From the NCBI GenBank assembly GCA_003279565.1, contig QCHN01000011.1:1-42084 (forward strand): 42,084 bases of DNA. The letters run 5' to 3'. Below, in pieces: positions 1-42,084 of the stretch (its first letter is position 1; every line of letters starts with the position of its first letter). The notes under the pieces were generated by a model. It was not told the DNA's origin. It saw only the letters and a list, made by a program, of their open reading frames with translations, and searched no databases. A program made the translations under genes and the position numbers. The stretch comes from Prochlorococcus sp. AG-402-C09 (GTDB taxonomy: Bacteria; Cyanobacteriota; Cyanobacteriia; PCC-6307; Cyanobiaceae).

Positions 1-8
1 ATATTTCT

Positions 9-86
9 ATGGCTGAAAAAAGATTGAAAGATTTCAACCTAAAGTTAGAGGTAATTGAACATTCAAATTTGACTTATGCTTTATGA
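9..86 (+). CDS. tiny ORF, 25 aa, unknown
   Basis: A 25-codon frame from ATG to TGA with a charged, helix-prone N-terminus (MAEKRLKDF). No family is recognised and no Shine-Dalgarno sequence is visible because the window begins 8 bases upstream. Its 3' end overlaps the tail of the convergent gene at 81-269. It could be real or chance. Confidence 0.22.
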   Translation: MAEKRLKDFNLKLEVIEHSNLTYAL

Positions 87-269
87 CTTTTTATTCCCTA
101 TCCAGTCTTCAGGCTTTTTCATCATCCAATTCATAATTCCATCACTATCCATGTTTTTTGAGCTAAGGCCAAAGGCAACGATAAATAAAATGCCAAAGAA
201 AATTATTATAGCGAGTAAAAGAGGACTGACTCCCATCTCTGAAAGAGTAAGACCAAAAAGATATTTCAT
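81..269 (-). CDS. single-span small membrane protein, 62 aa
   Basis: Unrecognised protein. Residues about 15-36 form one continuous hydrophobic segment rich in Leu, Ile and Phe, so it is very likely a bitopic membrane protein. The remaining 26 residues are polar and end in a Lys-rich tail. The frame open on the opposite strand (76-294) is basic and has no coherent membrane segment, so this strand is preferred. The ATG lies about 55 bases beyond the end of the next minus-strand gene (324-488), so the two may share a transcript. Confidence 0.6.
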   Translation of the reverse strand: MKYLFGLTLSEMGVSPLLLAIIIFFGILFIVAFGLSSKNMDSDGIMNWMMKKPEDWIGNKKS

Positions 270-323
270 GATTTTGAATAGAAGATTTTTTTGAAATGAT
301 AAAACTTAAGTGTATGAGTTTGA

Positions 324-488
324 TTATCCATGCCATAAAAGCTCAGACAATTCACTTTTTTCCATTGAAATGAACTGTTGAAACATTGTCTCTTCGTACA
401 CACTTCTAAGTTCCTTCTCATTTGCTTTGTCTGCCATAGCCTTTGCTAAATTTCTCGCTATCTCTTGATGATTAAGCGCCTGTTCCAT
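324..488 (-). CDS. small helical protein, 54 aa, unknown
   Basis: A 54-residue protein starting MEQALNHQEI and ending LLWHG. It is predicted helical and soluble: charged and Ala/Leu-rich residues alternate from residue 9 to 50, with no membrane segment or Cys. It lies upstream of the membrane protein at 81-269 on the same strand. The family is not recognised; the support is amphipathic composition and a clean ATG-to-TAA frame. Confidence 0.5.
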   Translation of the reverse strand: MEQALNHQEIARNLAKAMADKANEKELRSVYEETMFQQFISMEKSELSELLWHG

Positions 489-824
489 TTGCTCAGAATA
501 AATTTTATTATTCCTTTCTAGAATTAATTATTAGTTTTATTTCGACAGTATTCACATAATGTATTTCGCATGTATCAAATTTGCTAGTTAAAAGACTTTG
601 TGGCTCTAAAAATCACTACCACTTATACCAATAAATTTAGATACTGGAGAAATAGGTTGGGTTCATGCTGCGAAAATAAAAGAGATTGTCAATCTTTATC
701 AGCAACCAGAGGAACATCAGCAAAAAAACCTCCTTTTTAGGGGAGGCCTTTTACTTCTTAAACCTGAGCTAGCAGTTACTAGCAGAGCTAAGTCGTTAAC
801 TTGATGAAATCACTATAGTCTTTT
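489..824. other. 336-base intergenic stretch with a degenerate open frame
   Basis: No convincing gene. On the plus strand a frame is open from 610 to 804 but has no ATG, GTG or TTG near its 5' end. It reads through the terminator hairpin at 729-752, so it is not accepted as coding. Its first part (residues LDTGEIGWVHAAKI) looks protein-like and may be the end of a decayed gene whose terminator survives. Confidence 0.4.
729..752 (+). terminator. intrinsic terminator
   Basis: CCTCC at 729-733 pairs with GGAGG at 742-746 around a T-rich loop. It is preceded by an A run and followed by a short T tract, the form of a Rho-independent terminator. No intact plus-strand gene lies just upstream, only a start-less open frame, so it may be a relic or may end an unseen short transcript. 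Confidence 0.55.
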
Positions 825-980
825 TTAGTCTTCTTCGCTTTCTACTTTCACCGCAAGTTCTCTAAGCATCTTGGCAATTACATCTTTTGACCAACTGAAC
901 TCTTCTTTCATCCCATCCACGCAATCTAAAACAGATTCCCATGCTGCCTCATATTCTTTAGGGTCTACTTTTTCAGTCAT
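825..980 (-). CDS. small acidic protein, 51 aa (LxCPxxFI-like group)
   Basis: A 51-residue acidic protein starting MTEKVDPKEY with two Trp. The C-terminal half (EFSWSKDVIAKMLRELA) resembles the block ELKCPPAFIALMLRDIA in the 70-aa protein at 28367-28579, and less closely the 71-aa protein at 29177-29392. It lacks the Cys-Pro of those two. Predicted all-helical and soluble; function unknown. It is read toward the microprotein genes at the left end of the window. Confidence 0.55.
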   Translation of the reverse strand: MTEKVDPKEYEAAWESVLDCVDGMKEEFSWSKDVIAKMLRELAVKVESEED

Positions 981-1052
981 GCTTAATTAATGATTTTTTT
1001 TATTAAACCGTCTAAATCTTTTTAAGCCAAAGCCCAACTCCGTTTTATCTTT

Positions 1053-1075
1053 AGAGGATTACGTCCTCTTTTTTT
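1053..1075 (+). terminator. hairpin plus T-run directly before the start of the 1076 gene
   Basis: AGAGGA (1053-1058), loop TTACG, then TCCTCT (1064-1069) and a run of T to 1075. This has the form of an intrinsic terminator, but its T tract touches the ATG at 1076. It could end a transcript from upstream, or act as a regulatory hairpin on the DUF2839-like gene. It leaves no room for a Shine-Dalgarno site. Confidence 0.45.
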
Positions 1076-1297
1076 ATGGGAGAAGCTAAAAGAAGAAAAG
1101 AATTGGGACTCCCACCAAGAGAAAAACCAGTTGAGTTAAAGTTGCCTGTACTTGATAAAGAAAATATCCAAAAAAAAGTTAGGTCTTTTTTATATAAAAA
1201 TCCAATTGTTCCATTTGTTTTTTACGGCCTTGTACTTGGAGCTTTTGGTTGGGGGCTATATAACCTTGTAAAAGGCTATCAATTAATTAACTCATAG
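1076..1297 (+). CDS. DUF2839-like small membrane protein, 73 aa
   Basis: Begins MGEAKRRKELGLPPR, a basic N-terminus shared almost word for word with the gene at 15000-15182 and more loosely with the one at 19719-19931. I associate this signature with the cyanobacterial DUF2839 family, but that name is from memory. Residues about 43-63 form one membrane span; the N-terminal 40 residues are positively charged and should face the cytoplasm. The start is fixed by conservation of the MGEAKRRK motif even though no Shine-Dalgarno site is present and a terminator-like hairpin ends just before the ATG. The 3' end overlaps a convergent pseudogene by 11 bases. Function unknown. Confidence 0.72.
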   Translation: MGEAKRRKELGLPPREKPVELKLPVLDKENIQKKVRSFLYKNPIVPFVFYGLVLGAFGWGLYNLVKGYQLINS

Positions 1298-1502
1298 ACG
1301 ACTCCCAAGCAACACACATGTTCGGGTGTTCACCTGTCTCGCAATAGAATTCTGCATATTGCCCAGAAGCACCATCACAAGTGAAAGCAACTGGTTGAAT
1401 AGGAAAAGATCGATTTCATCCAGATGGAAAATTCTCTCCACCTCCAGTATCAGTGCATCCTGTAAGTAATACTGTCAAAGAGAAAAAAAGTAAATTACGC
1501 AA
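1287..1502 (-). pseudogene. broken lipoprotein gene, in-frame TGA
   Basis: Read from a TTG at 1502, the frame gives a typical lipoprotein signal: MRNLLFFSLTVLLTGC, with lipobox LTGC and the acylated Cys at residue 16. Codon 29 is TGA (1416-1418). The same frame then continues for 42 more codons with three Cys (in TCDG, YCETG and MCVAW) to a TAA at 1287-1289. A plausible mature domain thus continues past the stop. Both the missing ATG and the internal stop suggest decay, possibly of an outer-membrane or periplasmic lipoprotein. The alternative, translation of only the 28-residue peptide, seems less likely. Confidence 0.6.
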
Positions 1503-1646
1503 TAGTGTAGAAGCTCGTCCACACTATATAAACTCGTCTAACAAATAGGCTATTGCAAAGCAGTGGTTGGAAAACCATTATCTTATTTTTGGTTGTACCT
1601 AAAAAAACTTCTTTTCCGTATTAACCACTTGAAAGTGTGTGACCTG

Positions 1647-1658
1647 TCGTTATAACGA
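1647..1658. promoter_or_regulatory. 12-bp perfect palindrome upstream of the 1678 gene
   Basis: TCGTTATAACGA is a perfect 12-bp palindrome that ends 19 bases before the ATG at 1678. Two small hairpins flank it: CACTTGAAAGTG just upstream and AACTTGAAAAGTT just downstream. The position would suit an operator for a dimeric repressor. No regulator is assigned. Confidence 0.35.
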
Positions 1659-1677
1659 GCACAACTTGAAAAGTTTT

Positions 1678-1818
1678 ATGGCTTTCATTTCTCGTTTGAT
1701 TAACAAAAGGATTTCTAATTTAATTAGTAAATTTAATGTTTCAACAGAAGTTGTTGAACAATTTGAAAACGACTACCCACTTGATGGCATGGGGGATCAT
1801 CATAGGTTCTTGCTTTAA
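1678..1818 (+). CDS. small basic-to-acidic protein, 46 aa
   Basis: A 46-residue protein beginning MAFISRLINKRISNLISKF, an amphipathic basic helix, and ending in a polar acidic tail. The start loosely resembles the 40-aa protein at 14102-14224 (MAIIPFLKKKISKIKNRYDV): both have MA at the start, a hydrophobic patch and Lys/Ile-Ser repeats. The upstream palindrome and short hairpins give it a plausible control region. No Cys and no full membrane span. Function unknown. Confidence 0.5.
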   Translation: MAFISRLINKRISNLISKFNVSTEVVEQFENDYPLDGMGDHHRFLL

Positions 1819-1939
1819 AAAATCGACTTAGTGAGCAGAATCGAGAGTGCGTCATACAGTGAGGCATGATTTTGCTCAGTCGGTGCAACTTGTCTTTAAG
1901 CCCACAAAAATTCAACAGTAAAAGTAATATGATTTGTTT

Positions 1940-2065
1940 ATGAAATACAACTTGAAAGATCTTTTAGTAGATTCTGCTATTGTTGCTGTTTTTCTTGGTG
2001 TTTTGGCTTTGATAGTTGGATCATTTCCTGCAACCTTCAGTAAATTTCTGCCTTTTCTTAAATAA
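1940..2065 (+). CDS. single-span membrane peptide, 41 aa
   Basis: MKYNLKDLL is followed by a continuous hydrophobic segment at residues about 12-31 and a short tail. The stop at 2065 is 2 bases before the next start (2068), and that gene overlaps the third (2157), so three membrane peptides form one tight string. No family is recognised; the size and form resemble accessory subunits of photosynthetic or respiratory complexes. Confidence 0.6.
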   Translation: MKYNLKDLLVDSAIVAVFLGVLALIVGSFPATFSKFLPFLK

Positions 2066-2067
2066 GC

Positions 2068-2160
2068 ATGGATATCAACTATCACTTGCTTATTGATATT
2101 GTTCTCGTCTTAGGGGCACTATCTTTTGTTTTACTCACAAGGAAATTAAAAAAAGAATGA
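2068..2160 (+). CDS. single-span membrane peptide, 30 aa
   Basis: A 30-residue peptide starting MDINYHLL, with one membrane span at residues about 7-23 and a basic tail (TRKLKKE) that would sit on the cytoplasmic side. It starts 2 bases after the preceding gene, and its TGA overlaps the next ATG in an ATGA arrangement, typical of translational coupling. Unknown function. Confidence 0.55.
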   Translation: MDINYHLLIDIVLVLGALSFVLLTRKLKKE

Positions 2161-2318
2161 TTCCAATCCTCGCAACCTCTACAAAAGCGAACTTACTTAT
2201 CTATGTTGGCGGTGGTGGCTTCGTTTTATTGGGAAGTTTTTTCTTTGGTCGATTAGTCACGTTCTTTTTTCCAAAAAACCCATTAATCAGAAACGGGGAA
2301 AATGAGAAAGATGAATGA
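2157..2318 (+). CDS. single-span membrane protein, 53 aa
   Basis: Third gene of the string; its ATG overlaps the TGA of the 30-aa gene by 4 bases. Residues about 13-37 are a Gly- and Phe-rich membrane segment (YVGGGGFVLLGSFFFG), followed by a polar, charged tail. The family is not recognised. The strict coupling suggests the three products are made in fixed ratio. Confidence 0.58.
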   Translation: MIPILATSTKANLLIYVGGGGFVLLGSFFFGRLVTFFFPKNPLIRNGENEKDE

Positions 2319-2491
2319 GCCTGAATTTCTTGAAGTTAATCCTGGAGATACGTACTTTTGGTGAAGATGAGATTGCGAAAGTTCTCTCGTTTGTTGGAGG
2401 TGCAAGATATCCAGATACCCCTTCAGTTTTTTATTTCGCAAACGTTGATTCAGGCCAAATCAAATTTGTTTATGGTGAGGAAGTAAAATAA
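2302..2491 (+). pseudogene. frameshifted small gene, about 60 codons
   Basis: From the ATG at 2302 or 2311 the frame reads MNEPEFLEVNPGDTY and then stops (TGA) a few codons on. Removing one T from the TTTT run at 2356-2359 joins it to a well-formed second part, FGEDEIAKVLSFVGGARYPD and onward to EEVK, stop at 2489-2491. Either the gene is broken by one insertion, or the run allows slippage. The product would be a small acidic soluble protein of unknown function, coupled to the membrane-peptide string before it. Confidence 0.5.
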
Positions 2492-2547
2492 ATTCTGTCT
2501 AAGCGTGAATAGCTGCTAAAAATAATGCTTGAAGCTCTTTTTATCAA

Positions 2548-2649
2548 ATGCCCCTGAATAAGATTATTCCTGATTCTGTGATTAATTACTGGAAAAATGT
2601 ATTCAATAATTTTTGGACGAAATTCAGTGTTCCTAAAAAAGCCAACTAG
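2548..2649 (+). CDS. small basic ORF, 33 aa
   Basis: A 33-residue frame, MPLNKIIPDSVINYWKNVF onward, aromatic-rich with two Trp and a basic C-terminus. It ends 2 bases before the start of the 142-aa gene at 2652, so it may be the first gene of that operon. No family is recognised. Confidence 0.4.
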   Translation: MPLNKIIPDSVINYWKNVFNNFWTKFSVPKKAN

Positions 2650-2651
2650 TT

Positions 2652-3080
2652 ATGGATCCAATACAAGTCTTAGGCCAGAAGGATCTTAGGAGAGAGATTC
2701 AAGTTATAGATGAAAATACTGCAGGTCAGTTGCTAGTTAAAAATACACATGCAGGAGAAAGGTACGTAAGAGGAATGTCTAAGAATGCGAAAAGGCATTA
2801 TATCAACAGGAAAGATTGTCCTGTTAAAAATCATTTTCTTGGTCTACCAAAATGGAGTAGGGAGGATGCTGTAAAAGCTTTTGATACTTTTCTATGGTCC
2901 CAACATCAAAAAGATGCAATAGAGAAACCCCTCAAGGATTGGTTTAGTGCCAGAGTCAAGGAGCTAATGGCGGGACATAATTTAGACCTTATTGATGATA
3001 TTGATTTTGTAAGAGGAAATGATGATTCTCATGGTTTTACTTTGAAAAATTATATTGAATATTTAGCTAGAGAAATCTAG
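2652..3080 (+). CDS. VRG/RKDCPV protein A, 142 aa, unknown
   Basis: A charged soluble protein paralogous to the 179-aa protein at 4929-5468. Shared blocks in order: an N-terminal (I/Q)xVLGQxDxRR; YVRG followed by an (A)K(K/R)xYIxRKDCPV(K/R)N block at about residues 38-60; an FDxxxW block; a (K)xWxxARVK block; an FRGND-type block; and a C-terminal HGxTLKxYIE. The single Cys in RKDCPV is conserved in both. No membrane segment or signal. Both copies have clean ATG starts after an AT-rich leader. The conserved Arg, Asp, Cys and Trp suggest a folded domain, but I recognise no family and assign no function. Confidence 0.75.
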   Translation: MDPIQVLGQKDLRREIQVIDENTAGQLLVKNTHAGERYVRGMSKNAKRHYINRKDCPVKNHFLGLPKWSREDAVKAFDTFLWSQHQKDAIEKPLKDWFSARVKELMAGHNLDLIDDIDFVRGNDDSHGFTLKNYIEYLAREI

Positions 3081-3190
3081 TGAAGACAGGATCTCCCAAC
3101 TTTTTGGGGACGTAACACATATATTTAATCTATTCTTTGAGACATAATTGCTTACGTGTAAGTCAAAATAAATTAAACCTTTTAAGCAGC

Positions 3191-3331
3191 ATGATTGGGA
3201 TTGTGGAATTATTTCCATTTAGGTTTTTTTATGACAATGAAAATTTAATGGAAAGTGCTTTTAAAGGAATCAGCTCTATAGGTGATTATTTTTGGAGTAC
3301 TTTCTTTGTTTGGTTTTTACAACTAAGTTGA
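3191..3331 (+). CDS. aromatic-rich small ORF, 46 aa
   Basis: An ATG-started frame giving MIGIVELFPFRFFYDNENL, then a C-terminal stretch rich in Trp and Phe that could associate with membrane. The frame extends upstream only to a TTG at 3137. No Shine-Dalgarno site and no family; it could be chance. Confidence 0.3.
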   Translation: MIGIVELFPFRFFYDNENLMESAFKGISSIGDYFWSTFFVWFLQLS

Positions 3332-3460
3332 AGTGAAAGAGATTCTGAATCATAAGTTTAACTAATTCTCGAAAACCCCACCTTTAAACTGTCACGTGTC
3401 TGAGTATTTGTTCTTAGTTTTGTAGTAACTTTTTTCACTTACCTGCGAGTACAAGGTCAA

Positions 3461-3577
3461 ATGGCTCAACGAATTAACGTTGCTTTAAATTCAATCCCAT
3501 CAGGATGCAGAGATTTAGCTGAATTTGCTTTCTTCTGCGGAGTTGGTTTTACTTTTGGGAGCTTAGGTCTTATATGA
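3461..3577 (+). CDS. small membrane peptide, 38 aa
   Basis: MAQRINVALNSIPSGCRDL is followed by a hydrophobic, Gly/Phe-rich segment at residues about 21-38 that runs to the C-terminus. It has two Cys, at 16 and 26. Its TGA overlaps the next ATG (3574) in an ATGA arrangement. Unknown function; compact size and coupling support a real gene. Confidence 0.55.
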   Translation: MAQRINVALNSIPSGCRDLAEFAFFCGVGFTFGSLGLI

Positions 3578-3690
3578 CTTCAACTAATAAAGCAATATCC
3601 GAAACAACAATCAAAAAGTTTGTTCCTTATTTTGTAGTTGGAAAACTTGCCGTCTTTACTGTATTTCTTGTTTACATGATGCAGGGATAA
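3574..3690 (+). CDS. single-span membrane peptide, 38 aa
   Basis: Overlaps the preceding gene by 4 bases. A polar N-terminus (MTSTNKAISETTIKKF) is followed by one membrane span at residues about 18-36 ending in YMMQG. Probably co-translated with the gene at 3461. Family not recognised. Confidence 0.55.
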   Translation: MTSTNKAISETTIKKFVPYFVVGKLAVFTVFLVYMMQG

Positions 3691-3727
3691 TAAGTATATA
3701 AATCCATAAGGAAAAAATTTATCCAGC

Positions 3728-3757
3728 GGTTAGCCCTACCTCAACCGAACCTCAACC
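3728..3757 (+). repeat. GGTTAGSCCTACC hairpin element, copy 1
   Basis: GGTTAGCCCTACC (3728-3740) is followed by TCAACCG, so CGGTT can pair with AACCG around an 11-base loop. The next bases contain the related repeat CAACC. The element lies about 100 bases before the gene at 3839. A near-identical element lies before that gene's paralogue at 29035, which suggests a promoter-proximal or 5'-UTR control site. Confidence 0.5.
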
Positions 3758-3838
3758 AATCCACATCTCTTTTTATCTTGATACCAACAGAGAATCAGAT
3801 CTAGGCTTCTCTGTGTAACTTTTCCTCTCTAAATCAAA

Positions 3839-3952
3839 ATGACAGCTGCAACCTATAAAAAAACTGCTCTAAAAGTTTTAGTTCTATGGAACCTTCCTGC
3901 CTTACTGCTTTTGGCTGGTGCATTCCAAGTTGGTTCTTCAGTAATCATTTAG
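3839..3952 (+). CDS. MTA/NLP membrane peptide, 37 aa, copy 1
   Basis: Paralogue of the 36-aa peptide at 29035-29145. Both read MTA, a short polar part with Lys and Thr, then LLVL-type residues, NLPxLLL, an AG(A/V)(F/Y)Q core and a (V/I)GS(S/A)VI ending. The whole C-terminal two-thirds is one membrane span with a conserved Asn-Leu-Pro near its start. The two copies also share the upstream hairpin element. A single-span membrane protein, perhaps a small subunit of a thylakoid or plasma-membrane complex, which is inference. Confidence 0.68.
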   Translation: MTAATYKKTALKVLVLWNLPALLLLAGAFQVGSSVII

Positions 3953-3967
3953 CTTTACGACAAGACA

Positions 3968-4093
3968 ATGGATATGAACCCTTTTAAGCCGATTATTCAA
4001 CATTTTGATGAAGTTTGCATAAAAATTCTTTCAATAAAGCGGCCAATAAATAATTTTTATTCAAAGCTGCTCTTAATTAAAGCCACTACGTAA
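3968..4093 (+). CDS. small ORF, 41 aa, unknown
   Basis: Follows the MTA/NLP gene by 15 bases. It reads MDMNPFKPIIQHFDEVCIKI and ends with a basic tail. No membrane segment; one Cys. Plausible second gene of the transcript, but it has no recognised relative and could be chance. Confidence 0.35.
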   Translation: MDMNPFKPIIQHFDEVCIKILSIKRPINNFYSKLLLIKATT

Positions 4094-4128
4094 TTTTTCA
4101 AAGGTTAGGATTTTCAAAAAAAAAACTA

Positions 4129-4332
4129 ATGGAGATCAAAGAATTTAATAATCATGGATTAGATAACCTGGGTATTCATTGGGTCCAATATCTTTTAGTG
4201 ACTTTAATTTCTTTATTGATATTTCTCTTAGGAGTAGATAATGCGGTTCCTAGCTTCCATCATTTTGTTTTATCGCTGTTATTCCAGCTTCAATGCGGTG
4301 GCTTAAATTGTAATGGTGTGAAAATTAATTAG
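4129..4332 (+). CDS. single-span membrane protein, 67 aa
   Basis: A polar N-terminus (MEIKEFNNHGLDNLGIHW) is followed by a strong hydrophobic span at residues about 21-36 and a second weakly hydrophobic part with two Cys near the end. No family recognised. The C-terminal third is less convincing than the span, so the true end could differ if a frameshift is present. Confidence 0.45.
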   Translation: MEIKEFNNHGLDNLGIHWVQYLLVTLISLLIFLLGVDNAVPSFHHFVLSLLFQLQCGGLNCNGVKIN

Positions 4333-4541
4333 TTATAGTTTTTTAAATGAAACAGCAGTAGCCAATTAGAAATTTATAAAGTTAATCTGATAAACCCTTT
4401 AGTGACATTTTGATCAATGATGAGTACCTCTTTTATATATGAATGAACTAGTTACTAACTTTCTTATTTGGAAGTTGGACAACACGACTTGATTTGAGAT
4501 ATTAACTTTAAAATTATGACTGCATTATGGAACGCTAATTA

Positions 4542-4868
4542 ATGCTCACAATATATTTGATTCTTTTCCCTTCTATGATTGCTGATGCTTTTGATCAAAT
4601 CGAAGCTAAAAAAGAATGTAATAAATGGGTGCAAGAAGGAGGGAGTTATCTCATGTGGGCAAAAGATTGGAAGAAAGTCGATGGTGGGTTGCAAAGGAAA
4701 TGGAACATAAAAAGAGTTTCCAAAAGAGTATGTCAAACGGATCTATTAAGTTATCAATTTTTTGGATTGGAGTATCAAGTCAGAAAGGGAAAAGTTCTTG
4801 TGAAAAACGAGATGATTGAGAAGAAACATCAATTAATAATTAAAAGGACTTTTATCTTTAAGCCATAG
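4542..4868 (+). CDS. secreted small basic protein, 108 aa
   Basis: Residues 1-16 (MLTIYLILFPSMIADA) form a short signal peptide with an Ala-x-Ala-like site. The mature part is Lys- and Trp-rich with Cys in KKECNKW and RVCQTD, which may pair in the periplasm. The ATG overlaps the TAA of an 8-codon frame (MTALWNAN, 4516-4542) in a TAATG arrangement, which could be a coupling leader peptide. No recognised family. Confidence 0.62.
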   Translation: MLTIYLILFPSMIADAFDQIEAKKECNKWVQEGGSYLMWAKDWKKVDGGLQRKWNIKRVSKRVCQTDLLSYQFFGLEYQVRKGKVLVKNEMIEKKHQLIIKRTFIFKP

Positions 4869-4928
4869 ATCGTTTTGTACAAATTAGATTAAAATCCTTA
4901 AATCTGATAGAAGAAGAGTTGCACCTAG

Positions 4929-5468
4929 ATGACAGAACAAATTGAAGTGCTTGGACAATTTGATGTCAGGAGAGATGATGTCGCTACTGAAAGTGAAACT
5001 GGACTAACTGATCTGATCTCAATTGATAAAGCGCGAATAACCAATACATTTGTCGGAGATCAATTAAATGCTGCTTTGGATGCAGTAAATAATAAAAAAA
5101 CATATGTTAGAGGTTATGAGAATCAAGCTAAAAAGTTCTATATAAGTAGAAAAGACTGTCCAGTAAGAAATTTTTGTGAGGATTTGGCAGGGCCAAATAA
5201 AAGAGCAGAAGCAATACAAATGTTTGATGCATTGTTCTGGGGTTCATGGATTGCTTGTGATGAAATGCCAGAGCAAGCAAAAGAATGGCTCGATGCGAGA
5301 GTAAAAGATTATAAAGATGGGAGCAAGATGGATTTTATATGCGATTGTCGAAAATTTAGAGGTAATGATGCTGATAAGACTCAGGCAAGCGAGATGACTA
5401 GGGCAGAATATCCATTTGATTGTCATGGTTATACCCTTAAAAAATATATTGAAGAACAAGCTAAGTAA
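4929..5468 (+). CDS. VRG/RKDCPV protein B, 179 aa, unknown
   Basis: Longer paralogue of the 142-aa protein at 2652-3080. It begins MTEQIEVLGQFDVRRDD and carries an insertion of about 25 residues before the shared core. The core holds YVRG, then (A)KKFYISRKDCPVRN with the conserved Cys, FDALFWGSW, KEWLDARVKDY, KFRGND and HGYTLKKYIE. It has extra Cys pairs (FICDC, FDCHG) that copy A lacks. Soluble and acidic, no signal peptide. The two lie about 1.9 kb apart in direct orientation, separated by unrelated membrane peptides. Function unknown. Confidence 0.75.
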   Translation: MTEQIEVLGQFDVRRDDVATESETGLTDLISIDKARITNTFVGDQLNAALDAVNNKKTYVRGYENQAKKFYISRKDCPVRNFCEDLAGPNKRAEAIQMFDALFWGSWIACDEMPEQAKEWLDARVKDYKDGSKMDFICDCRKFRGNDADKTQASEMTRAEYPFDCHGYTLKKYIEEQAK

Positions 5469-5704
5469 CTAAATAATGGATGTTTAATAATTTAATTTGT
5501 TTTAAAGACCTCAATATTTTAACTTTCAATGCTTTGCTTAATTTAAAGAATCACTTAAAAAGTTTTTTTATCTTTTTTTATTTTCTAATTAATTATGTTT
5601 CCCAAAAACTCTTCTATTGTTTTAGGAGTACTTGATCTGAGGTCCTAATGCTTTCACCATTATCATTCAGGGACAGGTTCCCATTTTTCCTTTAAGTCAA
5701 TTTC

Positions 5705-5833
5705 CTATGAAAACCACATTCCACCATTCTTGCATGCTTCCAAGAAACATTTGTTTCCCTCTTCAATAGCCTCAATCAAATTTTCGGACTTGTGTAATTC
5801 TACTTTTTGATTGTTGAGAGGTTTTTCTTTCAT
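5705..5833 (-). CDS. small charged protein, 42 aa
   Basis: Taken from the internal ATG at 5833: MKEKPLNNQKVELHKSENLI, then a helix ending in a Cys-rich tail (NKCFLEACKNGGMWFS, two Cys). The frame is open upstream to 5887 but those residues are low-complexity Arg/Ser and less likely. No family recognised. Confidence 0.4.
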   Translation of the reverse strand: MKEKPLNNQKVELHKSENLIEAIEEGNKCFLEACKNGGMWFS

Positions 5834-6132
5834 TGGCCATAGCCTTGATAGCAATGATCTTGTTCTTGCTCTGGCAAATGAAACCATCGATCAATAGTCC
5901 TAAAGAGTTGTGGCCGCTGATTAGCTTCCTATATTTTTTATAGCCTAAAAAAAGAGATTACCTATTACTTATGTTATGAGATAAAGATCAGCATGGATTG
6001 AGATCCAACTGATGGTGTGATTTCTCCTGATTTGTTTTTACTCAGATGGTTCCTTTAGTTTCCTTTGCTTTCTTCAAGTAACTTTGCTTAGAGTAAGAAG
6101 ATGAGCTGACAAAGATCAGCTAGAAAGGGTTA
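5834..6132. other. intergenic, 299 bases, nothing identified
   Basis: AT-rich sequence with only frames of about a dozen codons on either strand. A CAAAGATCAGCT repeat-like phrase occurs near 6111-6122, just before the gene at 6133, but no structure or known site is recognised. Confidence 0.5.
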
Positions 6133-6459
6133 ATGAAATTCTTTTTACCGATTTACCAAGATCTTAATGATTACTTCGCTGTTAGAACTAAGACTATATC
6201 CCGTATAGCTATAGCGGACATTATGGATAACAGTATGCTGATCAGATGGTATAGCAAGATTTTTGATAGCTATTTACTCGTAAAAGACTTGAAAGGTTTT
6301 GGATATTTTGAATCTGATTACTCACATGGTTATTTACAAGCCACATTTCGATTTAACAAGCTTGCATTGGAAGTAATCCGTTTTCAATTAGAGCTGCGTG
6401 GACTTAATAGAAGAAACACCAGAGAGATTTCTATTATTGAAGAAGCTATGAAAGGCTAA
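6133..6459 (+). CDS. unknown protein, 108 aa
   Basis: Starts MKFFLPIYQDLNDYFAV and is mixed helix/strand in composition, with many aromatic residues and no continuous membrane span. The C-terminal third is basic (LELRGLNRRNTREIS). The sequence AAAGGGTT 7-14 bases before the ATG may serve as a ribosome site. No family recognised, but length and composition support a real soluble protein. Confidence 0.6.
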   Translation: MKFFLPIYQDLNDYFAVRTKTISRIAIADIMDNSMLIRWYSKIFDSYLLVKDLKGFGYFESDYSHGYLQATFRFNKLALEVIRFQLELRGLNRRNTREISIIEEAMKG

Positions 6460-6499
6460 TTAAATAGCAACAACAATAAAATGGGCTATTAGCTTTTAC

Positions 6500-6664
6500 T
6501 TAGGTGATTCTTTTATTGATTCTTTTTCTTAAAGCCTTTAGTTGGTAATTAAATCTCAATTGTTTTATATGTTGCAACTTTTCGGCTATATCGACTGGCA
6601 TTGACCTTGCAGCTTTAACGAGCTCAAAAGCGTACCTATGCGTATCTTTTGTATAAGAATCCAT
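6500..6664 (-). CDS. RYxxxL helical microprotein, 54 aa, copy 1
   Basis: Reads MDSYTKDTHRYAFELVKAAR and ends in a very basic tail (LKALRKRINKRIT). The THRYAFELVK block matches TYRYAFTLMK in the 54-aa protein at 14636-14800, and the group also includes 10317-10541 and 20507-20596. In this copy the second half is diverged. Predicted two-helix, soluble, possibly nucleic-acid binding because of the basic tail (inference). Confidence 0.6.
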   Translation of the reverse strand: MDSYTKDTHRYAFELVKAARSMPVDIAEKLQHIKQLRFNYQLKALRKRINKRIT

Positions 6665-7004
6665 AGTCGAAGTAGGGACTTATAGACATCATTGCAACTA
6701 AAAATATATTTTGTCTATAAAAAAAAAGAAAGTTGAGTATTAACGCTGTTCGGTTGGTAGTAAAAATGTCCTAACCAATGTCCTAAATCGTATATATCAG
6801 ATAACTTTTTTTTTTCATATCTCATATATTAGTGAATTCTTGTTCTTGTTCTTGTTCTGTTTGTTTTAAACGCCGTTAATCAACTTGAAGTTCCGCACCT
6901 TTTTTATTTATGAATAGTTATGTCAGAAGAGCCTGATGAGTTGGCTTCCTAATACAGCAACTTTAAAAGAAATATGCAATTGTAAGTTTTAATGCAAAAA
7001 ATCA
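6665..7004. other. intergenic, 340 bases, with a hexamer tandem repeat
   Basis: No gene accepted. It holds two copies of ATGTCCTAA about 14 bases apart near 6767-6788 and a hexamer tract at 6837-6859. It leads into the two-gene unit starting at 7005 and probably contains its promoter. Confidence 0.5.
6837..6859. repeat. TTCTTG tandem repeat, almost four units
   Basis: Three perfect TTCTTG units (6837-6854) are followed by TTCTG. A short-period tract like this can change length by replication slippage. It sits about 145 bases upstream of the gene at 7005. Confidence 0.6.
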
Positions 7005-7391
7005 ATGTCATTCGGAGCCGAAACACCTTTTATACTTCTTGCTCGTATTCAAGTGAAGCAAGATAAGGTTCAAGAATATTTATTACTTGCCGCTAAAACT
7101 GATAAGGCTGTTGAGGATTCAGAACCAGGAATGTTGCATCATACTTTTGATCAAGATCCCGAGAATCCTCTTTGTTTCGTTTGGTCCGAAGTTTATAAAA
7201 ATGACGAAGCTTTCCTCGCTCATTTAGCAAATCCACCTGTAAGAGAATATTTACAGGGTCATGCAGAACTTGGCGATGATTTTACTGTCGAGGTTTATGG
7301 AACTGTTGGAGAAAAATGTAAAGTGGCAATGGTAGCAACTGGATTGCCATTGAAAATCTTTGAAAGCAAACTTGGTTACAGTAAGGTCTAA
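7005..7391 (+). CDS. antibiotic biosynthesis monooxygenase (ABM) fold protein, 128 aa
   Basis: Residues about 9-105 have the pattern of the ABM/YgiN dimeric alpha-beta barrel: a first strand (ILLARIQVK), a helix (QEYLLLAAK), the EPGMLHHTFDQDPENP block, a strand (CFVWSEVYKN) and a helix beginning with DEAFLAHL. Such proteins act as cofactor-free monooxygenases or heme/quinone-related enzymes; the substrate cannot be told. The C-terminal 25 residues are an extension beyond the usual domain. It starts at ATG 7005 and is followed after 4 bases by the gene at 7396, so the two are one operon. Confidence 0.82.
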   Translation: MSFGAETPFILLARIQVKQDKVQEYLLLAAKTDKAVEDSEPGMLHHTFDQDPENPLCFVWSEVYKNDEAFLAHLANPPVREYLQGHAELGDDFTVEVYGTVGEKCKVAMVATGLPLKIFESKLGYSKV

Positions 7392-7395
7392 TTAA

Positions 7396-7659
7396 ATGGA
7401 AAGACTTTTTATTATATGTACGTTTGATTGCTCGTTTGAATACTATGAAGAAACGATTGAAAATTTTGTCAAGGAATATGGTGATGGAGTCGTTATTGAC
7501 TATGACTTAAACAAAATCAATGACCATTCATCACATTCCTTCTATAACGTCACAAGCTTAGATGCTTTTATAGAAATACTTGACACTCCATTTGCTAGGA
7601 AGTGGGACAAAGCAAACAACTGCAAAGATATTGTTTATAAGCTTGAGCTTGTTGAATAA
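7396..7659 (+). CDS. unknown protein, 87 aa, co-operonic with ABM gene
   Basis: Begins MERLFIICTFDCSFEYYEE, a strand-like start with two Cys, followed by acidic residues and ending KLELVE. The alternating pattern (strand, helix, strand, helix, strand) suggests a small ferredoxin-like fold, perhaps a second dimeric barrel partner for the protein at 7005; this is inference. Separated from that gene by 4 bases. No family recognised. Confidence 0.62.
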   Translation: MERLFIICTFDCSFEYYEETIENFVKEYGDGVVIDYDLNKINDHSSHSFYNVTSLDAFIEILDTPFARKWDKANNCKDIVYKLELVE

Positions 7660-7849
7660 TGTCATGAACAGCTTTTTTAGTACGACTTTTGATCTTAAAA
7701 ATTAATCTGTGGGTTGTGCGATTATAAGTATTTTGACTAAATGGATAATCTGAGAACTATTGGGGAGGTAACCGTTATTAACTGTCGTAAAAACCTCTGC
7801 CAAATGATAATTATATCTTTTAGAACATGAGGGTTATTTATAGTTGATT

Positions 7850-7990
7850 ATGACTTCAATTCCTACGTATGCTTTTCCCTCTTTCTCACCAATTTTAGTT
7901 GTAGGTTTTTTAGGTATAGCTGTTTCTCTATACACTCTTTATACCGTTAACAAGGCTTACTATAACTCCCCTTTTAGAAGCGAGGGGTAG
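7850..7990 (+). CDS. single-span membrane peptide, 46 aa
   Basis: The N-terminus MTSIPTYAFPSFSP precedes a clear membrane span at residues about 15-33 (ILVVGFLGIAVSLYTLYTV), then a polar tail NKAYYNSPFRSEG. The form (short lumenal end, one span, Tyr-rich tail) resembles photosystem low-molecular-weight subunits, but no named family is recognised. Confidence 0.6.
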   Translation: MTSIPTYAFPSFSPILVVGFLGIAVSLYTLYTVNKAYYNSPFRSEG

Positions 7991-7996
7991 CTTTAG

Positions 7997-8101
7997 ATGA
8001 ACCTTAATAACAACGCTGAAAGATTTTCCTGTATTACATTTATTCAAGTGCAGGGAATGGAGACTATTCCACTCTCTTCACTTTTTAAAAACAGATATTG
8101 A
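7997..8101 (+). CDS. small ORF, 34 aa
   Basis: Starts 6 bases after the 46-aa membrane gene and reads MNLNNNAERFSCITFIQVQ. Polar with one Cys and no recognised relatives. Proximity suggests a common transcript; otherwise support is weak. Confidence 0.28.
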   Translation: MNLNNNAERFSCITFIQVQGMETIPLSSLFKNRY

Positions 8102-8134
8102 TCATCCATAGTTTCACAATTAACAATTTTAATA

Positions 8135-8672
8135 ATGGGAAACATATTAAAATTAATAGAAATTCTGGACCAAGCTCCAAATTCAAACAAAATTCTTCAG
8201 TTGATTGAATTAGCTGAAACTGAATCTTCAGTAGACATTACTAAGCAATTGGACCAGCTTAATGGTGTTTGGGAATTGAGATGGAGTAGTTCAAAATCTC
8301 CTTTCCTAAATTATTCGCCGTTATTAGATAACCTTCAAGTTTTAGATCCCAAAAAAGGTAGAGGATTTAAATTTTGAGGCCCAAAGGTTTTTGGGCAGAT
8401 ATTTAACTATTTTACATTCTGGCTGAGGTGAATATTGTTGATCAGAAACGTATAAATTTTTCCTTTGAAAAAGCAGGCATAATCGGACCTCAGTTATTTG
8501 GTAAAAACTTAACCATCTAATAGAAATGAAAAATACTCAAAAGGGTTGGCTAGATACAACCGTTTTAAGTAATAAACTTCGAGTATGTAGGGGATATAAG
8601 GGGACAACGATTGCGTTATTAAAAAGAGACGATCTATCAATAACTTACTTTTTCAATCCAATAACTAGTTAA
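8135..8672 (+). pseudogene. PAP/fibrillin family protein, disrupted
   Basis: The first 80 codons read as a normal PAP/fibrillin (plastid lipid-associated) N-terminus: a helical start, then LNGVWELRWSSSKSPFLNY and LQVLDPKKGRG. The frame then meets TGA at 8375-8377. The family's later parts survive in other frames: VNIVDQKRINFSFEKAG followed by IIGPQLFG from about 8422 to a TAA at 8518-8520, and KGWLDTTVLSNKLRVCRGYK from the ATG at 8526 to TAA at 8670-8672. At least two frame changes and two stops separate them. Fibrillins bind lipids or quinones at thylakoid membranes. This copy is almost certainly a recent pseudogene, since its segments remain recognisable. Confidence 0.8.
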
Positions 8673-8746
8673 ATACGTCATCCTATGGTTATGCGTTCAT
8701 TAAAAGTAGTTTGACTAAAATATCTGTTATGAACCGATTCCTCAAA

Positions 8747-8884
8747 TTAATAATCATCATCTCTGGAATGCTTGATTTTATCTCGTTGAATATGACAGCT
8801 AGGGCAATAATCAAGCTTCCTTTTCCCATACCATTTCCTTTCTATACGACTCTTGCAATTTAAACATTCATATTTATGTCTCAT
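8747..8884 (-). CDS. CxxC...CxxC zinc-ribbon microprotein, 45 aa (maybe truncated)
   Basis: From ATG 8884 the product is MRHKYECLNCKSRIERKWYG, then a basic linker and YCPSCHIQRDKIKHSRDDDY. Cys 7, 10, 27 and 30 form two CxxC knuckles 16 residues apart, a classic zinc ribbon. The strongly basic linker suits nucleic-acid binding (inference). The same frame stays open upstream to 9028, 48 more codons of protein-like sequence (including GGFTVSKSFSDKN) without ATG, GTG or TTG. Either the start of a longer gene has been lost or an unusual start is used. No exact family is assigned. Confidence 0.6.
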   Translation of the reverse strand: MRHKYECLNCKSRIERKWYGKRKLDYCPSCHIQRDKIKHSRDDDY

Positions 8885-9132
8885 GAAAACAGCATGTTTA
8901 TAAGATCTTCTTAGCTCCCCATTCGCTTTGTTTTTATCTGAGAATGATTTTGAGACTGTAAATCCTCCTGTTTTATAAGCTAAATGTGAGATGTCTTTGA
9001 TTGATTGCCACCTCGAAAAAGCTAGCCTTTAAACTTCCCTAAAAAAAACATTTTTGATATGTGTCTATAAATTATTCTCGTTTAAATATCGATCGACTTT
9101 CATGAAAAATATGATCAGCTTTACTCGTTGAA

Positions 9133-9759
9133 TCAATCTTTCAACAAAATCAGCATCGCACCTCCTTGTACTCTTGCTGAAAGCCATTTGCCATTTTCTT
9201 CTAATGCAATTAGGGCGAAAAATGGCTTTTTCTTTTCTTCCGGTTCTTCAAGAGATCTTCTCAATATAATATTTGTGCCAGTCTTGAGTTCAATTCTCCT
9301 AAAAAAGAATGGTAATAAAGGTTGCTTTCCTTTTAATAAACCAGAACCTGAAAACTCTATAGTGAAAAGTCCAAATTGAATGGATATAATAACAGAAAAT
9401 TTAGATAAATCTTCAGTTGAGACGTCCTTTTTGTACTCTATATTTGCTGAGAAGATTCTAAGCAATGAACTGAAAAAAACATCTTCTGCATCCCTGTCTT
9501 TTTTCCATACTGAGACAATCTTCCAATCTCCAATAAGTGAATCAAATTCAATTCCACTGCCTTGACTCTTTGAAAGTTTTTCCAGTTTTATTAGCTTTTC
9601 TTTGTCTGGGAGTTTAACCGAAGCCTTTTTCAATAATTCTTCTTTATTTGAACTTTTTAAAAGGGGAGAGACTTTTTTTCCACTTTGAAGCAAAAACAGA
9701 AGTGGTATTATTGCAATTACTAATGTGGCATCAATTAACAGGAATTTAGTTATATTCAT
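9133..9759 (-). CDS. membrane-anchored conserved protein, 208 aa, unknown
   Basis: One N-terminal span (residues about 7-25, LLIDATLVIAIIPLLFLLQ) is followed by a Lys-rich linker to about residue 68. A beta-rich domain follows, with FDSLIGDWKIVSVW and FTIEFSGSGLL blocks and a C-terminal GKWLSARVQGGAMLILLKD. The pattern of a GDW block, paired strands and a final RVQGGAMLIL recalls lipocalin- or fibrillin-like barrels of cyanobacteria and plastids, but the relation is only suggested. It lies 463 bases beyond the PAP pseudogene on the opposite strand. Clean ATG start; normal AT-rich codon use. Confidence 0.78.
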   Translation of the reverse strand: MNITKFLLIDATLVIAIIPLLFLLQSGKKVSPLLKSSNKEELLKKASVKLPDKEKLIKLEKLSKSQGSGIEFDSLIGDWKIVSVWKKDRDAEDVFFSSLLRIFSANIEYKKDVSTEDLSKFSVIISIQFGLFTIEFSGSGLLKGKQPLLPFFFRRIELKTGTNIILRRSLEEPEEKKKPFFALIALEENGKWLSARVQGGAMLILLKD

Positions 9760-9937
9760 TGCACTGAACTAAAAGAAGATTTTATTTTAAAAGTTATTCC
9801 TTTATAAACCTCTCGTCCCTTTGTATAAAGTTAGATAAACAGGACTTAAAAGTCTATAAACAATAAAAGTAGTTCTTAGTTTTTTCATCAACTTTTAATC
9901 TATTCAAAAAGGATCTAAGGAGTGTTCTATTAAATTT

Positions 9938-10219
9938 CTATTTTTTTTCAATTCCTCCTCTTTCAAATTTCTTATACAGTACATAACCAATAAGGAATAG
10001 AGTAATCAAAGAAAGATTCTGATTAAAAATTCCAATTATTAGATACGCAAATACAGGAATTAATAAGAATCTCTTAGCTGAGATTTTCTCTTCAGGAGTT
10101 AAATCTTTCCATTCAAGGTATCTTCTCCATTGGAAAACTCTTTTCATCTCTCTTTCCTTGGTCTTTGGCCCATTGAAAAATTTATTTATTAAAACCTTTA
10201 GTTTATCTGAAAAGTTCAT
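9938..10219 (-). CDS. membrane protein with two spans, 93 aa
   Basis: Taken from ATG 10219 (MNFSDKLKVLINKF); the frame is open to a TTG at 10243 but the ATG is preferred. The N-terminal 50 residues are basic and charged (MKRVFQWRRYLEWKDLTPEEK). Residues about 54-84 hold two short hydrophobic helices (LLIPVFAYLIIGIF and LITLFLIGYVLY), followed by a basic C-terminus. Probably a hairpin membrane protein with both ends in the cytoplasm. Unknown function. Confidence 0.66.
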   Translation of the reverse strand: MNFSDKLKVLINKFFNGPKTKEREMKRVFQWRRYLEWKDLTPEEKISAKRFLLIPVFAYLIIGIFNQNLSLITLFLIGYVLYKKFERGGIEKK

Positions 10220-10316
10220 AATCGTATCTTGCCGCTTTTTCAACCCATCCTATTTTTTAAAATAACAGTAATTGGGTTGGAAGAAAATCCTGTTTGAATA
10301 AAGTGCTCTTAATACT

Positions 10317-10541
10317 CTAATTTTTTTTACGTTTACTAAGTTTTTCCCAAATAACTGCAGATTCTTTAATCAAATCAGTTGCGTCTTCCTCACCCATAGA
10401 AGTGTAAAAATCTCTCATTAGCTGTACGTATCTGAGTCTAAGTTCTCCCATTTTTATCTCTCGATCTATATCACTTGAAGAAGTTTTATTTTTGTAGGAG
10501 GCATGAGACAGATTGAGAGTGTTGTGTTGGTTACTACTCAT
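10317..10541 (-). CDS. RYxxxL helical microprotein, 74 aa, copy 2
   Basis: Longest member of the family. A polar Ser/Asn/Lys N-terminus of about 30 residues precedes the core LRLRYVQLMRDFY, then DATDLIKESAVIWEKLSKR. It aligns with TYRYAFTLMK, then MDLAKEANLLWHQI, of the 14636-14800 protein. The core is two helices joined by a short acidic turn, with a Trp near the end of helix 2. Soluble; function unknown. Starts at ATG 10541. Confidence 0.66.
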   Translation of the reverse strand: MSSNQHNTLNLSHASYKNKTSSSDIDREIKMGELRLRYVQLMRDFYTSMGEEDATDLIKESAVIWEKLSKRKKN

Positions 10542-10950
10542 GGAAATAATTTAATTGGATTCGTATCGAGAGAAGGAAGTATGATGTTTAGCTATACTTA
10601 GCTCTCGGTGGCACTAACTTAATTATTCTGACTTGAAGTCTCTAGTAGTGCGTTTTGAGTTTGTTCGGTTTTAGGAACTAAATTTTTTATTGGCTACGAA
10701 TTAAACAGCATTGCTTGGCTTGATGTAAGGATTAAGCTTGTAGGCCGATATCTTTACTTTAACTTAGTAAAACTTCAAAATGAATGCCTGGAGTATGTTG
10801 GTTCTCTTCCTTTCTTTAAAAAAGGATGGCATTAACTTTAATTTGTTAACTCATATCGAGTGATCTGATTCAGCGTCAAGAGAAAATTAGGTGTTAAGAC
10901 TCTCTTGTTTCTTATCGCTAAAGAGGCATTAATTGTTTAATTGTTTTGTT
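10542..10950. other. 409-base stretch with a start-less open frame
   Basis: On the plus strand a frame is open from 10659 to a TAA at 10833-10835 (58 codons). It reads protein-like residues such as FFIGYELNSIAWLDVRIKLV, RYLYFNLVKL and GSLPFFKKGWH, but has no ATG, GTG or TTG. It may be the surviving 3' part of a decayed gene. The remainder is AT-rich and featureless. Confidence 0.4.
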
Positions 10951-11112
10951 ATGATGCCTTCACGAGTATTGGATGACTTTATTGATGATTGTTTCCTCAG
11001 TGGAGATGATATTTGCAAATTTCAAATCTATAGATCAAGGAAGTATGAAAATAGAGTCAACCCAATTGCATCTCAATTAATAGAGACTAATCAAAAAAGT
11101 ACTTTAAAATAG
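10951..11112 (+). CDS. small soluble protein, 53 aa
   Basis: Begins MMPSRVLDDFIDDCFLSGDD, acidic with two Cys in the first half, and ends in a polar basic part (RSRKYENRVNP). Followed 52 bases later by a hairpin terminator, which supports a transcribed single gene. Family not recognised. Confidence 0.5.
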   Translation: MMPSRVLDDFIDDCFLSGDDICKFQIYRSRKYENRVNPIASQLIETNQKSTLK

Positions 11113-11163
11113 ACCATATTAAAATCTGATTAAATTTTAACTTCTGCGTGTCTCTTTAAGCTT

Positions 11164-11192
11164 AATGATCACAACAGTTTTGATCATTTTTA
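11164..11192 (+). terminator. intrinsic terminator after the 10951 gene
   Basis: AATGATCA (11164-11171) pairs with TGATCATT (11181-11188) around a 9-base loop and is followed by a T run. The stem is a perfect 8 bp. It lies between the plus-strand genes at 10951 and 11258. Confidence 0.6.
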
Positions 11193-11257
11193 GATTTCAA
11201 TGGATTATCGCGAGATTTACATGTAAAATAAAAAATATGGTATGTAAGTTTTAAAAA

Positions 11258-11536
11258 ATGCCATTAAAGAAAAAGCCAGTACAAGTTCCATGGGATTTAA
11301 ATGTTGGAGACGATCATTATTTAAAAGAGCCTTGGACGCTTAAGAAAGGAAAAGAGTTTATTACTATTGAGACAAATAATAATACTAAAGGAAATTTCTA
11401 TCTTCAAAAGGATGATGAAAAACGTCTATCTTTAAGCGCTTTACAGGCTAAGTTGACATTTCATCAACTCATTGAATTTGGTTATAAGCTTCAAAAACCA
11501 AAAAAAAAGAAAACAAAAGATCAGCCGATCCTATAG
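11258..11536 (+). CDS. basic soluble protein, 92 aa
   Basis: Reads MPLKKKPVQVPWDLNVGDDH and later LKEPWTLKKGKEFITIE, with a helix near LSALQAKLTFHQLIEFGYKL and a Lys-rich tail (PKKKKTKD). The central part is strand-rich. High pI and no membrane segment; possibly a nucleic-acid or ribosome-associated protein (inference from charge alone). No family recognised. Confidence 0.6.
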   Translation: MPLKKKPVQVPWDLNVGDDHYLKEPWTLKKGKEFITIETNNNTKGNFYLQKDDEKRLSLSALQAKLTFHQLIEFGYKLQKPKKKKTKDQPIL

Positions 11537-11705
11537 GAATAATTTGATTTAATTTTCTTTTTTGTTTATGTAATAATTTTTGGTTGCTGAATCATAGTGA
11601 TAAAGAATTAAATTTATAAGAATGAACACTTATCAAAGTGTCTTGAGGTGTCTTTCAAATACTTATAACTAGCTTTTAGTTAGGCAATGTCTATAGGTGT
11701 TTAGC

Positions 11706-11834
11706 ATGGATAGCTCAAAAGTAATCTTAACTAATCAAAAAATAAAACCCAAGCAATACTCTTTTGAAATTGAGGTTGGTTTATCTTCTTATGACTTGGC
11801 TTTGATTTTAATCAAAAAAGTCACCAAGAAGTGA
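11706..11834 (+). CDS. small protein, 42 aa
   Basis: Starts MDSSKVILTNQKIKPKQYSF and ends with a short amphipathic helix (SSYDLALILIKKVTKK). No membrane segment or Cys. Clean ATG-to-TGA frame; family not recognised. Confidence 0.42.
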   Translation: MDSSKVILTNQKIKPKQYSFEIEVGLSSYDLALILIKKVTKK

Positions 11835-11974
11835 AAATAATATATTACTGACTCATTAATGTAGCTGCATGCAGCTGATTAAAAACATACTTTCTATTTT
11901 TTATAAATAGAGGAAAGGAATAGGCACACAATGGTTTCCTTTGAACTTCAATTCAGATAAACCTGAAAAATATA

Positions 11975-12133
11975 ATGGCTGTCTTAACATGCTCAGAATC
12001 ATTTATGCTCTCTGATCATACCTATTTACCTGCCAGATTATTCCTTGCATTTCCTAGACCTAGTAAATGCAAGGCTGAGGTCATAATACTCCCGCATAAA
12101 GACGGATTTACAGATAGCGTAAATTTCTATTAG
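11975..12133 (+). CDS. small protein, 52 aa
   Basis: Reads MAVLTCSESFMLSDHTYLPA, then a basic Pro-containing part (RPSKCKAEVIILP) and ends SVNFY. Two Cys 26 residues apart. Mixed composition without a membrane span. Family not recognised. Confidence 0.4.
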   Translation: MAVLTCSESFMLSDHTYLPARLFLAFPRPSKCKAEVIILPHKDGFTDSVNFY

Positions 12134-12220
12134 ATCAGATATACAAGTACTACTTACACAAAAACTTTTAAGCTTATCAGTTTTATCTAGCTTCACTTGT
12201 TACTTTCAAAGGTCATAACT

Positions 12221-12430
12221 ATGAAAAATCAACTTTTATCAAGCCAAAACTATCAAAATGATGATTTTAGAAAGAGGCATCAAGCTGAGTTGCAAAGAAG
12301 ATTTGTTGATTTGCAGTTTAAGAGAAGTGAATTGGAAAAACAACTGAAACGAGTTAATGAAGTCCTTTTCTCTTTGGGTAGAGAAATGGAACAACATCTA
12401 ACATATGATCATCTAATAAGTGACTCTTGA
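12221..12430 (+). CDS. coiled-coil microprotein, 69 aa
   Basis: The ATG at 12221 is preferred because AAAGG lies 9-13 bases upstream; the frame is open to a TTG at 12197. Residues about 18-56 show heptad-like leucines (LQRRFVDLQFKRSELEKQL), so the protein is likely a homodimeric coiled coil. Highly charged, no Cys. Possibly a small adaptor. The C-terminal protein at 41869-42069 is similar in type but not clearly in sequence. Confidence 0.64.
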   Translation: MKNQLLSSQNYQNDDFRKRHQAELQRRFVDLQFKRSELEKQLKRVNEVLFSLGREMEQHLTYDHLISDS

Positions 12431-12664
12431 AATCAATAGTAATTGAAAGTAGTTTTGTTGGCTCTAAATAGACGTTTTCATTGTTTAAACATATCACTTT
12501 CTTGAATGTTCTGAATGTAGATTGAAATTATTTTAGAGTGAGCATAAACTTAAGTCCCTAACCCTGTTTAAGAAAAGATAATTTATGTATATTTACTATA
12601 AGATGTAGATGTTTTTTTTTGTTTTGTCGCTTTATTAGGAATGTGTATAAAATAACAATAAATA

Positions 12665-13054
12665 ATGATAACTCCAAAGAATTATTTAAGACAGGTATTA
12701 ATCTCTTGTGTTATCGTTTCTCTAATATTTTTATTTTCTCCTTTTACTTCGTCTGCTGAGGACATTGAATGGATGGAGGTATCCAAGACTAGTAATGAAT
12801 TTATTTTTATTGATCCTAATTCCATTAATTACAATAATAGAGGCTTTCTTTCTGTTATAACTAAATACTCTAAAGTCAATCCTGAAGATCAAAAAATTAT
12901 AAATACTGATTCCTTTTTAATGGCTATTGATTGTGAGAATAGATTATTTACTAAACTACCAGTTAATGGACAGATTAAACGAGTTACAAATTGGGAGAAT
13001 CCCAAGAATGATATATTGATTAAAAGAACTATTATTAATAGCTGTTCCTACTAA
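12665..13054 (+). CDS. secreted protein, surface-adhesin-E-like, 129 aa
   Basis: Residues 1-31 are a signal peptide (hydrophobic LISCVIVSLIFLF, then TSSA). The mature domain has the order WMEVSKTSNEFIFIDPNSI, a Gly turn, SVITKYSK, a Ser-x-x-x-Ala-IDC strand (Cys 90) and a final NSCSY (Cys 127). This is the outline of the small surface-adhesin E fold seen in many secreted bacterial proteins, with a likely disulfide between the two Cys. The family match is by pattern only. Exported to the periplasm or cell surface. Confidence 0.6.
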   Translation: MITPKNYLRQVLISCVIVSLIFLFSPFTSSAEDIEWMEVSKTSNEFIFIDPNSINYNNRGFLSVITKYSKVNPEDQKIINTDSFLMAIDCENRLFTKLPVNGQIKRVTNWENPKNDILIKRTIINSCSY

Positions 13055-13288
13055 TTAGTTTCTATTGAGAAAATTGTAAAATAATACATTCTTTCATGTC
13101 TTATCACTGCAAAGTTGACAAAGATAGTATTTAATTAAACTTTTGATGACTCTAACCTAGTTGTTATGTTTGATTGTTTTTAACTTATTATCTAGTGTTA
13201 TCTTATCTCTTATAAATTTAAAGTTGGAGACGATAAAGCTAGAGGTATAAGAATTTTTGTTTAATAGTGCGACTTAGTAGGCATAGAG

Positions 13289-13546
13289 ATGAGACTAGAA
13301 AATCATGAGTTTTTTCTTTGGTGTATTTCATCCTCCTCTTGGTCTTTCGAGTTGAGAACAGTACCATATATTTGTCCAGAAACATTGCTCCTTGTCAGAG
13401 GCTTTGATGATATTGTTTTCGTGAGTAATTTAGGTATTAGAGTTCTATTCATAATTTCGAGCTTCATAAGACATTTCTATGCTGCTAGAAAAGATATCTT
13501 AAGAACGATAGTTTTTTATGTTCTCATATTGATTTTTGTCTTCTAG
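13289..13546 (+). CDS. possible membrane protein, 85 aa
   Basis: ATG at 13289 with GAG just upstream. Residues 45-60 and 68-85 are hydrophobic (VLFIISSFIRHFY and IVFYVLILIFVF), with a basic patch between. The N-terminal half is less convincing. A second start-less open frame (13550-13645), LIVDSAPQPLSLIIFIALPF and then VFLSIVER, begins right after its stop and looks like the better-conserved end of a small membrane protein. The pair may be one decayed gene. Confidence 0.32.
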   Translation: MRLENHEFFLWCISSSSWSFELRTVPYICPETLLLVRGFDDIVFVSNLGIRVLFIISSFIRHFYAARKDILRTIVFYVLILIFVF

Positions 13547-13791
13547 TGATTAAGTACAGGACTTATTGTTGATTCAGCTCCACAGCCTCTTTCTTTAATT
13601 ATTTTTATCGCATTGCCGTTTGTCTTCCTATCGATTGTTGAAAGGTAATAAAAGTCATTAAATTGTGTCCATTCTTATTGAAGACTTTTAATGCATTCAT
13701 GGAAATGAGAAAATAGACTAATAATTTTTACTAAGCAAAGAATCATTGATCACAATGCTCTTATATGCTCTGGCTTAATTGAAGAGAATTT

Positions 13792-13989
13792 ATGCTAACT
13801 ACTTTATTTGCTTCTGCATTCCCTTGGCTATGGCTTGCTGGAACTGATCTTGGAATTAATCATTTTACTACTGACTTAATCCTTGTTGTCTCTTTTGCAG
13901 TTTTGACCGCTTTGCCCATGTCATTCTTAAGACCAACAATTAAAAAGTGGGAACAAGCTGGTGTAAAGAGCTCTCTTTTTAAAAAGTAG
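13792..13989 (+). CDS. DLI-type membrane protein, 65 aa, copy 1
   Basis: A hydrophobic protein with a Trp-rich start (FPWLWLAGTDLG), then TTDLILVVSFAVLTALPM as the main span and a basic tail with KKWEQAG. It aligns by pattern with the minus-strand protein at 15832-16017: a Gly, F, two residues, DLI, then a V/F-rich span, ALP, basic residues and a final F-K-(K/N). Followed by a strong terminator. Unknown function; possibly a small thylakoid membrane subunit (inference). Confidence 0.58.
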   Translation: MLTTLFASAFPWLWLAGTDLGINHFTTDLILVVSFAVLTALPMSFLRPTIKKWEQAGVKSSLFKK

Positions 13990-14017
13990 ATTTTAAATTT
14001 GACAGTCAGTTTAACTG

Positions 14018-14037
14018 GGGGCACTAGCCCCTTTTTT
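14018..14037 (+). terminator. strong intrinsic terminator after the 13792 gene
   Basis: GGGGC (14018-14022), loop ACTA, GCCCC (14027-14031), then six T. It ends the transcript of the 65-aa membrane protein, 28 bases after its stop. Confidence 0.85.
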
Positions 14038-14101
14038 AGTGATTCTTACGGATTGAAATTTTGTAAGCTATAGATTCAATAGATATAACTTATAAACCTT
14101 T

Positions 14102-14224
14102 ATGGCCATTATTCCTTTCTTGAAAAAAAAGATTTCCAAAATAAAGAACAGATATGATGTTCAGAAGGTTCCAGTCATGTTGCAAAAAGATTTGGAAACA
14201 ATGGCTTATTTGAACAAGATTTAA
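14102..14224 (+). CDS. basic microprotein, 40 aa
   Basis: Reads MAIIPFLKKKISKIKNRYDV and ends ETMAYLNKI. Strongly basic first half. The start resembles the 46-aa protein at 1678-1818. The opposite-strand frame over the same bases (14090-14281) has no coherent features and is treated as a shadow. Family not recognised. Confidence 0.48.
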   Translation: MAIIPFLKKKISKIKNRYDVQKVPVMLQKDLETMAYLNKI

Positions 14225-14295
14225 AACGAAAGAATAAAGGCATAAGCCAAACTTATAACTTAGAAAGTAGTCTAGATACAATTAAAACTTCTGTT

Positions 14296-14613
14296 ATGAC
14301 TGTTACTGCTGCTTCAACAGTAAAAGAGCATGAACTGGTTCCATTTGGATTGGTTGAATCAGCAAGTGTGAATTCATTTGCTGATTTAATCCCATCAAAA
14401 CTTAATGACAAAAAAGTAATTGCTGAAAAGGATACAAATGATTTTATAAATACTTTTATATGTCATTTGATTTTTTATGTGGTCTTTTGTATTTCCCTTG
14501 TTTTGCACATACTTATTGACCTTGGTCTTGGATCTTTTCTTAAAAAGACTTTTACTCAGGTGATAGAAATTTCAAAGAATAATTCTGTTGTGAAAAATCC
14601 TGCTTTTGCTTAA
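14296..14613 (+). CDS. FICHL membrane protein, 105 aa, copy 1
   Basis: Paralogue of the minus-strand 92-aa protein at 30888-31166. Shared blocks: an early (L/A)xFGxVES, an acidic linker ending with a short Asp/Asn-rich part, then FICHLxFYVVFCxSL, a run of aliphatics, and IDLGxGSFLK. The span (residues about 54-76) carries a conserved Cys-His and a second Cys, unusual for an inert anchor and suggestive of a metal or heme site (inference). This copy has an extra C-terminal tail of about 20 residues. Clean ATG start. Confidence 0.72.
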   Translation: MTVTAASTVKEHELVPFGLVESASVNSFADLIPSKLNDKKVIAEKDTNDFINTFICHLIFYVVFCISLVLHILIDLGLGSFLKKTFTQVIEISKNNSVVKNPAFA

Positions 14614-14635
14614 TCAACGACTAAGTAATAAAGAA

Positions 14636-14800
14636 TTATGCCCGACAGTTAATTCGAGGTGTGTTTTTAGATTTTTGGCTCACTATTTGATGCCATAATA
14701 GATTTGCTTCTTTTGCTAGATCCATATATTCATTTCTACCTTCAGCATTTTTCATTTTCATTAATGTGAATGCGTATCTATAGGTGAGTTTTTTGGTCAT
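14636..14800 (-). CDS. RYxxxL helical microprotein, 54 aa, copy 3
   Basis: Begins MTKKLTYRYAFTLMKMKNAE and continues GRNEYMDLAKEANLLWHQIV, with a basic tail. This is the most typical member: two helices with RYAF in the first and an A-x-x-LW in the second. The 29-codon gene at 20507-20596 (MNDAERAVGRKEAIYLLKDA) corresponds to the second helix of this copy. Function unknown. Confidence 0.66.
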   Translation of the reverse strand: MTKKLTYRYAFTLMKMKNAEGRNEYMDLAKEANLLWHQIVSQKSKNTPRINCRA

Positions 14801-14999
14801 AACCATTAAATCGATGCATAAGATGATGTCTCAAACCTTCGTAATCAATTGTATTTAATGTAACATCTTGAACTTTTTTTTTTGTAAGTCTAGTTATAGC
14901 CGTTCATTGATGGGCTACAAAAGTTCTTTTATCTTTAAGATATGAGAAATTTCATAATTGAAGCGCCATGATTGAAAGTGGTTGATCTTTTACAAAAAT

Positions 15000-15182
15000 A
15001 TGGGAGAAGCGAAAAGGAGAAAAGAACAGGGTTTGCCTCCTAAGAAAATTAAAAAAGAAAAGAAAGACGATAGTCCTAATATTCTTCAAAAACTTCGTAG
15101 GAATCAAATATTGCCAGTCGTACTAGCAATAGGGTTTGTGATTTTTTTGATTGTTGATTTGGTTCGGTATTACAACCAATAA
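15000..15182 (+). CDS. DUF2839-like small membrane protein, 60 aa
   Basis: Begins MGEAKRRKEQGLPPKK and then a Lys-rich linker; residues about 37-55 form one membrane span (ILPVVLAIGFVIFLIVDLV). Paralogue of 1076-1297, identical in 14 of the first 15 residues. No Shine-Dalgarno site is visible in the AT-rich leader either. The basic N-terminus should be cytoplasmic. DUF2839 assignment is by remembered signature. Confidence 0.72.
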   Translation: MGEAKRRKEQGLPPKKIKKEKKDDSPNILQKLRRNQILPVVLAIGFVIFLIVDLVRYYNQ

Positions 15183-15326
15183 AAACAGAATTCAACTTAT
15201 TTATTACAGGGTTTTGCTTATCACTGATAAAGTTGAAAAGTAATTTTATCGATGCAAATTTTTAAAGTTGATAATCCAACAAGGCAATTCTATTCTACTA
15301 AAATCTAAATATAGACTCTAATACTT

Positions 15327-15413
15327 ATGGGAGATAAGAAGAAAAAGAAGAAGTGCAAGAAGAAGAAATGTTCTGCTTGGAAGGGTGGTAAATGTATTTG
15401 TCATCGTCAATAA
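15327..15413 (+). CDS. Lys/Cys-rich microprotein, 28 aa
   Basis: MGDKKKKKKCKKKKCSAWKG, then a short tail with CICH: thirteen Lys and four Cys in 28 residues, with Cys at 10, 15, 23 and 25 and His at 26. Nearly half the residues are Lys. The CxxxxC, then CxCH arrangement suits a zinc or Fe-S knuckle, and the charge suits nucleic-acid or membrane-surface binding; both are inference. It starts with ATG after TACTT. Too patterned to be a chance frame, and Lys codons AAG and AAA are mixed rather than one homopolymer. Confidence 0.6.
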   Translation: MGDKKKKKKCKKKKCSAWKGGKCICHRQ

Positions 15414-15831
15414 AAATAATCAAAATAAAAGGTATTACTAGTCGATATCCATTTTTTTTTTATAAAACCCTTTCAAAGATGCATATATACCTCGGTTAGG
15501 CCTACCCATACCGAACCATATCAGAGGAATTCAGTTTTTACTTTTTTTTTAATTTAGATTGATAACCTATCCTGTTAAACCGAAGTTCTTCCTTACTCAA
15601 CTTCAATCGTTAAAAATATGGCTTTATCTTAAAGTCCAAAGTATTGGTCCGTTTAGAAGAATACGAATCACTTCACAGATTATTCAATAGATTCAGGGAA
15701 AGGAATATTTGTTCGTTTCACAATTGCTGCGTTGCTTTTCGTTCCACTCGGCTTTGTTGCATGTATGACTACTATCTAGAGATTACGATATTCTAACTAG
15801 ATTTATATGATGGGGCTAAAGCCCTCAATTG
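15414..15831. other. 418-base stretch: hairpin element and a start-less open frame
   Basis: Contains the third copy of the GGTTAGSCCTACC element (15494-15506) and a 40-codon plus-strand frame, open at 15657-15776, that ends in a convincing membrane segment (GIFVRFTIAALLFVPLGFVA, then CMTTI) but has no start codon after the TAG at 15654. The frame could be a decayed relative of the small membrane genes that follow the other copies of the element. Confidence 0.4.
15493..15516 (+). repeat. GGTTAGSCCTACC hairpin element, copy 3
   Basis: GGTTAGGCCTACC (15494-15506), followed by CATACCG so that CGGT can pair with ACCG. The variant base makes the centre a perfect AGGCCT palindrome. ACCGAACC follows, as in copy 1. 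No intact gene lies within 100 bases downstream; the start-less open frame at 15657 may be what it once controlled. Confidence 0.45.
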
Positions 15832-16017
15832 CTAGTTTTTAAACCTAGTAGTAAAAGCATCACCTTCAACGAAAATCTTTTTTCTATTTATACCTGCTGG
15901 CAATGCAAAAATCAGTACTACCGATAGGAAAACAATTAAATCCAGTGGAAATCTTCCAATCCCCCACTCTGAGAAAGCTAAAGCTAATGTTGTGATTTGC
16001 ATTTTTTTTTTATGCAT
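15832..16017 (-). CDS. DLI-type membrane protein, 61 aa, copy 2
   Basis: Begins at ATG 16017 (MHKKKMQITTLALAF) or the ATG five codons later. It contains WGIGRFPLDLIVFL, then a span (SVVLIFALPAG), basic NRKKIF and ends AFTTRFKN. Pattern-similar to 13792-13989 (G, F, xx, DLI, V/F-rich span, ALP, basic, F-K-x). The N-terminal half is also hydrophobic. Unknown function. Confidence 0.56.
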   Translation of the reverse strand: MHKKKMQITTLALAFSEWGIGRFPLDLIVFLSVVLIFALPAGINRKKIFVEGDAFTTRFKN

Positions 16018-16300
16018 TAAGAATCTATATGAGATTTTAAAATTTGTAATATTGTCTTAGTAAAAATTATTGAGGTTCTTTAGACATGTTGGGAGGAATT
16101 AGCACTTTTCCCCCCCTTCATTATGTATTAACTCACGGGCATGATTAAGTAGTCATGGAAATAGCTTTTAATCCAATAAAGTTCATTCATATATTTTAAA
16201 ATCATAGTGATGTTAGAAATGGCATGAAAATTGGCTAGAGCTATAAAAGATTGTTTTTCATATATAAGGTCATTACATTAACTTATGAATTCTGGAGCTC

Positions 16301-16483
16301 ATGACTAAGAAAAAGAAGGGGAACAAAACTAATCCCATAAAAGTTCAAAAAATTCAAAAAGTTCTTGAACAACAACAACCCGAACAAAACAATACTCTTA
16401 TTTTTAGTGGAGTATTGCTAGCAATGAGTTCTATAGGACTTTTGATTTTTGTACTTAGCGATAAGGTGTTTCACTTAAGTTGA
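16301..16483 (+). CDS. basic single-span membrane protein, 60 aa
   Basis: MTKKKKGNKTNPIKVQKIQK is followed by a Gln-rich part and one membrane span at residues about 33-52 (LIFSGVLLAMSSIGLLIFVL). The Lys-rich cytoplasmic start and C-terminal span give the same outline as the MGEAKRRK proteins, though without their motif. ATG start. Unknown function. Confidence 0.6.
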   Translation: MTKKKKGNKTNPIKVQKIQKVLEQQQPEQNNTLIFSGVLLAMSSIGLLIFVLSDKVFHLS

Positions 16484-16605
16484 TACGTAACGTCTATTAA
16501 TAATTACTCGTCCCTGGGAAAGAAACCGAACCATGTAAACCGAATGTCAATTACTCACAGTTTCCTCTCTTTTACTCGATGATTAAATAAATTTTTAAAA
16601 CTCAA

Positions 16606-16710
16606 ATGACTTACTTTAGGAGAATTTCCTTAGACGAAGTTTTAGAAGAAGATATCTTCTTCAATTATGAACAATATTCCAGTCTTTTAGAAGATTCAGA
16701 GTGGTTATGA
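16606..16710 (+). CDS. acidic microprotein, 34 aa, coupled
   Basis: Reads MTYFRRISLDEVLEEDIFFN and ends EDSEWL: acidic and amphipathic. Its TGA overlaps the ATG of the 26-aa membrane peptide at 16707 (ATGA), which suggests co-translation. Family not recognised. Confidence 0.5.
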   Translation: MTYFRRISLDEVLEEDIFFNYEQYSSLLEDSEWL

Positions 16711-16787
16711 AAACCACTGAATTACTTTTGATATTTTTCTCATTATCATTTTCGTTTTTAGGCATCTCTTTGCTTGTTTTTTATTAA
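16707..16787 (+). CDS. ELxLIF membrane peptide, 26 aa, copy 1
   Basis: MKTTELLLIFFSLSFSFLGI then SLLVFY: essentially one membrane span with a Ser-rich face. It matches the minus-strand 25-aa peptide at 17308-17385 at 14 of 25 positions, including MK, EL, LIF, SLS, FLG and S-L. Two copies 0.5 kb apart in opposite orientation, each following a different soluble microprotein gene. Size and form suit a single-span accessory subunit or a membrane-active peptide. Confidence 0.6.
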   Translation: MKTTELLLIFFSLSFSFLGISLLVFY

Positions 16788-16912
16788 AGCTTTGTTTATC
16801 TCCAGCTTATTCAATTTAGTTATATTGAATTAATTACTTATGTTCATTTGATTTAAATAGTGCTTTTATAATGATTGAGAAATCACAATCTTAGTTTTCG
16901 AAATTTTACCAA

Positions 16913-17245
16913 ATGGAAGATCAAATTATTGCTGCCGAAAAAGCTAAATCTATTTCAGCCGAAATATGCCAATGGTCAGGAGCTGTATTTGGTATTTTGT
17001 TTGGGCTAGGTTTCTTTTTGGCTGAAGTTCAAAAGAATGACTTAAAATCTCTACCTTGGTGGAAGCCAATTTCTGCCCTTATTGCTGGGGCAGCTGTGTC
17101 TGCACATGGTAGCAATGTTATTAACAATAAAAGAACTGCTGAATTAACTGCTTTGTTAGTGAGATCAACTAATAGTGCGTCTGAGTTGCCAATATCACAG
17201 ACATCTGAATATTCAGATCTTTTGGAAGATTCTGATAACAAATGA
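16913..17245 (+). CDS. two-span membrane protein, 110 aa
   Basis: A charged start (MEDQIIAAEKAKSISAEICQW) precedes span 1 at about residues 22-38 (GAVFGILFGLGFFLAEV) and span 2 at about 49-66 (PISALIAGAAVSAHGSNV). A polar Ser/Thr-rich tail of about 40 residues ends it. Probably both ends are cytoplasmic. The opposite-strand frame at 17029-17241 is a shadow. Unknown function. Confidence 0.68.
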   Translation: MEDQIIAAEKAKSISAEICQWSGAVFGILFGLGFFLAEVQKNDLKSLPWWKPISALIAGAAVSAHGSNVINNKRTAELTALLVRSTNSASELPISQTSEYSDLLEDSDNK

Positions 17246-17307
17246 TGTTATTAAATTACTTACTTAAGAGCATCTCTTTCTAATGCTCTTAATCCTTTCT
17301 CCATTAC

Positions 17308-17385
17308 TTAAATAGCAAGAAATGAGAAACCTAAAAACGTCATTGATAATGACGAAAATATCAAAATCAGTTCAAAGTATTTCAT
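17308..17385 (-). CDS. ELxLIF membrane peptide, 25 aa, copy 2
   Basis: MKYFELILIFSSLSMTFLGF then SFLAI, one membrane span, paralogous to 16707-16787. It starts 10 bases after the end of the ECLQFGIC gene at 17396-17584 on the same strand, so the two are likely co-transcribed. The conservation between two such short frames is the main evidence that either is real. Confidence 0.6.
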   Translation of the reverse strand: MKYFELILIFSSLSMTFLGFSFLAI

Positions 17386-17395
17386 TAGATTACTC

Positions 17396-17584
17396 CTATT
17401 GAATTACTCTTTGTGGTTGAACTTGATAAGAACAGATACCAAATTGTAAGCACTCCATTTCTTCATCGCTTTTTAATTGTAGCTTTGAAAAATTTAGTCT
17501 TTCAGAAAGTTGAGTAAGAATAAGTCGAGCTGCATTCTCAGCAGCTTCAGTAGTCAATTGAGCAAAGCGATTTCCGTAGGACAT
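17396..17584 (-). CDS. ECLQFGIC microprotein, 62 aa, copy 1
   Basis: Taken from ATG 17584 (MSYGNRFAQL); the frame is open to a GTG at 17602. A helical N-terminal 40 residues rich in Ala, Leu and Glu, then EEMECLQFGICSYQVQPQR. The octapeptide ECLQFGIC (residues 44-51) recurs in the proteins at 17991-18158 and 19485-19667, each time 11-15 residues from the C-terminus, while the N-terminal parts differ. The two Cys six residues apart could form a disulfide, bind metal or be modified. Followed by a membrane peptide gene 10 bases on. Function unknown. Confidence 0.68.
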   Translation of the reverse strand: MSYGNRFAQLTTEAAENAARLILTQLSERLNFSKLQLKSDEEMECLQFGICSYQVQPQRVIQ

Positions 17585-17837
17585 ATTAGGTCGAAGATCC
17601 ACATTTTTTTTTCTACTCCTATTTGGCGGATGACACCTAGAGCATAAACACTTAACTATTTAGGCTGTTTCGATGATTAATAGTTAGTCTCTGATGATTT
17701 TTACATTTTGAGAAACTTATTTCTCTGGAAAATCTGTGAAGATTTTAAGTATGGCATACAAAATTATAATAGTTTTAGAGATTGGTTTTTTTTAGATTAT
17801 TAGGTTTAATAGAGTGAAAATTAAGTGAACTTGATTA

Positions 17838-17978
17838 ATGAGTGGTGATAACCTACTTTCTCATTTGCCAGTAAGATTTTATTCTGATGAAATGACTGAA
17901 ACTAAAAGGATCGTTTATCTAGAACGAAAATTTCAAGAATTAGATGAATTTATTGAAAATATTCCTGAAGTGGCATAG
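17838..17978 (+). CDS. MSGDNLL microprotein, 46 aa, copy 1
   Basis: Begins MSGDNLLSHLPVRFYSDEMT and continues as a charged helix (LERKFQELDEFIENI). The first 24 residues match the minus-strand 56-aa protein at 37654-37824: MSGDNLL, then a short variable part, (K/R)FYS(D/E)E and TETK. Within the motif the codons differ mostly at synonymous positions. Soluble and acidic, perhaps coiled-coil in its second half. Convergent with the ECLQFGIC gene at 17991. Confidence 0.62.
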   Translation: MSGDNLLSHLPVRFYSDEMTETKRIVYLERKFQELDEFIENIPEVA

Positions 17979-17990
17979 TGCTGGATTTCT

Positions 17991-18158
17991 TTATCCAAAA
18001 TAAAACTCTTCTGGTCTTGGTGATTGTGCTTGCACAGCACAAATCCCAAACTGTAAGCATTCTTGGACCTCATCGTTTTGCTGTCTTTCAGTTTGAATAT
18101 TAGTGAGGAATAATTCTCGGATGCTTTGATTTAAAGGTTTGAATGGATTAAAGGACAT
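17991..18158 (-). CDS. ECLQFGIC microprotein, 55 aa, copy 2
   Basis: MSFNPFKPLNQSIRELFLTN, a Gln-rich middle, then EVQECLQFGICAVQAQSPRP and a short aromatic end (EEFYFG). ECLQFGIC is at residues 33-40. Against copy 1 the eight codons differ at four bases, all synonymous. The start ATG has an AT-rich leader without a clear Shine-Dalgarno site. Unknown function. Confidence 0.66.
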   Translation of the reverse strand: MSFNPFKPLNQSIRELFLTNIQTERQQNDEVQECLQFGICAVQAQSPRPEEFYFG

Positions 18159-18186
18159 AATTAAGCTCCCTAAATACCCTTTTACT

Positions 18187-18222
18187 TTTTACTCTATTCG
18201 GGTAGCAAAAACTAGAGAGTAA
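18187..18222. promoter_or_regulatory. inverted repeat upstream of the 18317 operon
   Basis: TTTTTACTCT and AGAGAGTAAA flank about 18 bases containing GGGTAG; ACTCT can pair with AGAGT. It lies about 100 bases before the three-gene unit starting at 18317 and 30 bases beyond the divergent start at 18158, so it may serve either gene. No regulator is assigned. Confidence 0.3.
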
Positions 18223-18316
18223 ACCCCAAAGTATTTATACGCCTTTACAGGGTGTGAAGAGGCCGTTTTAAGTATTAAATGAGCTGCCTAGATTTAACAT
18301 TATCTAAAGTTGCCGA

Positions 18317-18781
18317 ATGATAAAAACAATAATAAGAGCAATGTATTCTGCTTTTATTTCTATTGTCTTAATCTCAATTATTCTGGCTGGCTGGACTTGT
18401 TTCGCTTTTATTTCCCAACCCACAAATTCTGGTGAGATAATTAATGTGATACAACATATGTATGAAAGTCAGAAGTCAGTATTCATAGACGTCGTTGATC
18501 TTTCGAAATTACTAATAAAGGATACAAGTGAAAAAATAGCTAGTGAAGATAATAATCTTTTAACAGAATCAGAATTTCTGACAGATCAAGAAGACAAGTA
18601 TCTATTTGATGAGTCGTCAATTCCAGAAGACAATGGTGATAATCCTCTCGGGATAGTGATTGAACCATCCTTACCTGAAGTGATCGAAGAAAATTCGCCT
18701 GAAATTAGTTTAGAACCATTGGAAAGTGATCATAGTGGGGTTTCTTTTAATGAAATGGAAACAGGAATGGACATCAATTAA
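18317..18781 (+). CDS. membrane-anchored acidic protein, 154 aa
   Basis: MIKTIIRAMYSAFISIVLIS begins a single span that ends near residue 33. The remaining 120 residues are strongly acidic and low in complexity (Glu, Asp, Ser, Pro), predicted disordered, with no Cys beyond residue 30. It probably exposes a negatively charged tail on one membrane face. It resembles in architecture, but not clearly in sequence, the 126-aa protein at 36537-36917. First gene of a unit with the two exported proteins that follow. Confidence 0.66.
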   Translation: MIKTIIRAMYSAFISIVLISIILAGWTCFAFISQPTNSGEIINVIQHMYESQKSVFIDVVDLSKLLIKDTSEKIASEDNNLLTESEFLTDQEDKYLFDESSIPEDNGDNPLGIVIEPSLPEVIEENSPEISLEPLESDHSGVSFNEMETGMDIN

Positions 18782-18839
18782 GTCTGTTAAACGAATTTTT
18801 TTAAATGTCTTTAATATTGCTTTACTTAAGATTTTTCTT

Positions 18840-18998
18840 ATGAATAAAATTCTACCTTTAGTATTTGCCCTTTCTTTTACGACAGCTCCTGTTTTGGCAT
18901 GGGGTGAAGGTGGATGCTCTTTATCTAAGAAGAACAAAGCAATTCAAGATGAGATGGTTGTTGAGCAAGTTGACAGCTCCGATTCTACCGATATGTAA
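18840..18998 (+). CDS. exported microprotein, 52 aa
   Basis: From ATG 18840: MNKILPLVFALSFTTAPVLA is a signal peptide with an Ala-x-Ala site (VLA). The mature peptide of about 32 residues starts WGEGGCSLSKKNKAI and ends with an acidic Ser/Asp tail. One Cys. Upstream in-frame codons from 18726 overlap the previous gene and are not used. The next gene starts 10 bases after its stop, so they are co-transcribed. Confidence 0.62.
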   Translation: MNKILPLVFALSFTTAPVLAWGEGGCSLSKKNKAIQDEMVVEQVDSSDSTDM

Positions 18999-19008
18999 TT
19001 TCAAGAAA

Positions 19009-19260
19009 ATGAAAAACTCATTGCTAATTCGAATTGTTTTTTTCTCTCTTGCTTTTCTTCTGATTCTTTTTCCTGCGCCTGTTAATGCAGATGAAATAGA
19101 TTCATCGCTTATAAAAACAGATCCTACTGAAACCGTTCAAGCTCCTAAGAAAATGACAGAAAAGCAAATGAACGATCTTTTTGGCGAAGATCCGTATTTA
19201 GGCCAAACTTCTTATCTTCAGTCTCCGGATGGCTTCAGTCAAAGAGAAAAATCAAAATAA
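19009..19260 (+). CDS. exported protein, 83 aa
   Basis: From ATG 19009: MKNSLLIRIVFFSLAFLLIL, then FPAPVNA as the probable signal cleavage region. The mature part is acidic and Pro/Thr-containing (EKQMNDLFGEDPYLGQ, then polar residues to SK). No Cys in the mature part. It closes the unit 18317-19260. The longer frame upstream to 18865 overlaps the preceding gene and lacks a coherent signal, so this start is chosen. Confidence 0.62.
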   Translation: MKNSLLIRIVFFSLAFLLILFPAPVNADEIDSSLIKTDPTETVQAPKKMTEKQMNDLFGEDPYLGQTSYLQSPDGFSQREKSK

Positions 19261-19352
19261 TGGAACTTTTATTATCGAGAAAAGCCAAAGTAAAGTGTGG
19301 TAAAAAAAATTTCCTCGTATTAATAAAACAAGTCTTTCAAGAAAAGAGGTAG
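19260..19352 (+). CDS. basic microprotein, 30 aa, coupled
   Basis: MELLLSRKAKVKCGKKNFLV and a basic end. The ATG shares its A with the TAA of the preceding gene (TAATG), a coupling arrangement seen repeatedly in this window. Very basic; no relatives recognised. Confidence 0.35.
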   Translation: MELLLSRKAKVKCGKKNFLVLIKQVFQEKR

Positions 19353-19484
19353 TTGATTCTTCTACAATTTTCAATATGAATTGAATTATTTTTCTTTAAC
19401 TGTATAAATATTTGAGTGTTCTTCCCCATAGATTTCTTAAACCAATATGAGTAGAAATTAAACAGGTTGTTTAGATAACTAACC

Positions 19485-19667
19485 ATGCCATTCTCAAAGC
19501 AATTATTTCGAAATTTTTCTGGGGTTTCTAATCAAGGAAATGAAATGTCTGAATTGTTTTCTAATTACAAGCCAAAATATGATGATGATGTGATGGAGTG
19601 CTTGCAATTTGGTATCTGTTCTACGCGTCCAGCCCCCCCAAAAGAAATACCCTATTTTCACTTTTGA
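19485..19667 (+). CDS. ECLQFGIC microprotein, 60 aa, copy 3
   Basis: MPFSKQLFRNFSGVSNQGNE, a polar middle, KYDDDVMECLQFGICSTRPA and a Pro-rich aromatic end. ECLQFGIC spans residues 38-45. Its eight codons differ from copy 1 at a single synonymous base. The N-terminus has the same loose outline as copy 2 (MxFxxx, basic, an LF pair). It stands alone, in the opposite orientation to copies 1 and 2. Function unknown; possibilities include a metal site, a disulfide-looped peptide or a modified core peptide. Confidence 0.68.
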   Translation: MPFSKQLFRNFSGVSNQGNEMSELFSNYKPKYDDDVMECLQFGICSTRPAPPKEIPYFHF

Positions 19668-19718
19668 AAAACAACTTTTCTTGTATAACTTTTCACTATT
19701 TACTAGTACTTAATTAAG

Positions 19719-19931
19719 CTAATTAGCCAAGGTTAGCCAGCGTAAAATTATTAAAATCAAAACAGTCGTAACCAAAGGGAATGCTGGATAACGAGTTTTG
19801 AAATTGGCAGGAGGCCAGGGAGACCAGGAGATAAGTCTTCCTTTGGGTTCTTTAATTACCTCTTTTTTTTCTGAAGTCTTTGAGATATTTGGGCTAAATC
19901 CAAGTTTTTTGTTTTTCTTTGCTTCTGTCAT
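19719..19931 (-). CDS. DUF2839-like divergent membrane protein, 70 aa
   Basis: MTEAKKNKKLGFSPNISKTS resembles the MGEAKRRKELGLPP start of the other two members (EAK, basic, LG, P). A Trp/Pro-rich part (ISWSPWPPANF) precedes the C-terminal span at residues about 50-67 (FPLVTTVLILIILRWLTLA). Divergent member of the family; function unknown. Confidence 0.58.
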   Translation of the reverse strand: MTEAKKNKKLGFSPNISKTSEKKEVIKEPKGRLISWSPWPPANFKTRYPAFPLVTTVLILIILRWLTLAN

Positions 19932-20124
19932 AGTTATTTCATTTAAATAAATTTTAAAAGGTCAATTTGCAGAGTGTGACTTTGAGAGCAACTATATTGA
20001 TCTTATTTTTTGTTTTTTTTAAGATGATTTTTCACACCCATATCAAGAAGTTGAGTAGCATTTTATTAGTTGTTTTTGTGCACTCTTCACTAAAGAAGCC
20101 TTAGCTCTACGAATTTCTCGTGCA

Positions 20125-20268
20125 ATGTTCAATGAGAGAAAAAGTATTGAGAACTTTAATGCTTATCAATGTATACGAAGTTATCTAGTTGACTTGTCAA
20201 TGCAAGAGTTGATTGAACTCGCGAAAGACTATGGAATCGAAGTTGGTAAACTTTCCTCTTTTGAATAA
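20125..20268 (+). CDS. small helical protein, 47 aa
   Basis: MFNERKSIENFNAYQCIRSY and then a helix-turn-helix-like block (DLSMQELIELAKDYGIEVGK). The second block has the outline of a SAP-type helix-loop-helix (LxxLIELAKxYGIxVGK), a nucleic-acid-binding motif, but at this length the match is only suggestive. The frame extends upstream without ATG for about 30 codons. Confidence 0.42.
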   Translation: MFNERKSIENFNAYQCIRSYLVDLSMQELIELAKDYGIEVGKLSSFE

Positions 20269-20506
20269 TAAATTAGAGGTGAACCCTACACGCGGTTGAT
20301 GACTTCTCTTTTCAGAATGTTTGAGTGATAAATCAGGAACCAAGATTTTGTTAAATGAGTAGGCACAACGTTCGGGTAGAAGCTAAATATCCGCATGTCT
20401 TAAAAAGAATGTAGCTAAAAGCAAAGTAACGATCAACAGAAAAAGCTTTATATGTTTAGCAAAGTTGTAATGGAAAAGCAATCTTTGAGAGAGGTATATT
20501 AAATTG

Positions 20507-20596
20507 ATGAATGATGCTGAAAGAGCCGTTGGCAGGAAAGAAGCTATTTACCTTCTTAAAGATGCTGAAAATATTTGGCAAAAAATTCAAAGTTGA
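20507..20596 (+). CDS. RYxxxL family, short copy 4, 29 aa
   Basis: MNDAERAVGRKEAIYLLKDA then ENIWQKIQS, aligned with MKNAEGRNEYMDLAKEANLLWHQI of the 14636-14800 protein. The first helix with RYAF is missing, so this may be a truncated relic or a one-helix variant. Preceded by several short interrupted frames. Confidence 0.42.
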   Translation: MNDAERAVGRKEAIYLLKDAENIWQKIQS

Positions 20597-20709
20597 AGTT
20601 TTTTCATTTTTAACTCTTGGGAATTCAATGAATTTTTCATAATTCGATCCTAATAATAAAAAAGAAATTTCTAAATCCAAAAACTTTATATTGAAAGTGT
20701 AAATTCTAT

Positions 20710-20877
20710 TTAAATATCTTCATTATATTCAGTCATTAAATCAATGAGGTCAGAAAATATTTCATCTTCATCTTGCCCAATGATAGCTTTGGTCCCAAGA
20801 TCAAAGGTAGATTTTAAATCAGAAAGTAATTCTCTATCTTCTTGGTTTAGAGGATTAATTTTATCGAAGTTATGCAT
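20710..20877 (-). CDS. acidic microprotein, 55 aa
   Basis: MHNFDKINPLNQEDRELLSD then a helix ending in an acidic tail (IFSDLIDLMTEYNEDI). Predicted helical, soluble and strongly acidic. Its ATG shares a base with the TAA of the gene at 20877-21011 (TAATG), so translation is probably coupled. Unknown function. Confidence 0.56.
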   Translation of the reverse strand: MHNFDKINPLNQEDRELLSDLKSTFDLGTKAIIGQDEDEIFSDLIDLMTEYNEDI

Positions 20878-21011
20878 TATTTATAAACAGAAGTAACAAA
20901 ATTGATTTCAAGTTGATTAATGTTATTTGAAAATTGATCCAGCCCCCACAATTCGCCTCTTTTGGAAGCTTCAACTATTGATTCGTAGAATTCAGGAATA
21001 TGTGATGACAT
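20877..21011 (-). CDS. small protein, 44 aa, coupled
   Basis: MSSHIPEFYESIVEASKRGE, then LWGLDQFSNNINQLEINF. A soluble helical protein with one Trp. First gene of a two-gene coupled unit with 20710-20877; the stop TAA overlaps the next ATG. Family not recognised. Confidence 0.54.
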   Translation of the reverse strand: MSSHIPEFYESIVEASKRGELWGLDQFSNNINQLEINFVTSVYK

Positions 21012-21019
21012 GGTTCTAG

Positions 21020-21151
21020 ATGGATATGGGTGAGATGCCTGCAGAAAGTTGGTGGAAATTAATTACTCCAAAAGAAATGAGAGCGGGAATGAACCAACTA
21101 AATGGAAGAAAAATTCTGATTTTAGATTTTGTATCTTCGGACATGGTTTAA
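21020..21151 (+). CDS. small protein, 43 aa
   Basis: MDMGEMPAESWWKLITPKEM, then MNQLNGRKILILDFVSSDMV. A second ATG at 21026 is possible. It is divergent from the coupled pair, only 8 bases from their start, so the promoters must overlap the coding regions. Two Trp and a hydrophobic strand near the C-terminus. Family not recognised. Confidence 0.42.
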   Translation: MDMGEMPAESWWKLITPKEMRAGMNQLNGRKILILDFVSSDMV

Positions 21152-21279
21152 ATTAATTAAATTAATCATGCTTTAAATATTTCTTTTTCGAGAGAATGAT
21201 TGGTTCGGTTCCCTATATAAAAAAGTCATCCAAAGAATCTTTTTATGTTTGTTGTTCCTATTGAAGATTATTAAACTTT

Positions 21280-21321
21280 GGTTTTAAATTCTATAGCCCT
21301 AACTTCGTAGGTTTTAAATTC
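21280..21321. repeat. 13-base direct repeat beyond the SelO stop
   Basis: GGTTTTAAATTCT occurs twice with a 29-base period just beyond the 3' end of the SelO gene (21280-21292 and 21309-21321). It could mark a junction left by insertion or deletion. Confidence 0.4.
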
Positions 21322-21331
21322 TGGTGTTGAT

Positions 21332-23026
21332 TCATGAGGAACAGCTGTAATGGGAAATCCCACCGGCTCCAAAGAATTTCTTGGGCTTGAGTCTGTCGTA
21401 TTTTTTCTGTACCTCTAATGATTGTTCCTCGTAAGGTTTGTCTAAAACTGCTTGTAGTTCCATTATGAGACCATAGTCGCCTTTCTCTGCCATTTCGTAT
21501 GCTGGTGTGATGAGCCATTCCCTCCATGTGTATTTTGGATTAATGTGTTTCATTTTTGCTGATATTTCATTTTGATCACTGTTGTTAATTACGTGCTCCC
21601 GCCATCTTTGTAGCCAACTGATCCATTTGGTCTCAATCTCTTCTGAAATTGGTAGATAGAAACTATCTTTTAAGTCCTTAAGTTTTTTGGGGATACTTGA
21701 AAGTTTTCGGAAAAAGATTGTGTAGTCGACCTTTGTGTGAACCATGAGCTGCAGCATTTCATTTACTAGAGGTGCGTCATAGGTGACTAAGCCTAGTTTC
21801 TTTGTCCACATCTTCTCCATTTTCTGATTCATTACCGTAGTAAATCCATCGCGGATGATATCTAGCCTGTCCAGTGCCTTTGCGTTGCCGGTAATTAGAG
21901 GTCGAATCGCCCCCCAAAACATTTGATAATTGGCTTCGGCAGCAACTTGTTGGTTAAAGAACGAAAAATGTTCACCACCTCCTGTCCAAGGTTGGAATCT
22001 GGGATCGAATAGTTCGCAAAAACCGAATGGACCGTAATCGAGGGTAAAACCTCCTGCAGCGCAGTTGTCACTATTGAAATTGCCTTGGCAGTAGCCAATC
22101 CGCATCCAATTAGCTACTAATGATGTGAGTCGTTCTCGGAATGAATTTGCGAGCTCAACGACTTGGTCGCTAAAGCTAAGGGTCGGATCAATTTCCTCCT
22201 TGTAATTTCTTACGATTAAGTGCTTCACAATCATCTCGAGCTCTTTCATTGCATCTTGATGCTCATTGTTGCGTACTCGACGTGCAAAGAGTTCTATCTG
22301 ACCTACCCGTAAAAATGATGGCGCGACTCGTGTTGAGATTGCAGCTGGTGTTTCTACCAATATGTCTGGATCGATTGAATTGGAGTCTTTTGTATACCAA
22401 GGCCTGCGGACTGTTTCAGATTTAGAGACATATAGTGTGAGAGATCGTGATGTTGGTACTCCGAGTGATTGCATATATTCCTGTGCTAAAAACTCACGAA
22501 CGCTAGAACGAAGCACTGCGCGTCCATCAGCTCCTCTGCAGTATGGTGTTGGCCCTCCTCCTTTAAGTTGCATTTCCCATCTTTTGCCATTAAAAAGACC
22601 TTCAAATACAGAAATAGCTCTCCCATCTCCATAGCCGTTACCTGTCCCAAATGGACACTGCTGAGTATATTCAGTTCCATAGATAGATAGTGCGTAACCG
22701 GTAGCCCAACCAAATGGTCGCATCTGTGTTGTCGCAACACTTATGTCGCCGGAGAATAGACGACGAAAAAGCTCATCTAGAGCAAGTTCCTGACTCAAGC
22801 CTAACTCGTTAAATAATATTTTACTGTGAGCGATATATTCTGGCTTTGGAATTGCTGTTGGAGTGACAGGTACATAGTGACCAGAAAAGACCTCTCTTGT
22901 TAGGTGGTCGTCACCATCATCTGTTGCCTGAGGATCAGGTTCGAGAGAATCCAAGAATGAGTAGTCAGCTTGTTTTGCAAACTCAGAGAAAGTTCTAGTT
23001 GTCTGCCTAGCTTTAGTTATGCTCAT
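21332..23026 (-). CDS. selO: protein adenylyltransferase SelO (UPF0061/YdiU), 564 aa
   Basis: SelO is a pseudokinase-fold enzyme that transfers AMP from ATP to Ser, Thr or Tyr of target proteins and is linked to redox stress. Visible landmarks: [20 protein letters not shown] (about residues 151-170, the nucleotide loop with Lys 155), GNFNSDN (about 315-321) and LDYGPFGF (about 329-336), which carry the catalytic Asp and metal-binding Asn/Asp of the family. The C-terminus SCSS has Cys 562 at the place of the selenocysteine of eukaryotic SelO. Full length. GC is visibly higher than the neighbours (hand counts of four 60-base lines inside: 33, 42, 47 and 48%), so transfer is possible. It stands alone on the minus strand. 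Confidence 0.96.
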
Positions 23027-23238
23027 TTAGATCTTTTTGTAGTTGGTTAAGTCTTTAATTTGATGATTCTTTCTTTTATATTTCTAGCATAGATTAGAAG
23101 CTTTAATGTTCTTAAAATCTGTTTTGTACTAGCCGATAAGTCTAAAAAATGGAGAGTAAAATATTTTAGATTCAGTTATATCGTTGGGAAAGTTTCAAGA
23201 CATAAAACTACAGGGCTAATTCAATTCCATATAAAAAG

Positions 23239-23490
23239 TTAATTCGTGTCAGCTACATTTTTAAAGAACTCACAATAAACCATTAAATCCGACTCTTTTT
23301 CTGTTTTGAGATTGAGGTCTGAAATTGCTTTGGCAGTTTCAATTCTGTAAGCATACCAATCAAGGCAAAGATTTCTTTGTCTTTGTGTCTCAGAGATTAC
23401 ATTTGGTTTTAAGGAACTGACTCGAGAAGTGTTCTTTGTACAGCCACTTATAAATACAGCAAATACAACAAGAGAAAGAAGGTGTTTCAT
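23239..23490 (-). CDS. two-Cys exported family, lipoprotein member, 83 aa
   Basis: MKHLLSLVVFAVFISGC is a lipoprotein signal with lipobox ISGC, acylated Cys 17. The mature part holds Cys 42 and Cys 73 separated by 30 residues, with an Ala, Leu-x-Leu pattern between and the second Cys in VYC. The same layout occurs at 38322-38534 and 40855-41094, which have ordinary signal peptides instead. The pair of Cys probably forms a disulfide in the periplasm. Family unnamed. Confidence 0.66.
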   Translation of the reverse strand: MKHLLSLVVFAVFISGCTKNTSRVSSLKPNVISETQRQRNLCLDWYAYRIETAKAISDLNLKTEKESDLMVYCEFFKNVADTN

Positions 23491-23497
23491 CTTTTAA

Positions 23498-23782
23498 TTA
23501 ACTTCGTAAGTAACTGGTGATGACGGTTGAATCATAAATGTGTCCAGCTTCCTCAATTAAAGGTCTTACTTCAGGATTGGAAAACATTGCGATTGATTTA
23601 CCTTCTTCAGCTTGCTCTATAACTACGGCACTACTTGAATCCTCTTTATTTATCCCTCTATAAAGACAAACAATTTTTTCTTCTTTCATAAGTTGTTTGT
23701 TTTCTTCACTGTCATATACCGCTGCCCATTGTTCAAACGGAACAGAAATCTTAAAGCTGAATACGGTTGTTTCTAGAGCCAC
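23498..23782 (-). CDS. DUF3764-like protein, 94 aa
   Basis: The frame begins with GTG at 23782 (MALETTVFSFKISVPFEQWA) and has no ATG that would keep the conserved start. The sequence LETTVFSFKISVPFEQW, KIVCLYRGINKED, VVIEQAEEG and GHIYDSTVITSYL matches my memory of the picocyanobacterial DUF3764 family, an alpha-beta barrel-like small protein. The GTG lies within the last codons of an upstream 27-codon frame (23773-23856), so translation may be coupled. It is followed 7 bases on by the lipoprotein at 23239-23490. Confidence 0.7.
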   Translation of the reverse strand: MALETTVFSFKISVPFEQWAAVYDSEENKQLMKEEKIVCLYRGINKEDSSSAVVIEQAEEGKSIAMFSNPEVRPLIEEAGHIYDSTVITSYLRS

Positions 23783-23856
23783 TGATTTTGATTAGATGAT
23801 TCTGAACCAAAAAGAGCATTGCATATTTTTGTATAAAATTCTGTCTCATTAATCAT
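23773..23856 (-). CDS. short upstream ORF, 27 aa
   Basis: MINETEFYTKICNALFGSES then NQNQWL. Its last ten bases overlap the GTG start of the DUF3764-like gene in another frame. It may be a coupling leader for that gene or a small gene in its own right. Confidence 0.35.
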   Translation of the reverse strand: MINETEFYTKICNALFGSESSNQNQWL

Positions 23857-23924
23857 ATCTTCAACCTCTCCTAACACAATTATGATTTTTTACTGTAATC
23901 ACTATTAATTTTCTAAATGACTGA

Positions 23925-24269
23925 TTATCTAAAAAGGCCTCCTTTTTTCTTTGGAGTCTTTGCCTGAAGCTGTTCTTCTACGACTAATCTTGCTTTCTTA
24001 TGAGCAATTTTAGATTCAACCATTGTTGTGATTGATATCAAAAATAAGCCTCCTATTCCAATTAATTGTTCGGCTTTTGTTGGCTCTGTATCACCATTTA
24101 AGATTGCTCCTAGAACGAACCAAGCTGTAGCTGCTCCTCCAGTTGCAAAGTAAGGAATCCAGCGACGTTGGTAAAGGTATCCAGCACCTAAGCCAGGAAG
24201 GAAATTTAATGTTGTAGCAACCCATCCACTGGATGCAGCAAGAATTTGTTCCTTAGAGGGGTTATCCAT
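23925..24269 (-). CDS. membrane protein, 114 aa
   Basis: From ATG 24269 (MDNPSKEQILAASSGW). Residues about 18-36 (TLNFLPGLGAGYLYQRRW, a glycine-rich part), 38-53 (YFATGGAATAWFVLGAI) and 66-82 (LIGIGGLFLISITTMVE) are hydrophobic, with a Lys-rich C-terminus. The glycine-rich LPGLGAGYLYQRRW block is like TM2-type membrane proteins. The upstream extension to 24287 is not needed. The next feature on the same strand upstream is the tRNA gene. Confidence 0.7.
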   Translation of the reverse strand: MDNPSKEQILAASSGWVATTLNFLPGLGAGYLYQRRWIPYFATGGAATAWFVLGAILNGDTEPTKAEQLIGIGGLFLISITTMVESKIAHKKARLVVEEQLQAKTPKKKGGLFR

Positions 24270-24376
24270 GTAAATCTCTAAAATCAAATTATGTCGATAT
24301 CAATTGTTTTCTGTGGACTGAACTTGCTGTTGTGAGTTACACCACACAATTAGAATTTAGTTTCGATTTTTTTCAA

Positions 24377-24447
24377 GCGGATGACCAGACTCGAACTGGC
24401 GACATTCACCTTGGGAAGCTGACGTTCTACCACTGAACTACACCCGC
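24377..24447 (-). tRNA. tRNA-Gly (anticodon CCC)
   Basis: A 71-base cloverleaf on the minus strand. The acceptor stem GCGGGTG pairs with CATCCGC (one G-U pair); the D arm holds GTTCAGTGGTAGAAC; the anticodon loop TTCCCAA gives CCC at 24413-24415; the variable loop is ATGTC; the T arm is GCCAG, TTCGAGT, CTGGT. CCA is not encoded. In the anticodon stem (TCAGC with GGTGA) the middle position is G opposite G, a mismatch. The UCC isoacceptor would need a shifted loop and is rejected. It decodes GGG. Confidence 0.93.
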
Positions 24448-24510
24448 AGATCTTTAAGTTAGCGAAGTTGAATGCCTACCCTATCTTTAGACACTTTCTG
24501 AGATGAGAGT

Positions 24511-24675
24511 CTAATCAGTTCTTTTAATGCCCATATTTCTGTTTTTGCAGTCTTTTACTATTTCTTTTTTGATCATCTCATAAAGCGCTAATTCTTCTGG
24601 ATCTTCAGAACCAAGTCCATACCCCATCGTTGCAGCAATATAAATTTTGTGTTGTCTATGAGAACTCAGACTCAT
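24511..24675 (-). CDS. small protein, 54 aa
   Basis: MSLSSHRQHKIYIAATMGYG, then an acidic turn (LGSEDPEE) and a basic helix (KEIVKDCKNRNMGIKRTD). Soluble, one Cys. It lies just upstream of the tRNA gene on the same strand (64 bases between). Family not recognised. Confidence 0.5.
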   Translation of the reverse strand: MSLSSHRQHKIYIAATMGYGLGSEDPEELALYEMIKKEIVKDCKNRNMGIKRTD

Positions 24676-24785
24676 TAGCTTTTAAACATTAATCAACGTA
24701 ATCGAATGAATCATCTTACGTAAGATGATAACTGCAAATGTAATTTTAAAAAATCATAGCGATCTTGAAGTTGATCAATATCTTA

Positions 24786-25382
24786 TTAAGCAGAAATGAT
24801 TTCTTTTTTTCTTGATCTCTTTAAAACTGCGTAAAAAGCTAAGACACTTATCGTTCCAGATGGACCTATAAATACATGCCATATTTGTTCACCTGAACTT
24901 GACAGTAGAATCCCAAAGAATGTAGTAAAGAATACTCCCGTGATGGGATAAATAAGAAAGACCCAATCTTTAAATCGTTTCCACCATTGCGATATAAGTA
25001 GAATACTTATTAATACCTGAATTAAAAGAGTTGTTGACTTGTCTAGTAACCAATAAGAAAAAACCGCGGCAATTATTAACAAAATATTGCTAGTTATGAT
25101 CGACTTGTTTTTAGCTACTGAAATTGTAAAGAACGATAATCCAATAGAAAGAAATGAATAAAACAGCCAATTATATATTGATGAGTGATCTACATATATC
25201 CAATCCGTAGTCGTATGATCGAACATCTCAAACATTGAAGCAAATCCTAGTGAGATAAAGGCAAAAGGTGGTAGCAGAGGAAATCTAATTTGCTTGAATC
25301 TGTTTATGGACTTAATTCCAATAAGGATAGGGATGAGAAATGCTTGTAGATGTGCTAATAACAATAATGATCTGAAGGTCAA
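24786..25382 (-). CDS. polytopic membrane protein, 198 aa
   Basis: About seven hydrophobic spans fill the sequence (for example LLLAHLQAFLIPILIGI, LFYSFLSIGLSFFTISVA, ILLIIAAVFSYWLL and LIQVLISILLIS). A His/Asp/Tyr-rich loop (FDHTTTDWIYVDHSSIYNW) lies between spans 2 and 3, and a basic end closes it. The frame is bounded directly upstream by TAA, so the start must be the TTG at 25382 (MTFRSLLLL). This layout, with His in a loop, resembles small integral membrane hydrolases of the ceramidase type, but no motif is conclusive. Unknown function. Confidence 0.68.
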   Translation of the reverse strand: MTFRSLLLLAHLQAFLIPILIGIKSINRFKQIRFPLLPPFAFISLGFASMFEMFDHTTTDWIYVDHSSIYNWLFYSFLSIGLSFFTISVAKNKSIITSNILLIIAAVFSYWLLDKSTTLLIQVLISILLISQWWKRFKDWVFLIYPITGVFFTTFFGILLSSSGEQIWHVFIGPSGTISVLAFYAVLKRSRKKEIISA

Positions 25383-25481
25383 TTAAGTTAATTTGGAGCT
25401 AATACGAAATTAGCAACTTTATTGAAATCTTCCTAATACAAGAACTAATATTTTTTAAAGAAACTTACCAATGATTGAAAC

Positions 25482-25549
25482 CGGGTTAGTTGTTTAACAG
25501 AGGAAACCCGAGGACGGACTAGGCGAATATTTGGACGTTGACCGCACAT
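25482..25549 (+). ncRNA. possible structured leader RNA
   Basis: CGGGTT (25482-25487) pairs with AACCCG (25505-25510), and inside it TGTTTAACA is a small palindrome. The following bases GAGGACGGACTAGG and GACCGCAC lie in an otherwise AT-rich gap 120 bases before the three coupled membrane peptides at 25628. GC content and pairing suggest a structured 5' leader. It loosely recalls the glutamine-sensing and downstream-peptide RNAs of marine cyanobacteria, but key conserved stretches differ, so no class is assigned. Confidence 0.3.
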
Positions 25550-25627
25550 TCAAAAAAATAATTAAAATGTATTTCTAAATTCAAGCTAATACTAAGATAA
25601 CAGCAACAAGTAAATCAGTAAGAAGAT

Positions 25628-25840
25628 ATGTTCTTAATTCCTCCAGACTTACTTTCAAGATTATTGGTTGTAATGGTGGCGACAGTTGTTGAGAAAATGA
25701 ATTTTTTTGCGGTTTTAGATCCTTTAATAAAAACCTTTATGCAAATTGCACTTTTCATTGGACCATTGAGTCTTGCTGGTTTGGTTTTGCTACTTAGGAA
25801 AATTGAAAAAGATCATCCAGAACGTATACGTTGGAAGTAA
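25628..25840 (+). CDS. membrane protein, 70 aa, first of a coupled triplet
   Basis: MFLIPPDLLSRLLVVMVATV is amphipathic to hydrophobic; a main span lies at residues about 37-58 (FMQIALFIGPLSLAGLVLLL), with a basic tail (RKIEKDHPERIRWK). Its TAA shares a base with the next ATG (TAATG). First of three small membrane proteins in one string. Unknown function. Confidence 0.64.
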   Translation: MFLIPPDLLSRLLVVMVATVVEKMNFFAVLDPLIKTFMQIALFIGPLSLAGLVLLLRKIEKDHPERIRWK

Positions 25841-26037
25841 TGAGAAAAGAAAATCAATTCAACTCCGATTCGAATTATCCAGAAAACTTTTGGCCGAAAA
25901 TATTAACTCTTCTCTGTATTGGGGCTTTTATTTATTGGGTAATGACTTCTCAAAATGCTGATAAAACTCTCGATCAATATCTTTTTGACCCAATTCTCAG
26001 ACTATTTGACAGAATAAAAATCAATGATTTTTCGTAA
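25840..26037 (+). CDS. single-span membrane protein, 65 aa, second of triplet
   Basis: Start taken at ATG 25840, overlapping the previous TAA. A polar N-terminus (MRKENQFNSDSNYPENFW) precedes one span at about residues 22-36 (ILTLLCIGAFIYWVM) and an acidic to basic tail. Its stop directly abuts the next ATG (26037/26038). Confidence 0.62.
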   Translation: MRKENQFNSDSNYPENFWPKILTLLCIGAFIYWVMTSQNADKTLDQYLFDPILRLFDRIKINDFS

Positions 26038-26220
26038 ATGATTAACAGACTTATTTCAAGTGAAAGATCCAAATGGATTTTTGTGATTGGTGTGGTTGCC
26101 ATTGGTGCAGGATTCACAGCAAAGAATGTGATCTCCTATCCAACTGAATGTATGAGCGAAGAAGTTGTACAAGACTTTGTTACACCTAAAGGAACTACAA
26201 GCAATTTCACCATTTTTTAG
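26038..26220 (+). CDS. single-span membrane protein, 60 aa, third of triplet
   Basis: MINRLISSERSKWIFVIGVV contains the start of a span (about residues 14-30, VIGVVAIGAGFTA). A C-terminal exposed part with one Cys (PTECMSEEVVQDFVTPKG) follows. It starts on the base after the previous stop. Spacing strongly supports coupled translation of three proteins that may act together. Confidence 0.62.
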   Translation: MINRLISSERSKWIFVIGVVAIGAGFTAKNVISYPTECMSEEVVQDFVTPKGTTSNFTIF

Positions 26221-26277
26221 TTTTTTTTCCCTCAATAAGTCAAAAAAGCCTCTACATTTGAAGAAAGAAATTTTAAA

Positions 26278-26562
26278 ATGTTTTTCTTTAACCCATTTTG
26301 GCCTTTAACAGCTTTAAGAATCGCTTCATTAAAAGCAACTTCAACATTACTTTTACTTCTTTTAATTAAATCAAACCTTCTTCGTTTGAAAGGTGGACTG
26401 ATAGGCGGACTCGTTGCACTTACACTTATTTCTGGATTAATTGTCTCATCAACAGTTGCTGGTGGAGCTGCTTACTACATTCTTCAAAATAAGAAATCAA
26501 ATGATGATGAAGTAAACATGTCTGACGATGATGTAATTAATGCTGAAGCAGTTTCAGCTTGA
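26278..26562 (+). CDS. membrane protein, 94 aa
   Basis: Two hydrophobic parts: about residues 8-31 (WPLTALRIASLKATSTLLLL) and about 39-68 (GGLIGGLVALTLISGLIVSS, then GGAAYYIL), with an acidic tail (DDEVNMSDDDVINAEAVSA). Gly-rich second span. It may continue the transcript of the triplet, 57 bases on. The first ATG at 26278 is used. Unknown function. Confidence 0.62.
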   Translation: MFFFNPFWPLTALRIASLKATSTLLLLLLIKSNLLRLKGGLIGGLVALTLISGLIVSSTVAGGAAYYILQNKKSNDDEVNMSDDDVINAEAVSA

Positions 26563-26707
26563 TTTCGTTTTGCAGTTACGTGCTAAAGATGGTTAATTGC
26601 TCATAATTTACTAATTGTTTTAAGCACCTCTCTAACAAATTGTCTTATGTGGTTTTTATTGTTCAACTGAATAATTATGAGAAATAAAAATTAGATTATC
26701 GAACTAG

Positions 26708-27508
26708 CTATTGGTTTATAAACAAATTTAGAATTTCATTTTTTAAATTGTCCATCGATTTAATAATCAGGTCTGCACCTGCTTTTCTCAACTCTGCCTC
26801 ATAACTTAGACGTTTCTCTCGACTTGAATCTACATGTAAATGTGGGGGGGCAATAGCGATACTGATAAATTTCTGATCAGGGATCTTAATTCGAGCATTT
26901 ATTACTGTTTTAACATCTGCAACAGTATCTCCAATATATGCAATTGGAGGGTTGGAAAGGCCTAAAGGATTTTTCGAAAGTTTAGAAGATAGTGAAATAA
27001 AACCTGTTGGATCAGGTTTTTCAGGCGCTTCACCCATTGCAATCAAGGGAGCATAGGATAAGCCAAGCCTCTGCTCTAAGACGAATTTCGCTGATGGTAA
27101 TTCAGCTCCACTTACGAAACCCCAACCAATTCTTCGCTGAGTTAATTCCTTAAAAAGTGTTTGATTGACTAATAAAGTTTCATCTTTAATAAAACCTGAC
27201 CATTCACTAGAGTCATGGTTTGGATCTCCACCAAAATAAAAGTTTTCAAAGCATTCAATTAATATTTTTCTAGACGGAGCTGAAAAAGAAAGATTGTTTG
27301 TTTGTACATGTCTATTAATCATTTCTAGGCTCAAATCCCAATCATTGTTCCAACAGCCTTCACTTTTTATAGAATCAATATCTTCTATCGAGGGTCTCCA
27401 CCCACAAAAATAATTTACAGTTTCTTGGATAGCCAATCGATAGCTGTTTGTTACGTCACGAATAACCCCATCTATATCAAATAAAATTAGGCCAATATTA
27501 TTCATCAT
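26708..27508 (-). CDS. HAD-superfamily hydrolase (subfamily IA-like), 266 aa
   Basis: HAD hydrolases use an Asp nucleophile to act mainly on phosphoesters. Start taken at ATG 27508 (MMNNIGLILFDIDGVIRDV). Motif I is DIDGV with Asp 11 and Asp 13; motif II is FVSGA with Ser 133; motif III is the Lys of EKPDP (Lys 164); motif IV is GDTVAD with Asp 194. A helical cap lies between motifs I and II (about residues 30-120), as in subfamily IA, and the layout fits the cyanobacterial/archaeal group I recall as TIGR01548. Substrate unknown; phosphatase or phosphoglycolate-type activity is possible. Codon use is like its neighbours. It follows the 50-aa membrane protein at 27535 by 26 bases. Confidence 0.9.
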   Translation of the reverse strand: MMNNIGLILFDIDGVIRDVTNSYRLAIQETVNYFCGWRPSIEDIDSIKSEGCWNNDWDLSLEMINRHVQTNNLSFSAPSRKILIECFENFYFGGDPNHDSSEWSGFIKDETLLVNQTLFKELTQRRIGWGFVSGAELPSAKFVLEQRLGLSYAPLIAMGEAPEKPDPTGFISLSSKLSKNPLGLSNPPIAYIGDTVADVKTVINARIKIPDQKFISIAIAPPHLHVDSSREKRLSYEAELRKAGADLIIKSMDNLKNEILNLFINQ

Positions 27509-27534
27509 TGAGCTTTTCTTATGATTAAATATGT

Positions 27535-27687
27535 TCAATGAAATTTATTGTTTAGTTGAAGCTTAAGTTCTAATTCACGATCTTTGAGACCTTTTTCATT
27601 TTTAATAATTCGATTACCGACCCAGGCAATTCCTATTCCAATGGTTGCGGGTATACCAATTAATGAAAATCTTGTAAGGCTTTGCAT
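27535..27687 (-). CDS. single-span membrane protein, 50 aa
   Basis: From ATG 27687: MQSLTRFSLIGIPATIGIGI, a span at about residues 8-23, then a basic charged tail (NRIIKNEKGLKDRELELKL). The frame is open upstream to a TTG at 27741. Located 26 bases before the HAD gene on the same strand, so co-transcribed and possibly a membrane tether for it (inference). Confidence 0.52.
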   Translation of the reverse strand: MQSLTRFSLIGIPATIGIGIAWVGNRIIKNEKGLKDRELELKLQLNNKFH

Positions 27688-27773
27688 TCTTTTTGCTAGA
27701 TAATAAAGAAGATTTGTTTGAGTCTTCTTTGAAGTTAACAAGCAATTTTAAAAATTAAAATATTAAGTGAATT

Positions 27774-27863
27774 TCAACTTGTTTTGGTTCTTCTTAAATC
27801 TCTCCATAAGCAGGCCATCAAATAGAAATAACCAGCCATTGCAATTATAAAAAATGATGTCAT
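27774..27863 (-). CDS. single-span membrane peptide, 29 aa, coupled
   Basis: MTSFFIIAMAGYFYLMACLW then RDLRRTKTS: one span with Phe, Met and Cys, and a basic end. Its ATG shares a base with the TGA of the MLTPYH gene (TGATG). The second MLTPYH copy (33871-34017) has no such partner and instead carries a longer tail. Confidence 0.55.
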   Translation of the reverse strand: MTSFFIIAMAGYFYLMACLWRDLRRTKTS

Positions 27864-27955
27864 CAGCTTTGCTCTGCAGTGGACATTTGAAAAATTGAAG
27901 CAGAACTAACTACTAAAAGTATTCCGAATAAAATTATGTGATATGGAGTAAGCAT
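27863..27955 (-). CDS. MLTPYH membrane peptide, 30 aa, copy 1
   Basis: MLTPYHIILFGILLVVSSAS then IFQMSTAEQS. It matches the N-terminal 25 residues of the 48-aa protein at 33871-34017 at 16 positions: MLTPYH, a span of Ile, Leu and Phe, then SASIF and MS. Both are preceded by a conserved 43-nt leader 44-47 bases upstream. A single-span membrane peptide with His 6 just before the span. Unknown function. Confidence 0.68.
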   Translation of the reverse strand: MLTPYHIILFGILLVVSSASIFQMSTAEQS

Positions 27956-28002
27956 GTTAAAAAAATAAAAATCCTGTTGAATCTAACCAACGAACTAAGT
28001 CG

Positions 28003-28045
28003 ATGTTGTAGTGCAATGCGAAGATTCTTGGGGTGGTTACACCAA
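28003..28045 (-). promoter_or_regulatory. conserved 43-nt leader, copy A, before MLTPYH
   Basis: On the minus strand this reads a GGTG, loop, CACC hairpin followed by a block with TTCGCATTGCRCTACAACAT, which is identical to copy B (34062-34104) except at the one R position. Overall 35 of 43 bases match. Differences are not concentrated at third codon positions, and one stem pair changes G-C to G-U, so RNA or DNA function is more likely than coding. It lies 47 bases before the MLTPYH start. Confidence 0.6.
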
Positions 28046-28091
28046 TATTTGAGAATATGAGCTAAAACCATATTGAATAAATTGGAATGTA

Positions 28092-28277
28092 ATGGTTAGT
28101 TTCCTTTTCTTAATACTAAAGCCAGTACTCTTTTTGATGTTGAAAAAATTTTTCAAGAAGCAAATGAAAGCTTTTATTATCAGTGCAATTGAGTGGCTAG
28201 TTCTTCAAACAGACAATGATTTAGACGATAAGATTCTTGCGAAGGTGAAAAGTGGAATGAAATTGGGTGTCGTTTGA
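28092..28277 (+). CDS. membrane-associated protein, 61 aa
   Basis: A hydrophobic start (MVSFLFLILKPVLFLMLKKF) is followed by Lys-rich and acidic helix parts (LQTDNDLDDKILAKVKSGMK). One span at about residues 3-18. The N-terminus is signal-like but has no cleavage site. Unknown function. Confidence 0.56.
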   Translation: MVSFLFLILKPVLFLMLKKFFKKQMKAFIISAIEWLVLQTDNDLDDKILAKVKSGMKLGVV

Positions 28278-28366
28278 TCAAATGCTTAAGCAAGTGGTAA
28301 ATGGATTTACAATATTGACTCCATGCAAAACACATTTATATTTTTGTTTTTAGGTGACTGTAAACT

Positions 28367-28579
28367 ATGACTGAAAAATGTGAAACGAATTGGTCACCCA
28401 CTGAAGATCAAATCGATAAGATCATTATTCCAGCAATGCAGGAAACTGCACAGCAATACGCTAAGTATGCTAGTGAACTCAAATGTCCTCCTGCATTTAT
28501 CGCACTAATGCTTCGAGATATTGCTGATACTTTTGAAGAAAATGCAATAATAGGAGACAAAGGTTGTGATTGTTGTTAA
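28367..28579 (+). CDS. LxCPxxFI microprotein, 70 aa, copy 1
   Basis: MTEKCETNWSPTEDQIDKII, then a helix with ELKCPPAFIALMLRDIADTF, ending CDCC. Core ELKCPPAFI, followed by a conserved helix, is like ELDCPDEFICDFLEVV of 29177-29392 and, without the Cys, EFSWSKDVIAKMLREL of 825-980. Five Cys in total, three in the last four residues, suggest metal binding (inference). Soluble. ATG start. Confidence 0.62.
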   Translation: MTEKCETNWSPTEDQIDKIIIPAMQETAQQYAKYASELKCPPAFIALMLRDIADTFEENAIIGDKGCDCC

Positions 28580-28662
28580 ACCACCTTCAATTCGTCTACC
28601 AATCAAAAGTCAGCAAGTTAACTATCCAGTTGTACCAATAAGGTATTTTGTTTGATACTTTT

Positions 28663-28869
28663 TTATTTGCCTATTAAGCACAAGTAACGAGGAATACCCG
28701 AACTTTTTGTGTACTGCTTGCCTTGTTCCTTGCATTGAGACATGTTTTTCATTTCTATTTTTTCTATTCCGTAAGTACTGTTTTGAAGGATCAACCAATA
28801 ACTTTCGGCTTGTGCATTCATAGCTGTCAAAAACATAGCCGATGACAAAAATAATAAATTGCGTTTCAT
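28663..28869 (-). CDS. exported small protein, 68 aa
   Basis: MKRNLLFLSSAMFLTAMNAQ ends with an AQA cleavage site at about residue 21, a signal peptide. The mature part, ESYWLILQNSTYGIEKIEMK, then MSQCKEQGKQY and a final YLCLIGK, has two Cys 19 residues apart. It resembles a small secreted domain with one disulfide. No named family. Confidence 0.66.
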   Translation of the reverse strand: MKRNLLFLSSAMFLTAMNAQAESYWLILQNSTYGIEKIEMKNMSQCKEQGKQYTKSSGIPRYLCLIGK

Positions 28870-28945
28870 AGATCTTCTACTAATGTCCTACTCTATCCAG
28901 AATTAATTCACGTTTTTGTAGGGATTTCCTCTTTCGTACCCGAAC

Positions 28946-28967
28946 TGGTTAGCCCTACCTGAACCGA
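28946..28967 (+). repeat. GGTTAGSCCTACC hairpin element, copy 2
   Basis: GGTTAGCCCTACC at 28947-28959 is followed by TGAACCG so that GGTT pairs with AACC. It is identical to copy 1 over 14 bases (GGTTAGCCCTACCT). It lies 75 bases before the MTA/NLP gene at 29035, the same position relative to the gene as copy 1. Confidence 0.5.
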
Positions 28968-29034
28968 CCTTTAGGGATAGATTATTCCTAGTTATATTCC
29001 CCATAATTGATTCAAATTTAAAAATATTTTAGCA

Positions 29035-29145
29035 ATGACAGCAATTAATAAAATTACTGCCGCTAAACTTTTAGTTTTAATAAACCTTCCTGTTTTGCTT
29101 TTAATAGCAGGTGTTTACCAAATAGGTTCTGCAGTAATAGTTTAA
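29035..29145 (+). CDS. MTA/NLP membrane peptide, 36 aa, copy 2
   Basis: MTAINKITAAKLLVLINLPV then LLLIAGVYQIGSAVIV. Paralogue of 3839-3952: the common residues are MTA, K, TA, LLVL, NLP, LLL, AG, Q and GS-VI. One membrane span with a polar Asn-Leu-Pro entry. The upstream hairpin is also shared. The two genes lie 25 kb apart in unrelated surroundings. Confidence 0.68.
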   Translation: MTAINKITAAKLLVLINLPVLLLIAGVYQIGSAVIV

Positions 29146-29176
29146 TTATTGTTTTAGCTAATTATTGTTTCTAGTT

Positions 29177-29392
29177 ATGGCCAAATGGATTCCGTCCCAA
29201 AAGCAAAAGTCAGGTTTAATAAGTAGAACATTCGATTTTTTTATTGATGAGTTAGCTGAATTGCAGGATGAACTTGATTGCCCAGATGAATTCATATGTG
29301 ATTTCCTTGAGGTTGTTAAAAATCGTTGGTCACCAGATAGTTGTCATTCAAAGGCTAGGCAGCATAAAAGAGATAATCCAAGCTCCTACTGA
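29177..29392 (+). CDS. LxCPxxFI microprotein, 71 aa, copy 2
   Basis: From ATG 29177 (MAKWIPSQKQKSGLIS). A helix with AELQDELDCPDEFICDFLEV aligns with the ELKCPPAFI block of 28367-28579; then a basic, Trp- and His-containing tail. Cys in CPDEFIC are five residues apart. It is followed 2 bases later by the DUF1651 gene, so both are in one operon. Unknown function. Confidence 0.62.
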   Translation: MAKWIPSQKQKSGLISRTFDFFIDELAELQDELDCPDEFICDFLEVVKNRWSPDSCHSKARQHKRDNPSSY

Positions 29393-29394
29393 AA

Positions 29395-29658
29395 ATGCAA
29401 AATGAAAGTTGGCTTGTGAAAAAAGATCGAGTTTGGGCAATGAGGTTTTTAAAAGATAAACACCCTGATGAAGACGGAACTACATACATAAGGGTTCACT
29501 ACGCTAGCTGCAGGTTCAGATTCCTACACGGCATTACTCCTCATGTTCAATTACATGAAAGTGAGAAGCTAACTTATGAAAAAGCAAGAGACCTATGGAG
29601 GTCATCAGTGGAAACAGAATGGGAAGTCTCTAAGAATCCCTTATGGGAGACCTCTTAA
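29395..29658 (+). CDS. DUF1651 protein, 87 aa, divergent
   Basis: DUF1651 is a small picocyanobacterial family of unknown function. Residues here follow its pattern: a Trp near residue 6 with a short hydrophobic part (SWLVKKDRVWAMRFLKD), a middle with positively charged strands, and a C-terminal KARDLWRSSVETEW helix. The paralogue at 34295-34540 is the more typical member (EVNGLWILRFRYD, RRRMRRELAIKLWMELL, then GWRR). Starts 2 bases after the stop of 29177-29392. Confidence 0.68.
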   Translation: MQNESWLVKKDRVWAMRFLKDKHPDEDGTTYIRVHYASCRFRFLHGITPHVQLHESEKLTYEKARDLWRSSVETEWEVSKNPLWETS

Positions 29659-29796
29659 AGCTTAAAAAAATTAGCAGAATTCTCTTTTAAGTTGATATTT
29701 AAGAAAAAAAGATTTTGAAATTTGAGTAAATACCACTAGATAGTTTTGTATCCAGATGAACTACACGTGCCATCCATACATAACATAATAGTTTTT

Positions 29797-29877
29797 GTAG
29801 CAACCGCTACCAAAACGTTCAACTCGTTACATAGCGAGCCGCATCTCGATTTAAGCCAAGGAACGGGGACTTAAATC
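29797..29877 (+). promoter_or_regulatory. multi-hairpin 5' leader before the DUF4278 gene
   Basis: Three successive stems: GTAGC with GCTAC (29797-29810, loop AACC), CTCG with CGAG (29823-29838), and GATTTAAG with CTTAAATC (29848-29855 and 29870-29877, 8 bp, loop with AAGGAACGGGGA). The block is more GC-rich than surrounding intergenic DNA and ends 16 bases before the ATG at 29894, so it lies in the 5' UTR. A purine-rich GGAG follows at 29885-29888 as ribosome site. Possibly a regulatory RNA; class not known to me. Confidence 0.5.
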
Positions 29878-29893
29878 AACATTCGGAGTATGG

Positions 29894-30070
29894 ATGATGA
29901 CAACTCTTCTATATCGTGGACAAAACTATGTCCAGCACAAAGAGCAAAAAGCTCAAAAGGATTGTGTTGAGCTGACTTACAGGCGTAATCACTACAACAC
30001 ATGCAGAAGCGATGCTAAGTCTGAGCTAAATTCCCAATTGGCTTATCGCGGTCATCGCTATCAACATTAG
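29894..30070 (+). CDS. DUF4278 protein, 58 aa
   Basis: MMTTLLYRGQNYVQHKEQKA, then CVELTYRRNHYNTCRSDAKS and a final LAYRGHRYQH. The two YRGxxY motifs (residues 7-12 and 51-56), with the LTYRxxxY in the middle, are the mark of the cyanobacterial DUF4278 family. Basic soluble protein, two Cys. GGAG at 29885-29888 fits the start; either Met can be first. It has a structured leader and a strong terminator, so it looks like a well-regulated monocistronic gene. Its codon use is less AT-biased than its neighbours, perhaps reflecting higher expression. Confidence 0.86.
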   Translation: MMTTLLYRGQNYVQHKEQKAQKDCVELTYRRNHYNTCRSDAKSELNSQLAYRGHRYQH

Positions 30071-30090
30071 TTTGTCAACTCTTTTTATAA

Positions 30091-30118
30091 GGCCCTGCTA
30101 GGCAGGGCCCTTTTTTTT
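30091..30118 (+). terminator. strong intrinsic terminator of the DUF4278 gene
   Basis: GGCCCTGC (30091-30098), loop TAG, GCAGGGCC (30102-30109), one C, then eight T. The stem is 8 bp and GC-rich, the strongest hairpin seen in the window. Lies 20 bases after the DUF4278 stop. Confidence 0.93.
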
Positions 30119-30175
30119 GCTTAGATAATTCTTGTTTGGTTGAACAGCTATTAACTCGTACAAAGTTTATTTTTA

Positions 30176-30340
30176 TTAGCCCTCATAAACTTTGCAAGTA
30201 GATGCTGTTGGATGATTACTACATTCTTTTTCCCAAAACTCATCTCTAGTTTCATGGGGAACCGTGTAAGAGAAGTCATGCATTGTTCGAATATCACTTA
30301 ATGCATTTTTAATTATGTTCAAAGGAGTTTTTAGTTTCAT
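30176..30340 (-). CDS. CP12-like protein, 54 aa
   Basis: MKLKTPLNIIKNALSDIRTM then ETRDEFWEKECSNHPTASTC and KVYEG. The ending Cys 40, eight residues, Cys 49, then VY reproduces the C-terminal disulfide loop of CP12, which docks to GAPDH and helps shut down the Calvin cycle when reduced power falls. The Pro in the middle of the loop is kept (HPTAST versus NP-x-x-x-E in CP12). The N-terminal PRK-binding part of classical CP12 is absent and length is shorter. A clear Shine-Dalgarno (GGAGGG) lies 3-8 bases upstream of the ATG. CP12-like redox switch is an inference from the motif. Confidence 0.72.
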   Translation of the reverse strand: MKLKTPLNIIKNALSDIRTMHDFSYTVPHETRDEFWEKECSNHPTASTCKVYEG

Positions 30341-30611
30341 AACCCTCCGTATCGGTATATAAATGTTCTAATCGATCTTGTTAAATTTATACACCTCGGC
30401 TTTTACTCAAGTAGAATTAACTATTAGTCGATTAACGAATCAAAGATAAGAATTATAGGAGTAGAGGCTATGCTTAAAGCTTTACCAAGTTAAAAAAATA
30501 TAGTCTGTGGTTATTATCAGTTAAAAATCAATTGATTGTCTCATTTTCTAAATTGTTGTCTAGTTATGAAAAATCTAGAAATGAACGATGATAAACACCT
30601 TTGACGTGTAT

Positions 30612-30716
30612 TTACCAATCTGGATAGAAGTAATCGTCACCTATATGCTCTTCATGGAATTGACCAATTTCAATTCCATAAAAATATTTTGATAGTTTGG
30701 CGAAAAGATTTTGCAT
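30612..30716 (-). CDS. aromatic microprotein, 34 aa
   Basis: MQNLFAKLSKYFYGIEIGQF then HEEHIGDDYFYPDW. The second half is acidic, aromatic and His-containing. It starts 8 bases beyond the terminator at 30724, so it needs its own promoter or is read through. No family recognised. Confidence 0.42.
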   Translation of the reverse strand: MQNLFAKLSKYFYGIEIGQFHEEHIGDDYFYPDW

Positions 30717-30723
30717 TTAGAAT

Positions 30724-30753
30724 GAAAAACGGTCTGTGCAGACTCAGACCGTT
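30724..30753 (-). terminator. intrinsic terminator on the minus strand
   Basis: A 9-bp stem, AACGGTCTG with CAGACCGTT (30728-30736 and 30745-30753), and an 8-base loop. On the minus strand it is followed by TTTTT, so it ends the FICHL transcript (30888-31166). On the plus strand there is no T run. Confidence 0.75.
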
Positions 30754-30887
30754 AGTGAATTACTTCCTTCCTATGTAAATACATTATTTTAGTTAGTGCG
30801 ATAGTAAGGAATACCCAAAAATTTTGTTAAGGAAAAGCCTGGTCGGTATTAATTGTTATGAGCACTGAGGAAAGAAGTTAGCTAAAA

Positions 30888-31166
30888 TTATTTTTGGAGT
30901 TTAAGCAATGTATTTACTTTGTTTTTTAAAAAGGAACCAAAACCCAGATCAATATAAATATATAGAAATAGGGAATAGCAAAAAACCACATAGAAAAATA
31001 AATGACATATGAATGTGTCTATAAGATCAGATTCTTTTTCATTAGTTGTTTGCTCTTCAACATCTATCATGGGTGACTTGAAATCACTTATTGAATTAGT
31101 TGCTATTGACTCAACCCAACCAAACTGAGCTAGTTCTTGATCGATTATTTTTAGCGCTGAAGACAT
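30888..31166 (-). CDS. FICHL membrane protein, 92 aa, copy 2
   Basis: MSSALKIIDQELAQFGWVES, then acidic linker, then IDTFICHLFFYVVFCYSLFL and IDLGFGSFLKN. Paralogue of 14296-14613. The block FICHLxFYVVFC and the block IDLGxGSFLK are kept; codon differences within them are mostly synonymous. The span contains Cys-His and Cys residues, candidates for a metal or heme site (inference). Followed by a terminator, so monocistronic. Confidence 0.72.
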   Translation of the reverse strand: MSSALKIIDQELAQFGWVESIATNSISDFKSPMIDVEEQTTNEKESDLIDTFICHLFFYVVFCYSLFLYIYIDLGFGSFLKNKVNTLLKLQK

Positions 31167-31286
31167 AAAAAAAAAGAATTTTCAAATAATCACCTTTTTA
31201 TCGTGTTGAAAATCAAGTTCTAGGCCAACGTTACATTTTTTTGTTTTTTATCTAATTTTGCTTGAAGACGAACACATTGATTCCAG

Positions 31287-31508
31287 TTAATTTCTTCCAT
31301 TGCATCTTTGAACTGCAAGCATATTTGCATCTGCATGATTCTTTTCTAATTTCCAAATTTTATTTGAAGTTTGACCAATACAAACAACTTCCGCTGCATT
31401 TTTTATTCCAACTGGTATTTGAGTTAAAGCTAAGATCATCAAGGCAAAACCAGTTCCAGGAGCATGAATATTTAACCGAAATCTTTTGAGCCAATTTTTC
31501 TTAGCCAT
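31287..31508 (-). CDS. single-span membrane protein, 73 aa
   Basis: A basic N-terminus (MAKKNWLKRFRLNIHAPGTG) precedes a span at about residues 20-35 (GFALMILALTQIPVGI). A C-terminal exposed part follows with two Cys (VVCIGQT and VQRCNG). Cytoplasmic basic start and exported Cys-containing part (inference from charge). Clean ATG start. Overlapping plus-strand frame 31262-31489 is a shadow. Confidence 0.64.
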   Translation of the reverse strand: MAKKNWLKRFRLNIHAPGTGFALMILALTQIPVGIKNAAEVVCIGQTSNKIWKLEKNHADANMLAVQRCNGRN

Positions 31509-31608
31509 TAATTAATTACTTATTATTGTTCCTTTATAGCTAATTTTGTTATGTATGCTTGAGTTGAATGAAATCGCTCAAAAGTAAAAGATTAGTATTT
31601 AATTGAAA

Positions 31609-32559
31609 ATGTTATTTCCAGAAATAGAACCTAAGGAAAAAGGGATATTAAAAGTGAGCCCTCTACACTCTATCTACTGGGAGAGAAGCGGTAATCAAAA
31701 CGGAGCTTCTGTCTTGATTGTTCATGGCGGCCCCGGGGGGGGCAGCAGCCCTTCTTATAGAAGATATTTTGATCCAAAGAAATTCAATATTGTTCAATTT
31801 GATCAAAGAGGATGTGGTAGATCTACTCCTCATTCTGAGTTAAAAGAAAACACGACTCATCATCTGATTGAAGATATTGAAAAACTAAGACAACTCTTGA
31901 AAATTGAATCATGGCATGTATTTGGGGGCTCATGGGGCTCAACATTAAGCCTGATTTACGCCATTCAACATACGAAAAAAGTTTTAAGTCTTACTCTTAG
32001 GGGTATATTCTTGTGCAGAAAAAACGAATTAAGTTGGTTCTATCAAAAAGGTGCAAGTGAAATTTTTCCTGAAGAATTTGATCTTTATCAGTCTGTTATT
32101 CCGCAAAGTGAGAGAGGCGATTTGATTAATGCTTTCCATAAAAGATTAACCAGTCAGGATAGGTCTGAGAGAGCTAATGCGGCACATGCTTGGACGAGAT
32201 GGGAAATGTCAACAAGCTTTCTTATGCCAAAAGAATTATCCATTATAAAAGCTGCAAATGATAATTTCTCAGATTCTTTTGCGCGTATAGAATGTCATTA
32301 TTTTGTTAATAATATTTTTTTAGAGGAAAATTATATTTTAAAAAATATTCCTAAGCTAAAAGATATTCCTGTTTCGATTGTTCAGGGAAGATATGACGTT
32401 GTTTGTCCCATGAGAAGTGCTTGGGATCTTAATAAATCATTGCCCTCTTCAAAACTTTATATAATCGATAATGCAGGACACTCAATGAAAGAGATTGGAA
32501 TTTCTAAAAAATTAATTGAGTTGACGAATGAGTTAGCTAATTCCTCCTCAGATCTCTAA
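31609..32559 (+). CDS. pip: proline iminopeptidase (alpha/beta hydrolase), 316 aa
   Basis: Cytosolic serine peptidase of the S33 family that releases N-terminal proline. The alpha/beta-hydrolase core shows HGGPGG (residues 39-44, the oxyanion loop), DQRGCGRST (65-73) and GGSWGS with nucleophile Ser 108. The catalytic Asp is Asp 263 in GRYDVVCP and the His is His 291 in NAGHS. Start at ATG 31609 (MLFPEI); a TTG 6 bases upstream would add only two residues. A run of G (CCCCGGGGGGGG) at the HGGPGG codons is notable. Full length for the family. Monocistronic on the plus strand. Confidence 0.94.
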   Translation: MLFPEIEPKEKGILKVSPLHSIYWERSGNQNGASVLIVHGGPGGGSSPSYRRYFDPKKFNIVQFDQRGCGRSTPHSELKENTTHHLIEDIEKLRQLLKIESWHVFGGSWGSTLSLIYAIQHTKKVLSLTLRGIFLCRKNELSWFYQKGASEIFPEEFDLYQSVIPQSERGDLINAFHKRLTSQDRSERANAAHAWTRWEMSTSFLMPKELSIIKAANDNFSDSFARIECHYFVNNIFLEENYILKNIPKLKDIPVSIVQGRYDVVCPMRSAWDLNKSLPSSKLYIIDNAGHSMKEIGISKKLIELTNELANSSSDL

Positions 32560-32650
32560 TCTTTTGTAGCTGTTCTTTGATCTCAATGATATTTAAATAA
32601 CCCTACACCCATTTAGAAATTTTATTAAGACTTATATTCCCTTCATTAAT

Positions 32651-33019
32651 TTAATCTTGCTTGCTATCTTTGTTTAAATCACCAATAGCTCTTACTGGGA
32701 ACTTCTTACCCTGTCTCCATACAGCTGTAATTATTAAAGCAATGAAAGCAATAATGGGTATGAATCTAAGCACTTCCATCGTGGAAGGTTCTGCAACTAA
32801 TGATTTAAAAGGATCACTAAGAGATACGGGAACGACCTCATATGAATTTGCTAGTTCATTTAGATCTACTTGCATTTTTCTTGGTGAATTATTTCTGAAC
32901 CCTATAAAAAAAAACTGCGTATTTTCTTTTGACTCGTTTGTTTGTGATTTGGATGTAAAAAATATACTTATAAAAGTAAATAAAGCTAATTCTTTGTGTG
33001 ATTTAAGTTTTATTAACAC
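32651..33019 (-). CDS. membrane protein with C-terminal span, 122 aa
   Basis: The frame begins with GTG at 33019 (MLIKLKSHKELALFTFISIF); an ATG start at about residue 49 (MQVDLNELANSYEV) is the alternative. The C-terminal part is strongly patterned: FKSLVAEPSTMEVLRFIPII, a span (AFIALIITAVW) and RQGKKFPVRAIGDLNK. That block looks like a conserved cyanobacterial membrane protein, which I cannot name. Plus-strand frame 32661-33050 is a shadow. Convergent with the peptidase gene. Confidence 0.66.
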   Translation of the reverse strand: MLIKLKSHKELALFTFISIFFTSKSQTNESKENTQFFFIGFRNNSPRKMQVDLNELANSYEVVPVSLSDPFKSLVAEPSTMEVLRFIPIIAFIALIITAVWRQGKKFPVRAIGDLNKDSKQD

Positions 33020-33082
33020 GCTTCCTTTGATTTATGGATACTCTTATTAACTTAATATTAGAAATTCTTGTTTTTAAATAAT

Positions 33083-33217
33083 TTATTTGGTCAACCCTGA
33101 GAAGAGAAAGAACCAAGTAAAGATAATTAAATTTAGTCCAACTGTTAAAGATATTGCGATCACTTTATAAGTGTTTCCAACCTCTTGAGATTCTTGATTG
33201 AGCTTTATTCTATCCAT
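33083..33217 (-). CDS. single-span membrane peptide, 44 aa
   Basis: MDRIKLNQESQEVGNTYKVI then a span at about residues 18-40 (AISLTVGLNLIIFTWFFLFS) and a short end GLTK. A cytoplasmic acidic/basic start and a C-terminal span. ATG start. Family not recognised. Confidence 0.56.
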   Translation of the reverse strand: MDRIKLNQESQEVGNTYKVIAISLTVGLNLIIFTWFFLFSGLTK

Positions 33218-33348
33218 TTCGTTTCTTTCTATAAAAAACTTCTAATTCACTCTCTCATCAAAGCCATAGGAGGCGAGGTGTCATGTTTCTTTCACTTAAT
33301 ATCATGAAGCCTTTTTTGAAACGGCTTTGATTCTTGGCCTTTAAAATT

Positions 33349-33483
33349 ATGGCTATTTCATTGGCTATTTCAGGAATTTCATTACTAGTGGGAGTATTTG
33401 TATTTGAACTGAGCAATTACTTTTTTGATGAATATCTGCATGAGAAGAATTTCGACGATCCGTTGTCTTTGATTCGGTTTTGA
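33349..33483 (+). CDS. single-span membrane peptide, 44 aa
   Basis: MAISLAISGISLLVGVFVFE is a span from about residue 3 to 19. The exposed part is aromatic and acidic (LSNYFFDEYLHEKNFDD). It may also act as an uncleaved signal anchor. It starts with ATG and follows a possible hairpin (AAGCC and GGCTT, 33306-33327). Confidence 0.55.
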   Translation: MAISLAISGISLLVGVFVFELSNYFFDEYLHEKNFDDPLSLIRF

Positions 33484-33670
33484 AAGTTCAATATCTATAC
33501 ATCATCCTCAATAAGCTTTCTAAATTACAGAAAATTTAAAGTCACCTTAAAAAATCTAAAATTTATTTTTATTAAGTTTGTATGTTTTGTACTTGATTCA
33601 ATGTCAATGGATTTATCTACCGATTGATAAAACTTTTTCAGTAGCTAAAAATGTATAGCTACATATTCAT

Positions 33671-33838
33671 ATGACGAGAGCTCAAATTGCTGTACCTCCT
33701 TTACCAAAAGGCTTAACGGAGGTGAAAATCATTGAACGGGGTTGGGGTATTGAAAGGTGCTACGTAACTCCAGACGGTGAGAAGGTTTGTACCCCAGCTC
33801 CATTTTTAACAAATCATCGAAACCTAGATTGGACTTGA
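33671..33838 (+). CDS. small soluble protein, 55 aa
   Basis: MTRAQIAVPPLPKGLTEVKI, then ERGWGIERCYVTPDGEKVCT and a final RNLDWT. The ordering of strands (EVKII, GIERCYVTPDG, EKVC) with two Cys suggests a small beta-rich fold. It is convergent with the MLTPYH copy-2 gene. Not matched to a named family. Confidence 0.6.
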   Translation: MTRAQIAVPPLPKGLTEVKIIERGWGIERCYVTPDGEKVCTPAPFLTNHRNLDWT

Positions 33839-33870
33839 CTTTCTTAAAAAGTTTTCTAGTAAAAAATAAC

Positions 33871-34017
33871 TTAATAGCTTTCTAAGTCGAATTTTGGTTT
33901 TGATAATTTTATTTGATTTTTTCTTAATCCGCTTTCTCCTTCTGACATCCGAAAAATTGATGCAGAGCCTGTTATCAGTAAAATTGCAAATATTATGGCA
34001 TGGTACGGAGTTAACAT
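33871..34017 (-). CDS. MLTPYH membrane protein, 48 aa, copy 2
   Basis: MLTPYHAIIFAILLITGSAS then IFRMSEGESGLRKNQIKLSK and an acidic end. The first 25 residues match copy 1 (27863-27955). A 20-residue extra basic tail replaces the coupled 29-aa gene of the other locus. Upstream leader copy B (34062-34104) is 44 bases before the start. A longer overlapping frame (33824-34264) in another phase is rejected. Confidence 0.68.
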   Translation of the reverse strand: MLTPYHAIIFAILLITGSASIFRMSEGESGLRKNQIKLSKPKFDLESY

Positions 34018-34061
34018 TTTGAGTGAATTTTTTGAATGGATTAACTTCTAGTTCTTGTCGT

Positions 34062-34104
34062 ATGTTGTAGCGCAATGCGAATGTTTTTAGGGTAGTTTCA
34101 CCCA
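34062..34104 (-). promoter_or_regulatory. conserved 43-nt leader, copy B, before MLTPYH
   Basis: Matches copy A (28003-28045) at 35 of 43 bases, with the TTCGCATTGC block perfect. GGTG pairs with TACC around AAAC, one G-U pair where copy A has G-C. It sits 44 bases before the MLTPYH start, like copy A at 47. Likely a shared 5'-UTR or promoter element for the two genes. Confidence 0.6.
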
Positions 34105-34294
34105 TGCATTGAATTTTTTGATGATCTAAAACATAGATGTATGTAATTAACTTGCCGACTAGATGAAATTGTTTACTCCTTTCAGCATTCCAAAGGCAGG
34201 AATGACAGCTCTTCCAAAACGAAAAAATAAAGCTACATCCAAAATGCCACAGTAAGAATTCCAATAACTTTTATGATATACTTGTACTACTAGC

Positions 34295-34540
34295 TTGTAT
34301 GCTCCTTTGAAGCGAGATGGTTGGATTAGGGAAGTAAATGGATTATGGATATTGAGATTTCGATATGATTGGGAGAGTTGGGATCAAAACCCTAAGGTAT
34401 TGATTGAGAGAGGAAGGCTTCAATCAAAGGGCCCCCCTCTTTTAAAAAATCGCAGGAGAATGAGAAGAGAATTGGCAATAAAATTATGGATGGAATTATT
34501 ATCAACTGGATGGAGACGTGTTCCCCCGCAATGGGATTAA
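34295..34540 (+). CDS. DUF1651 protein, 81 aa, typical member
   Basis: DUF1651 family, unknown function. It reads DGWIREVNGLWILRFRYDWE, SWDQNPKVLIERGRLQ, then LLKNRRRMRRELAIKLWMEL and a final GWRRVPPQWD. These match the order of the family: N-terminal strands, ERGR, RRRMRR and LWxELxxxGW. The frame has no ATG before a TAG just upstream, so translation must start at TTG 34295 or TTG 34307. That is a weak start for an otherwise intact protein. Confidence 0.82.
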   Translation: MYAPLKRDGWIREVNGLWILRFRYDWESWDQNPKVLIERGRLQSKGPPLLKNRRRMRRELAIKLWMELLSTGWRRVPPQWD

Positions 34541-34727
34541 TAATCAAAATGGTGAAGTTCTCATTATCTCCAAACTAATTTAGTTTCTGTATTTTAACTT
34601 TTCCACTTCAGAAGGAAAATTACTTCAAATTTTGTTTTCGCAGACTACTTAATGTATAGATTTTGAAAATCTCTTCACTATTTAAAATTAAATTTATTAT
34701 GTTAGATTTTTAAATACGCAAATAATT

Positions 34728-35012
34728 ATGACATCGGACATTGAATACTATAAGCAACTTTCTAAAAAGGTTAGTACAAAGAGAGATAAAATCAATTTCT
34801 TTAATCAAAATCAAAAAGCATTTTACGTAGATATTTATTCTGATAGTTGGTCAAAGATGATGGAGGAATATGCTAAAGCAGAGAATCTTAGTTCAGAGCA
34901 ACTAAATATGATTGAGGAAATGAAATGGTTAGATATGCCTGAGGTTTTGAAGCTCTTTGCTTATGATTTCTGTATTCTTAATGGATTTGTTTTTACCGGA
35001 GTGGGAAAGTAG
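34728..35012 (+). CDS. small acidic protein, 94 aa
   Basis: MTSDIEYYKQLSKKVSTKRD, then an aromatic acidic part (FYVDIYSDSWSKMMEEYAKA) and a helix (EEMKWLDMPEVLKLFAYDF) with one Cys near the end. Soluble, predicted helical. ATG start; no family recognised. Confidence 0.6.
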   Translation: MTSDIEYYKQLSKKVSTKRDKINFFNQNQKAFYVDIYSDSWSKMMEEYAKAENLSSEQLNMIEEMKWLDMPEVLKLFAYDFCILNGFVFTGVGK

Positions 35013-35205
35013 ATAATACTTATTAAGCTTTGCTTAAAAAATATTTAGGAGATTATTTAGTGAATAATTTACCTCTCTAAATTTTAAGTAGATTTATTAT
35101 TTTCATTATGATTGCTTTAGTAATACGTCAGATGATTGTTGCCTCTGGTTTCATTGAGTTCTAATTGATATACGCACAAACTTTTTGATTTTCTAATGGA
35201 TGAAT

Positions 35206-35346
35206 TTATTTTTTCTTTTTCATCCTTTTGCTTTTTGGCTCAAATCCCTCTTTGAAGTCAGAACCGGATTTATTAAACCAAGCTAAGAAGGAGGCAATAG
35301 TTGTTCCAACTAAAGCAGCAATTCCCCATTGAGATATCTCATCCAT
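35206..35346 (-). CDS. single-span membrane protein, 46 aa, coupled
   Basis: From ATG 35346: MDEISQWGIAALVGTTIASF contains a span at about residues 8-23, then a basic Lys-rich tail (KSKRMKKKK). Its ATG overlaps the TAA of 35346-35594 (TAATG). Unknown function; coupled with a protein that also has an N-terminal span. Confidence 0.58.
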   Translation of the reverse strand: MDEISQWGIAALVGTTIASFLAWFNKSGSDFKEGFEPKSKRMKKKK

Positions 35347-35594
35347 TAGCAAATAATTTTCCTTCCAGTTGCTGAGTAATAGTAGCAAGTACCATCAGCA
35401 CCGATATAGAACATACGGTTTTTGTATTTTGACTTTGAAAATTTATCAAGTCTTCTTTCATGCAAATCGAAGCTTTTTGTATTTAATTCTGGATTCCTTT
35501 CTCTTTGTTCATTGGTTCCCTCTTCTACATTCCAGGCCAATTTTCTTATGAGCCAAATTGAGGCAATTAAGAAAACAATAACTAATACATTCAT
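35346..35594 (-). CDS. membrane-anchored protein, 82 aa
   Basis: MNVLVIVFLIASIWLIRKLA is an N-terminal span. The rest is polar and charged, ending in a strand-rich part with Cys in GTCYYYSATGRKIIC (two Cys 11 residues apart). A Tyr-rich C-terminus (ADGTCYYYSATG) suggests a small extracytoplasmic fold. Coupled with 35206-35346. Confidence 0.62.
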   Translation of the reverse strand: MNVLVIVFLIASIWLIRKLAWNVEEGTNEQRERNPELNTKSFDLHERRLDKFSKSKYKNRMFYIGADGTCYYYSATGRKIIC

Positions 35595-35616
35595 TTATTT
35601 TGTTTTAGTAAAGTTG

Positions 35617-35946
35617 CTAGCAATAGTCTCTTAGCTCTCTCCATTTATCTAGTCCTGCTTTAAGATTCTCTATTTCAGTTTCAGTACCATTTGATTTAAA
35701 TGCTTTAATCAAAGACTCCGTAGCTTCAATTCCATAGCTAGCAGCTTCTCTTTGCCTTGCACAAACTCTGTCTCTGGACCCATCTTTTAGATCTGTCTCA
35801 ATTTCTTTCAGTATTTTGCTTGCTTTCTCTTGTTTTTGATAAAAATCACTTAAATACATCTCAAATTCTGACTCAGCATTAACTGATATGACTGAAGAAA
35901 ATAAGAGAATCAATGATATTAATAATAGAGGAAATAAGCGTTTCAT
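35617..35946 (-). CDS. exported helical protein, 109 aa
   Basis: A signal peptide, MKRLFPLLLISLILLFSSVI, with cleavage near VNA (residue 24). The mature part is almost wholly helical and charged,  with Cys 62 and a C-terminal Cys 109 (LRDYC). The two Cys could clip the helical hairpin in the periplasm. No named family; composition is similar to small thylakoid-lumen or periplasmic helical proteins. Confidence 0.7.
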   Translation of the reverse strand: MKRLFPLLLISLILLFSSVISVNAESEFEMYLSDFYQKQEKASKILKEIETDLKDGSRDRVCARQREAASYGIEATESLIKAFKSNGTETEIENLKAGLDKWRELRDYC

Positions 35947-35952
35947 ATTTTC

Positions 35953-36153
35953 ATGATGGCGATCTTGCTAATCTTCACAACCTATTTATATGCAATGTCA
36001 TATGGGGAACCCGAACACGCAGCACGTACAAAATGTTTAGATGATAATTACATGAAACCAAATCAATTTTACTTCTCCGTTTTTACACGCAAACCATTGG
36101 AAATGAGTTTGCTTTTTATTTATTGTGCTTCATTAGCATGCTTCGCTAGTTGA
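35953..36153 (+). CDS. small membrane protein, 66 aa
   Basis: MMAILLIFTTYLYAMSYGEP starts with a short span, followed by a polar part and a second hydrophobic part near the end (RKPLEMSLLFIYCASLACFA). The KPLEMSLLFIYC block is similar to KPLAMTFAFVVC in the next gene (36165-36266), so they may be tandem relatives. Divergent with 35617-35946, 6 bases between starts. Confidence 0.5.
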   Translation: MMAILLIFTTYLYAMSYGEPEHAARTKCLDDNYMKPNQFYFSVFTRKPLEMSLLFIYCASLACFAS

Positions 36154-36164
36154 TAGATATTTAA

Positions 36165-36266
36165 ATGAACTCCCCTAATGAATTATTTCAAAAACCATTG
36201 GCAATGACATTTGCATTTGTGGTTTGTACTTTCATTACTGATTCTTTGGTTGGCAATTTAGTATGA
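36165..36266 (+). CDS. single-span membrane peptide, 33 aa, coupled
   Basis: MNSPNELFQKPLAMTFAFVV then CTFITDSLVGNLV. A span at about residues 13-26. Its TGA overlaps the ATG at 36263 (ATGA). The KPLxM, hydrophobic, C block recurs in the gene before it. Unknown function. Confidence 0.54.
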   Translation: MNSPNELFQKPLAMTFAFVVCTFITDSLVGNLV

Positions 36267-36457
36267 AGATACCTTCGATAAGTTTAAAAAGAACACTTGA
36301 CGTGACAATGAAGGATACCTTCCAAAGGATAAAAGAATTATGTGAGAAAGACAGACAAGCATTAAGAGAGGAATACAAAGAATGGATAGAAGCTAGTGAA
36401 GGTGGAAATAAACAACCTCATGTTCTTTATATGAATCAGATAAAATCTAAAAGTTAA
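36263..36457 (+). CDS. basic helical protein, 64 aa
   Basis: MKIPSISLKRTLDVTMKDTF, then a long charged helix (KELCEKDRQALREEYKEWIE) and a polar tail. One Cys. Soluble. Translationally coupled to 36165-36266 and followed by a terminator-like hairpin at 36459-36500. No family recognised. Confidence 0.6.
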   Translation: MKIPSISLKRTLDVTMKDTFQRIKELCEKDRQALREEYKEWIEASEGGNKQPHVLYMNQIKSKS

Positions 36458-36458
36458 A

Positions 36459-36500
36459 ACGATCATTAAAAAGGGGCTTTAATTGCCCCTTGATGATCGT
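36459..36500. terminator. long hairpin between convergent genes
   Basis: GGGGC (36473-36477) pairs with GCCCC (36485-36489) around a 7-base loop; outside it, ACGATCAT pairs with ATGATCGT. It starts 2 bases after the stop of 36263-36457 and lies 37 bases from the end of the convergent gene 36537-36917, so it may serve both directions. Interior T/A runs replace a clear trailing T run. Confidence 0.6.
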
Positions 36501-36536
36501 CTGACAACCAGAATTTATTAGTAGCGTTTAGATCTC

Positions 36537-36917
36537 TCAAGCAGCTAATAGTTCTTCCTCCGCTGGTAATATTTTGGTTATTGACCCTTCCGATTCATCA
36601 CTACCAGTTATCTCTAGAGAAATAACGTCTTCTGATTCTGGATTCGGCTCGACACTTTGCTCTGAAGCTATCTCCAGATTTGGTTCAATATCTACTGACG
36701 AGGTGATCTCAGATAGAACCACTGGTGCTAACTCAGCTTCTTTAACAACTTGAGACCATGGGTTAACTGTTGCTGCAATGAAGTCCCGATTTGCCTCTGT
36801 TTTGTCTCCACGGGTTATGAGCAAGAAAGGAAGGGCAACGGTAAACAGACAGAAAATGGCTAGGAAAAAGTTGGCAATGGCCATTTCTCTACCAGGTTCA
36901 AATGCTGCTAGAAGCAT
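36537..36917 (-). CDS. membrane-anchored acidic protein, 126 aa
   Basis: MLLAAFEPGREMAIANFFLA leads into a span (about residues 12-34, AIANFFLAIFCLFTVALPFL). An acidic, Ser/Glu/Pro-rich tail of about 85 residues follows, with no Cys. Low complexity and predicted disordered. The architecture resembles 18317-18781 (one N-terminal span, acidic tail). Shadow frame 36778-36990 on the other strand. Confidence 0.66.
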   Translation of the reverse strand: MLLAAFEPGREMAIANFFLAIFCLFTVALPFLLITRGDKTEANRDFIAATVNPWSQVVKEAELAPVVLSEITSSVDIEPNLEIASEQSVEPNPESEDVISLEITGSDESEGSITKILPAEEELLAA

Positions 36918-37071
36918 AAAAAGAAAAGCAATTTGTTTAAAAAATCACTTACTTTTTATCCTTAAGCCATACCTTCGCAAACAAACTTAATCGAAAAATT
37001 TAATATATTCAAAATCAATGACTTTATAGGGATATTTAAAGTTGATTTTTTGAGTGACAGTTAGTGATGTC

Positions 37072-37470
37072 TCATTCTGTCATTAGACGATAAGCAAAAT
37101 CATCAACCCTCTTCTGATTCACTCCATTATCTCCAACTCCTACTCTTGATTCTGATCTGACTTGAATAATACCTTTTTCTGGAATTGCTTTGAGAAGTAG
37201 ATCATCAGTATATCTTCTCCATTTGGTCTTTGCTTCAGCATGAATAAATGAATCAGTCTTTTCAACTATTTTTGTTCTTGCTGTTTCAGAAACTATTTTG
37301 GTTGCTTTCATAAAAGCATTTTCTAAATCATTTACTTTAAAGTCTTTTCTCACGCAGTGAGTTATGACAACACAATCTGGCAGATCAGTTGTTATTGCAT
37401 TTGCTTTATGGGGGGTAATAGTAAGAATAAGAAGAATTGAAAAGAAGAAAGTTAAAAATCGATTAATCAT
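37072..37470 (-). CDS. DUF1499 family exported protein, 132 aa
   Basis: From ATG 37470: MINRFLTFFFSILLILTITP, then ANA cleavage at about residue 25, a signal peptide. The mature domain shows the DUF1499 layout: LPDCVVITHCV near the start, a helix with EKTDSFIHAEAKTKWRRYTD, then a strand block (GIIQVRSESRVGVGDNGVNQ) and a final RVDDFAYRL. The residue pattern fits; function of DUF1499 is unknown. The frame upstream to 37512 adds no signal feature, so this start is chosen. Confidence 0.82.
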   Translation of the reverse strand: MINRFLTFFFSILLILTITPHKANAITTDLPDCVVITHCVRKDFKVNDLENAFMKATKIVSETARTKIVEKTDSFIHAEAKTKWRRYTDDLLLKAIPEKGIIQVRSESRVGVGDNGVNQKRVDDFAYRLMTE

Positions 37471-37618
37471 TGATTCAAAAGATCTAGCAAAATGAATTTC
37501 AAAACAATACAAATGAATATATCCTAGGTGAAAATTAAATTTGATTTAACTCAAGGATTTTTAAGGATTTATGGTTTGAAATTTTGATCTATCAAAGCTT
37601 GTAAAAAGAATTATGGAT

Positions 37619-37640
37619 AAAAAAGGCTTTTCTAAAGCCA
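37619..37640 (-). terminator. intrinsic terminator of the MSGDNLL gene
   Basis: On the minus strand: GGCTTT, loop AGAA, AAGCC, then a run of six T. It lies about 14 bases beyond the stop of 37654-37824. Plus-strand coordinates of the stem are 37625-37639. Confidence 0.75.
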
Positions 37641-37653
37641 TCTGAGCATCTTT

Positions 37654-37824
37654 TTAACTTGCTAGTTCATTTCCCCATTCTTTGTGTTTCTTATCTAAAT
37701 CTATGATTGAATTTTTTTTTGCATTAAGTATTAGTAAGCGATGAACTAGCTCGATTTTTGTTTCAGTTACCTCTTCTGAGTAAAACTTTAGAGGTTGCTC
37801 TCCGAGCAAATTGTCGCCACTCAT
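37654..37824 (-). CDS. MSGDNLL microprotein, 56 aa, copy 2
   Basis: MSGDNLLGEQPLKFYSEEVT, then ETKIELVHRLLILNAKK and a charged C-terminus. The first 24 residues match copy 1 (17838-17978); the rest differs. Codons of the shared start (AGT-GGC-GAC-AAT-TTG against AGT-GGT-GAT-AAC-CTA) differ mainly at synonymous positions. Soluble helical protein. A terminator follows. Confidence 0.66.
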   Translation of the reverse strand: MSGDNLLGEQPLKFYSEEVTETKIELVHRLLILNAKKNSIIDLDKKHKEWGNELAS

Positions 37825-38033
37825 TAATTCAAAAAATTTTTACAACTGATTTTTTAGGATGAAATCGAACATAAGCATTGCTTTTTAAGGTTTTTTTTCT
37901 TTTTGCTTTACATCACTCTTACTGGTTGTCCCTACTTTTTCCATCCAATTAGCAAGACTGGAAGTGGTTATGATCTATTAAATTAATAGTTTTTCTAGTA
38001 TCGCTTGCTCTCTACAAGCTTATTGACTTGAAA

Positions 38034-38117
38034 ATGCTGGTACTTGTAACCTTCTTATTCTTTCCCTCCCGGGGGGTCACACCAAGTAGGTTCTTTGGTT
38101 TCTGTTTGATTGAGTAA
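38034..38117 (+). CDS. small ORF, 27 aa, coupled
   Basis: MLVLVTFLFFPSRGVTPSRF then FGFCLIE. A hydrophobic start, basic middle. Its TAA overlaps the ATG at 38117 (TAATG), so it may be a leader or coupled peptide. It contains a G-rich patch (CCCGGGGGG) unlike its surroundings. Confidence 0.36.
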   Translation: MLVLVTFLFFPSRGVTPSRFFGFCLIE

Positions 38118-38320
38118 TGCAACCTGTTTTTCATTCTGAGTTTATAGGAATTGATTGGCCCATCTTGTTTATTGGTCACATCATTATGTTTTGGTCTTTA
38201 AGTTTAAGACTTGATTGGTCTTGGATACCGTTAACGGATCATGAGAAATTGTGTGGTTCTAAAGGTGATGCATATCGAGCACAAGTGAGTTCATTGGAGA
38301 AAACTTTTCAAAATAGCTAA
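38117..38320 (+). CDS. membrane-associated protein, 67 aa
   Basis: MQPVFHSEFIGIDWPILFIG then HIIMFWSLSLRLDWSWIPLT: an aromatic, hydrophobic part from about residue 10 to 37, Trp-rich, then a charged tail with one Cys (KLCGSKGD). Possibly a membrane-surface protein. It is overlapped at its start by the 27-aa frame and followed within 2 bases by the exported protein at 38322. Family not recognised. Confidence 0.5.
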   Translation: MQPVFHSEFIGIDWPILFIGHIIMFWSLSLRLDWSWIPLTDHEKLCGSKGDAYRAQVSSLEKTFQNS

Positions 38321-38321
38321 A

Positions 38322-38534
38322 ATGAAAATGAAATTACTTCTCGTTTTACAAATATCCTTATCCTTTTTATTTCCCACAAAAACTCAAGCATCAATAACTG
38401 ATCAGGTTAGTTCTATATGTGAAAGTTTTGCGACAGGTAAAATAGACGCCCTTAAAACATTAGAGGCTTTAGATCTAAGTATTGATGATTATTCAATAGG
38501 CGTGAGCAATACTGCAAAAATATTTTGTGCTTAG
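38322..38534 (+). CDS. two-Cys exported family, 70 aa
   Basis: A signal peptide MKMKLLLVLQISLSFLFPTK, cleavage near TQA (residue 23). The mature part has Cys 33 (SICESF) and Cys 69 (KIFCA), 35 residues apart, with an Ala-Leu-rich central part (ALKTLEALDLS). Same layout as 40855-41094 and 23239-23490. Likely one disulfide in the periplasm or lumen. Unknown function. Confidence 0.64.
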   Translation: MKMKLLLVLQISLSFLFPTKTQASITDQVSSICESFATGKIDALKTLEALDLSIDDYSIGVSNTAKIFCA

Positions 38535-38871
38535 TTTTTGAGTTCTTTTTATTTTTTATATCTACTACATTTAGGTAATTCTTGATCTTCGACATTAAAT
38601 TGGACTTGAAATAAAATAGATGTTTATACAAGTAACATGAACTTCAATTTTTCTTGTTTTTTTCTACCTTTAGTAATATTACTAGTATGATATGGTTGGA
38701 AAATCGTTGTATTAAAAGTACTGTTATATGATTTTAAATGGATAGTGCTTACTTAAACAGACTTATAAACTTTTGAAAAACGTTACTAAATGCAGAGCAC
38801 TGGTTTAAAAATGCATACCCAGGTAAATGTAGTTTCTGATTTTCCTCAATTTCCTTTTTCACTATCTAGGC
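38535..38871. other. intergenic, 337 bases, nothing accepted
   Basis: Very AT-rich. A 17-codon frame at 38637 (MNFNFSCFFLPLVILLV) is hydrophobic but too short to call. No hairpin with a T run is seen. It probably holds the promoter of 38872. Confidence 0.5.
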
Positions 38872-39348
38872 ATGAATATTGCGCAATCATCCCCTTTGTA
38901 TGATTATTGGAATTCTAATCAAGACGAGAATGATGATAAAAAGAGACTGTTAATGCTTAATCCTAAGGAACCTGCTTCTAACCTTTTTAGGAATGAACCC
39001 TACAAATGGGAGAATCTCTATCAAAGCGTTCTTAAAAACGTTATTAGCGGAGATGATTCATCACTAAAAGGATTGATGGTTTTGTTATCTACAATCTGTA
39101 AAAAAGAGAAAGATATAGTTCTTAACGCTCTCGAGGCTTTGTTAGATAAGAATGTAATTTATAAATTGAGAAATGAAAAATATCAGGATATAAAGTCTAG
39201 TAAAAATTTTTATACTGCCTTAATAATATTGTTGACTATTTTCATCAATCCATATGATATAGAACTTAAAAAAGAACCAAAACATCTTTATGAGAAAACA
39301 GGAATGTTTTTTTATAAATTTAGAAAGATAGTTTTATCAAATAAGTGA
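38872..39348 (+). CDS. unknown helical protein, 158 aa
   Basis: MNIAQSSPLYDYWNSNQDEN then helix-rich parts (KWENLYQSVLKNVI, GLMVLLSTICKKEKD, ALEALLDKNVIYKL) and a weakly hydrophobic stretch (FYTALIILLTIFINPYDI) before a basic end. The order of short amphipathic helices is like a repeat-type alpha solenoid. One Cys. A clean ATG; a good ORF length for this window. Family not recognised. Confidence 0.66.
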   Translation: MNIAQSSPLYDYWNSNQDENDDKKRLLMLNPKEPASNLFRNEPYKWENLYQSVLKNVISGDDSSLKGLMVLLSTICKKEKDIVLNALEALLDKNVIYKLRNEKYQDIKSSKNFYTALIILLTIFINPYDIELKKEPKHLYEKTGMFFYKFRKIVLSNK

Positions 39349-39409
39349 GATTTAAATCTCTATTGAAAGATTTTTTTATTGTATAAAATTTTGTCTTAGA
39401 GAAGGATAA

Positions 39410-39694
39410 CTATTGGAGAGAAAATTTTTCTATTAATTTTCTAAGTTTTTCTGATCGAGAGTTTTTTTGGGGTCTAGCAGCATCAAGTACTGCAGCACAA
39501 CATAATTGCCATGATGATCCATCTTTTAATTTCAATTCTTTAGAAATATTGACTGGAGCAGAGGTTAAGGAAGTTATTTCATCGATATGATCGAGGGTTT
39601 CCCAATGTTCACCCTCTAGGAAATCTAGTTCAACTTTAGAGAGCAGTTTTGTTGCAATAAAATCCTTGATTAATTCTGTAAGTTCTAAAGGCAT
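39410..39694 (-). CDS. unknown protein, 94 aa
   Basis: MPLELTELIKDFIATKLLSK, an acidic helix part (ELDFLEGEHWETLDHI), then LKDGSSWQLCCAAVLDAARP and a basic end. Tandem Cys in QLCCAA. Predicted soluble and helical. Clean ATG. Family not recognised. Confidence 0.6.
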   Translation of the reverse strand: MPLELTELIKDFIATKLLSKVELDFLEGEHWETLDHIDEITSLTSAPVNISKELKLKDGSSWQLCCAAVLDAARPQKNSRSEKLRKLIEKFSLQ

Positions 39695-39881
39695 TTTTCA
39701 ATTAATCTAATCGATAAATCCATAGGTTTAAAACTAAAGGCTTTTTTTAATAAGTTATTTTGTTTTGAGGATAGCACTTATCTAAATTATTTAATTACAA
39801 GCTGATTTTTGAATTCAATCCTTTAAGGCCTAATTAAGATAACTATAATAAAAAGAAAGAAACCGATTCCTGAAGCAATAA

Positions 39882-40256
39882 ATGAGCATGGAGATTACAA
39901 CCGAATCCGCAAAAAAGGCACAAAAAGAAGCTGAATGGGCATATAACAAAGCTATGGAAAAGTTCTATTATTCAATGTTGGAGGTTGTTTTCTTAAGGAT
40001 CAAAAGTCATCTATCTACCCAGGGCCTAAAGAAAGTTGTGGAGATAGATAAGAAAAGAGCTAACAACGAAAATCTGGGAGTTGAATTTAGTCAAAAAACT
40101 TGGTCGGTATTAGCAGAAGCATGGACAGGTGCAGAGGGTTTGGCGATGACTAAGATCGCTGAACTTTATGGGCTGGAGATATCTGATTTGGATATATCCA
40201 AAATTCAAAAGCATGATGGAAATGATAGTTCTCCCAAATGCACTCCATCAAACTAA
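39882..40256 (+). CDS. unknown helical protein, 124 aa
   Basis: MSMEITTESAKKAQKEAEWA, an Ala/Lys-rich helix, then aromatic-rich parts (FYYSMLEVVFLRIKSHL), NENLGVEFSQKTWSVLAEAW and EGLAMTKIAELYGLEISD, with a polar end. No membrane span and a single Cys near the C-terminus (SPKCTPSN). Length and composition support a real gene; family not recognised. Confidence 0.62.
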   Translation: MSMEITTESAKKAQKEAEWAYNKAMEKFYYSMLEVVFLRIKSHLSTQGLKKVVEIDKKRANNENLGVEFSQKTWSVLAEAWTGAEGLAMTKIAELYGLEISDLDISKIQKHDGNDSSPKCTPSN

Positions 40257-40268
40257 CTTTGATCTATA

Positions 40269-40401
40269 TTGAATCCGTTTAATATCTTTACCGATCGTTT
40301 TGAAGTTGCAACAATTAAAAAAATTCTTGAAAGAAAGAAAAAAGCTACTTAAAAAGAAATATCTTAAATATTTAGTTGAACAACAACCAAACAAGCCTTG
40401 A
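40269..40401 (+). pseudogene. possible frameshifted microprotein gene
   Basis: From TTG 40269 the frame reads MNPFNIFTDRFEVATIKK to TAA at 40350. A second frame from TTG 40306 reads LQQLKKFLKERKKLL, then KKKYLKYLVEQQP to TGA at 40399-40401. Joined by a shift near 40305 they would give one basic helical protein, NPFNIFTDRFE and LQQLKKFLKER. No ATG in either. Low confidence. Confidence 0.25.
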
Positions 40402-40446
40402 CTTGAATAGGTGGTATTTATTCCTATGTCGTATTAGTCTAGTTAT

Positions 40447-40692
40447 ATGACATATTATGCAAAGCCAAATTTTATTCAATACGATGAGTGGTTTGATAAC
40501 AACATTGATCCTTGCGATTTAGAGTATGAGAAGGAAAAAAAGTTTAGTCATTCTGTTCACGAGAAGTTTTATAAAATGTCAAAACATAATTTAATTATCG
40601 GTGGGTCGGAGTCTGTTGCAGATTTAAATAAACCTGAGAGATGTTCAGATGGTTTTTGCCCCTTAACAGATGAAGAACTCAAGCAACTTTAA
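40447..40692 (+). CDS. acidic soluble protein, 81 aa
   Basis: MTYYAKPNFIQYDEWFDNNI, then an acidic part (DPCDLEYEKEKKF), a basic helix and a Cys-containing end (PERCSDGFCPLTDEELKQL). Cys 12, then Cys pairs in RCSDGFC, five residues apart. Possible metal site; unknown function. ATG start. Confidence 0.6.
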   Translation: MTYYAKPNFIQYDEWFDNNIDPCDLEYEKEKKFSHSVHEKFYKMSKHNLIIGGSESVADLNKPERCSDGFCPLTDEELKQL

Positions 40693-40854
40693 TCAAATTT
40701 AAATTAAGAAAAGATATGAATTTGAATGATCATTTATTTATTTAGAAGCGTTTACTTTTTTCTTTTGTCTACAATGTCCATTCTTTTGTATAAAAGCAAT
40801 AACTGGTTTCAACGCTCTAGAGGTTTATCTAAAAAAGATGATTGAATTATCTAT

Positions 40855-41094
40855 ATGAAATATCTACTTCTAGTGACTTTCTTGTTGGGCTTTAGCACTC
40901 CTTCGGAAGCAGTTACTACCCGAATGTTTAAAGTTCTAGATACTTGTGCAAGATATAGGTTGAAAGAGAAAACTGCTTTAGTCGCAATAAAAGACCTCAA
41001 ACTCAAATATGAGGGTAAAGATGAAAGTGAGGCAGAGCTATTCATCAAATTGTATTGCTCGGTTTTTACTCCAAATGAAAATGTAGATTTTTAA
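40855..41094 (+). CDS. two-Cys exported family, 79 aa
   Basis: Signal peptide MKYLLLVTFLLGFSTPSEAV with cleavage near SEA (residue 19). The mature part has Cys 31 (VLDTCARY) and Cys 68 (KLYCSV), 36 residues apart, with ALVAIKDLKL between. Third member of the group with 23239-23490 and 38322-38534. It ends 8 bases before the amidotransferase gene and may share its transcript. Function unknown. Confidence 0.68.
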   Translation: MKYLLLVTFLLGFSTPSEAVTTRMFKVLDTCARYRLKEKTALVAIKDLKLKYEGKDESEAELFIKLYCSVFTPNENVDF

Positions 41095-41102
41095 ATTTAT
41101 TT

Positions 41103-41834
41103 ATGAGTCGTTTACTTGTTCTCCAGCATTTAGAACGCGAGCGACCGGGACTGTTTGTCAATCTTGCTAAGGAAAGAGGATTTAGTGTTTGTACTTTTCG
41201 TTTGGATCTAGGAGACTCTCTTCCAGAACTTAGGAATGGAGATTTACTTTTGGTGTTGGGTGGACCTATGGGTATAAGAGACATTGGTACAGCAACTTAT
41301 CCATGGCTTGTTGAAGAAATTGGTCTAATTAAAGAAGCCCTAAATCAAGGCGTTGGGTTAATAGGGGTATGCTTGGGAGCTCAACTTTTGGCCTATGCAG
41401 CTGGTGGTGATGTTGAAATGATTAAGGAGGAGGTATCTCATCAACCATTAGCTGAAATAGGGTGGGACAATATCTTTCCTCAATCACTAGATGATAACTT
41501 TAAACTGAGAAGACTTTTAAGTCATCCTTTCCCTGTTTTGCATTGGCATGGAGACAGAATTTTATTGCCTAATTCTGCAGAGCTGATTGCTAGTAGTTGT
41601 AGATGTAAGGAGCAATTATTTAGTATTGGTCCATTAGCTTATGGGATGCAATTTCACGTTGAGATTGACGATGAGATGGTTAATACGTGGATTTCAGAAG
41701 ATCAGAAGTTTATTTCTTCAGCACTAGGAGCAGACGGTCAATCCATTTTAAAACAACAACAAAAAGAATTTGGTCATAAAACATTAGATTCTAGATTAGA
41801 GTTTTTAAACATTTTATTTGACCTATTAAGCTAA
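41103..41834 (+). CDS. class I glutamine amidotransferase (GMP synthase GATase-like), 243 aa
   Basis: Class I GATases release ammonia from glutamine with a Cys-His-Glu triad. Here the elbow GVCLGAQ gives nucleophile Cys 90, and MQFHVE gives His 185 and Glu 187; the oxyanion Gly-Gly is in VLGGPMG (about residues 51-57). It is a stand-alone GATase domain, with no synthetase half, as in the many GMP synthase-like proteins that act on amines or gamma-glutamyl compounds; the acceptor is unknown. Good length for the family. It starts at ATG 41103, 8 bases after the exported two-Cys gene. Confidence 0.92.
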   Translation: MSRLLVLQHLERERPGLFVNLAKERGFSVCTFRLDLGDSLPELRNGDLLLVLGGPMGIRDIGTATYPWLVEEIGLIKEALNQGVGLIGVCLGAQLLAYAAGGDVEMIKEEVSHQPLAEIGWDNIFPQSLDDNFKLRRLLSHPFPVLHWHGDRILLPNSAELIASSCRCKEQLFSIGPLAYGMQFHVEIDDEMVNTWISEDQKFISSALGADGQSILKQQQKEFGHKTLDSRLEFLNILFDLLS

Positions 41835-41868
41835 GTAAAATTTTTAGCTCCTTAAAATATTTACTAAA

Positions 41869-42069
41869 ATGCTTGATGACTTCACACTGGCGCAGTGCCG
41901 AAAAGATAGGGAAGTTCTTCAATTAAAAATTAAAAATCTTGAGCATGGTATTAATGAAGCCGAAAAAATGATTGCTGAGTCAAGTATGAATGATGAGGCA
42001 TTAACTTTTTTAAGAAGAAAAGTCGCAGAATCTAACCAGGATTTAGCAATTCTATATTTAATCCACTAA
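41869..42069 (+). CDS. coiled-coil microprotein, 66 aa
   Basis: MLDDFTLAQCRKDREVLQLK, then heptad-like helix (NLEHGINEAEKMIAESSMND, LTFLRRKVAESNQDL). Two predicted helices that could form an antiparallel or dimeric coiled coil. One Cys. Starts 34 bases after the amidotransferase stop. Family not recognised. Confidence 0.6.
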   Translation: MLDDFTLAQCRKDREVLQLKIKNLEHGINEAEKMIAESSMNDEALTFLRRKVAESNQDLAILYLIH

Positions 42070-42084
42070 GTAATCTTCATTGGA

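Follow-up and report, generated by a model that had tools for sequence, protein, structure and literature searches.

RiPP precursors, which usually combine a conserved leader with a variable core, are among the described systems that lie closest to the locus analyzed here. Another is CP12 (PF02672), a redox-controlled linker of GAPDH and PRK, for which one study gives the AWD_VEE core as a feature (PMC3906501). A study of Prochlorococcus, a genus for which very few regulatory proteins are described there, places the ncRNA Yfr16 in genomic island 2 of the strain MED4, and names the genes PMM0684-PMM0686 as phage-induced (PMC2518516). A multi-copy, strongly conserved microprotein family with an upstream element of its own would supply part of the missing regulation of Prochlorococcus in a concrete and testable form.

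The window, that is, the whole stretch of 42,084 nucleotides of contig QCHN01000011.1 of Prochlorococcus sp. AG-402-C09, contains three members of such a family. The tag that these proteins share, together with a common, switch-like DNA element found in front of most of the genes, suggests a set of small regulators. The family is apparently undescribed in the literature, where the motif strings found no match and MSCGNP recovered one unrelated materials paper.

The microprotein family and its distribution

Copy 1 (62 aa; positions 17396..17584, minus strand; MSYGNRFAQLTTEAAENAARLILTQLSERL...EMECLQFGICSYQVQPQRVIQ), copy 2 (55 aa; 17991..18158, minus strand; MSFNPFKPLNQ...VQECLQFGICAVQAQSPRPEEFYFG), and copy 3 (60 aa; 19485..19667, plus strand; MPFSKQLFRNF...KYDDDVMECLQFGICSTRPAPPKEIPYFHF) all carry the octapeptide ECLQFGIC near the C-terminus, encoded at 17432..17455 (minus), 18039..18062 (minus), and 19596..19619 (plus), respectively. 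Translation places 11, 15, and 15 residues after it, as described in the first-pass annotation, and a recount of the codons agrees with its figures of one synonymous change separating copies 1 and 3 and four separating copies 1 and 2. The further claim that the proteins are unlike outside the motif is borne out in degree by an identity of 21-32% between the window copies when the motif is masked, but the copies can be aligned over their full length as one family. Similarly, the cluster of three is correct for the window, but a scan with the degenerate motif pattern finds a fourth copy in the same genome, at 47713-47898 (plus strand) of contig C3, which brings the members in this genome to four, and another genome (G032) reaches seven matches with the profile at E up to 0.05. 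Three features are additions to the first-pass annotation: this fourth copy, the homology that extends beyond the motif, and the element that the genes share upstream.

The motif is not the product of chance, because its degenerate 24-base pattern occurs four times in the 1.63-Mb genome and is present in 31 of the 41 genomes of the genus, while the reversed control has no match in either. Pattern and profile searches extend the motif to small frames of further genomes; 95 of the 400 family-level genomes, and five of the 59 sampled genera, have members. These occur in both NATL-like and MED4-like genomes, which we take to belong to low-light and high-light clades, respectively. Some genomes have no member, such as G050, which is near-complete, in a single contig, and belongs to a genus with members in other genomes, and the system is therefore dispensable. 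All 75 of the copy-1 to copy-3 members tested are nearer to a copy in another genome than to their own paralog, which identifies the copies as old paralogs and rules out both gene conversion and recent DNA duplication. Neither of the two outcomes by which the first-pass annotation would have been refuted has thus been observed.

A scan of the whole collection with the pattern recovered 54 loci, 41 of them titled Prochlorococcus. The flanks of the other 13 have, by eye, no similarity to the family, and approximately six chance matches are expected by our own estimate; a spread beyond Prochlorococcus is rejected on these grounds. This is almost certainly a real, Prochlorococcus-specific family of microproteins of approximately 49-65 aa, in which the N-terminal part is variable and partly helical, and the C-terminal tag is almost fixed, with the consensus D-x-x-x-E-C-[LM]-Q-F-G-[I/N/F]-C. 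AlphaFold2 predicts a helix at residues 12-48 of copy 1 (mean pLDDT 72.6), and a model mostly of low confidence for copy 3 (mean pLDDT 60.7).

Searches of the family in Pfam, NCBIfam, PHROGs, PADLOC, and phage sequences gave no significant match, nor did a PDB sequence search with the family profile. The first-pass annotation also linked each copy to neighboring genes for membrane peptides or exported proteins, a link for which there is no functional evidence: the neighbors are conserved small ORFs that belong to the same locus, and the four of these neighbors that were scanned matched no Pfam family.

Selection on the C-terminal tag

Strong purifying selection acts on the tag. The dN/dS ratio of the motif is 0.009, against 0.279 for the rest of the protein, in copy 1 (24 distinct sequences), 0.000 against 0.435 in copy 2 (22 sequences), and 0.008 against 0.214 in copy 3 (28 sequences), in sets collected with a pattern that permits only L/M and I/N changes within the motif, which lowers the dN of the motif. 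When same-genus loci were searched with queries in which the motif was masked, EC[LM]QFGIC was present in 26/26 frames for copy 1 and in 29/29 for copy 3, and ECLQFGIC in 23/25 for copy 2, where the other two are decayed, although these loci were taken for having at least one motif-bearing copy, and the search missed decayed copies in L071 and L072. The earlier view that the peptide, rather than the DNA, is selected is upheld, because the ratios are 0-0.01 in the motif and 0.21-0.44 in the rest, and the masked queries point the same way.

Both cysteines are retained in the variants ECMQFGIC, ECLQFGNC, ECLQFGFC, and ECLHFGFC, and the C-x5-C spacing is found in all 31 representatives of alignment A2, the rows of which were picked from motif hits. 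The exceptions to the tag, most of which are decayed copies, are ECLQFCIC in L072, a copy-1 remnant with no start in L071, ECIQFGIS in L179, which has lost both the second Cys and the start, KCLQFGNC in L276, and a copy in L286 that has no second Cys.

For the two cysteines, the first-pass annotation suggested a disulfide loop, a metal site, or the core of a modified peptide. Their constancy is compatible with metal-handling microproteins, which would hold Cu, Zn, or an Fe-S cluster, in the manner of small chaperones or buffers, through the Cys of the tag, the Cys of MSCGNP, and a C-terminal His, given that several members have an added MSCGNP and an end of the ...YFHF or ...FFHY type. This explanation is unlikely, however, as copies 1-3 of the window have no MSCGNP Cys and copies 1 and 2 no His end, which leaves few ligands, and the Q, F, and G of the tag are no less invariant than the Cys in alignment A2, a constancy that a simple metal site would not require, with ECLHFGFC (L279) as one exception for Q. 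The tag is somewhat more likely than not a protein-docking motif, in which the Cys pair may serve as a redox gate.

The shared upstream element

The paralogs have in common an upstream element of approximately 60 bp. In the window, it lies at 17605..17662 (minus strand) for copy 1, ending 20 nt upstream of the ATG (35.2 bits with model R1, E 2.2e-8 over the whole genome), at 18186..18240 (minus) for copy 2, ending 27 nt before the ATG (45.7 bits, E 1.2e-11), and at 19402..19462 (plus) for copy 3, ending 22 nt before the ATG (56.2 bits, E 6.2e-15), the leader of copy 3 being one of the 22 rows from which R1 was built. This genome has five strong sites, four of which precede the family genes, and the fifth a microprotein without the tag (MTRKRDKIW...).

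In the same-genus loci, which were chosen for their family genes and some of which trained the model, 81 of the 89 sites of at least 30 bits lie 1-121 nt upstream of the in-frame ATG of a family ORF, nine of the 98 matches (15.8-29.7 bits) having been left out. Outside the genus, all seven sites of at least 25 bits precede family genes by their coordinates, in 40 hand-picked genomes, about half of which were selected for carrying the family. The element search alone led to family genes with a diverged motif in L279 (ECLHFGFC) and L288 (ECLQFGFC), the latter (genome G010) being matched by the full-length profile as well. The element also provides a DNA search model able to point to short genes. 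Most of the low-light (NATL-like) paralogs are preceded by this common, promoter-proximal element, which is absent from the LLI copy-5 type (MSCGNPFNH, six sequences).

No RNA structure was predicted for the element, a scan for generic promoters and terminators showed no clear excess, and an Rfam scan of the cluster returned a single chance-level snoRNA match (E 3.7). The paralogs are likely to be co-regulated through the element. Shared promoters can also pass along with duplicated genes, which is a point against co-regulation.

High-light loci and their neighbors

Across the high-light loci, the element scores weakly (14.6-23 bits) and is seen in five of ten, with a best score of just 9.1 bits in the MED4 locus (L171), and a different conserved stretch lies upstream of the operon. 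The element sites of these loci lie near a likely small RNA; no ORF of at least 30 aa starts within 230 nt after the element in L172 and L175, and in the six loci scanned for Yfr11, none of the element sites had a match to it. In locus L178, weak matches precede both a family gene and, divergently, a microprotein ending in NPTNQNCLIYCD, which resembles the CP12 tail, and another neighbor with such a tail reaches 14.7 bits (E 0.053) with the Pfam CP12 profile, below the cut-off of 22.7. Small ORFs that by eye resemble high-light-inducible proteins lie beside several high-light copies.

The coordinates of Yfr16 in genome G187 agree within one base with those published for MED4, which supports the identity of the two. 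By the coordinates in PMC1242208, the MED4 family member is approximately 400 nt from Yfr16, and it is a few kb from PMM0684-PMM0686; the literature match for the neighboring locus tags was to PMC2518516 only. The position of this member near Yfr16 and the phage-induced genes, and the ORFs of the high-light-inducible type, would suit effectors of phage response or stress in variable regions, made on attack or light stress to shut off a host process. Such effectors have a low probability, however, given that PADLOC matched none of the four copies in this genome and gave the MED4 copy a single weak hit (E 0.019), while none of the 16 stretches of viral contigs that matched the pattern was confirmed as a relative, and the best hit of copy 1 in phage records had an E of 3.

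Proposed function

The best explanation of the whole, although a tentative one, is that the family consists of co-expressed, CP12-like adaptors with a Cys-pair docking tag. The mostly disordered or helical adaptors would dock through the tag on a single common partner, probably an enzyme or a photosynthesis-related complex, while the two Cys, six residues apart, would switch between a disulfide loop and a dithiol. The differing N-terminal parts may provide different timing or second partners, and the shared element would turn on the whole set together. A broader and quite unlikely version would be a private switchboard of co-regulated, disordered microproteins with one Cys-pair tag and a common target, in which the same promoter element ties in the small RNA and the microproteins with CP12-like tails; the redox state would thereby readjust the flow of carbon or electrons with hardly any regulatory proteins.

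Paralogs arise by the copying of a gene together with its promoter, and three adjoin in this locus, which might make the element no more than a duplication relic that exerts no common control, with the tag likewise left over from the ancestral gene. This is very unlikely, as the element and tag are still recognizable although the coding parts have diverged to the low identities given above, and the element also precedes the tagless MTRKRDKIW... microprotein. Finally, RiPP precursors or signals, with the tag as the modified core, are a most improbable reading despite the small size and the two Cys near the C-terminus, as the conservation pattern is the reverse of that of leader and core, which weakens the idea. 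Among the 14 window proteins scanned, a part of the ORFs, no modifying enzyme was recognized.

Comparison with known systems

The adaptor explanation can be set against three described systems. Like the prochlorosins and other RiPP precursors, the family is encoded in marine picocyanobacteria by small genes present in several copies, with Cys close to the C-terminus of the product, but it has a fixed C-terminal tag and a variable N-terminal part. The Yfr11/Yfr16 ncRNA loci (Rfam RF02363) lie next to the family operon of the high-light type in MED4 (L171) and L172 (PMC2518516), but these are RNA genes, distinct from the upstream element.

The family members are not CP12 proteins, a candidate rejected given that none of 31 members matched the PF02672 profile at E up to 1, and that the AWD_VEE core is found, by eye, in no row of alignment A2. 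In addition, the Cys spacing of the family is C-x5-C, with no NP between the Cys, copies 1-3 lack a Cys pair at the N-terminus, and each of the six genomes searched has one separate CP12 above the Pfam cut-off. The likeness lies in the small size, the cyanobacterial host, and the C-terminal Cys pair common to both, in a chain that is probably disordered or helical, and in the microproteins with a CP12-like Cys-pair tail that are co-located in the high-light loci. By analogy, the family may work like CP12 without being CP12.

The Microprotein Family and Its Tag

The first-pass annotation had described three small frames carrying the octapeptide ECLQFGIC, located at 17396-17584 and 17991-18158 on the minus strand, and at 19485-19667 on the plus strand (copies 1, 2, and 3), and translation of the window returned them exactly. 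A degenerate form of this pattern recovers four sites in the 1.63-Mb genome, versus none for the reversed control, the fourth (copy 4) lying on contig C3 and encoding MSCGNPFKHVIEDVKETF...DYENECLQFGICSMDY, while relaxing the pattern to C-[LF]-x-F-G-x-C yields two more sites, which are pattern matches only. An alignment of 31 representatives, picked from the motif-bearing matches, shows no variation at M1, at the E, C, Q, F, G, and final C of the tag, or at the D located four positions N-terminal to that E. The MSCGNP and YFHF/FFHY ends recur in many members and are absent from others; one member from the high-light (MED4-like) loci, L176, reads MTCGNPIKHKLQKVVDNWLDMFSVEKKLSDDQMECMQFGICDYAPRQVEEIPFFHY. 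The AlphaFold2 model of copy 1 contains a long helix at residues 12-48 (mean pLDDT 72.6, pTM 0.37), and that of copy 3 is mostly low-confidence (mean pLDDT 60.7, pTM 0.25).

No significant match was found in Pfam or NCBIfam (31 members scanned), in PHROGs (the three window copies), in PADLOC (five members), or in the PDB (family profile). This is a real microprotein family, restricted to a clade, with its own upstream element, and is apparently undescribed.

Distribution

The motif recurs in small frames of further genomes, as the first-pass hypothesis requires. Within the genus, the exact pattern is present in 31 of 41 genomes, the control giving 0 matches. At the family level, a 22-column profile matches 91 of 400 genomes (E up to 0.001), and a full-length profile 95 of 400 (E up to 0.05), in 5 of 59 genera. 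The latter profile is positive in 39 of 41 genomes within the genus, the two negatives being 54-56% complete; it recovers no member in G050, a near-complete genome on a single contig from a genus with members elsewhere, nor in any 2.2-3.0-Mb genome among those listed, to which 285 match-less genomes are additional. A pattern scan of the GTDB collection returned 54 loci, 41 of them titled Prochlorococcus, and the flanks of the other 13, compared by eye, have no similarity to the family.

Genome G187 is identified as MED4: its Rfam Yfr11-family match (657391-657529) agrees to within one base with the coordinates printed for Yfr16, complement 657392..657529, in PMC2518516, which assigns this RNA to genomic island 2. 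The MED4 member lies approximately 400 nt from Yfr16, at 657929-658111 on the plus strand.

Selection and Age of the Paralogs

The claim that selection acts on the peptide was borne out by the dN/dS ratios, which are lower in the motif than in the rest of the protein in copy 1 (0.009 versus 0.279; 24 sequences), copy 2 (0.000 versus 0.435; 22), copy 3 (0.008 versus 0.214; 28), and copy 4 (0.034 versus 0.083; 12), while the motif of copy 5, the MSCGNPFNH type, has zero variation in six sequences. As these sets had been gathered by the motif pattern, the collection was repeated with the motif masked, and EC[LM]QFGIC was retained in 26/26 sequences of copy 1, 23/25 of copy 2, 29/29 of copy 3, and 7/7 of copy 4, the two exceptions being decayed frames. 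Decay is also seen in a copy 2 with ECLQFCIC (L072), a copy-1 remnant (L071), and a frame without a start that reads ECIQFGIS (L179).

Each of the 75 members of copies 1 to 3 that have a paralog at the same locus resembles a copy in another genome more closely than it does that paralog (motif-masked median identity 0.93 versus 0.28), which rules out a recent DNA duplication. Of the 24 bases of the motif codons, orthologs differ at 1.74 and the paralogs of one genome at 2.2-5.2. Judged from these comparisons of sequence, the family split into its paralogs long ago, and selection acts on the peptide.

The Shared Upstream Element

Footprinting revealed one element before the starts of copies 1 to 4 (24, 23, 28, and 11 sequences, respectively), with the approximate consensus ATAAATACTTNRGKGTTT..TCYCYATAGAT..TT....RGAGTAGAAAT, ending 20-27 nt 5' of the ATG in the window; it is absent from the copy 5 leaders (six sequences). 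Given that no RNA structure is predicted within it, the element is read as putative promoter DNA plus early leader.

Across the entire genome of the window, the sequence model, whose 22 training rows included three leaders from this genome (copy 3, copy 4, and the MTRKRDKIWTAIIATKQWF... gene), gives 16 matches with E no higher than 5; five score 35-56 bits and the next 14.9. Four of the strong sites precede the four family genes, and the fifth precedes a divergent 56-aa microprotein, MTRKRDKIWTAIIATKQWF..., at about 3330-3606 on the minus strand of L060 (G000 C3), which has no Pfam match, is often divergent from copy 4, and is also found in L276, L278, L283, L287, and L288.

With an E limit of 0.1, the element model matches every one of the 41 genus genomes, some of them weakly (best E 0.08 in G034), and 81 of the 89 strong sites at same-genus loci lie 1-121 nt 5' of the in-frame ATG of a family ORF. 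The other eight precede MTRKRDKIW-type genes (four), which lack the tag, and decayed family copies (L049, L059, and L071), or run off the contig end (one). Away from the main copies, element sites led to family genes with ECLHFGFC (L279) and MSCGNPFVH...ECLQFGFC (L288, also matched by the full-length profile), to decayed copies (L276 and L286), and to a 44-aa ORF, MPATRSYRSNG... (L277); several others, including L280, L282, L284, and L285, lack a downstream family gene, are followed by a long ORF, or lack an ORF altogether. In a chosen set of 40 genomes outside the genus, seven matches, in genera g11 and g28, reach at least 25 bits, and the coordinates of each place it immediately 5' of a family gene; the others score 14.6-23 bits.

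High-Light Loci

The element is found at E up to 0.01 in five of ten high-light loci (L172, L174, L175, L178, and L180; 14.6-23 bits), and the best match at the MED4 locus, L171, is 9.1 bits (E 0.49). It lies 158-161 nt 5' of the MTNLGLELL gene, which precedes the ECMQFGIC gene, in L174 and L180, and 154 nt 5' of the family gene itself in L178, while in L172 and L175 no ORF of at least 30 aa begins in the 230 nt after it. The MTNLGLELL product is TM-like by eye, with two Cys near its end. A microprotein of this description, MTNLGLELLILTVLL..., is encoded just upstream of the family gene in high-light loci (4231-4392 in L171, plus strand, and orthologs).

On the 3' side of the element, a hairpin is accompanied by the terminator-like sequence GAGGGC...GCCCTCTTATTTTTT, and this arrangement is likely to represent a small RNA, at about 4214-4360 in L174 (plus strand) and about 3178-3040 in L172 (minus strand), and also in L178 and L180; these four candidate sites have no Rfam match. 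Before the operon itself lies another conserved stretch, TAGGTATT...ACTCTTGATT...GATACTAAATAA, and on the opposite strand of L178, a 14.6-bit element match lies 30 nt 5' of MKLFNQFN...FWEKECREHPTNQNCLIYCD.

Genomic Surroundings

A SelO protein adenylyltransferase gene (21332-23026, minus strand; Pfam SelO, E 5.7e-68) neighbors the cluster at each of the 21 cluster loci compared within the genus, which may be simple synteny. The region 13055-20300 contains only three ORFs of at least 110 aa, and many conserved shorter ones, such as MSGDNL... (17838-17978, plus strand), the start of which resembles a small ORF in L173 by eye. The conserved 110-aa ORF at 16913-17245 (plus strand) has no Pfam match, and its weak PADLOC SIR2 match (E 0.046) is probably due to chance. 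A Glutamine-II riboswitch (65.8 bits) is found at 29813-29875 on the plus strand, and Cyano-1 RNAs occur near family loci of both clades (L060 1541-1606, L171 1010-1077, and L172 930-997, all on the plus strand).

Proposed Role and Comparison with CP12

The family members are proposed to be small regulatory proteins in kind. As the tag is fixed, the remainder variable, the paralogs several, and the element common, they could be docking adaptors for one shared partner. Rival readings are that the members bind metal, that they serve in a stress or phage response, that they are modified peptides, or that the tag and element are mere relics.

Microproteins with a CP12-like tail (NPTNQNCLIYCD and similar) adjoin the high-light family locus (L172 4477-4695, plus; L178 3973-4155, minus; L180 3689-3874, plus; and others). 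Of the 2772 short frames at the listed loci, twelve distinct ORFs end in a Cys-pair tail of this shape, including one of the MTNLGLELL type, and one tail-bearing microprotein has a weak Pfam CP12 match (E 0.053). CP12 proper is a separate gene, one above the cut-off in each of six genomes, which also contain two matches below the cut-off, one adjoining the family locus of what is presumably strain MIT9515. According to PMC3906501, CP12 is under redox control through its Cys pairs, an analogy which suggests that the tag Cys pair may be a redox gate.
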